Made by a program: the position numbers and the translations under genes. This document shows, one piece after another, positions 1-64,000 of a DNA stretch of 64,000 nt. The notes beneath the pieces are model-generated. The model did no database searches. It was not told the origin of the DNA and saw only the letters and a list, made by a program, of their open reading frames with translations. The stretch is from a bacterium (GTDB lineage: Bacteria > Hinthialibacterota > Hinthialibacteria > OLB16). Location of the stretch: contig JAJVIK010000007.1 of the NCBI GenBank assembly GCA_022072055.1, forward strand, positions 372,001 through 436,000, given 5' to 3'. Position 1 is the first letter of the stretch. Every line of letters starts with the position of its first letter.

Positions 1-2
1 GT

Positions 3-167
3 CACGCTGACGCCAAGGGGAATCTTGCAAGTGACGCTTGGTTTGCGGCATTGGCCCTGGATTCGGGTTGCACATGGATCACCGCGGACCGGGACTACGC
101 GAGATTTCCTGGTTTGCGGTGGCGTCACCCTCTTGACCACGAGGCGGACATTCAAAACCCGAGGTGA
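3..167 (+). CDS. PIN-domain (VapC-like) protein, C-terminal part
   Basis: An open frame enters from the left edge and stops at TGA 165-167, giving about 54 residues. It reads like the end of a PIN-domain ribonuclease: a G-N-L-A-S-D-A-W-F-A-A-L-A-L helix, then T-W-I-T-A-D-R-D-Y-A-R-F-P-G-L. The Asp after GNLAS and the Asp in TADRD match the last two acidic metal ligands of VapC-type PIN domains. The start and any partner antitoxin lie outside the window. By family it would be a tRNA/rRNA-cleaving toxin. The next 120 bp, up to ileS, hold no gene I can support. Confidence 0.75.
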   Translation, partial: HADAKGNLASDAWFAALALDSGCTWITADRDYARFPGLRWRHPLDHEADIQNPR

Positions 168-290
168 ATTCTTTACCCCCACAAGGATCGGGATGATCCC
201 TCGACCCGATCCCTCGCCCCCCTTTCCTTGACGTAAACCCCGGCGGCAAAGTACCCTTCCGAATCAATCCCTGAGGAGATTCCTTAAGTC

Positions 291-3185
291 ATGCCGGATG
301 CCGTGGGGGCCGCCCCCAAACGGGACTACAAGAAGACCATTCGTCTGCTCTCCAAGACCGAGGCGGACTCCATCTTCCCGCAGAAAGCGGACCTGCCCAA
401 GCGCGAACCGGAGATCCTTCGGTTCTGGAACGAGAGTCGCATCTATCGCCGTCTGCGCGAGGCCCGCCGCGGTCGCCCGCTCTTTGGTCTGCACGATGGC
501 CCACCCTACGCCAACGGGCGCATCCACCTCGGAACCGCGCTCAACAAAATCCTCAAGGACATCACCCTCCGCGCCCGCGCGCTGGCTGGGTTCGATGTTC
601 CCTACACGCCCGGGTGGGACTGCCACGGTCTCCCCATTGAACACAAGGTCATGCAGGAACTCCGCAAGGAGAAAGCGGAGGTCGGCGGCACGCTGGAGCT
701 GCGCCGTCGCTGCCGGGACTACGCCCTGCACTACATCGACATCATGACCACCGATTTCCAACGCCTCGGAGTGATCGGCGACTGGGAAAACCCTTACCGC
801 ACCATCGACCCGAACTTCGAGGGGGATGAACTCCGTCTGTTCTCCAGGATCGTGGAAAAAGGCATGGTGTATCGCAGCCTCAAACCGGTCTACTGGTGTC
901 CGGGCTACGAGACCGCGCTGGCCGAGGCCGAGGTCGAGTATTACGAAAAGACCTCCCCCTCGATCTATGTCAAGTTCCCGGCGCTCGATGTGGAGACGGT
1001 GCTCGGGGAGGCATGTGGGGATCGCTCAAAACCCCTTTCGGTTCTAATCTGGACCACCACCCCCTGGACCATCCCTGCCAACCTCGCCATCGCCCTCCAT
1101 CCTCGCTTCGCATATGTGGTGATGGAGACCGAAACTGACCGGCTGCTTGTGGCGCGGGACCTCGCCGAGCGCGTGGCGCAAGAAGCAGGAGTGAAGATTG
1201 TCGCCCTTCACGAGGCCCCGGAGGGAACCGCCTTTGAACACAAGCGCTGCCGTCATCCTTTCCTGGAGAAGGACTCGCTCCTCATTCTCGGCGAGCATGT
1301 GACCTTGGAGGCGGGTTCGGGCTGTGTGCACACCGCTCCCGGGCATGGGCATGAGGACTACCTGGTGGGGATGAAGTATGGATTGGAGATTTACTCCCCA
1401 GTGGACTCGCGGGGACGGTTCACGCATGAGTTCCCCGCCTTCGAAGGGGTCCCGGTCGAAAAGGCCAATCGCGGGATCATCGACCTGCTCAAGGAGCGCG
1501 GCGCTCTGCTCTGGGAAGGCTCGGTAACCCACTCGTATCCGCATGACTGGCGCGAAAAGAAACCGGTCCTATTCCGCGCCACCCCGCAGTGGTTTGTCTC
1601 CCTGGAGCGCGGCGGGCTGCGTGAAAAGCTCCTCGCGGCCATCGACCAGGTTCAGTGGATCCCGAAATGGGGCCGCGAGCGCATCGGCTCGATGCTTGAG
1701 AATCGGGTCGAATGGTGCATCTCGCGTCAACGCTCCTGGGGGGTGCCGATTCCGGCGATTCATCTCCCGGCGCGGAATGAGGCAATCCTCGATGCCGGGT
1801 TTCTCCGCAACCTCGCGCGCTTGGTGGATGAAACCGGAGTGGATGTCTGGTTCGAGGCGCTTGAGGGAATCGACAATCCCGGCGCCCGACGCCTCCGGGA
1901 ATTGGTCTTGGAAACCCTCGCCGAGAAAGGCCATGCCGGAGAGGAGTGGAAGCTGGAGAAGGACACCCTCGATGTGTGGTTCGATTCCGGTTCGACCCAT
2001 CAGGCGGTGCTCAAGGAGCGCTATGAGCTGGCCTACCCGTGCGATCTTTACCTCGAGGGCAGCGATCAGCATCGCGGTTGGTTCCAGAGCAGCCTGATCA
2101 CCGCCGTGGCGGCGGACCTTGGCCCGCCCTACAAGGCGGTTCTCACCCACGGCTTCTTCGTGGATGAAAAGGGGGAGAAGCTTTCCAAGACCAAGGGCAA
2201 CTATATCGAGGCGGGGGATGCCGTCGCGGAGTATGGCGCGGACATCCTGCGTCTGTGGGTCTCCTCGGAGGACTTTCGCGGCGACATCTCGGTTTCCTCC
2301 GGGATCCTCAAGCAGCGAGCGGAGGCCTACCGGCGCTTCCGCAACACCTTCCGTTTCCTGCTCACCTCCCTTTATGACATGAGCCGGGAAGCTCTTGTGG
2401 CCGAGGGCGAGCTCCTCGACCTGGACCGTTATGAGCTGCTCAAGTGGCGGCAGCTTGAGAGGGAGATTCGCGCCGCCTATGAGGGTTTCGAATACCATCG
2501 GGTGTACCATCTCGCCAACGCCTACTGCACGGTCGATCTGTCGGCGCGATACCTCGATATTCTCAAGGACCGTCTCTACACCCTCGCGAAAGAGAATCCG
2601 GCGCGTCGAAGCGCCCAGACAGTCCTCTTGGAGATCACGCGAGGACTGCTCCGTTCGTTGTCTCCGCTCTTGGCGTTCACCTGTGAGGAGGCTTGGCAGT
2701 CCTTGCGCGGATTGAATCTGGTCGAGGAGGAGAGTGTCGCTCTGACCCTCTGGCCGGAGGGGGACTTGCGGCCCGAAGATGAGTTCATGGCCAAGTGGGA
2801 CTGGCTGTTCAATTTGCGCGAGGGGGTGACCGCGGCCATCGAGCCGCATCGCCAGGCCGGAGATATCGGCCAGTCTCTGGAGGCGCGCATCGACCTGTAC
2901 TTTGAGAACCGGGATGATTTTGAGCGCGCGAGGGGCATCGTGGAGGCGCCCTCGGGTGGGGACCTCTGCTCGCTGTTCATTGTCTCGGAGGTTGAATGCC
3001 GTTCGGGCCAGGCGCCCGCGGATTGTTTCCGCGCGGAGAGTCTCCCCGGGGTGGAGATTGGGTTCTCAAGGACCACCGGAACCAAGTGTGTCCGCTGTTG
3101 GCGGTATGTCCCCAAAGTCGGCTCGCACCCCGATCACCCCGAGATCTGTGACCGCTGCTTGGAGGCGGTGAGCGCGAGTGAGTGA
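291..3185 (+). CDS. ileS: Isoleucyl-tRNA synthetase
   Basis: Class I aminoacyl-tRNA synthetase (964 aa) that charges tRNA-Ile in the cytoplasm. The HIGH box is HLGT at residues 79-82, inside the DGPPYANGRIHLGTALNK block. The KMSKS loop is KLSKT at 630-634. The CP1 editing domain shows TTPWTIPANLA and GCVHTAPGHGHEDY. The C-terminus has a zinc ribbon with two CxxC pairs (CVRCW and CDRC), typical of bacterial IleRS. The ATG at 291 follows a GAGGAG ribosome-binding site at 273-278. The stop overlaps the GTG start of lspA, so ileS-lspA-lgt is an operon, an arrangement well known for ileS-lspA. Confidence 0.98.
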   Translation: MPDAVGAAPKRDYKKTIRLLSKTEADSIFPQKADLPKREPEILRFWNESRIYRRLREARRGRPLFGLHDGPPYANGRIHLGTALNKILKDITLRARALAGFDVPYTPGWDCHGLPIEHKVMQELRKEKAEVGGTLELRRRCRDYALHYIDIMTTDFQRLGVIGDWENPYRTIDPNFEGDELRLFSRIVEKGMVYRSLKPVYWCPGYETALAEAEVEYYEKTSPSIYVKFPALDVETVLGEACGDRSKPLSVLIWTTTPWTIPANLAIALHPRFAYVVMETETDRLLVARDLAERVAQEAGVKIVALHEAPEGTAFEHKRCRHPFLEKDSLLILGEHVTLEAGSGCVHTAPGHGHEDYLVGMKYGLEIYSPVDSRGRFTHEFPAFEGVPVEKANRGIIDLLKERGALLWEGSVTHSYPHDWREKKPVLFRATPQWFVSLERGGLREKLLAAIDQVQWIPKWGRERIGSMLENRVEWCISRQRSWGVPIPAIHLPARNEAILDAGFLRNLARLVDETGVDVWFEALEGIDNPGARRLRELVLETLAEKGHAGEEWKLEKDTLDVWFDSGSTHQAVLKERYELAYPCDLYLEGSDQHRGWFQSSLITAVAADLGPPYKAVLTHGFFVDEKGEKLSKTKGNYIEAGDAVAEYGADILRLWVSSEDFRGDISVSSGILKQRAEAYRRFRNTFRFLLTSLYDMSREALVAEGELLDLDRYELLKWRQLEREIRAAYEGFEYHRVYHLANAYCTVDLSARYLDILKDRLYTLAKENPARRSAQTVLLEITRGLLRSLSPLLAFTCEEAWQSLRGLNLVEEESVALTLWPEGDLRPEDEFMAKWDWLFNLREGVTAAIEPHRQAGDIGQSLEARIDLYFENRDDFERARGIVEAPSGGDLCSLFIVSEVECRSGQAPADCFRAESLPGVEIGFSRTTGTKCVRCWRYVPKVGSHPDHPEICDRCLEAVSASE

Positions 3186-3768
3186 GAGCCCCTCTCCCGA
3201 GACCGACCGCGAGGCGCTTTCTTGCGCCTTTCGGTTGTTTTGGAGCGTGGCGGTCCTGGCCTTTCTCGCGGACCAGGCGAGCAAGGAGGCGGCCTTGGCG
3301 TTCATGGACCGCACCTCGCGGATTCCGATCCTGCCGGGGCTTTTCGAGTTGCGCCTGGAGTTCAACCCGGGGGCGGCGTTCAGCCTGTTTGTGGGCGGAC
3401 GGTGGTTCTTTGTCGGGGTGTCCGCGGCGGCGTTGGTGTTTCTGCCCTCGTATCTGCGTGGGTTGGTTCGTGGCGGGGAGCATCACCGGATCTATCCCCT
3501 CGCGCTCGGCTTGATCCTCGGAGGGGCGATGGGAAACGCCCTGGACCGCTGCTTCCGCCCCAAGGGGTATGTGGTGGACTTTTTCCACGCCTATTGGGGA
3601 AAACACAGCTTCCCGGTTTTCAACGTGGCCGATAGCGCCATCACGGTCGGGCTGGGGGTATTGCTCATGGCCATGTTCCTCATCGGAGAACGAGAAACTC
3701 CGCCCACCGAGGAGCAGGGAGAGGGGGAGAGCAATGTGGCCGGTTCTGTTCAAGATCGGCAACTTTGA
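3178..3768 (+). CDS. lspA: Lipoprotein signal peptidase II
   Basis: Aspartic protease of the inner membrane (196 aa) that removes signal peptides from diacylglyceryl-prolipoproteins after Lgt action. Four hydrophobic segments are visible. The catalytic pair is D134 in GYVVDFF and D152 in FNVADSAI, matching the LspA signatures; NPGAAF near residue 64 is the third conserved block. The GTG start at 3178 lies inside the end of ileS, and the stop lies beyond the lgt start, so all three genes are translationally coupled. The C-terminal tail after the last membrane helix is polar and poorly conserved. Confidence 0.96.
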   Translation: MSESPSPETDREALSCAFRLFWSVAVLAFLADQASKEAALAFMDRTSRIPILPGLFELRLEFNPGAAFSLFVGGRWFFVGVSAAALVFLPSYLRGLVRGGEHHRIYPLALGLILGGAMGNALDRCFRPKGYVVDFFHAYWGKHSFPVFNVADSAITVGLGVLLMAMFLIGERETPPTEEQGEGESNVAGSVQDRQL

Positions 3769-4576
3769 GATCGGCTCCTTCGGGGTCCTGGTGGCCGTCG
3801 GCTTTTTCGCCGCCTACACCCTGGCGATCCGTCGCGCGCGCGCGGCCGGGTATTCCGAGGAGCGGATGGCCAATCTGCTGATTCTGTGCCTGATCGCGGG
3901 GCTGGTTGGGGCCAAGCTCCTCCATGTGATCATCTACCTCGGGAGCGGTTCGATATCCGAGCTGCTGTTCTCTCGACGCGGGCTGGTCTATTACGGCGGC
4001 TTTATCGCGGGGGTGGCGACCGGCTGGCTGCTTGTGCTGCGCAACAAGTGGGACCCGGCGCATGTCGCGGACATCCTTGCGCCCGCGGTTCCCCTGGGCG
4101 AGTTCTTCGGAAGGATCGGCTGTTTCCTCAATGGGTGTTGTTTCGGGAGGATTTGTTCATCCGGACTAGGAGTCCAATTTCCGCGCGTGGAATCGGATGG
4201 AGAGCTGATCGGGAGCGATGCCTTCCTGCACCACTGGGTTCAACGGATGGTGCCGCCGGACGCGCAATGGTCGCTCCCGGTCTATCCCACGCAGCTCTTC
4301 TCCTCGCTTGCCGCGCTTGCGACCTTTCTCTTGCTGATCTTCTATTTCTCGAAACGTGTCCGCTTCCGGGGGCAGCTCGCGCTCATCTACCTGATGCTTT
4401 ACTCGGTGGCGCGGTTCCTGATCGAGATGATTCGGGATGATCCCCGCGGCGCTTGGCTGGGAGGGCTTTCGACCTCGCAGGGGATCTCGGTCCTGGTGCT
4501 GATCTTCGCCACGGCGGCGTGGGTTCCGCTGAGGAGGAGGGGGACACCGGAATCCGCGATGGGCGCTCTGCGGTGA
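3734..4576 (+). CDS. lgt: Prolipoprotein diacylglyceryl transferase
   Basis: Membrane enzyme (280 aa) that transfers diacylglycerol from phosphatidylglycerol to the lipobox cysteine, the step before LspA. The Lgt signature appears as FGRIGCFLNGCCFG, with the YYGGFIAG segment upstream in place of the common H-G-G and seven hydrophobic stretches. I chose the ATG at 3734 because it follows a GGGAGAGGGGGAGAG purine run and begins at the conserved N-terminus (MWPVLFKIG). The frame stays open further upstream, but only as an overlap with lspA. The stretch of about 170 bp after the gene is lower in GC and marks the border of the restriction-modification insertion. Confidence 0.95.
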   Translation: MWPVLFKIGNFEIGSFGVLVAVGFFAAYTLAIRRARAAGYSEERMANLLILCLIAGLVGAKLLHVIIYLGSGSISELLFSRRGLVYYGGFIAGVATGWLLVLRNKWDPAHVADILAPAVPLGEFFGRIGCFLNGCCFGRICSSGLGVQFPRVESDGELIGSDAFLHHWVQRMVPPDAQWSLPVYPTQLFSSLAALATFLLLIFYFSKRVRFRGQLALIYLMLYSVARFLIEMIRDDPRGAWLGGLSTSQGISVLVLIFATAAWVPLRRRGTPESAMGALR

Positions 4577-4745
4577 GCGATGGCGCGACGCAACCGAGCC
4601 GCGACCGGCCTCGGCTAAAGTCGCGCTTGCTTCCCACTCTATTCTTGGTATTGTTTCAAGGGAGTCTAAAGGATTCTATGCGGGTCCATCTAATCATTGT
4701 TGGCCTCCCAATACGGCGCATGACGTACCCGACAGGTGGGAGTTG

Positions 4746-7700
4746 ATGGCACGAAAGAAGACGACCATAACCAAACGACAGATCGAGTCCTACGAGCACA
4801 AGGACAAGCTGCGCGTCAACAATCCCCCCGTGGGGCTGGTCACGCCCGATACGGACCCCGACGCCGGGGCGAAGAAGATCTACGCCTACGACCCGCACCT
4901 GGACCCGCAGCTTCAGTGGGCTGGCAAGGCCGAGCACACCTCGTTCGAGGTGCCGACGGTCTCGCTGCACGTGCACGAGCGGATTGACCCGCGGACCATC
5001 ATCGAGGCGGTGCGCAAGCGCCCCTCACCCCAACCCTCTCCCAGTGGGAGAGGGTGGCGCGGAGCACCGGGTGAGGGTGTGCAACTGTCGCTGTTTGAGG
5101 AGGAGCGCAACGAGCCTTTGCGCGACGCCATCGAGTTCTACCGGCACGCGCACGGCTGGAGCAACCGGCTGGTGGCGGGCGACAGCCTGCTGGTGATGAA
5201 TTCGCTGCTGGAGAAGGAAGGCCTGGCGGGCAAGGTGCAGATGATCTACCTCGACCCGCCCTACGGCATCCGCTACGGCTCCAACTTCCAGCCCTTCGTC
5301 AACAAGCGCGACGTGAAGGACGGCAAGGACGAGGACCTGACCGCCGAGCCGGAGCAGATCCGCGCCTTCCGCGACACCTGGGAGCTGGGCATCCACTCGT
5401 ACCTCACCTACCTGCGCGACCGGCTGCTGCTAGCGCGGGAATTACTCGCCGAGAGCGGCAGCGTCTTCGTGCAGATCAGCGACGAGAACGTCCACCACGT
5501 CCGAAGCCTTCTTCAAGAAGTGTTTGGTGCTGGCAACTACTGTGGCGAGATCGCTTTCCGCAAGACGAGCGGAACATCGTCATCTCTCGTGGGAACAGTT
5601 AACGACTTCCTGATTTGGTACGCAAAGGATAAAGCCAAAGTCAAATTTCGGCAGGTATTCCGAGCAAAGACGCTTGGCGGGGAAGGCACGCAGGAGTACA
5701 CAAATGTCGAACTTCCCGACGGGACGATTCGAAAGCTCTCGGATGAAGAGCAGTCAGACCCGGCACGACTGCCGAACGGATCGCGCGTTTTCGTCGCCGA
5801 TCCCGTAGTTAGCGCGGGCGGCGGCGATCCGAATGATCAAGTGCTGAAATTCCAGGAGGGCTCACGAACGTACAAAATCGACTGCGGGCCGAAGCGTCAC
5901 TGGAAGACCACACGAGCAGGGATGGAGAAGCTGTGGAACATCGGGCGATTGCTGCGTGCGGAAAGCCTGCGAATTTACAAGCGGTACTTCGACGACTTTC
6001 CGTTTCTGCCGTTCAACTCGATGTGGGATGACACCCGAGGTGAAACGCAGATGGATTACGTGGTGCAGACGGCCACCAAGGTGATACAGCGTTGCCTCCT
6101 CATGACCACCGACCCCGGCGACTTGGTCTTCGACCCGACCTGCGGCAGCGGCACGACGGCCTATGTCGCAGAGCAATGGGGCCGGCGCTGGATTACCTGC
6201 GATACTTCGCGCGTCGCACTGACGCTGGCGAAGCAGCGCCTGATGACCGCCGTCTTCGACTACTACGAGCTCGCCTATCCCTCACCCCAACCCTCTCCCA
6301 GAGGGAGAGGGAGTGACGGAAACCCTCTCCCAATGGGAGAGGGTGGCCGAAGGCCGGGTGAGGGCGAACAAGGCGTCTGGAACGGCTTCAAATACAAGAC
6401 CGTTCCGCACGTCACGCTCAAGTCCATCGCCAATAACCCTGACATCCGCGAAGGAATGACGCGCGCGCAGATTGACGCCGCCATCGCCCGCCACGCCCCA
6501 CAGGAAACGCTCTACGACCAGCCCTTGGTGGACAGGAAAAAAACGCGCGTCAGCGGCCCCTTCACCGTCGAAGCCGTGCCCGCCCCGGCGGTCAAGTCGG
6601 TGGAGGAACTGCTCCCCTCTCCCAGTGGGAGAGGGGCAGGGGGTGAGGGCAAGAAGGCCCTGGAACCCGAGTTTCGCGAATTCGTCCGCCAGCTCAGACG
6701 CGAACAAACGGACGCGGAACAGCTCCTATGGTCCTTGCTTCGCGATCGGCGTTTCCTGGGCTTCAAGTTTCGTCGGCAGCATCCCATCGAACCCTACGCA
6801 CTTGATTTCTACTGCCATGAGGCCCGGTTGGCGATTGAGCTCGACGGCGGCCAGCATAACGAACCGGATGCACGGGCGCGGGATGAGCGGCGCACGGCGT
6901 TCCTCGAAGCCCAGGGCATCCGCGTGTTGAGGTTCTGGAATAACGAGATGTTGACGAATACAGAGGGAGTGTTGGAGGTGATGCAAGAAGCCCTCTCCCC
7001 AACCCTCTCCCAAAGGGAGAGGGGGTTTTTGGCGGATGCCTCCATCGCCCGCTCCGGCGAGACGCTGCGCCAGGGCGAATGGCGCGACGAACTGCTGCGC
7101 ACGGGTATTCGCGGCAAGGCGGGCCAGCACATCCGCTTCGCCCGGCTTGAGCCGCTGCCGGGCTGCCGCTGGCTGCACACCGACGGGGAGACGAAAGACG
7201 AACAGTCGCAGCGCATCGTGGTGTCGTTCGGCCCGGAGCACGCGCCGCTGGAGCAGCGCCAGGTCGAGCACGCCTGGGAAGAGGCGCGCGCTCTGGTTCC
7301 GAAGCCGCAGTTACTCGTCTTCGCGGCCTTTCAATTCGATCCCGAGGCAGCCAAGGATATCGATGAACTGAAGCCGGAAAAGGTCGGAATGCAGCTCCTC
7401 AAAGTTCAGATGAACGCCGATCTCTTGACCGACGATCTCAAGAAGAAGCGCGCCAGCAACGAGTCCTTCTGGCTGATCGGCCAGCCGGACGTGCGGGTCG
7501 AACGCATCGAACCCTCACCCCGACCCTCTCCCTCTGGGAGAGGGGGTCAGGGTGAGGGGGTGAAATATCGCGTCTCGGTGCACGGCTTCGACTACTACAA
7601 CACCAAGACCGGCGGCATCGAATCGGGCGGCGAGGACAAGATCGCTGTTTGGCTGCTCGATACCGACTACGATGGGCGCAGCCTCTATCCGCGCCAAGTC

Positions 7701-7898
7701 TTCTTCCCCATGGCGGGCGAGAAGGATGGCTGGGCGAGGCTGGCGAAGAACCTCAAGGCCGAGATCGACGAGGAGCGGATCGAGGCGTACCGGGGCACGG
7801 CGTCGCTTCCCTTCGAGCCGGGCGAGCACCAGCGCATCGCCGTCAAGATCGTGGACGACCGGGGGATCGAGAGCCTGAAGGTGATGGAGTTGGAGTGA
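4746..7898 (+). CDS. Type III-like DNA adenine methyltransferase (Mod) with repeat and DUF559 insertions
   Basis: Site-specific DNA-methyltransferase (1050 aa), methylation partner of the Res helicase-nuclease downstream. The catalytic DPPYG motif is at residues 170-174 and the SAM-binding FDPTCGSG at 462-469. The order DPPY before FxGxG is that of beta-class N6-adenine enzymes such as type III Mod. The ATG at 4746 is preferred over the TTG just before it. The reading frame contains five in-frame palindromic repeat insertions, translated as PSPSGRG/TLSQRERG-type peptides. Between SVEEL and DASIARSGETLRQ there is also a complete DUF559-like nuclease domain (about residues 635-748). All insertions keep the frame, so the gene is probably still expressed. 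The stop overlaps the res start by one base. Confidence 0.9.
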   Translation: MARKKTTITKRQIESYEHKDKLRVNNPPVGLVTPDTDPDAGAKKIYAYDPHLDPQLQWAGKAEHTSFEVPTVSLHVHERIDPRTIIEAVRKRPSPQPSPSGRGWRGAPGEGVQLSLFEEERNEPLRDAIEFYRHAHGWSNRLVAGDSLLVMNSLLEKEGLAGKVQMIYLDPPYGIRYGSNFQPFVNKRDVKDGKDEDLTAEPEQIRAFRDTWELGIHSYLTYLRDRLLLARELLAESGSVFVQISDENVHHVRSLLQEVFGAGNYCGEIAFRKTSGTSSSLVGTVNDFLIWYAKDKAKVKFRQVFRAKTLGGEGTQEYTNVELPDGTIRKLSDEEQSDPARLPNGSRVFVADPVVSAGGGDPNDQVLKFQEGSRTYKIDCGPKRHWKTTRAGMEKLWNIGRLLRAESLRIYKRYFDDFPFLPFNSMWDDTRGETQMDYVVQTATKVIQRCLLMTTDPGDLVFDPTCGSGTTAYVAEQWGRRWITCDTSRVALTLAKQRLMTAVFDYYELAYPSPQPSPRGRGSDGNPLPMGEGGRRPGEGEQGVWNGFKYKTVPHVTLKSIANNPDIREGMTRAQIDAAIARHAPQETLYDQPLVDRKKTRVSGPFTVEAVPAPAVKSVEELLPSPSGRGAGGEGKKALEPEFREFVRQLRREQTDAEQLLWSLLRDRRFLGFKFRRQHPIEPYALDFYCHEARLAIELDGGQHNEPDARARDERRTAFLEAQGIRVLRFWNNEMLTNTEGVLEVMQEALSPTLSQRERGFLADASIARSGETLRQGEWRDELLRTGIRGKAGQHIRFARLEPLPGCRWLHTDGETKDEQSQRIVVSFGPEHAPLEQRQVEHAWEEARALVPKPQLLVFAAFQFDPEAAKDIDELKPEKVGMQLLKVQMNADLLTDDLKKKRASNESFWLIGQPDVRVERIEPSPRPSPSGRGGQGEGVKYRVSVHGFDYYNTKTGGIESGGEDKIAVWLLDTDYDGRSLYPRQVFFPMAGEKDGWARLAKNLKAEIDEERIEAYRGTASLPFEPGEHQRIAVKIVDDRGIESLKVMELE
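5022..5077. repeat. REP-like nested palindrome inside mod (copy 1)
   Basis: Outer arms CCCTCACCC and GGGTGAGGG enclose an inner perfect stem CCCTCTCCC-AGT-GGGAGAGGG. It is translated in frame within mod, ahead of the DPPY motif. This family of short palindromes is common in environmental genomes. Confidence 0.85.
6279..6364. repeat. REP-like nested palindrome inside mod (copy 2, double)
   Basis: The outer arms CCCTCACCC (6279-6287) and GGGTGAGGG (6356-6364) enclose two inner stems, CCCTCTCCC-AGA-GGGAGAGGG (6291-6311) and CCCTCTCCC-AAT-GGGAGAGGG (6323-6343). It lies just after the SAM-binding region and stays in frame. Confidence 0.85.
6614..6649. repeat. REP-like palindrome at the left edge of the DUF559 insert (copy 3)
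   Basis: A perfect 10-bp stem CCCCTCTCCC-AGT-GGGAGAGGGG is followed by GGGTGAGGG. It forms the left boundary of the DUF559-like domain within mod. Confidence 0.85.
6991..7023. repeat. REP-like palindrome at the right edge of the DUF559 insert (copy 4)
   Basis: A perfect 9-bp stem CCCTCTCCC-AAA-GGGAGAGGG (7003-7023) preceded by another CCCTCTCCCC. It forms the right boundary of the DUF559-like domain; the Mod reading frame resumes after it. Confidence 0.85.
7512..7558. repeat. REP-like nested palindrome inside mod (copy 5)
   Basis: Outer arms CCCTCACCC (7512-7520) and GGGTGAGGG (7550-7558) enclose the inner stem CCCTCTCCC-TCT-GGGAGAGGG. In frame, near the C-terminal end of Mod. Confidence 0.85.
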
Positions 7899-10732
7899 TG
7901 GCGCGCACGACCATCGACCGCCTGATCATCAACTCGCCTTACGAGGAGCCGGAAAGGCATTGGCTCTATGAGCGCGCGACGCGCACCTTCGACCTGGCGG
8001 ACGGCCGCCGTCCGGCGGGCTACGTGGTGGCCTCGGGCGATTCTAAGGCGTTCGACGATCCCGGCGTTTTCGTGGAAATCCCGCTGGTCAACGAGATCCG
8101 CCCGCGCGTGAAGGAGTGGCGCGAGGCGGGCTGCCCCGGCGTGAGCAGCATCACCAAGCGGCTGCTGGAGCACTGGCGCGACCCGGAGGAGTTCGAGGGA
8201 CGGCGCTTCTTTTTCTGCCAGTTGGAGGCGGTGGAGACGCTGATCTGGCTCACGGAGGCGCCCGCCGCCGAGCGCGTCGGCATCGAGATTCCCGGCGATG
8301 GGGGCGACTTCGTCCGCCAGTGCTGCAAGATGGCCACCGGCTCGGGCAAGACCATCGTCATGGCGATGGTGATCGCCTGGCACATCCTGAACAAGGCCGC
8401 CAACCCGCAGGACGCGCGTTTCTCCAAGAATGTGCTGGTGATCGCGCCGGGGCTGACCGTGAAGAGCCGGCTGGCGGTGCTGGAGCAGGCGGGCGCGGGG
8501 AACTACTACGAAGCCTTCAACATCGTTCCCTCGGCCCTGCTCGACAATCTGCGGCAGGGCAAGGTGCTGGTGCGCAACTGGCACGCGCTGGCTTGGGACA
8601 GCGAGGAGCAGATCAAGAAGCGGCGCACCGTAGACAAGCGCGGCGCCAAGAGCGACGAGGCTTACACGCGCGAGGTGCTGGGCGAGATGGCGAACGCCCG
8701 CAACTTGCTCGTGATCAACGACGAGGCGCACCACGCCTGGCGGGTGAACTGGGAGGCCGAGGGGAAGTATCTGCGCGCCCGCGATCTGAAGGACAGCGCC
8801 GAGGAAGCGACGGTTTGGATCGGCGGGCTGGACCGGCTGAACCGCTCGCGCGGCATCCTCACATGCTACGACTTCTCCGCCACACCCTTCACGCCGTCGG
8901 GCAAGAAGAGCAGCGAAGAGGCGCTCTTCGGCTGGATCGTCAGCGACTTCGGCCTGAACGATGCCATCGAGTCGGGGCTGGTAAAAACCCCGCGCGTGGT
9001 GGTGCGCGACGACGCCGTGCCGGACGCCAAGACCTACAAGTCGCGCCTGTACCACATCTACAACGATCCCGACGTCAAGGACGACCTGAACCGCAAGGCG
9101 AACCCGGAAGAGCCGCTGCCCGATCTGGTCCTGAACGCCTACTACCTCCTGGGGTATGACTGGCGGGAGGCGTGGAGGGACTGGCGCGCGAAGAGGCAGC
9201 CGACGCCCCCGGTGATGATCACGGTCTGCAACCGGACCGAGACCGCGGCGCGGGTCAAGCACGCCTTCGATACCCAGCGCATCCACATCGAGGAGCTGTG
9301 CGACCCGGCGCGGGTCCTGCACATCGACTCGAAAGTGCTCGATCAGGCCGAGGCGCAGGAGGAACCTGCGGCGCCGCTCGACACGGCGGATTCGGGCGAC
9401 GAGACCGAAGAGGAGGACGCACCGGCCGAGCGCAAGCTGACCAAGGCCGAGCAGGCAGAACTGCTGCGCCGGACCGTGGACACGGTGGGCAAGGCAGGGC
9501 AGCCCGGCGAGCCGATTCAGAAGGTCATCTCGGTGGGAATGCTCTCCGAAGGCTGGGACGCCAAGACGGTCACGCACATCATGGGGCTGCGGGCGTTCAC
9601 GTCGCAACTCCTGTGCGAACAGGTCGTGGGGCGCGGCTTACGGCGTACATCCTACGAGTTAAACCCGGACACGGGATTGTTCGACGCCGAGTACGTCAAC
9701 ATTTTCGGCGTGCCCTTCACGTTCCTTCCACACGAAGGGGGCGAGGGCGGCCCGCCGCCGCCTCCGACGCCGAAGACGGCGGTCGAGCCGGACGCGGCCA
9801 AGGCGCAGTTTGAGATCCGGTGGCCCAACGTCGTACGCATCGAACGCACCTTCCAGCCAACGCTGACGCTCGACTGGTCGAAAGCGCGGAGGCTGGAGCT
9901 TGACGCGGCACAGACGGCGCAGGTGGCGGAACTCGCGCCCATTCTCGAAGGCAAGCCCGACGTGACCAGGATCAACCGCATCGAGCTGGAGCGCTTGGCG
10001 CGGGAGTTTCGCACCCAGCGCATTGTCTTCGAGACGGCGCGGGACGTATTCGACCAGATGCAGCCCACCTGGAAGGGCAGCCGGGAGGTCTTGCTGGCGC
10101 AACTGGTGCGGATCGTCGAGCAGTTCATCGGCTCCGATCGCATCGCCATCTCGCCTCCGCTGTTCTATCAAGATGAACTGCGCCGCCGCCTGATCATCAC
10201 GCTGAACTTGTCGCGCGTGGTGCAGCACGTGTGGGAGGCGATTCGGCAGGAGAACACCGAGCGGCTGACGCCGGTGTTCGACCGCGATCACCCGATCCGC
10301 GCCACGGGCGATATGCGCACCTGGTACACGGGTAAACCGTGCGAGCGCACGAAGAAGTCACACATCAACGTTTGCGTCTATGACAGCACCTGGGAGGCGT
10401 CGGATGCCTTCGCGCTGGACGACAGTGAGGCCGTTGCGGCGTGGGTCAAGAACGATCATCTCGGCTTCGAGATTCTCTATGTCTATCGCGGCGTTGTGCG
10501 GAAATACAGGCCGGACTTCCTGATTCACCTGACGAACGCCGTGATGCTGGTGCTGGAGACGAAGGGGCAAGAGGCCGAACAGGACAAAGTGAAGCGCCTC
10601 TATCTCGACGAATGGACTCAGGCGGTGAATGCGCACGGAGGGTTCGGACAATGGCACGCGGCTGTTGTCCAGAATCCCGGAGAGATTCGGGACGTTCTGA
10701 TGGCCCATGAGGCGAAAGAAACCAAGGGCTAA
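7898..10732 (+). CDS. Type III-like restriction enzyme Res (DEAD-type helicase-nuclease)
   Basis: ATP-dependent restriction subunit (944 aa) partnered with Mod. The superfamily 2 motifs are complete: Walker A MATGSGKT at 145-152, DEAH at 275-278, an FSATPF segment, and motif VI QVVGRGLRR at 575-583. The C-terminus carries a PD-(D/E)xK nuclease site, with PD at 872-873 and ETK at 887-889, so it should cut DNA. ATG 7898 overlaps the mod stop (TGATG), giving tight coupling; longer upstream frames overlap mod and are not used. A poly-proline segment near residue 620 (GGPPPPPTP) looks like a linker. No separate specificity subunit is present, as expected for type III. Confidence 0.93.
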   Translation: MARTTIDRLIINSPYEEPERHWLYERATRTFDLADGRRPAGYVVASGDSKAFDDPGVFVEIPLVNEIRPRVKEWREAGCPGVSSITKRLLEHWRDPEEFEGRRFFFCQLEAVETLIWLTEAPAAERVGIEIPGDGGDFVRQCCKMATGSGKTIVMAMVIAWHILNKAANPQDARFSKNVLVIAPGLTVKSRLAVLEQAGAGNYYEAFNIVPSALLDNLRQGKVLVRNWHALAWDSEEQIKKRRTVDKRGAKSDEAYTREVLGEMANARNLLVINDEAHHAWRVNWEAEGKYLRARDLKDSAEEATVWIGGLDRLNRSRGILTCYDFSATPFTPSGKKSSEEALFGWIVSDFGLNDAIESGLVKTPRVVVRDDAVPDAKTYKSRLYHIYNDPDVKDDLNRKANPEEPLPDLVLNAYYLLGYDWREAWRDWRAKRQPTPPVMITVCNRTETAARVKHAFDTQRIHIEELCDPARVLHIDSKVLDQAEAQEEPAAPLDTADSGDETEEEDAPAERKLTKAEQAELLRRTVDTVGKAGQPGEPIQKVISVGMLSEGWDAKTVTHIMGLRAFTSQLLCEQVVGRGLRRTSYELNPDTGLFDAEYVNIFGVPFTFLPHEGGEGGPPPPPTPKTAVEPDAAKAQFEIRWPNVVRIERTFQPTLTLDWSKARRLELDAAQTAQVAELAPILEGKPDVTRINRIELERLAREFRTQRIVFETARDVFDQMQPTWKGSREVLLAQLVRIVEQFIGSDRIAISPPLFYQDELRRRLIITLNLSRVVQHVWEAIRQENTERLTPVFDRDHPIRATGDMRTWYTGKPCERTKKSHINVCVYDSTWEASDAFALDDSEAVAAWVKNDHLGFEILYVYRGVVRKYRPDFLIHLTNAVMLVLETKGQEAEQDKVKRLYLDEWTQAVNAHGGFGQWHAAVVQNPGEIRDVLMAHEAKETKG

Positions 10733-10763
10733 CAATCGCATGCAGCGGACGGCGCTGCGCGCC
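10727..10763. repeat. attC-like half site at the end of res
   Basis: GGCTAACAATCGCATG at the res stop codon is followed by CAGCGGAC and a GC-rich stem (GCAGCG-GACGG-CGCTGC, 10742-10758). This matches the left half of an integron attC site: a TAAC core overlapping the cassette gene's stop codon, a spacer, an inner box and a variable stem. The right half with GTTRRRY is missing, because sequence diverges after GCGCGCC. Identification is by pattern only. Confidence 0.45.
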
Positions 10764-10764
10764 A

Positions 10765-11010
10765 TCCGGAATCTTCACCAACACCTATCTGAAGTTCGGG
10801 CCTGTCCCCTCAAACACAACGCCGCACTGGTATTCGTTCGACTTCGATGGGACCACTGGGGCGATTCTCGGGACGGATCGAATCCTCCTTCGCTTCGTGG
10901 ACGGGAATCGAGGGGACGACGACCTTGCCGCGAACGGAGTGGTTGTCGACCTGGGTGGACCTGCGGTCCAGGAGAGCACCTCGGTTGAAGGATGGGAGCG
11001 CTATCGGTAG
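10765..11010 (+). pseudogene. C-terminal remnant of a choice-of-anchor U-type surface protein
   Basis: Frame 10765-11010, ending TAG, translates to a sequence rich in GIFTNTYLKFGP, PHWYSFDFDGTTGA and ILLRFVDGNRGDDDLAANG. That pattern is typical of the C-terminal choice-of-anchor U domain of secreted proteins. No start codon, signal peptide or upstream domain is present; sequence left of it is the attC-like half site and res. It therefore looks like the surviving tail of a gene whose front was displaced when the restriction-modification module arrived. The rest of 10733-11025 holds nothing else. Confidence 0.6.
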
Positions 11011-11025
11011 CGGGGGACTGCGGTC

Positions 11026-11976
11026 CTACATCAACACGGTCTGGTCTCCGCCGCGGTGTTGGGCGCGGCGGAGCGCGAACTCGGCGGTCTCCACGAACTG
11101 GCGGGAGTTCTCGATCCTCGAGTTCGGAAACTCGGCCACTCCACAGCTCAGCGTGAGCTTCAGGTCCTTGGCCGACTCGCCAAAGGCGCGCACGGCAAGC
11201 AGGTTGCGGAGCTCATCCAGGACAAGCTCGGCGTTGTACTTGTTCTTCTTCGGAATCAGCAGGCCGAGTTGAATCGGGTCCATCTCGCCGACCAGGGTCC
11301 CCTTGGGGAGGACTTGCGCGAGGATTTCGTGAACGGCCTCAAGGAACAGCCGTCGCACGCCCACATTCTCCTCGGACAACAGGAACCCCTCCAGGTCCCC
11401 CCGGATGAACGCCAGGGTGAGCAGGCCGGATTCGGGATCGAGAGCGTTGAAGCGACGCTCCACGGTTTGCAGGAATTCGTCCGCCGCCAGGACCTCGGCG
11501 GGTCGCTTGGGGGCCTCGGTTGTCGGGCCGCTTGGCGCGGGGGCGGGCGCGGGCTGTGAAGCCTCGGCGACCGATTCCCGAAGGTCGGATTTGATCCGCA
11601 AGGCGATATCGAGCCGGAGAATCAACTCATCCAGATCGAAGGGTTTGACCACATAGTCGATGGCTCCGGCGCGCAGACCGCGGACACGCTCCTTGGGCTC
11701 CTCCTTGGCCGAGAGAAACACCACGGGAATCGACTGGGTGGCCTCATCCGCCTTGAGTTCCTTGCAGATCTCGATCCCATCCTCGCCCCGCAGGACAATG
11801 TCGAGAACGATCAAATCCGGGCGGTTGGCGCGAATCATCTCCCGTCCCGCGCGCCCATCCTCGGACTGGTCAACCGCGCATCCGAGCATTTCCAGACGCT
11901 GCGACACCACGGCGAGCACCGTGCTGTCATCATCGATCAGCAGGATGCGCCTTCCTTTGAAAAGCTGAGCCGACAT
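11026..11976 (-). CDS. Response regulator with degenerate GGDEF-like output domain
   Basis: 316 aa. The N-terminal receiver domain has the DDD acidic pocket (RILLIDDDS), the phospho-acceptor Asp in LIVLDIVLRGEDG, and the conserved Lys in YVVKPFDLDEL. After an Ala/Pro-rich linker the C-terminal part resembles a diguanylate cyclase fold (CGVAEFPNSR, ALRRAQHRGGDQ). The signature loop reads GEMDPIQLGLL instead of GGDEF, so cyclase activity is unlikely and a sensing or scaffold role is inferred. Start ATG 11976 follows GGGAGGGTCC. It is the last gene of a leftward group that begins with a membrane PAS sensor, so the two may signal together. Confidence 0.85.
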   Translation of the reverse strand: MSAQLFKGRRILLIDDDSTVLAVVSQRLEMLGCAVDQSEDGRAGREMIRANRPDLIVLDIVLRGEDGIEICKELKADEATQSIPVVFLSAKEEPKERVRGLRAGAIDYVVKPFDLDELILRLDIALRIKSDLRESVAEASQPAPAPAPSGPTTEAPKRPAEVLAADEFLQTVERRFNALDPESGLLTLAFIRGDLEGFLLSEENVGVRRLFLEAVHEILAQVLPKGTLVGEMDPIQLGLLIPKKNKYNAELVLDELRNLLAVRAFGESAKDLKLTLSCGVAEFPNSRIENSRQFVETAEFALRRAQHRGGDQTVLM

Positions 11977-12109
11977 CGTGGACCCTCCCAGCACGCCAAG
12001 GACTGACACGAACACATTCGAATCAATTGTAGCAGCCCGCGCGCTACCTTTCAGCCTGGATTTCGAGGGCGAAGTTTTTCACTTCTGTCGGATGGACCAC
12101 CCCGCGGGG

Positions 12110-12847
12110 TCAAGCGCCGGTGCACGCGAAATGGCGCTCAAAATTCCGGAACAGGGGTGCGACATCCGGGGTCTCGCGGACCCCCGGGAGGAGGTCGTTC
12201 ACATCGATTCCGGAGCTCTCCAGGATCCGCGCCCGGCGCGGGGGACAGATGAAGCGCAGGTGCTCCGGACCCATCTCCGGGTGGAACTGGACCGCGCGGA
12301 GGAACTCCCCCACCCCGAACGCCTGGACCGGGCAGAAGGGATTGGTGGCCAGCAATTCGGCCCCCGGCGGGAGCCGAACCACGGCATCCTGGTGGGATTC
12401 AATCGCGCGAAATCGTGCTGGGATCCCCTCAAAAAGGGGGTCCGATTTCCCCTCTGGGGTGAGTTCGATCTCCTTGTCCCCGAGCTCCCACCCCGCCATG
12501 TGACGCTCCACTTTGCCGCCCATCGCCTCGGCGATGAGCTGCGACCCGAAACAGACCCCCAAAGTCGGAAAGCGACGGGTCACCGCCTCCCGCACCAGAC
12601 TCTTCAAGGCTTCGATCCACGCTTCGTTGTCATAGGCTGAGGCGGGGGAGCCGGTGAGGACCATGGCCGAGAACCGGGAGAGGTCCGGGACCGGGTCCTC
12701 GCGCGCGCGCCACTCCACCAAGCGCGCGGGGTCCCCGCCGAACGCCTTCAGGAACCAGTCGCAGACATTGTAGAGCGGGTCGCGCGGGTCGTACTCGCTG
12801 TCCCACGCGACCGAGTTGAGGATCAGGATCGGGCGGACCTGGCTCAT
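12110..12847 (-). CDS. Class I glutamine amidotransferase-like protein (GMP synthase-like)
   Basis: 245 aa. Triad-type GATase: the nucleophile C99 is in LGVCFGSQ and the H189/E191 pair in VQFHPEM. These are the elements that hydrolyse glutamine to glutamate and ammonia. There is no synthetase domain, so it belongs to the stand-alone family annotated GMP synthase-like; some relatives act on gamma-glutamyl compounds. The substrate here is unknown. It starts 8 nt after the NagB/PIG-L fusion stop, so the two are co-transcribed. Confidence 0.85.
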   Translation of the reverse strand: MSQVRPILILNSVAWDSEYDPRDPLYNVCDWFLKAFGGDPARLVEWRAREDPVPDLSRFSAMVLTGSPASAYDNEAWIEALKSLVREAVTRRFPTLGVCFGSQLIAEAMGGKVERHMAGWELGDKEIELTPEGKSDPLFEGIPARFRAIESHQDAVVRLPPGAELLATNPFCPVQAFGVGEFLRAVQFHPEMGPEHLRFICPPRRARILESSGIDVNDLLPGVRETPDVAPLFRNFERHFACTGA

Positions 12848-12855
12848 TCGGGCGC

Positions 12856-14736
12856 TCAGGGAATCTCCTCGAATACAAACGCCTCCAGGGCGAAGTATTC
12901 CTGAAGGCCGAGTCGATCCAGCGCCTTGGCGGTCCCTTTGTTCCGGTCCTCGGCGCGCTGCCAGAACTCGCGGTCATCATAAGGCCCCGGAAACACCGCG
13001 CGATCCTTCTGGCTCTCATGCTTGAAGATCGAGAGGGTCTTCTTCTTGGCCTCCGCCTTGGAGAGCGGGACAAACACATCCACCTCGTGGATGTCCCATT
13101 CCTGCCAAGCCCCGCGATAGAGCCAGACCTTGGGTCGTTGCGGTGGCTTGAGACGTTGGAGGGCTTGATCAATCGCCTGTTTGCACATCCGGTGGGTGCC
13201 ATGCGGATCGGTCATGTCGCCGGCCACAAAGATATGGTCCGGCTTGAGCTTGCGCAGGCACTCCAGAACAATCGAAACATCCTCATCATCGATGGGATCC
13301 TTCTTGACCTTGCCGGTCTGGTAAAACGGGAGGTTGAGGAAATGGGCGTGCTCGCGACCGATGCCGAGGGTTTCGATGGCGGCGATGGCCTCGGATTCGC
13401 GGATGACCCGCTTCACATCCTGAACCCCAGGGTTGTCGATTTCCCCAATCCGCTTGGTGTGCAGGAACTCCATGAGGCTGGAGATCGCGCGTGAGGATTT
13501 GGCGTCCCGCGCGCCGAGCGAATCGCCGATCCGCAGGATGAATTCCAGGTGGCGGAGGGCATCCTCATCGAACACCGCCAAGTTCCCGCTGCTCATGTAG
13601 GCCACATCCACGCGGTTCTTGCGCTCGGTCAGTTTCTGCATGGTTCCACCCATGCAGATCACGTCATCATCCGGGTGCGGGGAGAAGATCAGCACGCGCT
13701 TCCTCTCGAAGAAATCCGGCGTGTGGTAGATGCGGCTCATGAGCTTGTGGGCGACACGGGCATTGATCACATCGGGCGCGCCGGACGAGCGCAGCAAGCT
13801 GGTCAACCGATTGCGGTTGTAGTCGGTGTTCTCGAGCTTGGAGAGCGCGGTTCCGGTCTCCTCGGAAAGCTGGATCACCGCGCGATACTCCAGGTCGGGG
13901 GTCCAGTTGACCTCCCCCAGGGTCCAGGGCTTGCGGACCCGAGTGAGCATCCCGGCCGCGCCCAGGTCCGCGAAAACCTGAACATCCGGGTGGCCTTGGA
14001 AGCAAGAGGCGGTGACCGAAGGAGTCGCCTCTTCCTCCACAATCCTGCGAATCAACCCGGCCTTGCCCTCGCCGATGGCGATCAACAGGACGCGCTTGGC
14101 TTCGAGCAGGGTGCCCATCCCCATGGTCACCGCGAACTCCGGGACATTCTCCTCGGAAAAGAAATCCGCGGCGGCTTCCTTGCGGGTGACCTCGTCGATC
14201 GCCACCACGCGGGTGCGCGTGGTGGGGAGGGTCCCCGGCTCGTTGAATCCCACATGGCCAAGCCTTCCGGCCTCGATCAGTTGGATGTCGATCCCGCCCT
14301 CGGCGCGAATGGCGCGCTCGTAGTCCTTGCAGTGACGATCCATCTGCGCGCGCGGCAAGTCCCCGCGCAGGAAGTGAAGCTGGTCCTCCGGGATGTTGAT
14401 CGAATCCAGCAGATTTTCGCGCAGGAAGCGCGAGGTGCTCTGAAGGCTGTCGTGGCCGATGGGGTAATACTCGCCCAGGTTGAACACCACCACGCTGGAG
14501 AAGTCAAAACCCTCCTCGCGGTGCATGCGGATCCATTCCCGGTAGATTCCCACGGCGGTGTTTCCGGTCACCAGTCCCAGCACGGTCTTTTCCCCCCGCG
14601 CCGACTTCTCGCGGATGCTTCGCGCCACCTCGGCGGCGACCTGAACCGCGAGGGCCTCATAGTCGCCGATAATCTGGACCGGCAATCGTTCGAGCTGCCG
14701 GAATTCCGGCGCGGTTTCAATGATGGGGTTCTTCAT
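12856..14736 (-). CDS. NagB-like (glucosamine-6-P deaminase family) protein fused to PIG-L deacetylase
   Basis: 626 aa, two domains. Residues about 20-270 match the NagB/6-phosphogluconolactonase fold (LVTGNTAVGIY, HVGFNEPGT). Residues about 340-560 match the PIG-L/LmbE zinc deacetylases (FSPHPDDDVICMGGT and DPHGTH). Such fusions are known in Bacteroidota and Planctomycetota-type genomes and are annotated as glucosamine-6-phosphate deaminases. Here the catalytic Asp of the FNMDEY motif of E. coli NagB is Gly (FNLGEYY, residue 88) and the Asp of NDGH is Leu (GRLGH, residue 159), while His161 and Glu166 remain. Deaminase activity is therefore doubtful, while the deacetylase site looks intact. 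ATG 14736 follows GAGG; a role in amino-sugar catabolism is inferred. Confidence 0.88.
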   Translation of the reverse strand: MKNPIIETAPEFRQLERLPVQIIGDYEALAVQVAAEVARSIREKSARGEKTVLGLVTGNTAVGIYREWIRMHREEGFDFSSVVVFNLGEYYPIGHDSLQSTSRFLRENLLDSINIPEDQLHFLRGDLPRAQMDRHCKDYERAIRAEGGIDIQLIEAGRLGHVGFNEPGTLPTTRTRVVAIDEVTRKEAAADFFSEENVPEFAVTMGMGTLLEAKRVLLIAIGEGKAGLIRRIVEEEATPSVTASCFQGHPDVQVFADLGAAGMLTRVRKPWTLGEVNWTPDLEYRAVIQLSEETGTALSKLENTDYNRNRLTSLLRSSGAPDVINARVAHKLMSRIYHTPDFFERKRVLIFSPHPDDDVICMGGTMQKLTERKNRVDVAYMSSGNLAVFDEDALRHLEFILRIGDSLGARDAKSSRAISSLMEFLHTKRIGEIDNPGVQDVKRVIRESEAIAAIETLGIGREHAHFLNLPFYQTGKVKKDPIDDEDVSIVLECLRKLKPDHIFVAGDMTDPHGTHRMCKQAIDQALQRLKPPQRPKVWLYRGAWQEWDIHEVDVFVPLSKAEAKKKTLSIFKHESQKDRAVFPGPYDDREFWQRAEDRNKGTAKALDRLGLQEYFALEAFVFEEIP

Positions 14737-14822
14737 GGGGCCTCGTTCCCTGCAGTTCCAATTCAAGAAGGGAGGATTGTGTTACAGGCGCGGCGAGGGT
14801 GGAAGGTGGGTGTGCCTTTTTG

Positions 14823-16583
14823 TCATCCGTTCGCAAGGGGGACTGTCCCCGCAGCCTCGGCATGAGGCTCCTCCGGAGTCCCCACTGGGATCTCCAGCTT
14901 GACCGCGTTCGGGGAGGCCGGATGCCAGACCAGCTTGGCCTCCAGCGCCTCCAGGGACTGTTGGAGCAGCTCCTTCCGGAAGCGCCGCACCGGATCGTTT
15001 CCGGCCAGAAACCAATCATCGAACGGGATCGGGGACTCGCTCGACCACTGGATTGAAATCCCGCCCTTTCCCACCGCGGCGCTCCTCACCACGGTCCGCC
15101 AACCCGCCATCCGCCGGAGCACGCAGTCGAACCATTCCTGGAACCCCCGCCAAAGCTCCTCGCACCCCGCAACCTGAGTGGCAAGTAGCGCGGGATCGGC
15201 CTCCGGCGGCGAGTCCACCTGGAATAACGCCAGGGCGTGTGAAAGGGGGGTCTGTCCGGATGGCGATGAAAGGGTCTGGCGCGCCAGCGACTCGGAAACC
15301 CCCTGCTCTTCCTCGGACAACGGGTAGGGGTGCTTGGACTGGACCGCCAAGCTGTCCCCTAAAGCGTACCCGTACAGCTGCATCAGGTCTTGAGGAAAAG
15401 CCCCCTGGCGGGCGCTCGAAACCGCCTCCTGAGTGAGGTGCACCACCACGGATTGGATCTGCTTGGCGTCCTTCCAGTCGGTCTGAATCGAAACCCGCAC
15501 CCTCCAAGTCGTGGTCTTCCCGAGAAACAGGTCCTTGGTGGTCAATCGATGCGGACCGGAGCGCGGGCCCTGGGCGAGTTCCGCGTTGAGAATCTCCTCC
15601 AGCTCCGGGTGGCGCAGGGTCGACCCGGTCTGCCCCGCGAGCGAAAGCGCCTTGCGCGCGGGTTCGTTCATCGCCAGGATGCGGCGAGTGCGGTCCAGCA
15701 GGATCACCGGCTCGCGGTTAGCCTCCAGCAGCGCGGTCTGAACCTTCTCCACCGCGCCCTGCTCATGGTCCCGGAGCGACTCCAGGCTCCGGATCATGGA
15801 GGAGTACTTGGATTTCTGCTCATTGAAGTACTGAACCCTCTCGGTCAGCGCCGCCTTCTCCTCGTGGTCCTTCTGGCGGCTCTCCAGGATCAGCGAGAGC
15901 GCGGTGGCCAACGGTTGGAACTCGCCGGGAACGGAGGAAGGAGCGATGCGCAGCGGGCTATCCCCATGCTTGAGCGAGGACTGGATGGTCTCGACCAAGG
16001 GGGCGAGATAGCGGGTCGGGGCCCCGAAGCGGATGTAAAAGACCAGGAACGCAAGCAGCAGCGCGGCCCCTTCTGCCCCCAAGACATATCGCTGCGAGTG
16101 GAGGAAGCGTTGGAAGCTGAGCGGGGCATCCAACATCACCCACAACCTGTATCGCGGGTCGGTGGCGCTGGCGGGAACCGCGGTCCAGAACCTCTTGCCG
16201 GAGGGGTGATCGATCCAGTGGGTGAGCGTGTCGCGGGGGTCATCGAGGCGTGGATCCCACACGGTGGGGAATTCCCCCTGTTTGAACACCGGCTCGCCCG
16301 CCACGATGTCCACCATCGCGAGTCCCTCGATGTAGGGGAACTCCTCCCCCCAGCGGGAAGCCAGGGCCTCCCAGTCCCATTCGCCGGGGGAGCTCCCCTC
16401 CTGAGCGCGTTCGGCGAATTCGTACAGACAGGCCGCGGTGAGCGCCTTGTTTTCGGAGTCACGCACCAACAGGACGGACTTCCAACGGTAGAAAAGGACA
16501 AGCGCCCCCGTGACCAGGACACAGGTGGTAAAGAAGGCCAGCCACAAAAAGAAAAACCGGCGAAACAACCCCATTCTCCCCAT
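14823..16583 (-). CDS. Membrane PAS-domain sensor protein without kinase domain
   Basis: 586 aa. A membrane helix at about residues 10-32 (FFFLWLAFFTTCVLVTGALV), an extracytoplasmic segment of about 130 residues, a second helix near 165-187, a HAMP-like/coiled-coil stretch, and a PAS-like domain (VILLDRTRRILAMNEPARKAL) near 270-350. The rest lacks H-box, N-box and G-box motifs, so it is not a histidine kinase; the C-terminal 200 residues match nothing I know. It heads the leftward group ending in a response regulator. The frame stays open far upstream, but that part overlaps the divergent gene and lacks hydrophobic or domain features, so ATG 16583 is chosen (16574 is possible). Confidence 0.7.
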   Translation of the reverse strand: MGRMGLFRRFFFLWLAFFTTCVLVTGALVLFYRWKSVLLVRDSENKALTAACLYEFAERAQEGSSPGEWDWEALASRWGEEFPYIEGLAMVDIVAGEPVFKQGEFPTVWDPRLDDPRDTLTHWIDHPSGKRFWTAVPASATDPRYRLWVMLDAPLSFQRFLHSQRYVLGAEGAALLLAFLVFYIRFGAPTRYLAPLVETIQSSLKHGDSPLRIAPSSVPGEFQPLATALSLILESRQKDHEEKAALTERVQYFNEQKSKYSSMIRSLESLRDHEQGAVEKVQTALLEANREPVILLDRTRRILAMNEPARKALSLAGQTGSTLRHPELEEILNAELAQGPRSGPHRLTTKDLFLGKTTTWRVRVSIQTDWKDAKQIQSVVVHLTQEAVSSARQGAFPQDLMQLYGYALGDSLAVQSKHPYPLSEEEQGVSESLARQTLSSPSGQTPLSHALALFQVDSPPEADPALLATQVAGCEELWRGFQEWFDCVLRRMAGWRTVVRSAAVGKGGISIQWSSESPIPFDDWFLAGNDPVRRFRKELLQQSLEALEAKLVWHPASPNAVKLEIPVGTPEEPHAEAAGTVPLANG

Positions 16584-16652
16584 CGGGTAATGTAGACAAG
16601 GGGACTTGGAAGGACAAGCGGGCATCCATATCCTCGCCCACGGAGGCGCGTC

Positions 16653-18578
16653 TTGTTCCGAGCGGCGATGGTCAACTCTCACTTTTGGGCGGGTTTCCTC
16701 TTGGCTCCCCTTGCCGCCGCCCCCGCCCTCGACACACCCGCCGCTCTCCTCCATCGCGCCGGGTCCACTTCCGACGATCACGAGCGCCTCGCAATTCTCA
16801 GGCAACTCCGCTCGCATCCCGACCTCGACGATGCGCTCAAGAAGGACATGGATCCCTTGATCGCCAATGTCGAGCTCTGGTGCGGGACCGACCTGTGCTT
16901 CTTCAACTATGGCCGTGACCATTTCAAGGAAGACATCGCGGAAACCTCGCCGCTCTATCCGCTCCACGCCTTCTATCGCGCGCGCATGAAAACCTGGAGC
17001 GCCTTCGAGTACGGTGGGATCCTCAACAAGGAGGAGTGGCACGGCGAGGCCAATCGCTTGATGGAGGTGGTGAAGGCGGCCTATCCCGAGAATCGCATCG
17101 CGCGCATGTATCTCGGAGAGACCTTCCCCGCGCCGCCGCTTACTCCCGCGCCGGAGGGCATCCCCGAATGGGCGCTCCTCCAGCGGGAGGGACTCGAGCG
17201 TCTCGCCGACATCATCCACTGGTGGATCGACCACCGCCAACAGCCGAACGGACTGTACGGTGGCGGGGCGGGGGATGACTGCGAGATGTGGCGCTGGTGG
17301 GTTCCGATCCTCGTGGCCTTCAAGGATGAGAAGGTTGAGGCTGCCCAGGCGCGCCTGTCTCGCGCCATCCTCGATGACCCCCACATGGCCCCGGGTTACT
17401 GGACTCACAAGGGGCTGGATGATGTGGAGCACTCCTCCGAGCCGCTTTCGGACACCCTTGCGCCGATGATGTTGATCGATCCGGACAACCCCGAGTGGAG
17501 CCGCCGCGCCCTGCGCATCGCTGAACTGATGGAGACCCTCTGGACCGGAATCAACCAGCGCGGCTTCCTCCAGTTCAAGAGCATCTATTTTGACGGCGAG
17601 AAGGTGGATCCCGATCCGGTTCGCTCTTTTGACGCGGCCTATGACGCCCGCGCGGTGTTCCCGGCGCTGATTCTTTGGCTCCGAACCGGCGACCCCAAGC
17701 TGACCGCCCTTTTCTCGCGCTGGATGGACGCCTGGGTGGACATCACCGCGCGCGAGGACAGCGGCAAGCCCGCCGGGGTGATGCCCGCCTTCATCCACTG
17801 GCCGGATGGCGAAGTGAAGGGGCCGAAGGGCGATTGGCGAACGGTCGGCTTCTATCACGAGCCGCTCTATGACTGGCCAAGCTCCCTTCCGGCCATCGCC
17901 AAGACACTCCTGCTTGCTCACCACATGACCGGCGACCCGAAATACATGGAACCCATGCGGTCAATGGTGGCGCTTGGTCATCTCGCGGTGGTCGAGGATG
18001 CCCTGGTCAAGCACCGTGTCCTCACCGGTTCGAGCGAGTTTGAATCGATCCTTTTGGAGAAGGCGAACCCCTACACCCGGTATCGTCTTTCGGGGGACCG
18101 GGCGCCGATGCTGGAAAGGCTCCGTGAGAACGCCGCGGCGCTCGGCCACAACTTCGAGGGATTCACCCTGGAGCCGCGTTTCACGGACCGTGTGCTCCAC
18201 TTTCCGCGCCGGTTTGACCGTTCGACTTTGTCCGGGAAGCTCCCGGACCCGCAACTGCTCTATTCGATGGCCACCGGAGATCCGGGGGATGTTCAGTACT
18301 TCCCCATGAACGCGGTCCGCTGGCTGACCGCGCCGAGGGACTTGGCGGTCCTGGTCACCGATGCGGGAACGGACAGGCTTGAGGTCGAGCTCGTGAATTT
18401 CGCCCCATCCGAGCGCAACCTTCGCGCGGAGCTCCACCTCCTGGCTCCGGGAAACTATGAGGTGATCCCGGACGGAGCGGTCCGGACCCATTTGAGGGTT
18501 GAGAGCGGCGCCGCGCGCCTGGACCTTCATCTGCCTCCCGGACGTTTGGTCCGCCTTTCAGTCCATCCCGCCCCTTGA
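16653..18578 (+). CDS. Secreted protein of unknown function, helical-barrel-like
   Basis: 641 aa, not assigned to a family with confidence. An N-terminal signal peptide (HFWAGFLLAPLAAAPA) indicates export. Recurrent aromatic and acidic patches (HWWIDHRQQPNGLYGGGAGDD, YDARAVFPALILWLRTGDP) recall alpha/alpha-barrel glycan-active enzymes such as uronate hydrolases or heparinase-like proteins, and a beta-rich C-terminal 100 residues follows. The catalytic residues cannot be named. I use the TTG at 16653 because a GGAGG lies six bases upstream; the ATG at 16668 lacks such spacing. It is divergent from the PAS sensor, with only 69 bp between starts. Confidence 0.7.
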   Translation: MFRAAMVNSHFWAGFLLAPLAAAPALDTPAALLHRAGSTSDDHERLAILRQLRSHPDLDDALKKDMDPLIANVELWCGTDLCFFNYGRDHFKEDIAETSPLYPLHAFYRARMKTWSAFEYGGILNKEEWHGEANRLMEVVKAAYPENRIARMYLGETFPAPPLTPAPEGIPEWALLQREGLERLADIIHWWIDHRQQPNGLYGGGAGDDCEMWRWWVPILVAFKDEKVEAAQARLSRAILDDPHMAPGYWTHKGLDDVEHSSEPLSDTLAPMMLIDPDNPEWSRRALRIAELMETLWTGINQRGFLQFKSIYFDGEKVDPDPVRSFDAAYDARAVFPALILWLRTGDPKLTALFSRWMDAWVDITAREDSGKPAGVMPAFIHWPDGEVKGPKGDWRTVGFYHEPLYDWPSSLPAIAKTLLLAHHMTGDPKYMEPMRSMVALGHLAVVEDALVKHRVLTGSSEFESILLEKANPYTRYRLSGDRAPMLERLRENAAALGHNFEGFTLEPRFTDRVLHFPRRFDRSTLSGKLPDPQLLYSMATGDPGDVQYFPMNAVRWLTAPRDLAVLVTDAGTDRLEVELVNFAPSERNLRAELHLLAPGNYEVIPDGAVRTHLRVESGAARLDLHLPPGRLVRLSVHPAP

Positions 18579-18606
18579 TTCAGCCCCCCCGGTCGGTCAA
18601 AAGTGG

Positions 18607-18635
18607 TTGCCGTGAGTAAAACTCGCTTCTATAAT
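18607..18635 (+). promoter_or_regulatory. Sigma-70-type promoter for the PIG-L gene
   Basis: TTGCCG at 18607-18612, a 17-bp spacer, then a perfect TATAAT at 18630-18635. It lies about 120 bp upstream of the PIG-L start, in the only AT-rich part of this 178-bp intergenic gap. The element is seen in sequence; its use is inferred. Confidence 0.6.
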
Positions 18636-18756
18636 TCCAGTTCATCGTTTCAGCTAAGATGACCGGTCTGGTCCCTTGGTCGTGGCGGACCAGGTTTCCT
18701 TGCATCCGAATGACGGGCGGACAGGTCCGAGGCGGCCTGTCGGAAAGAGTGGGTTC

Positions 18757-19533
18757 ATGCCGAAGCATGCCTTGGCGATTGGGGCGCACCCGGACGATGT
18801 GGAGTTCTTGATGGCGGGGACCCTTGCCCTGCTCCAGGCGGGGGGTTGGGAAGTGGCGATCGGCGTGGTGGCCAAGGGGGACTGCGGAACCAAGGAGATG
18901 AGCCGTAAGGAGATCACCGCGGTTCGTCGCGGCGAGGCCGAGGCCGCCGCCAAACTGCTCGGAGCGCCGGTTTACTTCGCGGGCCAGAACGACCTGAACA
19001 TCGATGTGAACGCCGAAGCCCGACGCAAGGTGACCGAGATTGTCCGGAGAGCGCGCGCCGACCTGGTCCTCACCCATCCCCCCTCGGATTACATGAGCGA
19101 CCACGAATTCACCAGCCGGTTGGTCCGGGACGCCTGCTTCTGCGCCAGCACTCCGAATTATGAAACCGAGGACCCGAATCCGGCCCAAGCCCTCGACCAC
19201 ATCCCCGCTCTTTTTTATTGCAGCCCCATCGAGGGCTTGGACCTTTACGGCAACGCGGTGCGCCCCGGCTTCGTGGTGGATGTCACAACCCAGCTCGACC
19301 TCAAGCGAAACATGCTCGCCTGTCACGCCAGCCAGCGGAACTGGCTTCGCGCGCAGCACGGCATCGATCAGTACTTGATCGCCATGGAGGAATGGGGCCG
19401 GACTTGCGGGGCTTTCGCCGGATTCGAGCAGGGAGAAGGCTTCACCCAGCACCTTGGTCACGCCTTCCCGAGGGAGAATCACATTGAGACGGCCTTGGGC
19501 GCTCGAGTCCGAATTCTGAAAAACCGAGCTTAA
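18757..19533 (+). CDS. PIG-L/LmbE-family zinc deacetylase
   Basis: 258 aa. N-acetyl-sugar deacetylase family with the metal-binding AHPDDVEF motif at the N-terminus and the second His-bearing motif SDHEFTSR; members act on N-acetylglucosaminyl substrates. The sequence resembles the BshB/BSH-type and Planctomycetota expanded paralogues (GDCGTKEMSR, CHASQRNWL). ATG 18757 starts right before the conserved beta-strand (ALAIGAHPDD); the frame extends upstream but without family similarity. It is preceded by a good promoter. No glycosyltransferase partner lies next to it, so the substrate is open: bacillithiol-type precursors or catabolic amino sugars. Confidence 0.9.
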   Translation: MPKHALAIGAHPDDVEFLMAGTLALLQAGGWEVAIGVVAKGDCGTKEMSRKEITAVRRGEAEAAAKLLGAPVYFAGQNDLNIDVNAEARRKVTEIVRRARADLVLTHPPSDYMSDHEFTSRLVRDACFCASTPNYETEDPNPAQALDHIPALFYCSPIEGLDLYGNAVRPGFVVDVTTQLDLKRNMLACHASQRNWLRAQHGIDQYLIAMEEWGRTCGAFAGFEQGEGFTQHLGHAFPRENHIETALGARVRILKNRA

Positions 19534-19646
19534 CCCCCACGACCTTGGGGGCGATCAACCGCCGGGCGGGGCGGGTTCCCTGTGCGACACACCTCTGCCT
19601 TCGCCCTTTCGAAAAAGCGGAAAAGAACCGGAAGGGAGGTGAGTGG

Positions 19647-22600
19647 ATGGGGCGGCGCGCCTTGGCGATCTTCTCGTTCGCCCACACATTCCAATTCGCG
19701 TTGGCCGCGCTTCCCACCGAGGGCTGGTTGATCCGTCCCTTCCACTCTCCTCATGAGCTCCCCTATGAGGTGGTCCGCGACATCCAGCGAACCCCGGATG
19801 GGCTGAAGGTCTGGTTTGCAACCTGGGGCGGTGGCATCGCCTGCCTGGAGGGGACCGAATGGAAGACCCTCACCCGCGAGGATGGCCTTCCCAGCAACTC
19901 CGTTCGCGCGATCCTCCCGGATGGAGACGAGGGACTTTGGATCGGAACCGACAATGGGATCGCGCACTATGATGGGAAGACCATCGCCCGCTTCCTGGAG
20001 GCGAGCGCAAATGGCCCCCCGGAGGACTCCGTGTACTGCATCCGCCGGATGCGGAATGGAGAAGTCTGGTTTGGAACCGCGCTGAACCACATTCTCAGCC
20101 CAGTCTGGAATCCCTCCTTTTCGGGACACCACAGTCCCCGGGAGGTCACCTGGCGGACCGTGGTCGGCGAGGATGTCATCCGGGGGGAATCGGTTCGGGA
20201 CATCCTGGAGACTCCCGAAGGAGAGATCTGGCTCGCGCTTTCCATGAATGGGGTCGCGCGGTACGACGGGCGCGGCTGGCGTCATTACGGAGCGAATGAC
20301 GGGCTTGTGGTCCCGATTCATTCCCTCGCGCGGACTCGTGATGGGACACTCTGGGCCGCCGGAGGTTTTTCCGCGTGCCGCTTTGACGGCGAGCGCTGGA
20401 CTTCGGTCCCCGAAGCGGGCCAGGAAACCATGGAGGTCGCGGAAGCGGGTGACGGAGAGCTGTTCGTGGGCACCTTGAACGGCCTGCGTGTGTTTCGGAA
20501 TGGAGCCTGGAACGACTTCCTTCTGGATTACGAAAACCCGAACCGCCAGATCGAGGTCCTCTACCGGGGGCCTCGGAAGAATCTCTGGGTTGGAACCCGC
20601 ACCGGCGCTTACCGAGTCTCCCTTCCCGCCTGGAAGGACCACACTCGAACATCGGATGGACTCCGCCTCGCGCATGGATCGCTTGTCGTGGGCGAGGGGA
20701 ATGCGCCGCTCGCCGCGGATGAGCAGGGAAGGCTCCATGAATTCAAGGGAGAGTCCTGGATCCCTCTCACGATTCCCGGCCTGTCCCAATCAGGCCCGGC
20801 CAGCCTCACGGTCCCGCTCGCCGGGAAGTTCTGGCTCCTCCAAGGAGACCAGGCGGTGGAGATATCCCTCTCCGACAGGTCGGTTCTCCGCGTTGTTCCC
20901 GTTCCTGTGGAACTTACAGGTTCGAGGCTTCACCAGTTACGGGATGGGCGTTTGTGGCTGCTCTCCGGCGCCGGCCCCTATCTCCTTTCCGGCGATCATT
21001 GGCTTGCCGTGCCCGAAGACCCCGCCTACAAGCGCGTCCCGGTCCAGTGCATGGAGGAAGGGCTGAATGGGGACCTGTGGTTTGGTTTGGAGGATCGAGT
21101 CGAACATTGGGTCGAGGGCAAGATTGAGTCTTTTCCCGCGGAAGGCGCCATTTTTGGCGGACTCCCCCCGGTGCAGGACCTTCACGCCTGCCGGGATGGG
21201 AGGGTCTTGTTCGCGAGCTCCAGCACCGGCCTCATTATCCGCAAAGGCGACCGCTGGGAACGTCTCTCGGTGGAGGATGGCCTGTTCAGCCACCGGGTTG
21301 CCAGGGTTTTCGAGGCCAAGGATGGGACGCTTTGGGTGGGCTACCGCGAGGCGGGGATTTCCTCCTTCCGGGACAACCGCTGGATCACGCATCGCTACCG
21401 GGATGGGGTTCCGATCGGTAAGATTTTGGGGATCTGGGAGGAAGACAACGGCGCCATCTGGATCGATATTGAGAAGGTCGGGCCGTATGCGTACCGCCCA
21501 TCCGACGAGGGTCCGAACACCCGCCTGCTGGCCGGACCGGTCGAGATCCCCTTCGGGGCCGCCGGGGTGTTTTCCTACGAGGGCGATGACGCCTGGAATG
21601 AGACCCTCGTCAAGGACCTGCTCTTCAGCTGGAGAATCCGCTCCGACAGGCAGACAGACGCCCCCTGGTCCCCTTACGCCTCCCAGACAACTGTTGTCAC
21701 CCCGAATCTGAGGCCCGGAAGGTACCTCTTCGAGGTCCGCGCCGAGGACAAGGATCGCAACTCGGACCCGACTCCCGCCGCCGCATGGCTGACAGTCGCT
21801 CCGCCCCTGTGGCAACGGCCCGAGTTTCTCGGTCCGGTCATCTTCCTGCTCGCCGTGGCGGTGATTGCTCTATCGCTGGGATATTCCACTCACCGCGACC
21901 TGCGCGCCTCGGAGGAGCGCCACCGGACCGTGGTGGAAAACGCCAGCGACGCCATTGTGCTGCTTCAGGATCACAAGGTGCGCTACTCCAACCGCCAATT
22001 CTCGGAACTTGTGGGTTTTCCCCTCGAGGAGATCCTGGGCAAGCGAATCCTGAATCACTTCCATCCCGATGAGCGCGAACGGGTCGATGAGATCTATTCC
22101 CGGAGGATGCGTGGGGAGCAAGTCCAGTCCCGTTACGAAAGCGCGCTCCTCCACAAGTCCGGGCGCCGTGTGGAGGTCGAGATCAACGCCACGCTGGTCC
22201 CCCATGAAGGAAGAATGGCGGACCTGGTCTTGATCCGCGACATCACCGCGCGCAAGGAAGCGGAAGAGGCCCTGCTGCAACGCTCGCGGATGGAGGCGAC
22301 CACGACCCTTGCGGGAGGCATCGCCCATGACTTCAACAACCTGATGGTGGGCGTCTTGGGTTACGCCGAACTGGCGCGGATGGATGTGGCGGACCGTCCC
22401 GAAGTGACAGACATGCTCGACCGCATCATTCAGTCCGCCCAACGCGCGGGACATCTGGCCCAACAGATGCTCGCCTTCGCCCAAGGCGGCAAGTATGTCC
22501 CGCGCGCGCTGGACCTCAACCGGTTGATCGAGGAGACCCTCAACCTGGTTCGAGTCACCGCGCCACCGGGGGTCGCCTTCGAGTTCGTTCCCAGTCCCGA

Positions 22601-23426
22601 GGGGGCTAAGGTGGAGGCCGACTCCTCTCAGCTCGGCCAGGTGGTGATGAACCTTTGCATGAACGCCTTGGAGGCTGTTGGAATCCATGGGAGGATTTCC
22701 TTGTTCACGGACTGTGTGAATCTCCCCGAGGGCGGCCTTGACTGCCCCGACCCGCTGCCGGCGGGCAAGTATGTCCGCCTGATCGTTTCCGACACCGGCC
22801 ACGGGATGGATGAAGAAACGCTTGCCAGAGTCTTCGAGCCTTTCTTCACCACGAAGTTCCACGGACGTGGCCTGGGGCTTGCGGCGGTGTATGGGATTGT
22901 CCGCAACCACGGCGGGCACATCAGTGTGGCCAGCGCTCCCGGCAAAGGGGCCACCTTCACCATCCATCTGCCCGCAACCGAGGAGGAGCCGAAACCCGAA
23001 CCCGAGCGGGCCCCGATCCCACGCGGAAGCGAGACCATCCTCCTGGTGGAGGATGAAGACCAGGTCCTTCGTGTCGAACGTGACATCCTGGAGCGTCTCG
23101 GCTATCGCACCTTGTCCGCTCGGAATGGCCAAGAAGCGGTCCAAATCGCCCGTGAGCACCCGGATAGGATCGATCTCGCCATCCTGGACATGGCGATGCC
23201 GGTGATGGATGGCCCCACCGCTTTCCCACTCCTTCGCGGGGTCCGACCCGATATGAAGATCGTGGTGTGCAGCGGATTCGATGCCGGCTCCGAGGCGGAA
23301 TCCCTTCTTGAATCGGGGGCCGTTGGGTTCATCCAGAAGCCTTTCACCACCCAGACTCTCGCGAGCGAGATCCGAGCCGCCCTCCATCCGTCCTTCGAAC
23401 CACGGTCCTACGGGGACGCTTCCTAA
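19647..23426 (+). CDS. Hybrid two-component sensor kinase with extracellular propeller
   Basis: 1259 aa. After a short signal/anchor, about 14 two-component-regulator-propeller repeats (patterns such as DGLPSNSVRAI, LWIGTDNGIAHYDG) and a Y_Y_Y-like beta domain fill residues 20-720. A membrane helix lies near 728-748, then a PAS domain (VVENASDAIVLLQDHKVRYSN), a histidine kinase with phospho-acceptor H894 in AGGIAHDFNN, an N-box (NLCMNALEAVG), G-boxes (DTGHGMD, GRGLGLAAV) and a C-terminal receiver with phospho-acceptor D1181 (LAILDMAMPVMDG). This is the architecture of the hybrid systems that sense polysaccharide fragments in Bacteroidota. There is no AraC-type output domain, so a partner must act downstream. 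ATG 19647 follows GGGAGGTGA. Confidence 0.93.
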   Translation: MGRRALAIFSFAHTFQFALAALPTEGWLIRPFHSPHELPYEVVRDIQRTPDGLKVWFATWGGGIACLEGTEWKTLTREDGLPSNSVRAILPDGDEGLWIGTDNGIAHYDGKTIARFLEASANGPPEDSVYCIRRMRNGEVWFGTALNHILSPVWNPSFSGHHSPREVTWRTVVGEDVIRGESVRDILETPEGEIWLALSMNGVARYDGRGWRHYGANDGLVVPIHSLARTRDGTLWAAGGFSACRFDGERWTSVPEAGQETMEVAEAGDGELFVGTLNGLRVFRNGAWNDFLLDYENPNRQIEVLYRGPRKNLWVGTRTGAYRVSLPAWKDHTRTSDGLRLAHGSLVVGEGNAPLAADEQGRLHEFKGESWIPLTIPGLSQSGPASLTVPLAGKFWLLQGDQAVEISLSDRSVLRVVPVPVELTGSRLHQLRDGRLWLLSGAGPYLLSGDHWLAVPEDPAYKRVPVQCMEEGLNGDLWFGLEDRVEHWVEGKIESFPAEGAIFGGLPPVQDLHACRDGRVLFASSSTGLIIRKGDRWERLSVEDGLFSHRVARVFEAKDGTLWVGYREAGISSFRDNRWITHRYRDGVPIGKILGIWEEDNGAIWIDIEKVGPYAYRPSDEGPNTRLLAGPVEIPFGAAGVFSYEGDDAWNETLVKDLLFSWRIRSDRQTDAPWSPYASQTTVVTPNLRPGRYLFEVRAEDKDRNSDPTPAAAWLTVAPPLWQRPEFLGPVIFLLAVAVIALSLGYSTHRDLRASEERHRTVVENASDAIVLLQDHKVRYSNRQFSELVGFPLEEILGKRILNHFHPDERERVDEIYSRRMRGEQVQSRYESALLHKSGRRVEVEINATLVPHEGRMADLVLIRDITARKEAEEALLQRSRMEATTTLAGGIAHDFNNLMVGVLGYAELARMDVADRPEVTDMLDRIIQSAQRAGHLAQQMLAFAQGGKYVPRALDLNRLIEETLNLVRVTAPPGVAFEFVPSPEGAKVEADSSQLGQVVMNLCMNALEAVGIHGRISLFTDCVNLPEGGLDCPDPLPAGKYVRLIVSDTGHGMDEETLARVFEPFFTTKFHGRGLGLAAVYGIVRNHGGHISVASAPGKGATFTIHLPATEEEPKPEPERAPIPRGSETILLVEDEDQVLRVERDILERLGYRTLSARNGQEAVQIAREHPDRIDLAILDMAMPVMDGPTAFPLLRGVRPDMKIVVCSGFDAGSEAESLLESGAVGFIQKPFTTQTLASEIRAALHPSFEPRSYGDAS

Positions 23427-23427
23427 A

Positions 23428-23567
23428 CAGTCCGTTGAAAATGCCCACTGGGCAGTAGTCCTGGATTCCCGCTTTCGCGGGAATGACGAATATCAGGGAC
23501 TTCTTCAATCCCGTCACCCCCGCGAAAGCGGGGGTCCTGGGTGAGAATCGTGTTTTTCAACGGACTG
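23428..23567. mobile_element. MITE-like palindromic element
   Basis: Fourteen-base terminal inverted repeats CAGTCCGTTGAAAA (23428-23441) and TTTTCAACGGACTG (23554-23567) frame 140 bp. Inside are two perfect hairpins: ATTCCCGC-TTTC-GCGGGAAT (23465-23484) and ACCCCCGC-GAAA-GCGGGGGT (23516-23535). CTAA occurs at 23423-23426, one base before the left end, and at 23568-23571 on the right, a possible target duplication. The core matches the widespread repeat that translates as DSRFRGNDE/RHPRESGGPG. No transposase is present, so it would be non-autonomous. It sits one base after the kinase stop codon. Confidence 0.75.
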
Positions 23568-23898
23568 CTAAGGTCCGCCTGCTCACCCGGGGGGCCGCTC
23601 AGGCACCCTCAAGATCCTCCGGGATTCGCCTTGATAGCTCCTAACCCACTTGATTTATATGAGTTCCACTTCATCCCACATCCGCTCAAGAAAAAGGCTT
23701 GAAATCTGACATACACTATATTATCCTCATTCCGTGGGGTCAGAGTGCCATGCATCCCTTGTGGGAGGGGCGCGGCATCTCTCGCCTTCGGCTCTCTAGA
23801 CCCCCCGAAAGCGGCTGAGAAACAACGGCCCGGCAACGGCCGGGCCCGGGGAATGACCGTTTTCCATCAAGCCGCCCAAATCCACCGGAAGGCAGTGG
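23568..23898. other. Intergenic region before the metalloprotease, with one strong hairpin
   Basis: No coding sequence that I can support. An AT-rich patch (23640-23730) may hold a promoter, but no -35/-10 pair has acceptable spacing. GGCCCGGC-AACG-GCCGGGCC at 23827-23846 forms a perfect 8-bp hairpin 50 bp before the protease start. It has no T-tract, so a leader structure is likelier than a terminator. Confidence 0.5.
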
Positions 23899-26145
23899 AT
23901 GCGCCGCTCACCTGGACAACTCGCCATCCCGCTTCTCGCGGGAGTCTCCCTGCTCTGGGCGGGACCCGCTCCCGGCGGAACCGCGTTGTCCGAATTCGTT
24001 CGGGGAGCCTATTTCCCGCATTGGAACGCCAACCCATCCGACCGGATGGCCTCGCGGGATCCGGAACCGATTCTCGCGCGTCTCCTCTCTGAAGAGTCCT
24101 TCCGCGCGCTTTCACCGGCCCATCAGAGAATGCTCCGGAATCTGGCTTCCGCCCCTCGACCGGAGTGGGCGCCGGTCCTGCCGTGTTTCAGTGAAGACAT
24201 GCCCATCGAAACAGTCCGCGCCTTCGAGGCGCTCCTCTTTCCCCCGGACAAGTTTCGCCAGGGGAACCGCTGGACCACCACCGCGCTCAGCGGAGGCGGG
24301 TTGTCCCAGGGGGATCCCACGATTGTCACCTACAGCTTCGCTCCAGACGGAACCTTCATCGCCAGCGGGATCGGCGAGCCCGCCGGCAACAGCAACTTGT
24401 TCGCCTTCCTGAATGGCATCTATGGAAACCCGGCGGCCTGGCAGGCGCAGTTTCACGCGGTCTTCCAGGCTTGGTCGGAACTCATCGGGGTCACCTATGT
24501 TTATGAGCCCAATGATGACGGCGCGGCGCTGTTCAATTCCCCGGGCATCTCGGGGGTCCGGGGGGATGTGCGCATCGGCGGCAAGTTCATCGATGGGGAA
24601 AGCGGCGCCAACACGCTGGCCTACAATTACTTCCCCAACAATGGCGACATGGTGCTCGACACCGGCAACCCCGTGTTCTTCGGAAACACAAGCGGCAATT
24701 CGCTCCGACTGCGCAACACCGTGGCGCACGAACACGGCCATGGACTGGGGATGTACCATGTCTGCCCGGTCAATCAGACCAAATTGATGGAGCCGTTCAT
24801 CTCCACCGCCTACGACGGCCCAAGGCACGACGACATCCTCAACGGGCAGCGCCATTACGGCGACCCGGACGAGGACAACGACTCGGTGGCCACCGCCACC
24901 GACCTTGGGCCGCTGAACAATCAGACCCTCACCATCACCCAACGCAGCCTGGATGATGATGGCGATGTGGATTTTTACGCCTTCACAGTCCAGGCGGGAA
25001 AGCAGGTGGATGTGACTGTCCGCCCGCTCGGCGCCCAGTATCTGGAGGGGGCGCAAGGAACAGGCGGTTGCAGCGCCGGAACCCTGTTCGACTCCACGGC
25101 GCTCAATGACCTTGGGTTTCAGGTCCGCGACACGAATGGAACGACCATCCTGGCTTCGGCCAACGCCAATCCCGCCGGGTCCCCCGAAAGCGCGCTCAAT
25201 GTGGCGCTCCCCTCCGGCGCGGGAGGGTATTTCCTGTATGTGTTCGCCGGGACCAACGACAACGTGCAGCTCTACGAATTCGATCTGACTGTCGAAGACC
25301 AAGGCGCCGCGGGACCCACGGCCACCTACTCGCGCACCTCCACGCAAACCCCGACCCACACTCGGACCGCTACCCGAACCTTCACCCGCACCGCCACCGC
25401 AACCCCCACGCGCACCGCTTCCCCCTCATCGACCCACACCGAGTCGCCGACCGCCACCGAGACCGCGGTTCCCAAACCCACCGATAACGACACCGATACG
25501 CCCACGGCGACCTCAACCGAAACCCCCACGCCCACATGGACGGTCACTCCCACTCGGACCTCGTCGGAAACCGAAACCCAAAGCCCCTCTCCCACGATCA
25601 CGGCGACCGAGACTCACACGGCATCCGCGACAGGCACCGCAAGCCCCTCTCCAACCGCGAGCGCGACACCCAGCCCTTCCGGTTCTCCCACGGAGTCATC
25701 GACAAACACCCCATCCGAGACCGGGACCATGCCCCCAAGCCCCTCCGCGACGGAAACCGCAAGCCCCTCACCCTCGGAAAGCCGCACCGAGACTCACAGC
25801 CCCACGGCGAGCGTGACCCCCTCCGCTTCCCCCACGGATACGGTCACACCCAGCGTTACGGAAACAGCGACCGCGACTGTCAGCGCTTCACGGACCGCGT
25901 CCGAGACTCCCACGCCGAGCGAGTCTCCCAGCGCGACCAGTCCCGCGCCGACCCCAACCGAATCTCCAACCGAGACCTTGGAGCTGAAACCCACGGAGGA
26001 GAGCTACGATGTGGCCCCATTGCAGCTCGATGGCATGGTGGACTCGCGAGACCTGAGCGTTTGGCTGGAACGAATCTCCTCGGGAACCGAAGAGGCCGGC
26101 CTCCTCTATGACCTGTCCCGATTCTGGATGTCGCCCGTGGATTAG
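23899..26145 (+). CDS. Secreted matrixin-like metalloprotease with Thr/Pro/Ser-rich linker
   Basis: 748 aa. Signal peptide (LAIPLLAGVSLLWAGPAPG), then a zinc metalloprotease domain with HEHGHGLGMYH at residues 277-287. This is the extended HExxHxxGxxH metzincin site, and a pre-strand DMVLDT precedes it. Residues about 325-470 form a beta-rich pre-peptidase C-terminal-like domain (DVDFYAFTVQAGKQVDVTV). Residues about 473-695 are a low-complexity linker of TPT/SPS/TET repeats, the kind used to span a cell wall. The last 40 residues (QLDGMVDSRDLSVWLERI) look like a single dockerin/EF-hand-like calcium loop, perhaps an anchor. ATG 23899 follows GGAAGG. Substrate unknown. Confidence 0.87.
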   Translation: MRRSPGQLAIPLLAGVSLLWAGPAPGGTALSEFVRGAYFPHWNANPSDRMASRDPEPILARLLSEESFRALSPAHQRMLRNLASAPRPEWAPVLPCFSEDMPIETVRAFEALLFPPDKFRQGNRWTTTALSGGGLSQGDPTIVTYSFAPDGTFIASGIGEPAGNSNLFAFLNGIYGNPAAWQAQFHAVFQAWSELIGVTYVYEPNDDGAALFNSPGISGVRGDVRIGGKFIDGESGANTLAYNYFPNNGDMVLDTGNPVFFGNTSGNSLRLRNTVAHEHGHGLGMYHVCPVNQTKLMEPFISTAYDGPRHDDILNGQRHYGDPDEDNDSVATATDLGPLNNQTLTITQRSLDDDGDVDFYAFTVQAGKQVDVTVRPLGAQYLEGAQGTGGCSAGTLFDSTALNDLGFQVRDTNGTTILASANANPAGSPESALNVALPSGAGGYFLYVFAGTNDNVQLYEFDLTVEDQGAAGPTATYSRTSTQTPTHTRTATRTFTRTATATPTRTASPSSTHTESPTATETAVPKPTDNDTDTPTATSTETPTPTWTVTPTRTSSETETQSPSPTITATETHTASATGTASPSPTASATPSPSGSPTESSTNTPSETGTMPPSPSATETASPSPSESRTETHSPTASVTPSASPTDTVTPSVTETATATVSASRTASETPTPSESPSATSPAPTPTESPTETLELKPTEESYDVAPLQLDGMVDSRDLSVWLERISSGTEEAGLLYDLSRFWMSPVD

Positions 26146-26306
26146 CGCAAAGCGAGCCTCCCGAGATCATCGAACGCCTGCCTGATTCACCAATGGGTTC
26201 GGACATTTCCTTGTTGCGGATTTCCACTTTCCTATTTCTACATATTTGATAACATTCGCGCCTCTCCCGAACAAACGACAGGGGATGTTCGGAGCGAGTT
26301 GGGCAT

Positions 26307-27872
26307 GTGAACACGGAGAACGACTCTTCCCATTCCGAGGCCGCCCTTGCCGCGGAATCGCTTCGCGAGCACTGGCTGGGCGACCGTCACCATTCGGTCG
26401 TGCGCTTGGCGCGCGCCTTGGAGCGCAAGGGTCTCCTGGGCGAGGAGCTCCGCTTGCTCGCCGCGACCAGTCTCCAACATGTGGAGGAGGCCGCAAGGCT
26501 TAAAGAACAAGGGCTTGCGCTCCGCGAGGAGCAGGAGTTCGAGGCCGCCTGCGAGTGCTTCGCGCGGGCGCTCCGGCATTTGAGCGATGACCCGGAGCTT
26601 CCCGGTCTGCTGGAGGAGACCCGTCGAATCCCGGAGCTGCGCAAGGCCATCCTCGGCGCCTTCGGCAGGGACAATTTCGGGGGGGTGGTCGAGGCCGCGG
26701 AGGCGCTGCGAGAGATCGGATTCATGACCCCGCGCCTGGAGCGCATGGCCGCCAGGGCTGAGCGCAAGGTGGGGGTCCGAAGAAGAGGCCGCTTCGCACT
26801 CCGCTTGGGCGCGCGGATGCGCGTGGCGGCGCGCGCGGGGCTTGTCGCGCTGCTCGTGTCGGGACTCTACTGGGGTTTTTCCGCGTGGTGGCCCGAGCTC
26901 TACAGCCGGTACTTCGCGGCCCGTGAGATCGGGGGGCATGGCGGGGGGGTCTGCGCGGCGTTCATCACTCGAGATGGGCGCAAGGTGGTCGCATCCTCCA
27001 CGCGCGGACCGGGTGAGGCCATCCAGGTCTGGGACGCTTACACGGAACAGCCGCTTTCGCGCTGGGAGGGGCGCAAGACCTGGGTCCGCGCGGCGGCGCT
27101 TTCTCCGAACGCGCGGTTCCTTCTCACCGGCGGATCGAAGCAGGAACTCATCCGCCGCGAGGACGAATCCATGCACCCCGATCCCGAGCAGCATTTTTCG
27201 ATTTCGCTCTGGGACCTGGAGAGCGGGAAGGAAACGGTGCTGTTCGAGGCGGTGGAGCGCAGCGGGGCGCAGTTCATTCAAGCGGCGGCCTTTTCGCCTT
27301 CGGGGGAGTGGATGGCCTTCGGGGTGGAGGACTCGGTGCGTCTCTTTGAGACTCATGACCAGACCTTCAGGCGAAGACTCCGTGGGCATGAGACCTTTGT
27401 GCGCTGTCTGGAGTTCGCGCCGGAGGATCGACTGCTTGTTTCGGGTGGGATGGATGGCAGCCTGCTCGCCTGGGACCCGGAGAGCGGGGCCGAGCATCTG
27501 CACCTCGCCATGCACAGCTCCCCGGTCACCGACATCGCTTTTTCGCCGAGCGGGAAGCTGGGGGCCAGTTCCGGTTGGGACAACACGGTGGCGGTGTGGG
27601 AGGCCGGGAGTGGGGAGGTTCGCACGCGGTTGCGGGGGCATCGCGGGCGGGTCAACGCGGTGGTGTTTCTGGATGAGACCACGCTGCTTTCGGGGGGTGG
27701 GGATGGGCAACTGATCGTGTGGGACATGGCGACGGGCGAGGTTCTGCGGCGCCTTTCCGGCGGCGGCTCGGATGTGCTCTCGATCTCCACCTCCGCGGAG
27801 AGAAGATACGCGCTCACCGCGACCGAGTCGCGCATCCGGTTGTGGGATTTTTCGGGGGGGAGGTTGAGGTAG
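26307..27872 (+). CDS. Membrane-anchored WD40-repeat protein
   Basis: 521 aa. A helical, TPR-like cytoplasmic part (residues 1-150) is followed by a basic stretch and one membrane helix at about 176-195 (AGLVALLVSGLYWGFSAWW). A beta-propeller then follows, with WD40 repeats ending in IQVWDA, ISLWDLESG, LLAWDPESG, VAVWEAGSG, LIVWDMATG and IRLWDFSGG. The propeller should lie outside the membrane and bind a partner; no catalytic site is visible. The GTG at 26307 is in frame, while the ATG two bases before it is immediately closed by TGA. Similar proteins are expanded in Planctomycetota-type genomes. Function unknown. Confidence 0.85.
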   Translation: MNTENDSSHSEAALAAESLREHWLGDRHHSVVRLARALERKGLLGEELRLLAATSLQHVEEAARLKEQGLALREEQEFEAACECFARALRHLSDDPELPGLLEETRRIPELRKAILGAFGRDNFGGVVEAAEALREIGFMTPRLERMAARAERKVGVRRRGRFALRLGARMRVAARAGLVALLVSGLYWGFSAWWPELYSRYFAAREIGGHGGGVCAAFITRDGRKVVASSTRGPGEAIQVWDAYTEQPLSRWEGRKTWVRAAALSPNARFLLTGGSKQELIRREDESMHPDPEQHFSISLWDLESGKETVLFEAVERSGAQFIQAAAFSPSGEWMAFGVEDSVRLFETHDQTFRRRLRGHETFVRCLEFAPEDRLLVSGGMDGSLLAWDPESGAEHLHLAMHSSPVTDIAFSPSGKLGASSGWDNTVAVWEAGSGEVRTRLRGHRGRVNAVVFLDETTLLSGGGDGQLIVWDMATGEVLRRLSGGGSDVLSISTSAERRYALTATESRIRLWDFSGGRLR

Positions 27873-27939
27873 GGGGGCATTCCCGCGCGGACGCCGCGCC
27901 GCGCGCTTGAGGGCGTTTGGCGTTATCGCATACCGTTTT

Positions 27940-27963
27940 GGAGGGCCACGCTCAGTCGTGGCC
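27940..27963. repeat. Palindromic repeat in the gap before the CRISPR locus
   Basis: GGCCACG-CTCAGT-CGTGGCC is a perfect 7-bp hairpin (27944-27963) within a GC-rich, non-coding 225-bp stretch (27873-28097). The surrounding segment reads like a dispersed extragenic repeat. No gene is seen in this gap. Confidence 0.5.
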
Positions 27964-28048
27964 GGTCTCACGGGGCCAAGGAACGCGAGGAGGCGCGTCC
28001 CCCCAACGCTACATTCGAGTGAGAAATGCGCCGGCAAGCGGGTCGGTT

Positions 28049-28084
28049 CCCCCTCCAACCGCTCCCTCACGGTCGCGGCTCGGA
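28049..28084 (+). repeat. 36-bp direct repeat, left copy flanking the CRISPR-Cas locus
   Basis: Begins CCCCCTCCAACCGCTCCC and ends GGTCGCGGCTCGGA. It is identical to 30993-31028 at 35 of 36 positions, in the same orientation. Such sequences translate as PLQPLPHGRGSD and belong to dispersed REP-like families. The two copies bracket the broken antitoxin, the CRISPR array and the effector gene. Confidence 0.85.
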
Positions 28085-28097
28085 CTCGAATTCTGAG

Positions 28098-28306
28098 ATG
28101 GCGTGGGAGGAATGGACCGTGCAGAACCTCAAATGGCGCCCTGTACCGCATGATCACACGGCCTTCCTCAAACGAGCCGCGAAGCGCCCGGGTTTTCAGG
28201 AGGCCTATATGATGCCCTCGACGCGGAGTACTCGCTTGCCAGGGAGATGCTCTCAGCCCATGTCCGGGCCGCTGAAGTCAAACCGAGGGCCTCAGACGAA
28301 TCCTGA
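28098..28306 (+). pseudogene. Frameshifted XRE/HigA-type antitoxin remnant
   Basis: ATG 28098 opens a frame reading through FLKRAAKRPGFQEAY. Shifting by two bases at the TATATG of 28206-28211 continues it as DALDAEYSLAREMLSAHVRAAEV, then a stop at 28304-28306. The joined text resembles the N-terminal arm of HigA/XRE-type antitoxins (EAYDALEEEFALAREMI...). The helix-turn-helix that should follow is missing, so the gene is both frameshifted (a TA duplication) and truncated. It lies between the left 36-bp repeat and the first CRISPR repeat. Recognition is by pattern and moderate. Confidence 0.5.
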
Positions 28307-28344
28307 GTGACTCTTCCGATCTTCCGGGCCGCGCTCATGACGGT

Positions 28345-29100
28345 CCTCCAACTCCCACGTCCGCGCGAGTTGCAGCACTTGATTGCCGTGCTGTTGGAGG
28401 TATCCAATTCCTCCAACTCCCACGTCCGCGCGAGTTGCAGCACGATACATAGTAGGAGGGTGGGGTTGGTTTGCGCCTCCAACTCCCACGTCCGCGCGAG
28501 TTGCAGCCGGCGTACCCGGTGCCAACGGAGGAATCACGCCATCCTCCAACTCCCACGTCCGCGCGAGTTGCAGCACGATGCAGAGACCAATCAGCATAAG
28601 CAACATTCCTCCAACTCCCACGTCCGCGCGAGTTGCAGCTATCGAGGAGGTCGAGGATTTGCGGGCGCGAATCCTCCAACTCCCACGTCCGCGCGAGTTG
28701 CAGCCACGCCTACACGGACCCTGTGTTGGCGGTTTTTCTCCTCCAACTCCCACGTCCGCGCGAGTTGCAGCTCCACGTCGTCCCAGGAATCCCCATCGTT
28801 GAGTCCTCCAACTCCCACGTCCGCGCGAGTTGCAGCTCATCCGCAACTCGGGTGGCGTTGGAGTCCGTGAGCCTCCAACTCCCACGTCCGCGCGAGTTGC
28901 AGCCGCATTGCCCATCGGTCGAAAAGGGTGTCACATTCCTCCAACTCCCACGTCCGCGCGAGTTGCAGCAGCGCCTCGATTGAAGATGGGGAATGCGCAA
29001 TACCCTCCAACTCCCACGTCCGCGCGAGTTGCAGCGAACGACATCGCCGACATCATCACTCATTTTGGCCTCCAACTCCCACGTCCGCGCGAGTTGCAGC
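28345..29100 (-). CRISPR. CRISPR array, 12 repeats and 11 spacers
   Basis: Twelve identical 32-nt repeats start at 28345, 28410, 28476, 28543, 28608, 28673, 28740, 28805, 28872, 28938, 29004 and 29069. On the plus strand each begins CCTCCAACTCCC and ends GCGAGTTGCAGC. Spacers are 33, 34 or 35 nt and all differ. The repeat holds the inverted pair CAACTC/GAGTTG, a 6-bp stem with a 12-nt loop. Neither end repeat is degenerate and no AT-rich leader is obvious, so direction cannot be read from the array. I place it on the minus strand because the effector gene upstream reads that way. No Cas1/Cas2 lies within the window. Confidence 0.98.
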
Positions 29101-29189
29101 CGTACGCCTCGTAAGTTCAAGGCGTCCAGCAACCTGGGAACCCCTTTCCGCGAACCTCACCAACGCCACTCTGGTCTCGCAGTTCTCTG

Positions 29190-29347
29190 GGTCGTGGGAG
29201 GCCGATTCTCCTCGACAATTACGGAGTTGTCCCAACGGACGATTCCTGTTCGCTTGAGGTTCGCGCGGCTCCGCTGCATCTCTCCTTCGCGGTTGAGAGT
29301 CGTGCCCCGATCATGGCGGGGCAGCTGGTTCCCTCAACTGAGGGACC
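29190..29347 (-). ncRNA. Candidate tracrRNA/structured RNA between effector and array
   Basis: The 381-bp gap 29101-29481 has no plausible gene. It contains three consecutive stem-loops: TCCCTC-AACT-GAGGGA with two further pairs (29327-29347), GCCCCG-ATCATGG-CGGGGC (29304-29322) and CTCTC/GAGAG (29280-29299). Next to them are two segments complementary to the minus-strand crRNA repeat: CCGCGCGA (complement of 29261-29268) and CTCCCACG plus CC after one mismatch (complement of 29190-29200). Structure followed by repeat complementarity fits a tracrRNA. However, the two complementary blocks are in the wrong order for a single helix, and 8-nt GC-rich matches can arise by chance. Confidence 0.35.
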
Positions 29348-29481
29348 TTCCGGATCCGTCCGATCTCCAATGGATCGAGCCGGTCCCGTTGGCCTAAAGT
29401 CGAGCAGGCCATCCACGACGATTCCAAGGGCCGTAGCCCAAGCGCACGCCGAGGTCTGCGTCCATTCGGACGCCAAAACCT

Positions 29482-30882
29482 TCACGCATCCGTCGGCTTT
29501 GCCTGACGGATGACCTCTTCGATGTCAAGGATTGAAAGATTCCGCGCCGCGTTCTTGTCGGCGTTGTCCTTGTGGCCACATTTGACACATTCAAAGTGCG
29601 ACTGACGCTTCTCTCCCTTCGGACGATTAGCGCGGTCAATGTGGCCGCACTTGTTGCAACGCTGAGAAGTATAACGCGGATCGACGAATTCAAGAGTCGC
29701 GTCGATTTTGGCGGCCCACCAGCGCACCGCGTCAACCACCGATCCAGGTGCCCAATTCCGGGCGAGCCAGGGTTTATCCTCCTTGATGTCGGCACCGAGC
29801 TTCTCCATCCGCCATTTCCCGGCTCCGTTCCTCTTGGCCACCTCGGCAATTCGCGCCGCGATCCGCTGGGAAGCAGTCTTCATGACTCGCTTCTCTCGCT
29901 TACGCAGTTCACGAAGCTTCTCCTTGGCTGCCTCTCTTGATTTCTTGTCCAGTGGGCTGTCCTTGGAGCGCAGGGCGCGGAGGAGCCGGACAATCTCACC
30001 CCGGATTGTCGCGCGAGTAATCAGCATGTCGCGCCCTCGGCCAATACACATGGCCCACTTGCTCGGCTTTCCCTGCTCCTCTCCACCTCGATAGTCTCGA
30101 ATATGGAGGGCCGCCGGAACCGTAACTCCGAGGTCAATTCCCATCACAATTTCAGGGTCGATACTCTTGTACGGCTCAGGTTCATAAGAAACAACAATTT
30201 GCCCCAACCAACGTGGTCCTTGGCTCCTTGGATTCTTCCTAAGCCTTGAGTTCTTGAGCTTCCATTCTCCCGAACTAACCCGCAGAAGCTGCCCAAGCAT
30301 TGTCTTATCACGCGGTTTGACCTTGATTGGGAATGCAATCCAATTCGGGATTCCAGATTCCTTGGACCATTCCATGCTGAACACTTGGGACGCAAGGTAG
30401 AAGCGGCCGTCCTGCTCGTGCAACACGGTTTCCGCCGCGCGCATCATGATGGGATGGGTGCCGTCAGTGCGATGGGTGGGGAGCTGTCGTTTTCCCGTCA
30501 GCAGCAGGTCTTTGAGGTGGTCACCCTGAAAATGCGGCTTCGATCCGAGCTGATAGGTTTGACTCAGAATCGAACCGCTCAGGGAGGTGGCCCGATCCAA
30601 CCTTTCCTTGATGGACTTGTAGCTCGGTTTGAACCGCTCCGAGTCTTCCTTTGGAACCCCAAGGACTCGCTTGGCGTACTCCTTGGCTGTTTCCACATTG
30701 CAGATCATGGCAATGGTTTCCGCGCCTTCCCGGAGCGAATTGTAAACCTTCTTGCGCTGATCCTCTTGAAGTAAAAGGAGAGTCTTCGTGCGAACATCGA
30801 AACCGAGCGGTTGCCCTAACCCGAAGGTCAGAGTTTTGGTTAGACTCTTCGAGTTCTCCGGCAATGGGGCTTCCGATTCCAT
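29482..30882 (-). CDS. Compact Cas12/TnpB-like RuvC nuclease (candidate type V CRISPR effector)
   Basis: 466 aa from the ATG at 30882, which has GGAGG five bases upstream; an earlier ATG at 30915 (477 aa) lacks one. The C-terminal half carries a split RuvC nuclease. RuvC-I is GIDLGVTVPAAL (D250), preceded by the usual strands (GEWKLKNSRLRK, LGQIVVSYE). RuvC-II is MEKLGADI (E360). A four-cysteine zinc ribbon follows (C409, C412, C432, C435; TSQRCNKCG and CVKCGHKDN), then RuvC-III as DNADKNAARNL (D442). All catalytic acids are present, so it should cut DNA. The N-terminal half matches nothing I recognise, as expected for Cas12 recognition lobes. The size lies between TnpB (about 400 aa) and Cas12f (400-700 aa). 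GC content is visibly lower than in neighbouring genes. It lies 381 bp upstream of the array on the same presumed strand. Confidence 0.85.
   Translation of the reverse strand: MESEAPLPENSKSLTKTLTFGLGQPLGFDVRTKTLLLLQEDQRKKVYNSLREGAETIAMICNVETAKEYAKRVLGVPKEDSERFKPSYKSIKERLDRATSLSGSILSQTYQLGSKPHFQGDHLKDLLLTGKRQLPTHRTDGTHPIMMRAAETVLHEQDGRFYLASQVFSMEWSKESGIPNWIAFPIKVKPRDKTMLGQLLRVSSGEWKLKNSRLRKNPRSQGPRWLGQIVVSYEPEPYKSIDPEIVMGIDLGVTVPAALHIRDYRGGEEQGKPSKWAMCIGRGRDMLITRATIRGEIVRLLRALRSKDSPLDKKSREAAKEKLRELRKREKRVMKTASQRIAARIAEVAKRNGAGKWRMEKLGADIKEDKPWLARNWAPGSVVDAVRWWAAKIDATLEFVDPRYTSQRCNKCGHIDRANRPKGEKRQSHFECVKCGHKDNADKNAARNLSILDIEEVIRQAKPTDA
29488..29511 (-). other. Hairpin at the 3' end of the effector gene
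   Basis: ATCCGTC-GGC-TTT-GCC-T-GACGGAT folds into a 10-bp stem with one bulge. It overlaps the last codons of the nuclease gene, just before its TGA at 29482-29484. It could mark the mRNA end or belong to a guide-RNA scaffold, as structured RNA overlaps the tnpB 3' end in IS200/IS605 elements. Confidence 0.5.
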
Positions 30883-30992
30883 CCTCGCCTCCAGCTCGGG
30901 TGAATAGCTGCCCATGATGTGATGAAGCTTGAATTCATGGACAAGGCCAGAATGGGGCCGAAGTTACCGAAACTCCCTGTAGGACGCAATCC

Positions 30993-31028
30993 CCCCCTCC
31001 AACCGCTCCCTTACGGTCGCGGCTCGGA
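30993..31028 (+). repeat. 36-bp direct repeat, right copy flanking the CRISPR-Cas locus
   Basis: Matches 28049-28084 at 35 of 36 bases, same orientation. It overlaps the 3' end of the GH123-like gene and supplies that gene's last codons and TAA stop (31011-31013). Confidence 0.85.
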
Positions 31029-32918
31029 TGGGTTTTCCCCTCCTCCCAATTCCTCGATGGCTCGCGCCACCGACACCCGGCGGGATTCGATCGGGGCCGG
31101 GTCCACCGTGAACTCGGTCATGCTTCCGGTAATCTCCTTCGGGACCGCAAGCAACATCTCATACTCGGCGGCCTTCGCGCCCAGGGTGTCCCGCTTGGAT
31201 TCGAGAAGGCGTTTCAGAATCGCCAGATACTCATAGTCCTCGATCCCATCCCGCAGCATCTCCCAACGGATGCTGTCCACCGGGCCTTCGAGGACCGGCT
31301 GACCGGGCTTTCCATCCGCCGCGGCCTCCGGAGGATAGATGAACCGCCCATCCCCATTCCCCCACTTCTTGCGAACTCCGAGCGGGGTGTCATATCCCAT
31401 CATCCAGCCCATCGGGTCCTCATAGGGATTCTGGGGATGGTCCTTGTCCGGGTATGCCGGCTCGCTGTGCCAGTAATTGAGCTTCCACACCAGGATGCCA
31501 TCGATCTTCCGCTGCCAGGTCTGCCAGAGCCACACCCGCAGCTCGGTGGCGGGATGGTCGATGAACAGGGTGCAGTAAGGGGCCGGGGGCGCGGTGCAGA
31601 CATACCACCAGAACTTCTCCCCCGCCTTCCGCCGCTCCTCGGCGGAGGAGTGGTCATAGGAAACGGAAAGCGGGCACCAGATGTTCGGCCCGCCCACCAG
31701 TTCGCCCTTGACCTCCTCGGTGAGCATGCGCGGGATATCCGGCGCGGCCTCCTTGAGCTTGCGGAAACCGTTCATCACAAACTCATAGTCCTTGGGGTCG
31801 GGTTCATCGAACCAATACACATACACCTCATCCAGCCACCCCTTTTCACGCAGGTGCTCTTGGACCGCGCGGCCGTAGGCCGTAAAGGCCGCCTGGTATT
31901 GCGGGGTGTCTTCGGCGTAACCCAGGAGCTCCGGCTCCTGTCGGGAATGGAAGGTGCCGCTTCCCATCCCGACCATCGGCAGGCGCAAGGTGCGGAAGTG
32001 GTATCTCTCAAAGGCCTCAGTCACGGCCTGATCCCAGGCGCTCCAGCGGATGGTGGGAACAAGGACCTCCGGTCGGACCTCCGGGGTGGGTTCGATCTTG
32101 GGCCAGTCCACAACAAAGGGATCGAGCGGGGCCGGGTCGTACGGGGAAATGTGGTGGTCGCTCAAGTTCTCCCAATACTTGGCGAGAACCGCGCGCTTGT
32201 CGCCCTCCTCGGTGAGTCCGTGATAGCGGTACACCAGGTCGGGGCGGAATCCGAAAGCGGTGGTGCAAGTCATTTGGTCGGGAAGCTCGAAACCGAAAAC
32301 TTCCACCTGGAGCGGGACCTCGGCGGACCAATTCTCCGCCTGAAGCATCAGCTTTCCCGAGTAGATTCCCGCCGGGGTCCCCTTGGGGACAGTCACTCGG
32401 ACCCACAGCGGCAGGTTTTCCCCGCCCTTCGCCTCCAGGCTGTCCCGAATGGGAGGCAGCGGGTCCGGCCAGAGTCCCACCACTCCGGTGGGATCGGTGG
32501 GTTCGGTGACATTCACATAGCGGACTCGCAGGACCTCGACCGCATGGGCGGGGAGCAGGGCGCCGCTCGGTCCGGGCAAATCCCCGGGGGTTACAGATAG
32601 CCCTCGAAGGTCGCTCTGGGGTGAAATCACCAGTTGGGCCGCCTCGGCTTCATTCCGCGCCGCGCTGATTCGGATCGCCTCCCCCTGGGATGTGGGGAGC
32701 TTTCGGGTGGGGCTGATCTTCCATCCGGAGGAAGCCCACCAGAGGCTCGCCCGCTCGCTCGAACCGGGGAGCAACTCTCCGAAGCAGCAGTCCGCGCCGC
32801 CGCCATGGTACCCGCCGGATAGGTCCGGCGCGGCTTCCTCCCCGAAAGCTGTCGAGACCAGCGCCAGGGTGATCGCCAAGGCGATCGAATGGTGGGATCT
32901 GTGTCCGATGTATGGCAT
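31011..32918 (-). CDS. Secreted glycoside hydrolase 123/DUF4091-like protein
   Basis: 635 aa. Signal peptide (HHSIALAITLALVSTAFG), a beta-sandwich N-terminal part (residues about 80-215), then a barrel with PFVVDWPKIEPTPEV, VYVYWFDEPDPKDYEFV, IDGILVWKLNYWH and the C-terminal IRWEMLRDGIEDYEYLAIL typical of DUF4091. In GH123 beta-N-acetylgalactosaminidases an Asp-Glu pair catalyses with substrate assistance; WFDEPDP is the likely catalytic segment here. ATG 32918 is chosen because it directly precedes the signal peptide; an upstream ATG (32966) adds 16 polar residues. The extreme C-terminus (NPSEPRP) is encoded by the 36-bp repeat, so the native end may have been replaced. Likely host-glycan or extracellular polysaccharide degradation. 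Confidence 0.85.
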   Translation of the reverse strand: MPYIGHRSHHSIALAITLALVSTAFGEEAAPDLSGGYHGGGADCCFGELLPGSSERASLWWASSGWKISPTRKLPTSQGEAIRISAARNEAEAAQLVISPQSDLRGLSVTPGDLPGPSGALLPAHAVEVLRVRYVNVTEPTDPTGVVGLWPDPLPPIRDSLEAKGGENLPLWVRVTVPKGTPAGIYSGKLMLQAENWSAEVPLQVEVFGFELPDQMTCTTAFGFRPDLVYRYHGLTEEGDKRAVLAKYWENLSDHHISPYDPAPLDPFVVDWPKIEPTPEVRPEVLVPTIRWSAWDQAVTEAFERYHFRTLRLPMVGMGSGTFHSRQEPELLGYAEDTPQYQAAFTAYGRAVQEHLREKGWLDEVYVYWFDEPDPKDYEFVMNGFRKLKEAAPDIPRMLTEEVKGELVGGPNIWCPLSVSYDHSSAEERRKAGEKFWWYVCTAPPAPYCTLFIDHPATELRVWLWQTWQRKIDGILVWKLNYWHSEPAYPDKDHPQNPYEDPMGWMMGYDTPLGVRKKWGNGDGRFIYPPEAAADGKPGQPVLEGPVDSIRWEMLRDGIEDYEYLAILKRLLESKRDTLGAKAAEYEMLLAVPKEITGSMTEFTVDPAPIESRRVSVARAIEELGGGENPSEPRP

Positions 32919-33224
32919 GGAGGGTTCCCCTTCGATTTGGATCCCGCGCGGGGACATGGGCGCCACGCCCGCGCCACGCTGACAGGGAAGATGGGGCCGA
33001 GGATACCAGCGTCGAGCGGTTCGGGCCAGTTGCGGGCGGCCTTTACATTGACGGAACCCCCGAAGACGTGTAGCTTGACAATCGGCTGGGTTGGTTTCTG
33101 GTGTGCGGTCCCTGGAATGGGGCCTGACGGTTTTGAATAGACGTAAACCGGCAAGGTCGCGCCAAGAAACTTGGGCGGCCTGAGGGGGTGAGACTCAAGA
33201 CTTGATTGAGGTAGGTGGAGAACC

Positions 33225-34334
33225 ATGCGAACGTTACCCCCCCTTTTCGCGGCGGCGCTGATTCTGGCTTCCGCGATCCCCACATGGGCCCAATTCGGCA
33301 GCGCGCCGATGACCCCGGGAGCCTCCGCGCCACAAGCCACGACCCCGACGAGCGCCCCCGCTCCCCCCGCTCCATCGTCATCCGGTCCGGTGCCGATCAA
33401 ATGGTACCAGCATGACACCGGATATGTGGTCGCGGTGCCCTCGGACCAGAACCTCGGCCCCGGATTCAGAGAGATTCAACCTCCCTCCTCAAGCGCCGCG
33501 GCTCCCTCCGTGGCGACCGCGCCTCCCGCGCCTGTGTCAGCTCCGGTTTCCAGCGCCCAAACCTATTCTCAGCCCACATCTCCACAACCATCCGGCCCGG
33601 CGGTGGCGTTTTCGCAGGCGCCCGCACCCTATTCCCAGCAGTCCTTTTCGCAACCGTACTCCACCCCGCTTTCCCAGCCCCAGACGCAGCCCAGCACGGC
33701 GGGTAAGAAGTGGATGCAGCACAAGAGCGGCTATCGGGTGATTGTGGACGCCAACACCACGCCCGGCCCGGAGTTCGTGGAGATCCCGCCGCCCAACACC
33801 ACCATGGGGACCCCCTATGGAGCCCCTCAGACCCCCGCCATGCCCCAGGCTTCCGCCTTTTCTCAGCCGCAAGCGGCGCCCAGCGGCCCGCAGACTTATT
33901 CGCAGATTCCCATGACTGGGGGCTCCACCCCGGCGCGCCCGATGGGGACCGGCGCGGTGGCCCTGCCGAACCTTCCCCCTAGCATGCAGCGGCAGCTCCC
34001 TTATCAGCCGCCGACGCCGGCCGGAGTTCCCCCCGCTCAGCCGACTTACCAAGCCCCGACCGGCTACAACCCGGCGTATGGAACCGGGCAACGTCCCACG
34101 GTCCGCTCCGCTCCCCCCGGGAAAAAGTGGGTCCAGCAGGATAACGGGATGCGTTTCCTGGTGGATGCCAACACCATACCCGGTCCCGGCTTCCGGGAGC
34201 TGACCGATGAAGAGGCTAGCCAACCGCTCCGGATCATGGATCCCCGGATGCAGCAGCAACAACAGCAGCAGCCCCAGCAACAGGGATTCGGGAGCGGGTT
34301 CCGCAACTGGATCTCCAATCTCGGGCGACGCTGA
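33225..34334 (+). CDS. Secreted Pro/Gln-rich protein with three 27-residue repeats
   Basis: 369 aa, no family recognised. Signal peptide (LPPLFAAALILASAIPTWAQ). Three copies of a motif of the form K-W-x-Q-x-x-x-G-x-x-x-x-V-x-x-(10)-P-G-x-x-F/x-x-E lie at residues 59-84, 161-187 and 300-326. They are separated by low-complexity Pro/Gln/Ser/Ala linkers and followed by a poly-Gln tract near residue 344. The repeat units are clearly homologous (for example KKWMQHKSGYRVIVDAN and KKWVQQDNGMRFLVDAN). This layout suggests a surface or periplasmic structural/binding protein. A strong terminator-like hairpin follows the stop. Confidence 0.75.
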   Translation: MRTLPPLFAAALILASAIPTWAQFGSAPMTPGASAPQATTPTSAPAPPAPSSSGPVPIKWYQHDTGYVVAVPSDQNLGPGFREIQPPSSSAAAPSVATAPPAPVSAPVSSAQTYSQPTSPQPSGPAVAFSQAPAPYSQQSFSQPYSTPLSQPQTQPSTAGKKWMQHKSGYRVIVDANTTPGPEFVEIPPPNTTMGTPYGAPQTPAMPQASAFSQPQAAPSGPQTYSQIPMTGGSTPARPMGTGAVALPNLPPSMQRQLPYQPPTPAGVPPAQPTYQAPTGYNPAYGTGQRPTVRSAPPGKKWVQQDNGMRFLVDANTIPGPGFRELTDEEASQPLRIMDPRMQQQQQQQPQQQGFGSGFRNWISNLGRR

Positions 34335-34347
34335 GCAAACCCAACCC

Positions 34348-34393
34348 GGGAGGGGGTGACCCCTCGGTCACTCCCTCCCTCAACCCTTCTTTT
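34348..34393 (+). terminator. Rho-independent terminator-like hairpin
   Basis: A 14-bp stem with one G-U pair (GGGAGGGGGTGACC with GGTCACTCCCTCCC, loop CCTC, 34348-34379) is followed after a few bases by TTCTTTT. It lies 14 bp after the secreted repeat protein and separates it from the Rieske operon. Confidence 0.75.
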
Positions 34394-34426
34394 CGTTCGA
34401 GGCCGGAGCGATTAGTCTCGGCCCCC

Positions 34427-34927
34427 ATGGAACGTCGGAACTTCTTCCTCTCCACCCTATCGCTTCTGAGCGCGGGGACTGTCGCGGCGATGGCCGCCGC
34501 GCCCGCGGCGCTGCATGCCCTCTCCCCGCTGCTCAAGCGCGCCAAGAACAACCACGACTGGCATGATCTGGGACCGGTTGAGGACCTGACCGCCGATCAG
34601 CCGCTCAAGAAGACCATCGAGGTGGTCCGCAAGGATGGCTGGCAACTCCGTCGCCAAGACCAGGCGGTTTACCTGATTCCGGGCGCTGGAGGGCCGGTGG
34701 CTGTGTCCTCGATTTGCCCGCATCTGGGATGTCCGGTTTCGTATAGCGCCGAAAGCGCTCAGTTCGAGTGTCCCTGCCACAAGTCATTCTGGGGTCCGGA
34801 TGGGAAGCGGACCTCCGGCCCCTCGCCGCGCGACTTGGATCCCCTTCCGACAAAAGTCGAGGAGGGCCGCCTTTACTGCCGCTGGGTCACCTATCAAACC
34901 GGGATCGAGACCCCGGTCGAGGCTTGA
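34427..34927 (+). CDS. Rieske [2Fe-2S] protein of a cytochrome bc-type complex
   Basis: 166 aa. A twin-arginine start (ERRNFFLSTLSLLSAG) gives a membrane anchor exported folded by Tat. The cluster boxes are CPHLGC (C97, H99, C102) and CPCHKS (C115, C117, H118), the complete set of two Cys plus two His ligands and the disulfide pair. It transfers electrons from quinol at the Qo site to a c-type cytochrome. The cytochrome b/c fusion begins 20 bp downstream, so the two form a two-gene bc complex operon. Confidence 0.94.
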   Translation: MERRNFFLSTLSLLSAGTVAAMAAAPAALHALSPLLKRAKNNHDWHDLGPVEDLTADQPLKKTIEVVRKDGWQLRRQDQAVYLIPGAGGPVAVSSICPHLGCPVSYSAESAQFECPCHKSFWGPDGKRTSGPSPRDLDPLPTKVEEGRLYCRWVTYQTGIETPVEA

Positions 34928-34947
34928 AGGGGGGACCTGGGGGAGCC

Positions 34948-36309
34948 GTGGGCGGTTGGCTTGAGGAACGGACCGGACTCCCGAGCGCGCTCCGGCGCTG
35001 GTGCGAGCGCCCGATTCCCGGAGGCGCCCGATGGTCTTATTCCCTCGGCGCGGCCTTGTTGGCGCTGCTCCTTGTTCAGGTGACAACCGGCATCGCGCTC
35101 TCCTTGTCCTACTCGCCCAGCGCCGACACCGCCCACTCCAGCGTGCAGTTCATCATGGAGGAGGCCTTTCTCGGGCAATTCATCCGCTCGCTCCACTATC
35201 ATGGAACCAACTTCACGGTCACTTTTCTGATCCTCACCGCCGTGCGGTTGGTGATCGCGCGGGCCTACCGGAAACCCCGGGAGATTCAGTGGCTGGTCGC
35301 TTTCGCGCTCGGCATGCTGGTGCTGGCCACCGCCATCACGGGCTATGTGTTGCCGTGGGACCAGTACGGTTATTGGGGGACCCAGGTTCGGACCTCGATC
35401 ATGGGGTCGGGTCCGGTGGTGGGCCCGAGGCTTAAGACCTTCGTGCTGGGGGGAAATGAGCTCGGCAACCTGACACTCACCCGTTTCTACACCGCCCATG
35501 CCCTGCTGCTTCCGGCGCTGTTTGCTGTTCTGCTGCCGGTGTATTTCCGTCTCGCGGCGCGCCATGGAGTCCCCACCCCCAAGGGAGGCGCGGAGCCGGT
35601 GGTTCCCTACTGGCCGTTCCAGGCGGCCCGTGACAACAGTTTCGCGCTGCTGGTTCTGGCGGCGCTTTTTGGGGTGGCGCTCTTGTTTCCCGCTCGACTG
35701 GGGGAGGTCGCGGATCCCCAGGTGACCTATCCCGCGCGCCCGGAGTGGTATTTCCTGTGGCTCTTCCAGACCCTCAAGTACTTCAAGGGTCCGCTTGAAG
35801 TGGTCGGCACGGTGGTCATTCCGCATGCCGTGGCGGTGGTGGTCGCGCTGCTGCCGTTCTTGGATCGTGGGGAATCCTGGAGCGGGCTGGGACGAAGAGC
35901 GGTTCTGGGGATCCTCGCCCTGATTGTTTGCGGGTGGGCCTCGCTTTCGGCGCTCGCGCTCTGGGAGGACCTCAAGTCGGGGCACTTCGCGGAGCTCGCC
36001 CTCTGGGAGGCGACTCCCGATGAAGGTTGGGATGTGGAGGGTTGTTACAAGCAGAAGTGCGCGAAGTGCCACGGGCGGGATGGAGCCGGATATCTGGATT
36101 CAACCCCGGATTTCACCCTGCCGGAGTATTGGAAAGGCGCGCGCTCGGATGTGCGTCTGATCAAGGCTATCCTCAAGGGGATTCCCAACGAAAACATCCC
36201 GGAGGATGAGCGGATGCCCGCTTTCGAGAAGGAGCTCACCCCAGGACAAGCCAAGGCGATGGTCGTTTGGAAGCTGCGACCTTTTGGGGAGGCTTCTGAA
36301 AAGGAGTAG
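34948..36309 (+). CDS. Cytochrome b6/subunit IV-like protein fused to a C-terminal cytochrome c domain
   Basis: 453 aa. Residues about 1-210 match cytochrome b6 (LPWDQYGYWGTQV) and 230-350 match subunit IV (PEWYFLWLFQTLKYFKG, the Qo PEWY motif). The last 100 residues hold one c-heme site, CAKCH at 371-375. The first-pair histidines are present as H83 (RSLHYHG) and H184 (FYTAHALLLP). The second-pair positions are Thr97 (ILTAVRL, where b6 has LHVFR) and Tyr199 (LLPVYFR, where b6 has MHF). It may therefore hold one b heme instead of two. GTG 34948 follows GGGGGAG; the frame extends upstream only by overlapping the Rieske gene. Confidence 0.9.
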   Translation: MGGWLEERTGLPSALRRWCERPIPGGARWSYSLGAALLALLLVQVTTGIALSLSYSPSADTAHSSVQFIMEEAFLGQFIRSLHYHGTNFTVTFLILTAVRLVIARAYRKPREIQWLVAFALGMLVLATAITGYVLPWDQYGYWGTQVRTSIMGSGPVVGPRLKTFVLGGNELGNLTLTRFYTAHALLLPALFAVLLPVYFRLAARHGVPTPKGGAEPVVPYWPFQAARDNSFALLVLAALFGVALLFPARLGEVADPQVTYPARPEWYFLWLFQTLKYFKGPLEVVGTVVIPHAVAVVVALLPFLDRGESWSGLGRRAVLGILALIVCGWASLSALALWEDLKSGHFAELALWEATPDEGWDVEGCYKQKCAKCHGRDGAGYLDSTPDFTLPEYWKGARSDVRLIKAILKGIPNENIPEDERMPAFEKELTPGQAKAMVVWKLRPFGEASEKE

Positions 36310-36310
36310 G

Positions 36311-37720
36311 TTAACTCGACTTGTGCAGCGCAAGCCCCTCGGAGGCTCTTCGCGCCCGCCAATCGGCCAGGTTCAGCAATTGGAGTTTGTGGATTGAGTA
36401 GAGGATCCCCAGCAAAAGCAGGCCGCCATAGACAATGAACGGCGCCCAATCCCCCAGCGCGGCCCACCTCCCCATCATCACATCCGCGAAGTCCTGACTC
36501 AGGATGAATGGGGGATAGAGATCGTAGTCTGGATACCCCACCCATTTGAGGAAGCGATCCCAGAAGGTGAGGCTTTCCTGGTAGTGGACCAGCGTGTTGA
36601 AACCGTTGATCACAAAGCCAAGCGCTCCAAGCGCAAGCAGGGACATCCGCAGGGAAAAACTCTTCCACTCCCGGCACACCAGCACCCCGATAAAGAGCGC
36701 AAGGGCGGGGACAATCGGGATCAGATAGCGAGGACCGGGATTGTCCCCTCCGCGGAAGTCGGCGTACACCGCATACAGGCTGAACTTGGCCCCGACAATC
36801 GCCAAGAGGGACAACGCCAGGACCCGGTCCCGCCGCCAGGTCGAGACAATCCCGTGAAGCAGTAAGGCAAGCACCGGGGCAAAGAGCACAAGGCCGAGGT
36901 TCGGACTCAACAGGAGGACCGGGAGGCTTTCCTTGAGGATTGAAAGGGAAAAGCGGCGGTTGGCGTACGCGGGTCCCCACCAGTCGCCGAACCTCCAGAG
37001 GTTTGTGGCGATCTGAAGTCCGATTCCGAGCAGGGTGAGGGTTCCCGCCACCCACAACACTTTCCGGACCGAGACCTGAAAGCGCCCCTTCGGGTCGAAA
37101 AGCAGGAGAAGGAACATTCCCGGCCAAGTCACCAGGGTGGTGATCCGATTGGTGACCGTGAGTCCCACCGCAAAGCCGAACAGGAACAGGTGGAGGAGCC
37201 TCCCGGACCTCCGGAACTCCAAGGCCGCATGGATCGCGAGCAGGATCAGCACTCCGGCGAGCGGCTGACGAAAGAGATCCCGAGAGTAGGTCCACCAGGG
37301 TGTGGCGAACCCGAGAACAAAGGTCATCGCCAAGGCGGGCCAAAACTTGTTTTCCAGCCGATAAAGGATCAGGAAAAAGATCACCAAACCCAGGGCGCAG
37401 ACCCACTGGTTGAAAGTCGCGACCAGTGTCATTCTCCAGCTGGACTCCAGAAAGTCAGGCGCCGGCCAGAAGGTGTCCAAGGTTCCTCCCAGCAGGTACA
37501 ACGGGATGCAGAGAATGGCTTGGAGAAGACCATAACGTCCGGTGGGACGGCCTTGGGCGTCCTCGACCGTGATGATCGAGGCGGGGATGACCAGGGAGCC
37601 TTTCGATACAAGCGACTCGGTGGTGTGGAAGCTTACAAAGCTGTCCACCGTGTAGAGGTGTCCCGGGGTGGTGGCGAGATACAGGAGCGAAAAGAGGAGG
37701 AAGAGGTAGAACCATCTCAT
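36311..37720 (-). CDS. GT-C-fold membrane glycosyltransferase-like protein
   Basis: 469 aa with about ten hydrophobic helices. The first lumenal loop has the acidic motif LYTVDSFVSF after helix 1, resembling the D-x-E-type motif of GT39/ArnT-like lipid-linked sugar transferases. The later loop FRGGDNPGPRYLIPIVPALALFIG is typical of the same group. It would transfer sugars from a polyprenyl carrier; acceptor unknown. ATG 37720 is preferred over GTG 37729 because GGAGG lies nine bases upstream of the ATG. It converges on the cytochrome gene with a one-base gap. Confidence 0.75.
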   Translation of the reverse strand: MRWFYLFLLFSLLYLATTPGHLYTVDSFVSFHTTESLVSKGSLVIPASIITVEDAQGRPTGRYGLLQAILCIPLYLLGGTLDTFWPAPDFLESSWRMTLVATFNQWVCALGLVIFFLILYRLENKFWPALAMTFVLGFATPWWTYSRDLFRQPLAGVLILLAIHAALEFRRSGRLLHLFLFGFAVGLTVTNRITTLVTWPGMFLLLLFDPKGRFQVSVRKVLWVAGTLTLLGIGLQIATNLWRFGDWWGPAYANRRFSLSILKESLPVLLLSPNLGLVLFAPVLALLLHGIVSTWRRDRVLALSLLAIVGAKFSLYAVYADFRGGDNPGPRYLIPIVPALALFIGVLVCREWKSFSLRMSLLALGALGFVINGFNTLVHYQESLTFWDRFLKWVGYPDYDLYPPFILSQDFADVMMGRWAALGDWAPFIVYGGLLLLGILYSIHKLQLLNLADWRARRASEGLALHKSS

Positions 37721-37926
37721 GAGAACCACCCTCCAGAAAGGAGGAGTCTAGCCGGACCCTCGACGCTTGTCTAGTACTGTAAGAAAAACGCCATAAAGAC
37801 GAATTGTCGCGTTCCTTCATCCCTTGAGGTCCCGGTTCCTCCCCGCGGCTTGGGTCGGCGCTGTCGGGGTGATACGATCCAAAAGCTCATCGCACATCAG
37901 GGCACCGCCCACTCTCCGGAGATCGC

Positions 37927-38745
37927 ATGGCCCCCAAGAATCTTGTCAAAGCTTACCGAAATGAAGACTTCCTGAAAGGTCCGGATGCCCGCCTGGTCCG
38001 GATCCTGGCGGAGTACCTGGAGCCGGAGAGCCGCTTCCGACGTCTCAAGGTGCAGGACACGGTGGTCTTCTTCGGGAGCGCCCGGTCCCTGCCGATGGAT
38101 GAGGCCAACCGGCGCTGGAAGGAACTGGAGGTCCGTCTCAAGCAGAAGCCGTACGGCAAGAAGGAGCGTTTGGAGCGGGAGATGGGGATGCTCTCGCTGC
38201 GGATGGCGGAGTACTACGAGGCCGCGCGGGAGCTCGCCAAACGTCTCACTCAGTGGTCCAGGACCCTTCCGGGAAAGATGAAACGGTTCGTGGTGTGCTC
38301 GGGCGGCGGGCCGGGGATGATGGAAGCCGCCAACCGGGGCGCGAAGGAGGGGGGAGGACTTTCGGTGGGGCTGAACATCAGCCTTCCCTTCGAGCAGGAC
38401 CCAAACCCTTACATCCCCGATGACCTGTGTTTCGAGTTCCACTACTTCTTCATGCGCAAGCTCTGGTTCGCGTACCTCGCGCGCGGGATGGTGATCTTCC
38501 CCGGCGGGTTCGGAACCCTCGACGAAATGCTTGAAATCCTGACCCTGGTCCAAACCCGGAAGCTCAAGAAGGTCCTGCCGATTGTGGTTTTCGGCAGGGA
38601 TTATTGGAGCCAGATTCTCGATTTTGACGCCCTGGTTCGGTGGGGCACCATCTCCCCTCAGGACCTCGCGCTGTTTCGGATGATGGATGATGTGGACGAG
38701 GCTTTTGAGTATCTCAAGACGGAGCTCACCCGGCTGTATCTCTGA
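37927..38745 (+). CDS. LOG-family protein (nucleotide 5'-monophosphate phosphoribohydrolase-like)
   Basis: 272 aa. Rossmann-like fold with GGGPGMMEAANRGAKEGGG and the signature PGGFGTLDEMLEIL. Members called lysine decarboxylase-like actually release bases from nucleoside monophosphates. The N-terminal 115 residues form a long helical extension compared with the small (about 190 aa) LOG proteins, as in the larger bacterial subclass. ATG 37927 follows GGAGATCGC. The next gene, a carbohydrate kinase, starts 17 bp downstream on the same strand. Confidence 0.9.
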   Translation: MAPKNLVKAYRNEDFLKGPDARLVRILAEYLEPESRFRRLKVQDTVVFFGSARSLPMDEANRRWKELEVRLKQKPYGKKERLEREMGMLSLRMAEYYEAARELAKRLTQWSRTLPGKMKRFVVCSGGGPGMMEAANRGAKEGGGLSVGLNISLPFEQDPNPYIPDDLCFEFHYFFMRKLWFAYLARGMVIFPGGFGTLDEMLEILTLVQTRKLKKVLPIVVFGRDYWSQILDFDALVRWGTISPQDLALFRMMDDVDEAFEYLKTELTRLYL

Positions 38746-38762
38746 ACGCGAGGCATTCCCCC

Positions 38763-40289
38763 TTGAAAGACGCGATCCTGGCGGTTGACTTAGGAACCTC
38801 CCGCATTCGGTCGGGGGTCTTCTTGCCCGATGGCTCGTGCACCGCGGTCGCGGCCCGGGATTATCCGATCCTCTCCCCCGAAGAGGGCGCCGCCGAACAG
38901 GAGCCTCTGGCCTGGAAATCGGGATTCTTCGAAACAGTTCGTGAAGCGCTTGAAAAAGCCGGCGCCTTGCGGATTGAGGGCGTGTGCCTTTCGGGACAGA
39001 TGCACGGGACTGTGCTTCTCGATCGGGAACAAGGGCTACTGGGGAACGCCATTATCTGGTGTGACCAGCGGGGTGGGAAATCCGTTCGGTCGATTCTGGA
39101 AGGGGTGGGGCGCGACAGGCACGGCCAAATCACCGGCAACCCGCTCGCGTCCGGGTTCCAAGCCGCGACCCTGGCCTATCTCAAGGTCGCTCAGCCTGAG
39201 CGTTTCAACCAAATCGGAGCCGTTCTCCTTCCCAAGGATTATCTGATCCGGGAGCTCACCGGGGAGTTTGTGAGCGAGCCCACGGATGCCGTGTCCACCG
39301 GAATGCTGGACCTGAAATTCGACACAGGCGGCGCTCCGGATTGGTCCGAGGAGGTTTTGGCATTCCTTGAAGTTCCCCGGAGCGGGCTGCCGGATCTCAT
39401 TCCCTCACTTCCCTCGAAAGGGGGCGCCAATCGTCCGCTCACCCTCAGTGAAGAAGCCGCGCGGACCTGTGGGTTGCCCGGTGGCCTGCCGGTCCTCGCC
39501 TTCGGAGGCGATGCGGTCATCGGCGGGGAACTGGTGGTCGGGGAGGGGACCGAGGGAGAGGCGGTGGGATTGGTCTCCAGCGGCGGCCAGCTCCTTGTGG
39601 CCGGAGACCGACCTTTTCCAGACCCGGGTCGCGGAGTGCATCTGCTGCCGCGCATGGAAGCGGGAAAGTGGTTCTCCATGGCGGCCTTCCTGGCGGCGGG
39701 GCTGTCGCTGGAATGGTGGCGGTCACTGCTTACAGGAGCTCTGGGCGTCGAGATGCGATATGAGAACCTGCTGGCGGAGGCGGCGCGGGTCCCTCCCGGA
39801 GCGGAGGGCCTGGGGTTCGCGCCGCACATCGCCGGAGAGCGCACCCCCCTTCTCGACCCTGAGGCTCGTGGTGTCTTCTGGGGGGTGAGCAAGGCTCACG
39901 GCGCGGGCCACTTTGTCCGCGCGATCCTTGAAGGAGTGGCGATGAGCTTCCGCCAGGGACTGGAGATTCTTGATGCAAGCGGAGGGCCGATCCGGACCTT
40001 CAGCCTGGGGGGCGGGGGTGTGAAGAGCCCTTTGTGGCGTCAAATCTTCGCGGATGTCTTGAACCGCGAGGTTCGGACCCTATCAGATATCGCGGAGACT
40101 TCGCTGGTGGGGGCGGCCTACTGCGGGGCGCGGGTGCTGGGGTGGGACCTTGGGGGATGGAGACCGGCACGCCTGGAGGGCCACCAACCGAACCCGCGGG
40201 CCGCGCGGGAAATGGAGAGACGCTACAAGGAATTCCTTCAAGTCGCGCCGGCCCTCCAAAACATTCGGAGGTCTGGAGCTGGGGTGTAA
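38763..40289 (+). CDS. xylB: Xylulokinase-like FGGY carbohydrate kinase
   Basis: 508 aa. FGGY kinase with the phosphate-1 loop LAVDLGTSRIRSG at the N-terminus, CLSGQMHGTVLLD (the GQMHG of xylulokinases), IIWCDQRGG, and adenosine-loop GGGGVKSPLWRQIFADVLNREV near residue 420. It likely phosphorylates D-xylulose or a related ketose, feeding the pentose phosphate pathway. The start is TTG 38763 with GCGAGG upstream; no ATG sits nearby. No isomerase or transporter flanks it. It ends convergently with miaB, five bases apart. Confidence 0.88.
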   Translation: MKDAILAVDLGTSRIRSGVFLPDGSCTAVAARDYPILSPEEGAAEQEPLAWKSGFFETVREALEKAGALRIEGVCLSGQMHGTVLLDREQGLLGNAIIWCDQRGGKSVRSILEGVGRDRHGQITGNPLASGFQAATLAYLKVAQPERFNQIGAVLLPKDYLIRELTGEFVSEPTDAVSTGMLDLKFDTGGAPDWSEEVLAFLEVPRSGLPDLIPSLPSKGGANRPLTLSEEAARTCGLPGGLPVLAFGGDAVIGGELVVGEGTEGEAVGLVSSGGQLLVAGDRPFPDPGRGVHLLPRMEAGKWFSMAAFLAAGLSLEWWRSLLTGALGVEMRYENLLAEAARVPPGAEGLGFAPHIAGERTPLLDPEARGVFWGVSKAHGAGHFVRAILEGVAMSFRQGLEILDASGGPIRTFSLGGGGVKSPLWRQIFADVLNREVRTLSDIAETSLVGAAYCGARVLGWDLGGWRPARLEGHQPNPRAAREMERRYKEFLQVAPALQNIRRSGAGV

Positions 40290-40294
40290 TCCCC

Positions 40295-41677
40295 TCACGC
40301 CCCCACCGAGGTGGTTCGACCCACCATTTCCCCGCGCAGGGTGACCGGCTTGCAGTCGGTGACCAGCGCCTCGACCGTTTCGCCGATCGGCGGCCATTCG
40401 GAAGGATCCTCCGGTGTCTCCAGGCTGATGACCTTATTGGTCCGGGTGCGGCCCTTGACGCGGGTGAGGGGCTGTTCCGGATCCGCGCCGGGGAGTCCCT
40501 CGATCAACACTTCCACGGTTTTCCCAAGGGCCAAGAGGTTCAGGGACAGACTGATGGATTCCTGAAGCTCGATCAGACGCGCGAGGCGCTCCGATTTCTC
40601 CTCCTCGGAGACGCGATCCTCCCAACGGTGGGCCGCGGTCCGTTCGCGGCGGGAATACTTGAACATGAAGGCGCTGTCCCAACGCGCGCGCCGGACCGCA
40701 TCAAGAGTCTCCTCGAACTCGGCCTCGGTTTCGTTGGCGAATCCCACCATCAGGTCGGTCGAGATGCCGTACGAGAACGGCCGAGTCTCGCGCGGCCCGA
40801 AGACCTTCTCGATATAGGCCAGCTTCTCGAAATACTCCTCCACGACATACCCGCGCTTCATCTCCTTGAGCACCCGGTTGCTCCCGGCCTGAAGGGGGAA
40901 ATGGAAGTTCTCGCAGATGTTGTCGAACTCCGCCACGGTGTCGATCAGCTTGGGCGTGATATCCTGCGGGTGCGAGGTGGTGAAGCGAATCCGGGAAAGC
41001 TCCTCGATACGGCTCACGCGCGCAAGCAAGTCGGCGAAGTCCACCCCTTCAAAGCGGTAGGAGTCCACATTTTGCCCTATCAGGGTGACCTCGCGGTATC
41101 CTTGACGGACCAGCGACACGCATTCAGCGACCACATCCTCCGGGGGACGGCACACCTCCTTCCCCCGGGTGTAGGGAACCACGCAGAACGAGCAGACCTT
41201 GTTGCAGCCCTGCATGATCGAGACAAAGGCGGGATATCGAAGCGGACCCGACCGAATGGGAAGATACTCCGGCTCATCGAACAGGTCCGACTCGGAACGC
41301 GCGGTTTCCACCTGGGGTCCCATCCCGGCGGCGGCCTGTTCGATCAGGCTTGGAATGCGCGGGATGGCGTGGGTTCCCGCGACCACATCCACCACCCCGG
41401 AGCGTTTGACCAACTCGATCCCTTCCTTTTGGGCCATGCACCCGGCGACCGCGATCATCCGCCCGGGGCGCTCCTTCTTGTAATGCGCGAGACGACCCAA
41501 AGTCCCGTACACCCGCGATTCGGCGCTGTCGCGAATCGCGCAGGTGTTGAGGATCAGCAGGTCCGCGAGCTCCTCGGAAAGCGCGGGTTCATGCCCAGCC
41601 GCCACCAGGTAGCGCTCGATGCGACCGGTGTCATAGACATTCATCTGGCAACCGAAGGTCAGGACTTTGAATTTCAT
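40295..41677 (-). CDS. miaB: tRNA-2-methylthio-N6-dimethylallyladenosine synthase
   Basis: 460 aa. Radical-SAM methylthiotransferase that adds a methylthio group to i6A37 of tRNAs. The N-terminal cluster ligands are C10, C46 and C80; the radical-SAM cluster CNKVCSFC is C158, C162, C165. TSHPQD, PLQAGSNRVLKEMKRGY and a C-terminal TRAM domain (residues about 390-455) complete the family pattern. SYGISTDLMVGF agrees with MiaB rather than MtaB or RimO. It is the last gene of the leftward run that includes the GT2 gene just upstream. Confidence 0.95.
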   Translation of the reverse strand: MKFKVLTFGCQMNVYDTGRIERYLVAAGHEPALSEELADLLILNTCAIRDSAESRVYGTLGRLAHYKKERPGRMIAVAGCMAQKEGIELVKRSGVVDVVAGTHAIPRIPSLIEQAAAGMGPQVETARSESDLFDEPEYLPIRSGPLRYPAFVSIMQGCNKVCSFCVVPYTRGKEVCRPPEDVVAECVSLVRQGYREVTLIGQNVDSYRFEGVDFADLLARVSRIEELSRIRFTTSHPQDITPKLIDTVAEFDNICENFHFPLQAGSNRVLKEMKRGYVVEEYFEKLAYIEKVFGPRETRPFSYGISTDLMVGFANETEAEFEETLDAVRRARWDSAFMFKYSRRERTAAHRWEDRVSEEEKSERLARLIELQESISLSLNLLALGKTVEVLIEGLPGADPEQPLTRVKGRTRTNKVISLETPEDPSEWPPIGETVEALVTDCKPVTLRGEMVGRTTSVGA

Positions 41678-41680
41678 GGC

Positions 41681-42388
41681 TTACTTGCTCTCGCGGATGG
41701 ACTTCAGGACCACCTTGGCGATGCGCCAGGAGTCCACGAACGCCCGGTAACGGCTGGTGGCGGTCCCATCCGGATAGTGACATGAAATCGGGAGGTTGAC
41801 CACCTCGATCCCCATCCGCGCCGCCTTGACCAGGACCTCGGACTCCAGGGCGTAGCCATCCGAACGCAGCTCGATCCGCTCGAAAAGGTCCAGCGGATAG
41901 ACCCGCATCCCGCATTGGGCATCGGGGATTCGGGTCTTGGCCGCGAGGGAAATCAGGGTCGAGGAGCAGCCGTTGGAGAGCCTGCGGACCAGCGGCATTT
42001 CTTGGATGGTCTCCCCGGAAAAGCGATTCCCGACAAGGATCGCCTGGGGGCGATTCCGGTAGGCTTCAAGGAAGCGCGGGATCGCCTCCACGGGGTGCTG
42101 ACCATCGGCATCCAAGGTGAGAACATGGGAGAAACCGCCATCGCGCGCGACCGAGAATCCGGTCTTGAGCGCGGCCCCCTTGCCACGGTTGCGTTCGTGC
42201 GAAACCACGCGCCAGACCGGTTTTCCCTGAGCGACACGCTGGGTCCCATCCGTGCTCCCATCGTTGACCACAAGCGCGGGGAGTCCAAGCGCAAGGACCT
42301 CATCGAGGACATCCCCCAGGGAGGATTCGGCGTTATAGGCGGGGATGAGGAGGGTGATTTCCTGTCTGATTTCAGATGCTTGTGGCAT
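41681..42388 (-). CDS. Family 2 glycosyltransferase (polyprenyl-phosphate mannosyl-type)
   Basis: 235 aa. GT-A fold with LLIPAYNAESSL, VVNDGSTDGT, NRGKGAALKTGF and LTLDADGQHP, the DxD of nucleotide-sugar binding. It resembles dolichyl/undecaprenyl-phosphate mannose synthases lacking a membrane tail. The start is ATG 42388 near the conserved core; the frame extends to 42448 without support. It lies between the HepT/MntA pair and miaB. The product may supply a lipid-linked sugar to the GT-C enzyme at 36-38 kb; that link is inference. Confidence 0.87.
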   Translation of the reverse strand: MPQASEIRQEITLLIPAYNAESSLGDVLDEVLALGLPALVVNDGSTDGTQRVAQGKPVWRVVSHERNRGKGAALKTGFSVARDGGFSHVLTLDADGQHPVEAIPRFLEAYRNRPQAILVGNRFSGETIQEMPLVRRLSNGCSSTLISLAAKTRIPDAQCGMRVYPLDLFERIELRSDGYALESEVLVKAARMGIEVVNLPISCHYPDGTATSRYRAFVDSWRIAKVVLKSIRESK

Positions 42389-42460
42389 GGAAGAATGGCG
42401 TTGCCTTCGTGTGTGATGGGTCAACTCGCATCCCGCTGGGTCGCCCATGAACCACGCGGG

Positions 42461-42805
42461 TCACTCACGGGATTCCTCCAAGAGGGCTTGCGCGACTGTC
42501 TTAAGCGCCGGAACATTCTCTGTCGAAAAAGTCCAGATCAGCTCCACTTGAATGTTGAAGTATTCATGGACAAACCGGTCCCGGAGCCCCGAAATCCTTT
42601 GCCAAGGGATTTCAGGATGTTTGCCTTTGATCTCGGCCGGGAGTTTCTTCACCGCCTCGCCGATAATCTCGAGGTTCATCATGACCGCGTGAACAGTCTT
42701 TAGGTTGCCGCGGAAGTCCCCGAGGCTCAGACCTTCGACATAATCCTCGATCGCGGAGGCGGCGCTTACGATATCTTCAAGGTACAGATGAAAAGCCCGG
42801 GACAT
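42461..42805 (-). CDS. hepT: HepT-like HEPN ribonuclease toxin
   Basis: 114 aa. Small helical HEPN protein with the catalytic RX4HXY motif RDRFVHEY (R75, H80, Y82). In characterised HepT/MntA systems the motif cleaves RNA, and the Tyr is poly-AMPylated by MntA to silence it. The ATG at 42805 lies within the 3' end of mntA (29-nt overlap), so the pair is translationally coupled with the antitoxin first. The frame continues upstream only inside mntA. Confidence 0.9.
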   Translation of the reverse strand: MSRAFHLYLEDIVSAASAIEDYVEGLSLGDFRGNLKTVHAVMMNLEIIGEAVKKLPAEIKGKHPEIPWQRISGLRDRFVHEYFNIQVELIWTFSTENVPALKTVAQALLEESRE

Positions 42806-43100
42806 AGAGCGTCTCGTTAAGAACTCTCTCTCGAATCGCCGGTTTGAGGGTGCTCTCAAAGCCAACATCGACCCTGTGCTCGAACAGATCCTCCAAGTAT
42901 TCGATCAACCCCATGAAACCGTCAAATGTGACCGGCTCCATCTCCACGACGAAGTCCAAGTCGCTGTTCTCGGTCGCCTCTCCCCTGGCAATGGACCCGA
43001 ACAGACCGAGCTTGAGCACACCCATGCTTCTCAAATCGTCGCCATGGTCTTCAAGCGTCTTGAGAACCTCGGAGGCCGACAGAATCGCCTGCTGAACCAT
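42777..43100 (-). CDS. mntA: MntA-like minimal nucleotidyltransferase antitoxin
   Basis: 107 aa. Minimal nucleotidyltransferase with GSIARG (G35, S36) followed by SDLDFVVE (D47, D49), the GSX10DXD active site. In type VII toxin-antitoxin pairs it transfers AMP to HepT. It starts 28 bp after the ABC permease stop on the same strand, so the pair was placed directly behind a transporter operon that lacks its other subunits here. Confidence 0.92.
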   Translation of the reverse strand: MVQQAILSASEVLKTLEDHGDDLRSMGVLKLGLFGSIARGEATENSDLDFVVEMEPVTFDGFMGLIEYLEDLFEHRVDVGFESTLKPAIRERVLNETLYVPGFSSVP

Positions 43101-43128
43101 CGATTGAACCTCCTCCTGGAACGCCCCC

Positions 43129-44097
43129 CTATTGTAGCCGAATCCGCGGGTCCGACAACGCGAGAAGGATGTCCGCGATCAGATTGCCCGCGATCAGCAG
43201 CACGGTTCCCATGAGCAGCGAGGCCACCACCAGGTATTCATCCTGGGCGAAGAGCGCCTCCACCACGGTCCGCCCCAGGCCGGGATAGGACATCACGGTC
43301 TCCACCAGAACCGACCCGGAAAGCAGACCGGAGAGGGAAAAGCCGAAAAGAGTGATCAACGGATTGAGGGCGTTCCGGACCGCGTGCTTGCCGATCACCA
43401 CCGGTTCGGAAAGCCCCTTCGCGCGAGCGGTGATGAGATAATCCGCGCGGAGCTCATCGAGCAGATTCCCACGCATCTGGCGCATGTAAGAGGCAAGCCC
43501 GGAAGCCGCCAGCACCGCCGCCGGGAGGAACAGGTGATGGAGAATGTCGAGGACCTTTTGACCCGCGGTGAAGGTGTCGTACTCCAGCGAGCGCAGGCCG
43601 CCGATCGGAAACCAACCGGTCTCCTTGGCGAACAACAGGGCGAGCAGCGAGAGAAACACGGCGGGAATCGAAAGACCGAGGAACGCGATGGCCGAGCAGA
43701 TCTTGTCCACCCACGAATACTGCCGAGTGGCGGACAGGATCCCGAGCGGGATCGCGACAAACCATTCGATGCAGGTGGCCAGGAGCGCGAGGATAAAGGT
43801 GTTGAAAAGCCGCTCGCCGATCACTGGGGCGACAGGCCGCTTGTTGGAGACCGAGTAGCCCATGTCCAGGTGAAGAACCGCGCCCTTAAGCCAGGAGAAA
43901 TAGCGGGCGTACCAGGGCTGATCGAGGCCATACTGAACGGTCATCTGCTCGATGACCTCGGTCGGGATTTGCGGGTTGAGCTTCCAGGCGTCCAGGATGT
44001 TCCCCGGCGCGAGGTCGATCAAAAAGAAAGTGAGAAAGGGGACCAGCAACAGGATCGGAATGACCTGCACCAGGCGACGGAGGATGTAGGTTCTCAT
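43129..44097 (-). CDS. ABC transporter permease, DppB/OppB family
   Basis: 322 aa. Six membrane segments and the cytoplasmic EAA-type loop ELRADYLITARAKGLSEPVVIGKHAVRNALNPLIT characteristic of peptide/nickel-type permeases. The N-terminus RTYILRRLVQVIPILL is also typical. It pairs with the periplasmic binding protein 27 bp upstream. A second permease (DppC) and the ATPases (DppD/F) are not next to it; instead the HepT/MntA pair follows. The missing parts must be encoded elsewhere if the transporter works. Confidence 0.92.
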   Translation of the reverse strand: MRTYILRRLVQVIPILLLVPFLTFFLIDLAPGNILDAWKLNPQIPTEVIEQMTVQYGLDQPWYARYFSWLKGAVLHLDMGYSVSNKRPVAPVIGERLFNTFILALLATCIEWFVAIPLGILSATRQYSWVDKICSAIAFLGLSIPAVFLSLLALLFAKETGWFPIGGLRSLEYDTFTAGQKVLDILHHLFLPAAVLAASGLASYMRQMRGNLLDELRADYLITARAKGLSEPVVIGKHAVRNALNPLITLFGFSLSGLLSGSVLVETVMSYPGLGRTVVEALFAQDEYLVVASLLMGTVLLIAGNLIADILLALSDPRIRLQ

Positions 44098-44124
44098 GGG
44101 CGACCGAGCCGGATGGAGAGGCCT

Positions 44125-45870
44125 CTATTTGACAAAGATCTCCTCCCGGTTCCAAAGCGCTCGCGGACGGATCACCTGCGGGCGCATGTTGCCGAACTTG
44201 TTGCGAACCGCGACATAGACATTCGGGTTGACCAACCAGGCCATCGGCTGATTCTCTCCGTACAGACGCTGGATCTCATGCCAGATCTTGACCTGATCCG
44301 GCAGCTCGGGGGTGGCCAGGTATTGCTCGATCAGTTGATCCACCTTGGCCTCCCACTCGGTGGCCGGGGTCTTCTGGTTGGGGAACCACGAGTGGGTCCT
44401 GGCGGAGGAGCGGAACACATTCAATCCGTTCAAGGGATTATCCGAGCCGGTGAGTCCGAGGAGGCAGGCCTCGTAATCGAAGCTGTCGGCGATGGCGGTC
44501 ACCAGGGTGTTGAAGTCGACCAGCTTCATGCGGCCATCGATGCCGACCTGCTGAAAACTTTCCTGGAGGATCGCCCCCATCCGCTCGCGAATATCGTTCT
44601 CGCGATTGGTGATGAAGAGGAACTCGATCTTGCGCCCTTGGGGGTCCTCGCGGATCCCATCCCCATTCCGGTCGATGTACTGAAGTTCATCAAGCAGCGC
44701 CTTGGCCTTGTCGAGGTCGTACTCGAACCTGGGGATGTCGGGGTTGTGCCAAACCTTGTCGGCGGGCGAGATCGGGCTGTAGAGCGGCTGGGCCCTTCCT
44801 CGGAAGACATTCCGCGCGATCCCCTCGCGGTTGACACAGTGCGACACCGCGATCCGGAATTTCCGGTTGGTGAACCAGGCGAGTTTGTGGGGGGGGACAT
44901 ACGGTTTCCCCGTGTCAGGGTTCGATCCGGTGTTCTGATTGAACCAGAAATGACTCTCTCCGAGGTCTCCCCCAAGGTCGTGCACCGTGTAGTTTCCCTT
45001 CTGCTCGCCATCCTTGAAGCGCTTGAACTTATCGGGAGGGAGCGGATCGTGCACATCGGTCTTGCCCGCCTCGAAGGCCACATCCATCGCGTCCAGATCG
45101 GGAACGTTCAGGAACACGATCTCATCCAGGTACGGGAGCCGCTGCCCCTTCTCATCCTGGCGCCAGTAATGGGGATTGCGAACAAGCACCACCCGTTCGC
45201 CGGAAAGATAAGAGCCGATCATGAACGGCCCGGTTCCGACAACATCCTTGGGCGGGGTGTCGATGTTGAGCGCCTCGGCGAACCTTCCGGCCTTCCAGTC
45301 CGCCTCCAGCTTGTGCTTGGGGATGACTGTCACGGCGGTGGCGATGGCGCGCTCAAAGGGGCCGAACACGGCCGGAAGCCGAACCTCGACCGTGCGGTCA
45401 TCCTTCTTGATGAACTTGAATCTCTCTCCCTTGACCTCCAGGAAGCTCCGCGCCGGGTTGATGATCTTCTCGTCATAGATCACCGAGGCCGAAAAGATCA
45501 CATCATCGGCGGTGAAGGGGGCGCCATCATTCCACTGAACTCCCCGGCGCAGGTGAAAGGTCCAGGTGAGATAGTCTTCGCTGTGCTCCCATGAGGCCGC
45601 AAGCGCCGGCTCGATCACTTTTTTCTCCGGGTTGTAGCCCAGCAAGCCATCGTAGATGTGCGCAAGAATGTCCGTGGAGGAGGTCTCGTTGGCGCTGATC
45701 GGATTGAAGGTTTTCGGTTCACCGAGGGCCGCGACGATGATCCGCCCTCCGGGCTTGCCGATCTCGATGCCCTTGACCGTGTCGAGTTCGATCTCCGCCG
45801 CGTGAGCGCCAGCCGCGCCGAGAAGCGCGGCCAGGGTGAAGCCGAAAAGCGCCTTACACCGAAAGAGCAT
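44125..45870 (-). CDS. ABC transporter substrate-binding protein, family 5 (peptide/oligosaccharide)
   Basis: 581 aa. Signal peptide (LFGFTLAALLGAAGAHA), then the SBP_bac_5 fold: PKTFNPISANETSSTDILAHIYDGLL, AASWEHSEDYLTWTFHLRRGVQWNDGAPFTADDV, VGTGPF and an RKFRIAVSHCVNREGIA helix. It delivers a solute to the DppB-type permease downstream. ATG 45870 follows AAGGGGG; the frame stays open upstream but overlaps the malic enzyme gene. Substrate cannot be assigned from sequence; relatives bind peptides or oligosaccharides. Confidence 0.93.
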   Translation of the reverse strand: MLFRCKALFGFTLAALLGAAGAHAAEIELDTVKGIEIGKPGGRIIVAALGEPKTFNPISANETSSTDILAHIYDGLLGYNPEKKVIEPALAASWEHSEDYLTWTFHLRRGVQWNDGAPFTADDVIFSASVIYDEKIINPARSFLEVKGERFKFIKKDDRTVEVRLPAVFGPFERAIATAVTVIPKHKLEADWKAGRFAEALNIDTPPKDVVGTGPFMIGSYLSGERVVLVRNPHYWRQDEKGQRLPYLDEIVFLNVPDLDAMDVAFEAGKTDVHDPLPPDKFKRFKDGEQKGNYTVHDLGGDLGESHFWFNQNTGSNPDTGKPYVPPHKLAWFTNRKFRIAVSHCVNREGIARNVFRGRAQPLYSPISPADKVWHNPDIPRFEYDLDKAKALLDELQYIDRNGDGIREDPQGRKIEFLFITNRENDIRERMGAILQESFQQVGIDGRMKLVDFNTLVTAIADSFDYEACLLGLTGSDNPLNGLNVFRSSARTHSWFPNQKTPATEWEAKVDQLIEQYLATPELPDQVKIWHEIQRLYGENQPMAWLVNPNVYVAVRNKFGNMRPQVIRPRALWNREEIFVK

Positions 45871-45929
45871 GAAAGAAACCCCCTTATCAGGATTGGAATG
45901 AAACGCCGCCTCGGACCTCTCTCCGGGCG

Positions 45930-47387
45930 TCAGATGCTGTACATCGGGACCTCGTCGCGCTGACGGTCCTTCATGGGGCGGCGACGTCGCGCGACCTCGG
46001 TGTCGATCGCGGCCCGGGCGACGGCGTCCGCCACGCGCGAGGGGACCTCCCGGTTGAACACGCTGGGGAGGATGTATTCCTCGCACAGCTGCCCGATCTG
46101 GATCACCCCGGCGATGGCGTGCGCGGCGGCCAGCTTCATGGCGTCATTGATTCGAGCCGCGCGGATGTCCAAGGCTCCCCTGAAGAGCCCCGGAACACAG
46201 AGCAGGTCGCTGATCTGGTTGGGGAGATCGCTGCGCCCGGTGGCGACAATCCGCGCGAAGCGCGAGGCCTCAAGCGGATCGATCTCCGGCATCGGATCGG
46301 CCAGGGCGAACACAATCGGGTCGGCCTCCATCCGCTTGAGCGCCTCAAGGGGAAGCGCGCGCGGCGCGGACACCCCGATAAAGGCGTCGGCGCCCTCCGC
46401 CGCCTCCAGGATTCCGCCTCGGAGACCTTCGTGATTGGTGTGTTCGGCGAGCCAGAGCTTCGAGGGGGTGGTGTTCTCAAGGCGCCCATCAAACACGATT
46501 CCCGCGGAGTCGCAGGTCACAATCTCACGGACTCCGGCTGCCAGGAGCAGCTTCACGCAGGCCAGGCCGCCCGCGCCGGTCCCGGCCACGGCGATCTTCA
46601 TGTCCTCAAGTTCCTTGTGGACCACCTTGGCGGCGTTCAAGAGCGCGGCCAGGACCACCACCGCGGTTCCATGTTGGTTGTCGTCAAAAACCGGAATATC
46701 GAGCTCTTCGATCAGCCGCTCCTCGATCTCGTGACAGCGCGGCGCCGAGACCGCCTCCAGGCAAACCCCGCCGAATGTCGGGGCGATGGCCTTGACCGCT
46801 TGGACAAAACTTTCCGCGTCGCGAGTCCCCAGGCAGATCGGAAAGGCATCCACTCCTCCGAGCTCCTTGAACAGCATCGCCTTGCCCTCCATCACCGGCA
46901 GAGCGGCCTCCGGGCCGATGTCTCCCAGATCGAGGACCGAAGACCCATCGGTCACCAGCGCGATGGTGTTCGACTTGATGGTGAGGTTGAACACAGTCCT
47001 CGGGTGATCGTGGATTGAGGAGGCCACTCGGTTCACTCCGGGGATGTAAGCGCGAGAGAGGGTCTCGCGGGTCTGGATCTGCTCTTTTGGAGTGATGCTC
47101 AGTTTGCCTCCGAGATGAAGCAGGAAGACCTTGTCCGAGACACTGATGAGGTCGACCCCCTCGATCTCCCGGACCGCGCGGGCGATCCGTTCGGCGTGAC
47201 GCTCATCTTGCACATCCACGGTCATGTCCCGGACCAGGTGATCCGGGCCGGCATCCACCAAGTCGATGGCGCCGATGCTGCCGCCCCGGTCCCCGATGCA
47301 AGTGGCCAGCTTGCCGAGCATGCCGGGGGAGTTTGGGATATGGACGCGCAGGGTGATGGTGTAACTCGCGTTTTGTGGGGTCGACAT
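45930..47387 (-). CDS. NAD(P)-dependent malic enzyme with N-terminal ACT domain
   Basis: 485 aa. Oxidative decarboxylation of malate to pyruvate. Residues about 8-85 form an ACT regulatory domain (TLRVHIPNSPGMLGKLATCIGDRGGSIGAI). The catalytic part shows AYIPGVNRV (active Tyr), ALVTDGSSVLDLGDIGPEAALPVMEGKAMLFK, the metal-binding FDDNQHGT and a dinucleotide motif AGTGAGGLACVKLL. The short bacterial form with ACT is common in Gram-positives and FCB bacteria. It stands between era and the transporter genes, on the same strand. Confidence 0.95.
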   Translation of the reverse strand: MSTPQNASYTITLRVHIPNSPGMLGKLATCIGDRGGSIGAIDLVDAGPDHLVRDMTVDVQDERHAERIARAVREIEGVDLISVSDKVFLLHLGGKLSITPKEQIQTRETLSRAYIPGVNRVASSIHDHPRTVFNLTIKSNTIALVTDGSSVLDLGDIGPEAALPVMEGKAMLFKELGGVDAFPICLGTRDAESFVQAVKAIAPTFGGVCLEAVSAPRCHEIEERLIEELDIPVFDDNQHGTAVVVLAALLNAAKVVHKELEDMKIAVAGTGAGGLACVKLLLAAGVREIVTCDSAGIVFDGRLENTTPSKLWLAEHTNHEGLRGGILEAAEGADAFIGVSAPRALPLEALKRMEADPIVFALADPMPEIDPLEASRFARIVATGRSDLPNQISDLLCVPGLFRGALDIRAARINDAMKLAAAHAIAGVIQIGQLCEEYILPSVFNREVPSRVADAVARAAIDTEVARRRRPMKDRQRDEVPMYSI

Positions 47388-47462
47388 GTCCTCAATTCCA
47401 GAGTTTCCGTGATTTTCCAGCCCTTCCAGGATACCCCCGGAGAGGCGGGTTGTGGGAGGGGA

Positions 47463-48446
47463 TCAGATCTCCTCCTCGGTGTAACCCAGCTTCCGCAATT
47501 CCTTGGGGTCCCTCCGCCACCCCTTGGCCACCTCCACGTGGAGTTCAAGGTAGACCTTGGTTTCCAGGAGTTTCTCCATTTCGCGGCGAGCGGCGGTTCC
47601 GATGCGTTTGAGCATCTCCCCCTTTTTTCCGATAACGATTCCCTTCTGGGAGGGGTTTTCCACCGCGAGCGTGGCCTTCACTACGCTTGGCTCTTCCCCG
47701 TCCCTCCTGTCCACCTCCGCGATATGAACCGCCGAGGCGTAGGGGAGCTCTTCCCGCGTGTGCTCGAAGACTTGCTCGCGGATCAGCTCGGCGAGCAGAA
47801 ACTTGAGGCTCCGGTCGGTGACCGTGTCGGCGGGATAGAACATCGGCCCCTCGGGAAGATGAGCCTTGAGCAGCGCGAGCAACGCGCTCACTCCCGAATC
47901 CTTGAGGGCCGACAGGGCAATCAAGTCCAATGCGCCTTGGCCGACCCGGTGCAGCTTTTCCCAGAGCGCTTGAAGCTTGGTTGGTGCGACCAGATCGATC
48001 TTGTTGAGGACCATCACAAAGGGGATTTCCGCCTCGCGGACACGCTCGACCACGAACTGATCCCCCTTGCCGATGGACTCATCCGCGGCGACAAGGACCA
48101 CCGCAATGTCGGCATCCGCGATCGAGCCGAGCGCCTCTTTCACCATGAAGCGGTTGAGAGCCTCTTTCGGCTTGTGGATTCCCGGAGTGTCCAGGAAGAC
48201 AATCTGGCAACCCGGCTCGGTGCGGACCCCCACGATTCGGTTTCGCGTGGTTTGCGGTTTGCCTGAGACAATCGCGAGCTTGGTCCCCACAAGTCTGTTC
48301 AGGAGGGTGGATTTTCCGACATTGGGGCGGCCCACGATTGTGACATAACCCGAACGGTGACCCGGCGGCGAATCCAGCAGCGGGGGGGCGCCCACGGATT
48401 CACCCGCGGGCGAAAAGTCCTCAGGATCAGTCAGATGAACGGTCAT
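47463..48446 (-). CDS. era: GTPase Era
   Basis: 327 aa. Ribosome-assembly GTPase that binds the 16S rRNA 3' end. G1 is GRPNVGKST (39-47), G3 DTPG, G4 NKIDL, and the Era signature KPQTTRNRIVGV is present. A C-terminal KH domain holds GIVIGKKGEMLKRIG. The first 30 residues are an unusual Pro/Ser-rich extension compared with E. coli Era. The ATG overlaps the stop of the preceding unknown gene by four bases. Confidence 0.97.
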   Translation of the reverse strand: MTVHLTDPEDFSPAGESVGAPPLLDSPPGHRSGYVTIVGRPNVGKSTLLNRLVGTKLAIVSGKPQTTRNRIVGVRTEPGCQIVFLDTPGIHKPKEALNRFMVKEALGSIADADIAVVLVAADESIGKGDQFVVERVREAEIPFVMVLNKIDLVAPTKLQALWEKLHRVGQGALDLIALSALKDSGVSALLALLKAHLPEGPMFYPADTVTDRSLKFLLAELIREQVFEHTREELPYASAVHIAEVDRRDGEEPSVVKATLAVENPSQKGIVIGKKGEMLKRIGTAARREMEKLLETKVYLELHVEVAKGWRRDPKELRKLGYTEEEI

Positions 48447-49216
48447 CTTGCCTTCCCGAATCCGCGATTTGGAAAGTCACGCATGAACCGGGCTTGGAGT
48501 GCTTCCGGTTGGTTCTCCATCAGATAAACCTTGCCGAACAGGGTCTTGAGTTCCCCCGCCCCAAGCCCACCGATCCGAAAGTCCGAATGGATGCACACAA
48601 TCACCCCTTGGAAGAGTTCCTGGGTGTCGCTCCAGGCGGTGGCGAGTATCGACGCGCCATCCGACGAATAACAGCCGATCAAGCCGCTGGCCGGAACATC
48701 GGAGGAGATCGGGCGCGGGTTCACATCGCGCAAGTCGATTCCCTTGGGAACATAGACTTGGCCTCCTCGGTAACGGGCTTCGACGGCGCGATGGGTGTCA
48801 TCCAGCGTGGTCAACCCCTTGTCGGTGAAAATGAAACAGCGCGCGTGGTAATCCGCCTGGCCATGACCGGTGAAGTCCCCCACTCGGATGCAGGGCTGGG
48901 CCCATTCCACATCCGCCGGCTCCGTCCCCTCGTTCCGGATTTCCAGGTGAAACTCCACTCCATCCTGCGCGGGGCATATCCGGTGAGAGACCGCGACGGA
49001 GGGTTCCACGCGACTCTCCAGACGGATCTCTCCGCCTGTCTCGGACTCGAAAAGGCGGCGAGTGGAGTGTGGAATGACTGTCTCCTTCCAGTCGCGGTCA
49101 GTCGAGCCTTTCCGGCAGAAAGCTTCCAGATACCACACCTCAACCGCGCCGTCCGGGATCCGCGGCGAGCGGAGGGTGAGCATGTTGTCTTTCCAATCAA
49201 CCTTCGGAATGGTCAT
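48443..49216 (-). CDS. Conserved-type hypothetical protein, beta-rich
   Basis: 257 aa, function not recognised. No signal peptide or membrane helix. Alternating beta-strand pattern with motifs VSHRICPAQDGVEFHLEIRN, PCIRVGDFTGHG and GCYSSDGASILATAWSDTQELFQGVIVCIHSDFRIGGL; the last resembles carbohydrate-active beta-sandwich proteins. It overlaps both neighbours by four bases (ATGA), lying between a secreted protein gene and era, so it is co-translated with them. A role in carbohydrate binding is only a guess. Confidence 0.7.
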   Translation of the reverse strand: MTIPKVDWKDNMLTLRSPRIPDGAVEVWYLEAFCRKGSTDRDWKETVIPHSTRRLFESETGGEIRLESRVEPSVAVSHRICPAQDGVEFHLEIRNEGTEPADVEWAQPCIRVGDFTGHGQADYHARCFIFTDKGLTTLDDTHRAVEARYRGGQVYVPKGIDLRDVNPRPISSDVPASGLIGCYSSDGASILATAWSDTQELFQGVIVCIHSDFRIGGLGAGELKTLFGKVYLMENQPEALQARFMRDFPNRGFGKAR

Positions 49217-50346
49217 GGGGTTGTCGAAAGCGCGGGGCTGGCGGAGTCGACAGCCTGGGTGGCGGCTTGTTTCCTTTCACGTTCGGCCACCATGTTCCGG
49301 AGCTCATCCAGCGGGGGCGCCTGGCCATGTCGTTCCCGCATGATGGCGGCCAAATCCTCCCCGCGGAGTCCCGTGGCCTGCTTCTTCCGCAGGGTCTGGT
49401 TCAGATCATGCTGAATCGCGCCGTAAGGCTCCTCCAAATCGAACCGACTTTCCGGAATCTCGCCATCCCACGCGATCTCTGTGTAGGTTTGCATCATCCA
49501 CAGAACCCCTCTCGGATTGAAGTATCGAGTTTCGCGGAGAGCCCCGGTCCGGGCATCGAAACGATCCTCGCGGACAGTGAACTTTTCCAGGGCATCCTTG
49601 GTGACCGGAAGGATCGGCAGGTGGCGGTTCCGTCGGATGGTCTCGGACATGCCGGGAGTCAAGCTCATGCGGACATGGAGTTCCTCTCCGCCCTCTCGAC
49701 CCACCTTCTTGACTTCGCTCACTTCCGCCAGGCGCTCTTCGAAGGGGATGCCGAACATGAAATCCTGGAGCGGATCGGCGAAGTGCGAGGCGCACTTGAT
49801 CTTGGTGGGACCGACAACGGCTTGGGAGGGTTTGTCCGTGGCGGCCAGGTCGAGTCGGTGAACACGATGGGTCTTGAAGCTGACCACCTTGAGGTTGGAG
49901 CCGTTGAGCGCCTCGGAAAGAAGCGGCTTGAGGGTCCACCCCGAGCGCGGGTCGCGCGTGTTGTCGCGCTGACTGACCAAGGCCTCATGGATGTAGCGGT
50001 CCGGTCGGGCGGCATCCAGGCGGAACTCGGACTCCAGGTTATGACCCCTCACCAAGTTGGGAAACTCCACCCGGACCCGGACAGTGACTGTTTTGTAGTT
50101 CTCAATCTTGGCCTGAAGCGCCGCATAGAGCGGGCGAACCTCCTCTAAGGAGACCGTGGATTGCACGGAGGGCGCTGTCTCCATGCCGGACTCGCCGGGT
50201 GACTCCGGCGAGAGGCGCGCGGGCTCGCTCTGAGGGGAGCTTGCTTGGGGGGGTGGGGTTTGAGGCTTTTCCGCAAGCAGGAGGGCCAGAAGCGCCGCCG
50301 CCACGACCACCCCCGCAAGAATGAGGAAAATCGCCGATCGGTTCAT
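49213..50346 (-). CDS. Membrane-anchored LolA-like/DUF-type secreted protein
   Basis: 377 aa. One N-terminal membrane helix (AIFLILAGVVVAAALLALLLA), a Pro/Ser-rich linker to residue about 65, then a mixed alpha/beta region (AALQAKIENYKTVTVRVRVEF, ESEFRLDAARPDRYIHEAL, FDARTGALRETRYFNPRG) that resembles the incomplete-barrel fold of LolA/outer-membrane lipoprotein sorting proteins. The C-terminus is a charged helix. ATG 50346 precedes the hydrophobic segment. It overlaps cinA by four bases upstream and the next gene by four bases downstream. Assignment to the LolA superfamily is tentative. Confidence 0.65.
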   Translation of the reverse strand: MNRSAIFLILAGVVVAAALLALLLAEKPQTPPPQASSPQSEPARLSPESPGESGMETAPSVQSTVSLEEVRPLYAALQAKIENYKTVTVRVRVEFPNLVRGHNLESEFRLDAARPDRYIHEALVSQRDNTRDPRSGWTLKPLLSEALNGSNLKVVSFKTHRVHRLDLAATDKPSQAVVGPTKIKCASHFADPLQDFMFGIPFEERLAEVSEVKKVGREGGEELHVRMSLTPGMSETIRRNRHLPILPVTKDALEKFTVREDRFDARTGALRETRYFNPRGVLWMMQTYTEIAWDGEIPESRFDLEEPYGAIQHDLNQTLRKKQATGLRGEDLAAIMRERHGQAPPLDELRNMVAERERKQAATQAVDSASPALSTTP

Positions 50347-51623
50347 TCGGAATCCACCAGCCTCCTCCAAAGCATTCGGAGCGCCACCACGCCGGACCAT
50401 TCGCGGACCATCTCCCGGTCGCCCGGGAATTCGTGACACCGAGTTTCGATTCGATCCCGGTTCCCCACCGCGATCCAGACCATGCCGACCGGTTTCTCCG
50501 GGGTCCCTCCGGTGGGTCCGGCGACTCCCGACACGGCCACCCCCCAATCCGCTCCGGCTCGCTTGAGAACCCCTTCGACCATCGCGTGAACGGTCGCTTC
50601 GCTGACCGCGCCTTCCGAGGCGAGCACGGTTTCAGGGACACCGAGAAGGTCTCGCTTCAAGTCATTGTGATAAGAAACGATTCCGCCGAGGAAAATGTCA
50701 CTGCTTCCGGAGTAATCGGTGACCCACTTGGCGATCAGGCCGCCGGTGCAGGACTCGGCCACCGCCAGCCTCTCGCCGCGCGCGCGGAGCAGGTCGGCGA
50801 TCACCTCCTCCAGGTCGCGCGGGCGCCGATCCCCCGGCCCGAAGGACTCCACACACTCGTAGATGTACTCCTCAAATCCCTTGCGGGTCTCTCGCGCCAC
50901 CTCGCGCAGGAGTTCGGCGGCGTTCGGGAAGTCCGCGCGCAGGCGAATGGCGACATCCACGCGCGCGAGGCGAATCAGCGAGGAAAGTGAAATCTCCGGA
51001 TGGTTCGCAAGCAGAGGGCGCATCTTCTCGTCGATCCGGGACTCCCCCATCTGGGCGAAGCGCATCAGGATTTCAAGCGGCGGCTGAGGCCAGGAGTAAG
51101 TGGAGATGAGGTAGGGCAGGGCCTGATCGCGCCACATCGGATTGAGCTCTCGCGGCGGTCCGGGTAGGGCGACCACCCGGCAATCGGGATAGGCGCTCGG
51201 CTCGAAAACCAGACCCGGCGCGGTGCCGTGATGGTTTGGAAAGTAGGTTCCGCGCGTGGGCACAAGCGCCTGGCTCCGGTTGGAGGGAGAGAGCCTTCGC
51301 CCGGCGCGCTCGAATCGTTTCACCAGGGCATCCCAGAGCGCCGGCTCATCTCGGAGCGGGACCCCGGTGGCGGCGGCGATCCCCTCGCGGGTGAGATCAT
51401 CCACGGTCGGTCCCAACCCGCCGGTCAGGATCAGGATCGCGCCCGAAGCGAGCCTACGGCGAAGAGTCTCCTCCACCTCTCGCTCCTCATCGCGGATGAC
51501 CTCGCAACCGGCGATCTTGGCCCCGCGCGCGGCGAGGTCCGAGGCCAGGGTCTGGAGGTGCTGGTCTCGTCGGGCCCCCGAAAGGAGCTCATCGCCGATC
51601 AGGATCAGGTGGATCGGGTTCAT
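50343..51623 (-). CDS. cinA: CinA-like protein (molybdopterin-binding domain plus NMN amidase)
   Basis: 426 aa. The N-terminal half has the MoCF-type domain (HLILIGDELLSG, LILTGGLGPTVDDLTREGIAAATG, LPGPPREL). The C-terminal half is the CinA/PncC nicotinamide-nucleotide deamidase (LAVAESCTGGLIAKWVTDYSGSSDIFLGGIVSY, SGVAGPTGGTPEKPVGMVWIAV). It recycles NMN in NAD salvage. ATG 51623 opens right before the conserved strand and overlaps the DUF5010 gene by four bases. Confidence 0.95.
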   Translation of the reverse strand: MNPIHLILIGDELLSGARRDQHLQTLASDLAARGAKIAGCEVIRDEEREVEETLRRRLASGAILILTGGLGPTVDDLTREGIAAATGVPLRDEPALWDALVKRFERAGRRLSPSNRSQALVPTRGTYFPNHHGTAPGLVFEPSAYPDCRVVALPGPPRELNPMWRDQALPYLISTYSWPQPPLEILMRFAQMGESRIDEKMRPLLANHPEISLSSLIRLARVDVAIRLRADFPNAAELLREVARETRKGFEEYIYECVESFGPGDRRPRDLEEVIADLLRARGERLAVAESCTGGLIAKWVTDYSGSSDIFLGGIVSYHNDLKRDLLGVPETVLASEGAVSEATVHAMVEGVLKRAGADWGVAVSGVAGPTGGTPEKPVGMVWIAVGNRDRIETRCHEFPGDREMVREWSGVVALRMLWRRLVDSE

Positions 51624-53272
51624 GGGTTCGCCTTGAAGAGTCTCACGCTTCGCAGCCGCAGACCCTTTGGGGCCACCACGCGGAAATCCGCCCCGCCGTT
51701 CTGATTGTTGGCCAAGCAAGCGGCCTCGAGCGGGAAGCGGTGTTTGGTCCAGCCCAGCTTCCCGGCAAGCGGCGAGGGTTCGGTGGCGCGATAGATTCCG
51801 TGAAAGTTGGCGTCTCGATTCCAGGAATCGTATTCAATGAAGACCGCGGGGGCGCTCCCAAACCGATCCGCGCCGGTCTTGGGGAAATCAAAGACCTCAA
51901 TCTCCAGCATCAACGGTTCGTGATTGGCGAAGCAGAAGGAATCCTCCACCGCGAAGTACAAGTATGGCGAGGCGGTCTCGATCACGGCCCCCTCGGGGCT
52001 GGGTTGAATCCGGAATTCACCATCCTCGTGTCGGATGGGTTCGAGCCCTTCGGCCTTCCCGCTTTGCCAACTCACCGTTTTCTCACCCGCGTGGGGGCCG
52101 GGCATGGGGGGAGTGTCCTCGGGGTTCTTGAAGGCGCGCGCGTAATGGCCGGTGATGCGGAGGTACTCCTCGCCGTATTCCCGCGTGGGGCAGATCTCGG
52201 TGCCCTCGTGGAGCTCGTTCCAGGTTTCCACGATCACAAAGGGGGCCTGATGGCGCAGCGCGCGCTCCCAGGCGTTGCGGTAGAAGGCGCCCTCTTCACG
52301 CTCGCGAAGGACCTTTGATCCGCGCGGAAGTCCATGCGCGCCGGAGTTGTCGAATCCCGGACCAACGGTGGAGACCGAGAGATAATTGGGCTGGATCGCC
52401 GCTCCCCAGCGGTAGTCCCATTCCGCGCCGATGCCGCGCCAATCCAGATGCGCCACAAAGAGCGGCTCCAGCCCCGCGAAGTCCTGGACGAATTGCGCCC
52501 GGGCAAAGGGCAGCAGGGTGTCGTCATAACCCGATGAAAACTCCGAGGCGTACAGCCAGACCAGCGGGTGGCCCTCCACCAGTCCCCAAAACCTGGGCGG
52601 AATCAGCGAGAAAAAATCCCGGATGGTGCAATAGAAGTGCTTCTTGCCCTGTTCGGTCCGCAGGTCGGCCTTGTGACCTTGCGGGTAGTTGAAGGGGGAT
52701 TCGAAGGTGAGCGTGCTGGTGTCGTAGAACATCCCCACCCGAACGAGCGGTTTGCCCGCCTTCTCGCGCTCGGCGAGCGCCTTGGCAAGCGCCTCCAGTC
52801 CCAGCTTGGACCAAGCCGCGACATTGTGGCCGCCTTCGCAATATCGCCCCGGCACTCCCCAGAACACCGGCAAGATCAGGTCCATGCTCGCTGATGCGAT
52901 TTGGTCGAGCTGCCTTGAGTGCCAAGCCGGATCGGCAAAGTCCCAATGCTCGAGGTGGGGGGGATGGTTGGTCAGGGCATCCGACGGTTTGCCGGAATCG
53001 TTCCATCCGGTGGCGAACTCGATGTGCGCCCGCGAGTAGATCGGGTCGCAGAGGCTCCCCGCGCAGGCGTCCTTCCAGCGGTACCAGTAGAAGTAATACA
53101 CCCCGACCACTTTCTCGCCGGGATCGAAGGAGCGCAGTTCGGTGGTCTGAGTGACCGAGATCGGCCAGTACGGCCCAGGCGGATCGGGGAGGGCCTGGGC
53201 GAAGGTTGGGATAGGAACAAGGAACAGCGCCCAACAGAGGTGGGCGAGCCTCCGCTCAAACTCGCGCGGCAT
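51620..53272 (-). CDS. Secreted GH99/DUF5010-like glycan-active protein
   Basis: 550 aa. Signal peptide ([17 protein letters not shown]), a barrel domain with [34 protein letters not shown] and the C-terminal [21 protein letters not shown], which is the pattern of DUF5010 and related GH71/GH99-type barrels with Glu as likely acid. Residues about 400-550 form a beta-sandwich, probably carbohydrate-binding. Its ATG lies inside the end of the truncated carB gene (17-nt overlap). The embedding of a secreted enzyme in a housekeeping run is unusual. Confidence 0.8.
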
Positions 53273-54755
53273 GCGTCGGCTCGCTCACCGCGCGGATCAG
53301 TTCCCGCTCGCACTCCAGGATCTCCACCAGGTTCCGCAGAAACCAGGGGTCGATGCCGGTGTATTCGTGGACCTCCTCCACCGAAAGCCCGATCTCAAGG
53401 GCGTAGCGGAGATAGAACAGTCGCTCCGAATTGGGGCGGGAGATTTTCTGAATGATCTCCTGCCGTGAAAGGTCGCGCTCCGCCTCGGTTTGAACCATCG
53501 CGGGGGACCAGGAATCCTTCCCGTCCCCACCGAACCCGAAGCGCCCGATCTCCAGCGAGGAGATCCCCTTCTGAAGCGCCTCCTTGAAAGTCCGCCCGAT
53601 GGACATCGCCTCACCGACCGATTTCATCTGGGTTCCGAGAATATCCTCCGCGCCGGGGAATTTGCGGAAGTCCCAACGCGGAATCTTGACCACACAGTAA
53701 TCGATGGTCGGCTCGAAACTCGCGGGGGTCTCGCGGGTGATATCGTTGGGGAGCTCGTCGAGGGTGTAACCCACCGCGAGCTTGGCCGCGAGCTTGGCTA
53801 TGGGGAACCCGGTGGCCTTGGAGGCCAAGGCGCTGGAACGGCTCACCCGCGGGTTCATTTCAATCACCACCATCTCGCCGTTCTTGGGGTTCACGGCGAA
53901 CTGGATGTTGGAGCCGCCGGTCTCGACCCCGATTTCACGGATGATCGCGATGGAGGCATCCCGCATGACCTGATACTCGCGGTCGGTCAGGGTCTGCGCC
54001 GGGGCGACCGTGATGCTGTCGCCGGTGTGAACCCCCATCGGGTCGAAGTTCTCAATCGAGCAGATGATGACCACGTTGTCGGCCTGGTCGCGCATCACCT
54101 CCAGCTCGTACTCCTTCCAGCCGAGCACGGATTGCTCGATGAGGAGCTCGCTGATCGGCGAGACCGAAAGGCCCCAAAGGATCAGGTTCTTGTATTCCTC
54201 CAGGTTATAAGCGATCCCGCCGCCGCTGCCTCCGAGGGTGAAGGCCGGGCGGATGATGGCGGGAAACCCGACCTCCGGGACAAAGGCGAGCGCCTCCTCC
54301 AGGGTGTGGGCGATTCCACCCCGTGGGACTTTAAGGCCGATCCGCTCCATGGCCTCTTTGAAGAGGGCGCGGTCCTCGGCCTTCTGGATTGCCCCGATCT
54401 TGGCGCCGATAAGCTCGATGCCGAGCTCATCCAGCACACCGGCTTCCGCGAGTTTGACCGACACATTGAGTCCGGTCTGCCCGCCCAAGGTGGGCAACAG
54501 AGCCTGGGGGCGTTCTCGGCGCAGGACTTCGGCGACATATTCTGGGGTAATCGGCTCGATGTAGGTATGATCCCCCATTTCGGGGTCGGTCATGATCGTG
54601 GCCGGGTTGGAATTGATCAGGACCACCTCGTACCCCTCCTCGCGGAGGGCCTTGCACCCTTGGGTTCCCGAGTAGTCAAATTCACAGGCTTGGCCGATGA
54701 CAATCGGCCCGGCCCCGACAATGGCGATTTTCTGAAGGTCGCTGCGTTTGGGCAT
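53256..54755 (-). CDS. carB: Carbamoyl-phosphate synthase large subunit, N-terminal half only
   Basis: 499 aa against about 1070 for a full CarB. It begins at the usual N-terminus ([22 protein letters not shown]) and contains the carboxyphosphate ATP-grasp domain ([61 protein letters not shown]). It stops at residue about 500, just after [11 protein letters not shown], where the oligomerisation domain begins. The second ATP-grasp domain and the allosteric domain are absent. The stop lies 17 bases inside the next gene, so the end is not a recent frameshift. Split carB genes are known in Aquifex and methanogens; the other half must be elsewhere. ATG 54755 lies in a 63-bp duplicated segment. Confidence 0.92.
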
Positions 54756-54804
54756 ATCGAATCCGTATGATGCCACGAAGGGGGGGAATCTGGAAGCGTT
54801 TGGA
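54742..54804. repeat. 63-bp direct repeat, left copy (carB 5' end)
   Basis: Covers the first codons and upstream leader of carB. Identical to 57338-57384 over 47 bases (54742-54788); the next 16 bases match at 12 positions. Same orientation. Together the copies bracket a three-gene island. Confidence 0.93.
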
Positions 54805-54831
54805 CCTGAGTCGGGATCAAACCCGCCGGTT

Positions 54832-55479
54832 TCAAGGGAATCTCTCGTCCCCAGGCTTCGGCCTGTAGGGGGAAGCGCGAATCTCCTCGACCGGACGATT
54901 GAGCGCCTGCAGGACATATCCGGGTAAGACAATTGGCCAGGGGCCATCGCCCTCGAGGCCGAAATGCGACCGTCTCGAATCCTCGACAAACGGATACACC
55001 GCGAGAAGCCGGATGGGATCAACCTCCGGCAACAAGTCCGGATCAGTTACCACAAGGTCAACCTCGCTCCAGCGATAGGCCTCGATCACCAATCCGGCGC
55101 AGCTGAATCGTCGGAACTGGATCGTTCCATCCGTGCGCTTCCTTATCTCAAAGTGCGGATGGACTATGTACTGCTTCCTGCTTGAAACTCCGGCACACTC
55201 AAGGTCCACCATGTGCAAGAAATCTTCAATCTCCTTCTCTTCATCCGCTGTGAGGGAGACTGAACCAGCCAGGTTTAGGCACATCTCGTCTGAGGATTGG
55301 AAAGGAGGCCTCATGTGAGCCACCCTCACGGTGACCCCATACGGACCAAAATGTCCGTCTTCACGAGCTAGGCCGACATGGGTCACAAAACGTTGGGCTG
55401 AATCCTCTGATGATTCCTTCCCGATCACATCAAAACGCGACACGAATGCTCCGGTTGTCTCGAGTCGCTGGGCGGGCAT
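54832..55479 (-). CDS. Hypothetical protein, island gene 3
   Basis: 215 aa, no family recognised. A mixed alpha/beta sequence without signal peptide or membrane helix; [17 protein letters not shown] and [19 protein letters not shown] suggest beta-rich folding. The frame opens with ATG 55479, 21 bases after the stop of island gene 2, with GAGGGACAG upstream. GC content is visibly lower than in the flanking genes. It is the last gene of a leftward three-gene operon that sits between 63-bp direct repeats; the operon may act as one unit, possibly a mobile accessory system. Confidence 0.6.
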
Positions 55480-55500
55480 CGGTCGTTTCTGTCCCTCGGG

Positions 55501-56517
55501 TTAACCTCTTGGGAAACACGTAATCAAATCTTCAAGCGCCGAAATCCGGCGGTCGCCCGGCGCCATCAAGCTCCGCCACTGATCAAGGAGCTCGTTCAGC
55601 AGCCTTCTGAGTTGACGATGAAACCAAGGAAACGGTAGATCGCGTGCGACCTCCACAAGCCGTTCCAGCTTAGGGCTCCTCATTCCGGCCAAACCTTGAA
55701 GGGCGAGGAGGGCGATGGCCGAGAACCGTCCGCGCGGCAGGACACGAGGATTGAGATACGCCTCGGCCAGTTCCATGAGTCTGGTCGCCAGTTCCGGTTC
55801 CGGCTCGGGAGCCGCAGGTGGATTGGCCGCGAACTTCCGCGCCACCATCTTGACGATTTCAAGCTCGATCTCCTGGGGAATGACAGCTCGATGTCCCGGT
55901 TCGAGTACGGAAGCCAAGGCTCCAATCTGGGAAACGTCCATCAGCGCCACGTAGTTCCTAATTGCGGACCCTACGGCTATCAGGTCATCACGCTCATTGC
56001 TGTCTCGGAATTCCTCGATGAAGCCACGAAGGAGGGGAAGGAGCTCCATTCTCTGTTCTCCAGTGAAATCCATCTCCTCAGCTGCAAGGATCAGTCGACG
56101 CCGCTCGTTGAGGTCCAGGTTCGGATTCCCAAGCAGAGCGACGACCTCTCCCGGCTGAAGACCTTCACAGCTCTCGTCTTGACCTCCCACTCCCACGGTG
56201 AGGCTTTGCGGAATTAGAGTCGCCTCGGTTCGCGCTGCCGATTCTTCGGTGTGGGTGACAGCCATGCCTCCGACCTCGGATTGAGAATCGGTCCAGGTTC
56301 CCTCGAATCCATGTGAAACCGCTGGTAACCCGAATTCATTGATCAGTAAGTGAAGAATTCGATTGGGATCGAGAGCAACATTGCAGGGATATGTGGTCCT
56401 GCTCGTCCTACTCGATACCACCAGGAAACTCGATTGGTCTTCCCACCCTCCGCCTGTAAATGGGCGATTCAGAGGACTCCCTTGGACCGCAGTTGGAAAG
56501 CGCTCATTCACTGGCAT
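55501..56517 (-). CDS. Hypothetical helical-repeat protein, island gene 2
   Basis: 338 aa, no family recognised. N-terminal 120 residues are polar; residues about 120-338 are helical with HEAT-like periodicity (LNERRRLILAAEEMDFTGEQRMELLPLLRGFIEEFRD, GRFSAIALLALQGLAGMRSPKLERLVEVARDL). It could be a scaffold. ATG 56517 is chosen for the strong GGGAGGAG directly upstream; it overlaps island gene 1 by 14 bases, so the genes are coupled. No enzymatic motif is visible. Confidence 0.6.
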   Translation of the reverse strand: MPVNERFPTAVQGSPLNRPFTGGGWEDQSSFLVVSSRTSRTTYPCNVALDPNRILHLLINEFGLPAVSHGFEGTWTDSQSEVGGMAVTHTEESAARTEATLIPQSLTVGVGGQDESCEGLQPGEVVALLGNPNLDLNERRRLILAAEEMDFTGEQRMELLPLLRGFIEEFRDSNERDDLIAVGSAIRNYVALMDVSQIGALASVLEPGHRAVIPQEIELEIVKMVARKFAANPPAAPEPEPELATRLMELAEAYLNPRVLPRGRFSAIALLALQGLAGMRSPKLERLVEVARDLPFPWFHRQLRRLLNELLDQWRSLMAPGDRRISALEDLITCFPRG

Positions 56518-57235
56518 CTCCTCCCTTCTCTTGGTCGGTTCGCTCCACCTTTGGGACTCCGCCCGGAACCCATTGTTCTGCAAGCTCCCGAAGCACTTTC
56601 AGTTTCTGTTGGGCCTTCTTTGCCTTTTCCACCAGCCCCGTAACTTGCCTGGCGGAAAGCACTGCTTCCAAGGATACCGGAAGCCCATCCGCGCCGGTCA
56701 CCACAACCTTGAGAGTTGTATACGGGATAAGCCCTTCGACCTGCCTGCGCTCGCTGTCAAATATTGGCCGCAGATCGCAAATCAACTCAACTTCCTCAAG
56801 AGATTGGCCGGTGATCTCTTCCAGGCGACAAGCCTTTCGGTACCGTTCAAGCGCCGGATAGGACTGCAAGAGGCGCGGTAGACATTCCTCTAGTCGCTCG
56901 AATTCAATCTCCGAGAGGCGTGTTCGGTTTTCTTCGGCCCGTCGCCATTCATCGAGCCCTCGGAGAAGTTCAGGTAGGTTCGCCTCCGTTATGTTTTGGA
57001 GGACTCTGAAGATGGGCTCAACTTGCGCCTCTCTTGCAAGGACCTCCTTGATCGCTCCACGGAGCCGTTCCGGGCCGAGGAAACCGTCCGCTTGGCGGAG
57101 TGAAGATGCGAGCCGCGAAACCTGATCTTCTTCCAGGTTGGCAACGACAAGAAGGTCATCCACCATGGGCTGATTGATGATCGGAACCATGCCAGGGAGG
57201 CGAAAGCCCCTCATGAAGAAAACTGGCTCAGGCAT
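56504..57235 (-). CDS. Hypothetical coiled-coil protein, island gene 1
   Basis: 243 aa, no family recognised. Opens with MRGFRLPGMVPIINQ, then helices rich in Leu and Glu (DDLLVVANLEEDQVSRLASSL; LRGLDEWRRAEENRTRLSEIEFERLEECLPRLL) and a C-terminal coiled coil (VEKAKKAQQKLKVLRELAEQW). A central strand pair (LICDLRPIFDSERRQVEGLIPYTTLKVVVTG) looks like a small sheet. It has no signal peptide and no catalytic motif I can name. First gene of the three-gene operon; codon use is less GC-rich than in neighbours. Confidence 0.6.
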   Translation of the reverse strand: MPEPVFFMRGFRLPGMVPIINQPMVDDLLVVANLEEDQVSRLASSLRQADGFLGPERLRGAIKEVLAREAQVEPIFRVLQNITEANLPELLRGLDEWRRAEENRTRLSEIEFERLEECLPRLLQSYPALERYRKACRLEEITGQSLEEVELICDLRPIFDSERRQVEGLIPYTTLKVVVTGADGLPVSLEAVLSARQVTGLVEKAKKAQQKLKVLRELAEQWVPGGVPKVERTDQEKGGDASE

Positions 57236-57337
57236 AGCGGGTCACCAATCAAAAGGGCGGTAATGATACGATTGTCTATACGATATGGGTGTGGGAGAAC
57301 TGAGGTCAACCCCACTTCCTCTTCGGCCCATACTGGT

Positions 57338-57400
57338 CTGCGTTTGGGCATATCGAATCCGTATGATGCCACGAAGGGGGGGAAGCGGCAACCGTTTGGA
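57338..57400. repeat. 63-bp direct repeat, right copy
   Basis: Duplicate of the carB leader and first codons (see 54742-54804). Followed 17 bp later by the ABC-2 permease start, so this copy probably marks the original carB/permease junction. Confidence 0.93.
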
Positions 57401-57417
57401 GGGGCCGCCCGAGATCG

Positions 57418-59256
57418 ATGGAACTCCCGATAGCCTCGGCTGAACTGGTCCGGACGCTTCGACGGCCCCTGTCGTTCGCGGTGGCGGGGGGATACTACAC
57501 CGCCCTGGTTGTGGCGGCCCTGATCGGCTGGATCTCCTTGGAGGGGCGCCTGGGGGACCGTGAGGAGATCGGGCGCGGGATCTTCCACGCCTTCCTCTTC
57601 CTCGGGTATGGGCTGCTCTCGATTCACGCCGCGTTGATCGGGGCGAACAGCCTGGTGGGAGAGCGTGAGGGGAACACCTCCACCCTGCTGCGTCTTGCCC
57701 CAATCCGTCATTCCTCCCTGGTGATTCAGAAGCTCCTCGCGCCGCTCGCGATGGAGTGGCTGTTTTTCATCGGGAGCCTGCCGTTCCTTTCGCTGGTGTT
57801 CTTGCTCGGGGGGCTGTCGGGCGCGGAGTTCCTGTACCAGTTGGTCAACCTGTTTGTGTGGTTGAACAGTTGCATCCTGCTCGGGCTGTGGGTTTCCTCA
57901 ACCGCCCCATCCGCGACGCGCGCCGGCAGGAATGTCTTCGCGGCCTTGGCGCTCTTGGTGGTCCTGACTCAATTCGGGGGATTCCTGCTGGAAGTGATGC
58001 CGCGGGGGCTGGAGAGCCTCCATCCGGACTGGAGCCGAAACCTCCGGTGGTTGGAGGCGCTTTTCAATCGCCTCTCCACCCTCTCGCCGATCTGGATGGT
58101 GCGCTCGTGGAGCGATTCCGCTCTTTCCGGCTTGGGCTCCACGACCGGGGGCGGGGTCCACTTTCCCGCGCTGTTCTCGTGGTGCGCGCACCTCTTGATC
58201 CAAGCGCTGCTCCTTTGGCGCGCGGTGCGCGGCTGGGAGCGGACCCCGGAGAAACCGGAGATCGAGAGCGGGCGTGGCGGCTGGCTTGCGCGACTCGGCC
58301 TGAGGCGTGTCCGCCGCGGCCATCATGGGCCTTTCCCCGAAGGCTGGCGCGCCTACTTCGAGCTGGAAGACCGGGAGGTATTCAAGGGGGGGAGGAGGAC
58401 CAAGCGGCTCCTCTGGGTTCCCGCGTTGATTTGGATGGTCGCCTTCTTCGCCATCGCCTCATCCTGGTCCCCCTTGGGGGTGCAACCGGGCGGTTCCGCC
58501 ACGCTGGTTGAGGAAAGTCTCGCACAGCTTGGCGTGACCGTTTCGAGCTTCGCGCTGATCCTGATCGGACTGGGGCTCGCGCCCAACGCCTTCAGGCGCC
58601 ACACCCGTCGGGATTCGAGCGGCATGGCGCTCCTTTCACCCGTTCCACCTTGGGAGGTGTTTCTTGGGAAATGGCTGTACTACCAGACCTTCTGCCTGAA
58701 GGCGCTCCTCTTCCTTGGTTTTGTATTTGTCTTCCCGCTGGTGTTCACTTGGAGTCTCGGAGTGGTCAGGCTTGGGACGCTGGCGCCGGTGGGAATGTCC
58801 TTGGGTGGGGCGCTGCTTTCGATTCCGGTGGTCAGCTTCTTCGGTGTTCTCGCGGGCCTCTACGCCTGGACGGCGCGGACCGGGGCGGTGGTGCTCCTCC
58901 TGTTCGCCGTGTGCGCGATGAACTGCTTTGCCTGCTTGGCGATACCCATTGGAATTGTGCTTGCGATCTCCTTGTTAGTCGCCGGACCTGTGGGAAACAT
59001 ACATTACGAGGAACCCAAGTGGCTCCAAGATTCCCGGATGTGTTGTGCGTTGGGCGTCTTGGGCTTCGTCCTTCTCGACACCCTCGTTTTCTCATTTCAC
59101 TCTTCTCTGCGTCCCCTCTCTCTCTGGAAAGTCCTCTTTCCCGCGCTGATCACTCTCAACCTCCTCTTCCTCACGGCCACCCTTTCCCTCGCCTGCTGGG
59201 TCTGGATCTTGGGGCGGCCGATGGAATGGTGGCGGAGAAAGCTCCTGACCGCCTGA
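57418..59256 (+). CDS. ABC-2-type transport permease
   Basis: 612 aa with about twelve hydrophobic helices in two blocks around a soluble loop (residues 270-330, basic and Gly-rich). LVGEREGNTSTLLRLAPIRHSSLVIQKLLAP is the conserved ABC-2 signature; the second block repeats it (SSGMALLSPVPPWEVFLGKWLYYQ). Such double-length permeases export lipids, drugs or polysaccharides. No ATPase gene is adjacent, so the partner lies elsewhere. It was originally divergent from carB. Confidence 0.85.
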   Translation: MELPIASAELVRTLRRPLSFAVAGGYYTALVVAALIGWISLEGRLGDREEIGRGIFHAFLFLGYGLLSIHAALIGANSLVGEREGNTSTLLRLAPIRHSSLVIQKLLAPLAMEWLFFIGSLPFLSLVFLLGGLSGAEFLYQLVNLFVWLNSCILLGLWVSSTAPSATRAGRNVFAALALLVVLTQFGGFLLEVMPRGLESLHPDWSRNLRWLEALFNRLSTLSPIWMVRSWSDSALSGLGSTTGGGVHFPALFSWCAHLLIQALLLWRAVRGWERTPEKPEIESGRGGWLARLGLRRVRRGHHGPFPEGWRAYFELEDREVFKGGRRTKRLLWVPALIWMVAFFAIASSWSPLGVQPGGSATLVEESLAQLGVTVSSFALILIGLGLAPNAFRRHTRRDSSGMALLSPVPPWEVFLGKWLYYQTFCLKALLFLGFVFVFPLVFTWSLGVVRLGTLAPVGMSLGGALLSIPVVSFFGVLAGLYAWTARTGAVVLLLFAVCAMNCFACLAIPIGIVLAISLLVAGPVGNIHYEEPKWLQDSRMCCALGVLGFVLLDTLVFSFHSSLRPLSLWKVLFPALITLNLLFLTATLSLACWVWILGRPMEWWRRKLLTA

Positions 59257-59435
59257 GGGCGTGCCATTTCGGCGCAGTGTGTTACCTCCAAATCGGAAAG
59301 AGGCTCCTTTCGACCCCTCCTAGGACAGAGTTTCTCCACCTGTATCCGCAATCCGATCAAGGAGTTATTCCGGCTTGGAGCCAGGTTTTATCCGACCCTT
59401 CAATTGGCACCCATATTGCCCTTTCTCCGCCCCAA

Positions 59436-60920
59436 ATGCCTCAGAAAAGGACGGGCAAGGGTGTGAGAGTCGGCCTTGTCGTGCTGATGATCGTGTGCCT
59501 AGGCGTCGGTTCGGCCACCGCCAAACCGCTGGACTATGACCGTCACACACCGATTGTGGATGTGGTCAAGAAGCTGACCCCCTCGGTGGTGGCGATCCGA
59601 ACCGACATTGTCCGCACGGTGCAGCTCAACCCGCTGGATTCGTTCTTTTTCGGGTTGCGCGGGCGGGGCGATCCGATGGTGCAGGAGCAGGTGCTCTCCT
59701 CGGCGGGTTCGGGGATCATTGTGGACGAAGAAGGGACGGTCATCTCGAACAGCCATGTGGTTTCGGGCGCGAACCGTCTGACCTGCACCACCAGCGATGG
59801 CGAGGTGCTCAACCTGATCCCGATCGGTCTGGACAGCGATTTCGACATCGCGGTGTTGCGGATCGACACCTCGGGTTACACCACTCCACCCCGCTTCAAC
59901 AAGATCGATTGGGGGGTGACCTCCGATTTGATGATTGGAGAGAGTGTGGTGGTTCTCGGCAGCGCGCTGTCCTTCGAGAACAGCGTGACCTCCGGGGTGG
60001 TCAGCGCGGTGGAGCGCACGATCAGCGTGGGCAAAGGGAAGAAGCCCTATTTCGGGATGATCCAAACCGACGCGGCGATCAACCGAGGGAACAGCGGCGG
60101 GCCGGTGGTGAACATTCGTGGGGAGCTGATCGGCATCGCGACCCTGATCGCCAGCGAGGGAGGCGGATCGGATGGGATCGGCTTCGCGATCCCGGTGGAG
60201 CGGGTCTCGCAGGTCTACAGCGAGTTTGTGAACGGAATTCTATCGCTTGAGGAGCGTCTGGGAATCGAGTATGTCAGTCCCAAGACAATAGAGAATATTG
60301 ACCCGACGCAGCGGGAGCGCTTGGGGCTTTCGCGCGGTCGCGTGGAGGGATTGCTAGTGGCCTCGCTCGATCCCAATGGCTTGGCGGCCCGTCACGACCT
60401 TCAGAAGCAGGATCTTTTGCTGGAGGTGGATGGCGCGCCGGTCACTCAGTTGAGCGACTTCCAGCGGCGCCTGGAGGAGCACCCCGCGGGGGCGCCGCTC
60501 AAGGTCGGATTCCTGCGGTTCGATCCGCGCGCGAATCGGGTGGACCGTCTCTCGGTCTCGATTCCGACCGATGAGCTCGACTCGAAATCGCGCATCGACC
60601 TTACCGACTCCTGGCTGGGGATGGAGATCTCGGGAATCGACAACGACCTGGCCCAGCGCAATGGGGTCTCGCTGGATTCCGGGGTGGCGATTCGCTCGGT
60701 GGAGGCCGGGAGCCCGGCGCGGGATGCCGGCCTTGCACCGGGAGACTTGATCGTGGCGATTGGAGAATACCCGGTGCAGACCCTTGGGGATTTCCGACGC
60801 CTGCGCTCGGTGTTGTGGAACCAGGATCGAATTGAAACGCGGATACGCCGCGCCGGACAACTCGGAGTGACCGAGATCATCAACCCGGGACCCCGAGCTC
60901 GCAGAGGAACAGGACTGTGA
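59436..60920 (+). CDS. HtrA/DegP-family serine protease with two PDZ domains
   Basis: 494 aa. Signal peptide (VGLVVLMIVCLGVGSATA), then a trypsin-like domain with the triad H107 (ISNSHVVSG), D137 (SDFDIAVLRID) and S220 (RGNSGGPVVN). PDZ-1 lies about residues 280-370 (LDPNGLAARHDLQKQDLLLEVDG) and PDZ-2 about 395-480 (EAGSPARDAGLAPGDLIVAIG). It should degrade misfolded envelope proteins. ATG 59436 opens at the signal peptide; the frame runs on upstream through the end of the permease gene without domain support. grpE begins with a one-base-offset GTG at its stop, so the chaperone genes are coupled to it. Confidence 0.93.
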   Translation: MPQKRTGKGVRVGLVVLMIVCLGVGSATAKPLDYDRHTPIVDVVKKLTPSVVAIRTDIVRTVQLNPLDSFFFGLRGRGDPMVQEQVLSSAGSGIIVDEEGTVISNSHVVSGANRLTCTTSDGEVLNLIPIGLDSDFDIAVLRIDTSGYTTPPRFNKIDWGVTSDLMIGESVVVLGSALSFENSVTSGVVSAVERTISVGKGKKPYFGMIQTDAAINRGNSGGPVVNIRGELIGIATLIASEGGGSDGIGFAIPVERVSQVYSEFVNGILSLEERLGIEYVSPKTIENIDPTQRERLGLSRGRVEGLLVASLDPNGLAARHDLQKQDLLLEVDGAPVTQLSDFQRRLEEHPAGAPLKVGFLRFDPRANRVDRLSVSIPTDELDSKSRIDLTDSWLGMEISGIDNDLAQRNGVSLDSGVAIRSVEAGSPARDAGLAPGDLIVAIGEYPVQTLGDFRRLRSVLWNQDRIETRIRRAGQLGVTEIINPGPRARRGTGL

Positions 60921-61546
60921 AAAAGCATCCGCACAAGGAGACAGTCGCCGAGAGCGAACCCAAGGACGACGGGCACGTGGTCAAGAGCGCGATGGAGCTC
61001 GCGCTGGAGCGCGCCGCGCAGCTTGAGGAAGAGCCGATCACCCTGGAGACCGAGAACGGTTCGGTTTCGGTGACCTTCGAGGAGCTCAAGGCCAAGGCGC
61101 TCGCGGCGGATGAGCTTCGCAATCAACTGCTGTATAAGCAGGCGGAGTTCGAGAACTACCGGAAGCGCACGCTGCGCGAGCGGGAGGAGTTGCTCATGGA
61201 AACCGTCCCCGTGAGCGACCTGCTGGAGATCCTGGACGCGCTGGATCGCGCGCGGGCCAGCCGTGGGGAGGCCGAATCGATCCTGGCGGGAGTGGAGCTG
61301 ATCCGCGCGCAATTGTGGGGTCTGCTTCAGCGCAAGGGGGTCGAGCCGGTTCCCGGAGTCGGGGAAAGTTTCGATCCGAACCACCACGAGGCCATCGCGC
61401 ACCAGGCGCATGAGGCGGCGCCGGCGGGGACGGTGCTGGCGGAGTATCAACCCGGCTTCAAGATCGGGGACAGGGTGATCCGACCCACCAAGGTGGTGGT
61501 GTCGGCGGGACCATACAATCAGGAAAGGGCGGACGCGGAAAGGTAA
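60917..61546 (+). CDS. grpE: Nucleotide exchange factor GrpE
   Basis: 209 aa. An N-terminal long helix with ELRNQLLYKQAEFENYRKRTLRER, then the beta-domain NHHEAIAHQAHEAAPAGTVLAEYQPGFKIGDRVIRPTKVVVSAG. It releases ADP from DnaK. GTG 60917 overlaps the protease stop by four bases. The pairing HtrA-GrpE-DnaK places periplasmic and cytoplasmic quality control under one transcript. Confidence 0.96.
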   Translation: MKKHPHKETVAESEPKDDGHVVKSAMELALERAAQLEEEPITLETENGSVSVTFEELKAKALAADELRNQLLYKQAEFENYRKRTLREREELLMETVPVSDLLEILDALDRARASRGEAESILAGVELIRAQLWGLLQRKGVEPVPGVGESFDPNHHEAIAHQAHEAAPAGTVLAEYQPGFKIGDRVIRPTKVVVSAGPYNQERADAER

Positions 61547-61579
61547 GGCATCCGCGAGCGGACCAAGGAGGAACCCAAG

Positions 61580-63484
61580 ATGAGCGGGAAAGTGATTGGA
61601 ATTGATCTGGGCACCACGAACTCGGTGGTGGCCGTTATCGAGGGCGGCGAACCGACCGTGATCGCCAATGCCGAGGGAGGGCGCACCACCCCCTCGGTGG
61701 TGGCTTTCACCGACAGCGGGGAGCAGCTCGTGGGCATTACCGCCAAGCGTCAGGCGATCACCAATCCCAAGCGCACGGTGTTTTCGATCAAGCGCTTCAT
61801 GGGCCGTCGCACCAGCGAGGTGACCGAGGAGACCACCAAGGTTCCCTACAAGGTGGTGGCGGATGGGAGCGGGAACGCGGTGGTGGAGATTGACGGCAAG
61901 ACCTATGCGCCGCCCGAGATTTCCGCGCGCATCCTGCAGAAGATGAAGCGCACGGCGGAGGACTATCTGGGGCACGAGGTCAAGCAGGCGGTCATCACGG
62001 TCCCGGCTTACTTCAACGACGGGCAACGTCAGGCCACCAAGGACGCGGGCGCGATCGCGGGACTGGAGGTGTTGCGGATCATCAACGAGCCCACCGCGGC
62101 GGCGCTGGCCTATGGCCTGGACAAAAAGAAGGACGAGAAAATCGCGGTCTATGACCTCGGCGGGGGAACCTTCGACATCTCGATTCTGGAGCTGGGGGAT
62201 GGCGTGTTCGAGGTCAAGGCCACCAACGGCGACACCCACCTGGGCGGGGATGACTTGGATCAGGTGGTCATCGATTGGATCGCCGACGAATTCAAGCGCG
62301 CGCAGGGGATCGACCTGCGCAAGGATCCGATGGCGTTGCAGCGCCTCAAGGACGCCGCCGAGCGCGCCAAGTGCGAGCTCTCCAGCACGATGGAGACAAG
62401 CATTGACATCCCGTTCATCACGGCGGACGCCTCGGGCCCGAAGCACCTCAACATGAAGCTTTCCCGCGCCAAGCTTGAGCAGCTCATCGGCCCGTTGGTC
62501 GAGCGCACCAAGGGACCCTGCCTGGCCGCGCTGCGCGACGCCGGGTTCGCTCCCAAGGATATCGACGAGGTGATTCTGGTCGGCGGCTCGACTCGAATCC
62601 CGATGGTGCAGCAGTTGGTCAAGGAGCTTTTCGGGAAGGAACCGCACAAAGGGGTCAACCCGGACGAGGTCGTGGCGGTCGGCGCGGCGATCCAGGGCGG
62701 AGTCCTCTCGAAGGAGGTCAAGGATGTCTTGCTGCTGGATGTAACCCCGCTCTCTCTCGGAATCGAGACCCTGGGCGATGTGTTCACCAAGCTGATCGAG
62801 CGCAACACCACGATCCCGACCCGCAAGAGCCAGATCTTCTCCACCGCGGCGGACAACCAGCCCGCGGTGACCATCAAGGTCTACCAAGGCGAGCGCGAAA
62901 TCGCCTCGCGGAACCGTCTTCTCGGCGAGTTCAACCTGGAGGGGATCCCGCCCGCGCCGCGCGGGATTCCGCAGATCGAGGTGAGCTTCGACATCGACGC
63001 CAACGGGATTGTGCATGTCTCGGCCAAAGACCTCGGCACCGGGAAGGAGCAGAAGGTTCGGATTGAGTCCTCCAGCGGCCTCAACGAGGAGGAGATCAAG
63101 CGGATGCAGACGGATGCCGCCGCGCACGCCGAGGAGGACCGCCGTCACCGCGAGCTCGTCGCCGCTCGCAATGAGGCCGACGCCCTGGCTTACAGCACCG
63201 AGAAGTCGCTTGCGGAACACGGCTCAAGCCTTGATGATGTGACCCGCGGGCAGATTCAAACCGCGCTGGATGACCTCAAGCGGGCGCTCACCGGCGATGA
63301 TGTGAATCAGATCAAGGCCAAGAAGTCGGCACTGGAGCAGGCCTCCCACAAGCTCGCCGAGGCGCTCTATCGTCAAGCCACTCAGCAGGCGACGGCGGGC
63401 GCCTCCGCCGAGGCGAGTCCAAACGGCGGGGGCCAAGCCCGGGAAGCCGAGGTGGTGGACGCCGAATTCCGCGAGGAGAAATGA
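61580..63484 (+). CDS. dnaK: Chaperone DnaK (Hsp70)
   Basis: 634 aa. ATPase domain with [53 protein letters not shown] and [14 protein letters not shown]; the substrate domain has [16 protein letters not shown]. The C-terminus ([17 protein letters not shown]) is the bacterial DnaK form with DAEF. GGAGG lies about ten bases before the ATG. No heat-shock operator such as CIRCE is visible upstream. No dnaJ follows within the window. Confidence 0.99.
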
Positions 63485-63495
63485 GGTGAGCTCCG

Positions 63496-63828
63496 ATGCC
63501 GACCTATGAGTATGAGTGCTCGAAGTGCGGGATTGTCTTTGACTACTTCCAGAGCATGAAGGATGAGCCGCTCTCGGACTGCGTGCATCCCGAGGGGTGC
63601 TGCCATCCGCGCGCCAAGGCCAAGGTGAACCGCTTGCTCGGCACGGGCGCGGGGATCATCTTCAAAGGCTCGGGCTTCTACCAAACCGACTACCGTGGGA
63701 AGGATTACCACGAGGCGGCCAAGAAGGAGAAGGAGGCGGCTTCGGGGACTTCCGGCGGCGGCAACGGGAAAGGGGAAGGCTCCAAGCCGAAATCCGAGAA
63801 CAAGGCGGCCTCCGTGGCCGCCGAGTGA
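63496..63828 (+). CDS. FmdB-family zinc-ribbon protein
   Basis: 110 aa. Starts with PTYEYECSKCGIVFDYFQ, the conserved FmdB N-terminal zinc ribbon (CSKC pair, later a cysteine cluster DCVHPEGCCHP). GFYQTDYRGKDY near residue 70 is also typical. The C-terminal 35 residues are a Gly/Lys/Ser-rich tail. The family is annotated as putative regulatory; function unproven. It follows dnaK by 11 bases. Confidence 0.85.
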   Translation: MPTYEYECSKCGIVFDYFQSMKDEPLSDCVHPEGCCHPRAKAKVNRLLGTGAGIIFKGSGFYQTDYRGKDYHEAAKKEKEAASGTSGGGNGKGEGSKPKSENKAASVAAE

Positions 63829-64000
63829 ACGTGGTGGGTTACGCTCGCCGGACGGTTCCGTTTCTAGTCGGTGGCGCGGTTCTGCTCCTGGCCTCGTGGA
63901 TCTCCCTTGCGCGTCAATCGGCCGACCGCCTCGCGAAAGCGGAAGCCTTGGAGGCCGAGGGGAAGCTGGTCGACGCCATCGAACAATATGAATGGGCGAT
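63825..64000 (+). CDS. Membrane-anchored protein with TPR-like start, N-terminal part
   Basis: GTG 63825 overlaps the fmdB stop (GTGA). About 58 residues are visible before the window ends: a basic start, one hydrophobic helix (VPFLVGGAVLLLASWISLA), then a helical segment (AKAEALEAEGKLVDAIEQYEWA) that matches a tetratricopeptide repeat. Likely a membrane-bound TPR scaffold continuing to the right; function unknown. Confidence 0.65.
   Translation, partial: MNVVGYARRTVPFLVGGAVLLLASWISLARQSADRLAKAEALEAEGKLVDAIEQYEWA

Follow-up and report, generated by a model that had tools for sequence, protein, structure and literature searches.

The cytochrome b gene at positions 34,948 to 36,309 (+) of the window, which is the whole 64,000-nucleotide stretch of DNA analysed here, encodes a protein that has kept both histidines for the p-side heme bL and lost both for the n-side heme bH. 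Judged on sequence comparison, the protein and its Rieske partner are best explained, with slightly better than even confidence, as a derived mono-b-heme quinol:cytochrome c oxidoreductase without the bH/Qi branch, which is probably non-bifurcating. In complex III, a pair of b hemes spanning the membrane is regarded as the invariant core.

The 453-residue product comprises the cytochrome b helices A-G and a fused C-terminal mono-heme cytochrome c domain, as delimited by Pfam, AlphaFold2 and PDB matches, and its ORF starts with GTG at 34,948, with a purine-rich stretch immediately 5' of the start. Pfam returned Cytochrome_B (PF00033, 2.6e-41), Cytochrom_B_N_2 (PF13631, 1.1e-36), Cytochrom_B_C (PF00032, 9.7e-7) and a C-terminal Cytochrome_CBB3 (PF13442, 9.7e-8), so that the Cytochrome_B and C-terminal domains of the Rieske/cytochrome b (bc1/b6f) superfamily fold are both present. 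The AlphaFold2 model reached a mean pLDDT of 83.6, mostly above 90 in the membrane core and low in the c domain, and its best PDB matches in Foldseek were all cytochrome b, confirming at the level of the predicted structure that the fold is that of an ordinary cytochrome b. The PEWY-type Qo motif of the superfamily lies at Pro265-Tyr268 (35,740-35,751, +) and reads PEWY or PEWF in all three proteins of the family to which the window protein belongs. A c-type cytochrome acceptor is supplied by the fused domain, whose CAKCH heme attachment motif (Cys371-His375; 36,058-36,072, +), already picked out in the preceding sequence-only reading, was found in the translation, by Pfam and in the family alignment; the distal ligand is likely Met423 (MPAF). 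In the segment from the last membrane helix to the c domain, an SGHFxExALWE-type stretch contains a further histidine that is invariant in the family, His346 (35,983-35,985).

The Rieske [2Fe-2S] protein (34,427-34,927, +; 166 aa; PF00355, E = 7e-11) has a twin-Arg type N-terminus (MERRNFF...) and is encoded 20 bases upstream of the cytochrome b gene. As had been claimed from the sequence, this linked protein has intact cluster ligands, since alignment located the CPHLGC and CPCH motifs (Cys97/His99/Cys102 and Cys115/Cys117/His118) at 34,715-34,780 (+), and these ligands are invariant across the three family proteins. From the Ser/Tyr pair known to raise the potential of Rieske proteins (PMC12954380), the window protein keeps Ser and substitutes Trp for Tyr; this suggests that its potential is lower, in line with the expectation for menaquinone. 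The neighbours of the pair are unrelated (sugar kinase, MiaB-like protein, glycosyltransferase, GH123), and, the Rieske gene apart, none of the three family genomes shows a conserved operon partner next to it. Directly upstream of the Rieske gene, an ORF at 33,225-34,334 (+) encodes a Pro/Gln-rich, secreted-looking protein with repeated W-x-Q-H/D segments and no Pfam match. Elsewhere in the window, a CRISPR array (28,344-29,111; at least 12 copies of the ~32-nt repeat CCTCCAACTCCCACGTCCGCGCGAGTTGCAGC, spacing 65-67) lies beside a gene (29,482-30,915, -) for a 477-aa Cas12f/Cas12u3-like nuclease (PADLOC Cas12u3, 2e-53; PDB 8j3r, 1e-26), and the two together form a compact type V-F candidate.

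The bis-His pair for heme bL consists of His83 (35,194-35,196, +), invariant in the three family proteins and in all 125 four-His sequences used for comparison, and His184 (35,497-35,499, +), supported by translation, family alignment and column test. At the expected bH ligand positions, 14 residues after His83 and 15 after His184, stand Thr97 (35,236-35,238, +) and Tyr199 (35,542-35,544, +), so that helix B runs H83-YHGTNFTVTFLIL-T97 and helix D H184-ALLLPALFAVLLPV-Y199, where b6 has His at both end positions. Alignment against PDB structures of b6 and bc1, together with AlphaFold2 and Foldseek, identified both sites as the canonical ligand positions, which confirmed the two replacements noticed in the sequence-only reading. 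The bis-His pair for heme bH is missing from the relatives as well, which have Ile or Cys in place of Thr97, and Tyr199 is shared by all three family proteins.

A different histidine, for instance His85, could have filled the vacant positions, and alignment ruled this out: His85 lies on the p-side, two residues after His83, and one relative has Tyr there; the histidines invariant across the family are limited to 83, 184, 346 and 375 (the two bL ligands, a p-side His and the His of the c-heme), and no His occupies positions 96, 98 or Val198 next to the lost sites in the window translation. Neither is any Lys, Met or His conserved at or beside positions 97 and 199 in the three family proteins, so heme bH is very probably missing. 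Likewise, none of the three has the helix A Cys to which heme cn is bound in b6f.

The same Rieske and cytochrome b genes stand adjacent in two further genomes of this small family of uncultured bacteria, G001 and G002, with Cys/Tyr and Ile/Tyr at positions 97/199; identity to the window proteins is 45-46% for cytochrome b and 38-42% for Rieske. Because the ligand loss is common to both, a sequencing error or chimera is ruled out. A family profile run over 386 genomes scored the three members at 828-840 bits and everything else at 295 bits or less. Four histidines are retained in the other cytochrome b-bearing members of the phylum and throughout 80 named genome loci, where two apparent exceptions were alignment gaps with His by direct reading and one helix B that had escaped the pattern showed its His in the alignment. 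In a maximum-likelihood tree, the three family proteins cluster together (SH-aLRT 99) within a supported group of 43, 40 of them four-His proteins, and the n-side ligand loss is, on this phylogeny, one derived event from four-His ancestors. The exact placement of the family is unsure as its branches are long (0.55-1.07 vs a median of 0.25). Protein and Pfam searches of the source genome (5.86 Mb, 97% complete) yielded no second cytochrome b, which excludes there a heterodimer with a four-His cytochrome b; such a protein does occur in relative G002 (C581).

The change extends beyond the two ligands. With sides assigned from the standard topology, one or more family members differ at five of the eight n-side columns that are at least 95% invariant among the 125 four-His proteins (Gly34, His97, Arg111, Gly118, His199), compared with 1 of 17 on the p-side (Fisher p = 0.0055), a contrast that takes in both ligand columns and weakens to 3/6 vs 1/17 without them. 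When ligand positions are left out, the family members share an n-side identity of 0.26-0.32, against a median of 0.38-0.40 for four-His pairs at equal p-side identity, and only 1-14% of such pairs are as low as the family. By these sequence measures, the n-side half is eroded and the Qo motif, the bL pocket, the Rieske ligands and CxxCH are retained. The faster n-side evolution and the long branches could alternatively mean partial decay.

Loss of n-side ligands is not confined to this family. Among 212 surveyed cytochrome b rows, 200 read HHHH, and the remaining 12 comprise eight genuine n-side losses (three from the window family) and four truncations or alignment slips, read as canonical or undecidable. 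The losses outside the family fall into four lineages (L182, L186, L191/L201 and L268), so n-side ligand loss is rare but recurrent, and uniqueness of the window family is ruled out. The L186 protein (320 aa), which belongs to an independent Rieske-cytochrome b pair (L225, 8,570-10,053, +), has no canonical n-side ligands and carries Arg at the Qo position discussed below. L268 and L226 (5,260-6,297, +) have Gln for the helix B bH ligand and keep the helix D His; L226/L182 is surrounded by genes for NrfD and multiheme cytochromes. Two dissimilar cytochrome b genes stand in tandem in each of two unrelated genomes (L223, 9,619-10,842 and 7,990-9,375, -; L224, 9,024-10,250 and 10,943-12,232, +), one gene of each pair being devoid of both n-side histidines with Arg at B+14, the other keeping four His and being fused to a two-cluster 4Fe-4S domain; an MvhD-like ORF follows the tandem genes in L224. 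These arrangements suggest an asymmetric, ferredoxin-linked Rieske/cytochrome b complex.

Only five residues are identical in the window family yet rare among the four-His set, namely Ser52, Arg148, Tyr199, Tyr221 and Trp271. Arg148 (35,389-35,391, +), a charged residue of the Qo channel that is diagnostic for the family, is paired in a gap-free alignment with Ile162 of R. sphaeroides, which lines the quinol channel to Qo (PMC10041115). The position is charged in none of 199 readable four-His sequences, where G, A, T, I, S, V, L and F are found, and in three of five ligand-loss lineages (Arg in the window family and L186, Glu in L268), with Leu in L182 and Val/Met in the L191/L201 type. Since the position was picked after the family had been seen, independent evidence on it comes solely from the other lineages, which are few. 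From its location, Arg148 may stabilise the semiquinone anion needed by a sequential two-electron route. A broader proposal, that bifurcating enzymes have repeatedly been converted in nature to non-bifurcating ones by n-side ligand loss together with a semiquinone-stabilising Arg or Glu in the Qo channel, independently in the window family, L186 and L268, is put forward tentatively and is rather doubtful.

The respiratory context is compatible with such a change. The source genome encodes an Alternative Complex III set (ActB with 4Fe-4S, ActC/NrfD and a fused ActD-cytochrome c, ActD-E, matching PF11821 at E = 5e-65), whose genes directly precede a heme-copper oxidase (COX1) gene. The genome also has two genes of the futalosine menaquinone pathway and encodes a NorB-type reductase, a second COX1-COX3 fusion and a bd-like protein (52 bits). 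NrfD and COX1 genes are present in all three family genomes, and G002 matches the NrfD-to-COX1 gene order. With Alternative Complex III beside a heme-copper oxidase, a Q-cycle enzyme looks dispensable and could be altered without halting respiration.

In the preferred explanation, the n-side branch, comprising heme bH together with its surroundings, would have been lost once in the family ancestor and the p-side quinol-oxidation machinery kept. Quinol, predicted to be menaquinone made by the futalosine pathway, would be oxidised at the Qo site, its first electron passing via the Rieske cluster to the fused periplasmic c-heme and its second to the single b heme, bL. As there would be no bH, heme cn or transmembrane wire to Qi, the bL electron could not drive n-side quinone reduction and would most likely go back through Qo (bL to quinone or semiquinone to Rieske), or move between the two bL hemes of a dimer; both electrons would then end on cytochrome c, with a yield of about 1 H+/e- rather than 2, and Alternative Complex III could carry the main quinol oxidation. 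The double ligand loss argues, from sequence, against a Mitchell Q-cycle with Qi reduction through bH, antimycin-type inhibition and 2 H+/e-. The mono-heme b subunit with a modified Q-cycle envisaged in the sequence-only reading is supported, being consistent with all the sequence evidence, and is extended by the family-wide trait, the four-His ancestry, Alternative Complex III and the parallel losses in other lineages. In R. capsulatus, bH is lost when one n-side His is converted to Asn, and what is left is an antimycin-insensitive bL phase (PMC4330944); back-transfer from bL to quinone at Qo has been documented (PMC8138165). Against this explanation, normal turnover fails in R. capsulatus once bH has been removed by engineering, and an enzyme that lacks bH in nature would therefore have to compensate.

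If both electrons go to Rieske, the strong retention of the bL bis-His pair needs a further reason. The chief rival is a shortened Q-cycle, in which a quinone in the vacated bH cavity would take the bL electron, so that bifurcation and some energy conservation survive. Full retention of the bL and Qo sites is most easily explained by bL passing electrons onward, and two n-side hydroxyls that are new and invariant in the family, those of Tyr199 and Tyr221, could bind quinone; however, the packing positions Gly34 and Gly118 are enlarged in individual family members, suggesting a filled cavity, and no Qi-type motif is specifically conserved, which leaves this rival unlikely. Vestigiality, with Alternative Complex III having taken over and the Rieske/cytochrome b pair decaying under relaxed selection, would fit the NrfD and COX1 genes of all three genomes, the Alternative Complex III gene set, the long branches and the faster n-side evolution. 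Decay would not spare one half of a protein, though, and the two genes remain intact and side by side in three genomes whose cytochrome b identity is only ~46%, with Qo motif, bL pocket, Rieske ligands and CxxCH conserved, so that this option appears distinctly unlikely.

An n-side heme still bound by unusual ligands, such as the Tyr199 oxygen with Cys/Thr97, would accord with the invariance of Tyr199 and with R. capsulatus, in which Lys at a bH ligand position restores function through working His-Lys ligation (PMC4807273), but position 97 varies among Thr, Ile and Cys, there is no conserved Lys, Met or His in the vicinity, and the constraint on the heme-packing glycines is gone, which makes it very improbable. 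Equally improbable is another direction or partner, with quinone reduced from cytochrome c or bL feeding an unknown partner, for although the fused c-heme is a possible donor or acceptor, the neighbouring genes are uninformative and a NorB-type reductase is encoded, no conserved partner gene accompanies the pair in any of the three genomes and a high-potential acceptor oxidase is present.

The strictness of Qo bifurcation is a long-standing question. A natural enzyme with Qo, Rieske and bL but without bH would be a ready test of bL alone and of short-circuit control, and the Arg148 correlation offers a single-residue experiment. In the open-access papers searched, neither a natural bH-less cytochrome b nor the combination of natural double bH-ligand loss, sole cytochrome b and changed Qo residue was found.

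Among known systems, the fused Rieske/cytochrome b-c complexes of Planctomycetota, Myxococcota, Acidobacteriota and Nitrospira (e.g. Kuenenia Kuste3096-3097, PMC12954380) share the Rieske gene plus b/c fusion polypeptide and include the closest sequences (up to 46% identity), but have all four b-heme histidines and mostly two CxxCH motifs, where the window protein has two histidines and one CxxCH. The label "b6-type" given in the sequence-only reading is accordingly loose: the helix D His spacing of 15 and the best PDB sequence matches are indeed those of cyanobacterial and plastid b6f, whereas the nearest kin are the fused proteins of the first three phyla, and the separate b6 and subunit IV genes, heme cn Cys and both bH ligands of b6f proper are replaced by a single fused gene with none of these. 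The R. capsulatus bc1 "bH knock-out" H212N (PMC4330944, PMC4807273) likewise lost an n-side ligand with bL remaining, but is a laboratory mutant of impaired turnover, while the window protein is natural, with both ligands gone and their surroundings changed. Alternative Complex III (ActABCDEF) is also a quinol:cytochrome c oxidoreductase without a bH/Qi branch, but belongs to an unrelated protein family with no Rieske or cytochrome b. All parts of the window complex come from known families, and the variant that they form is rare rather than unique.
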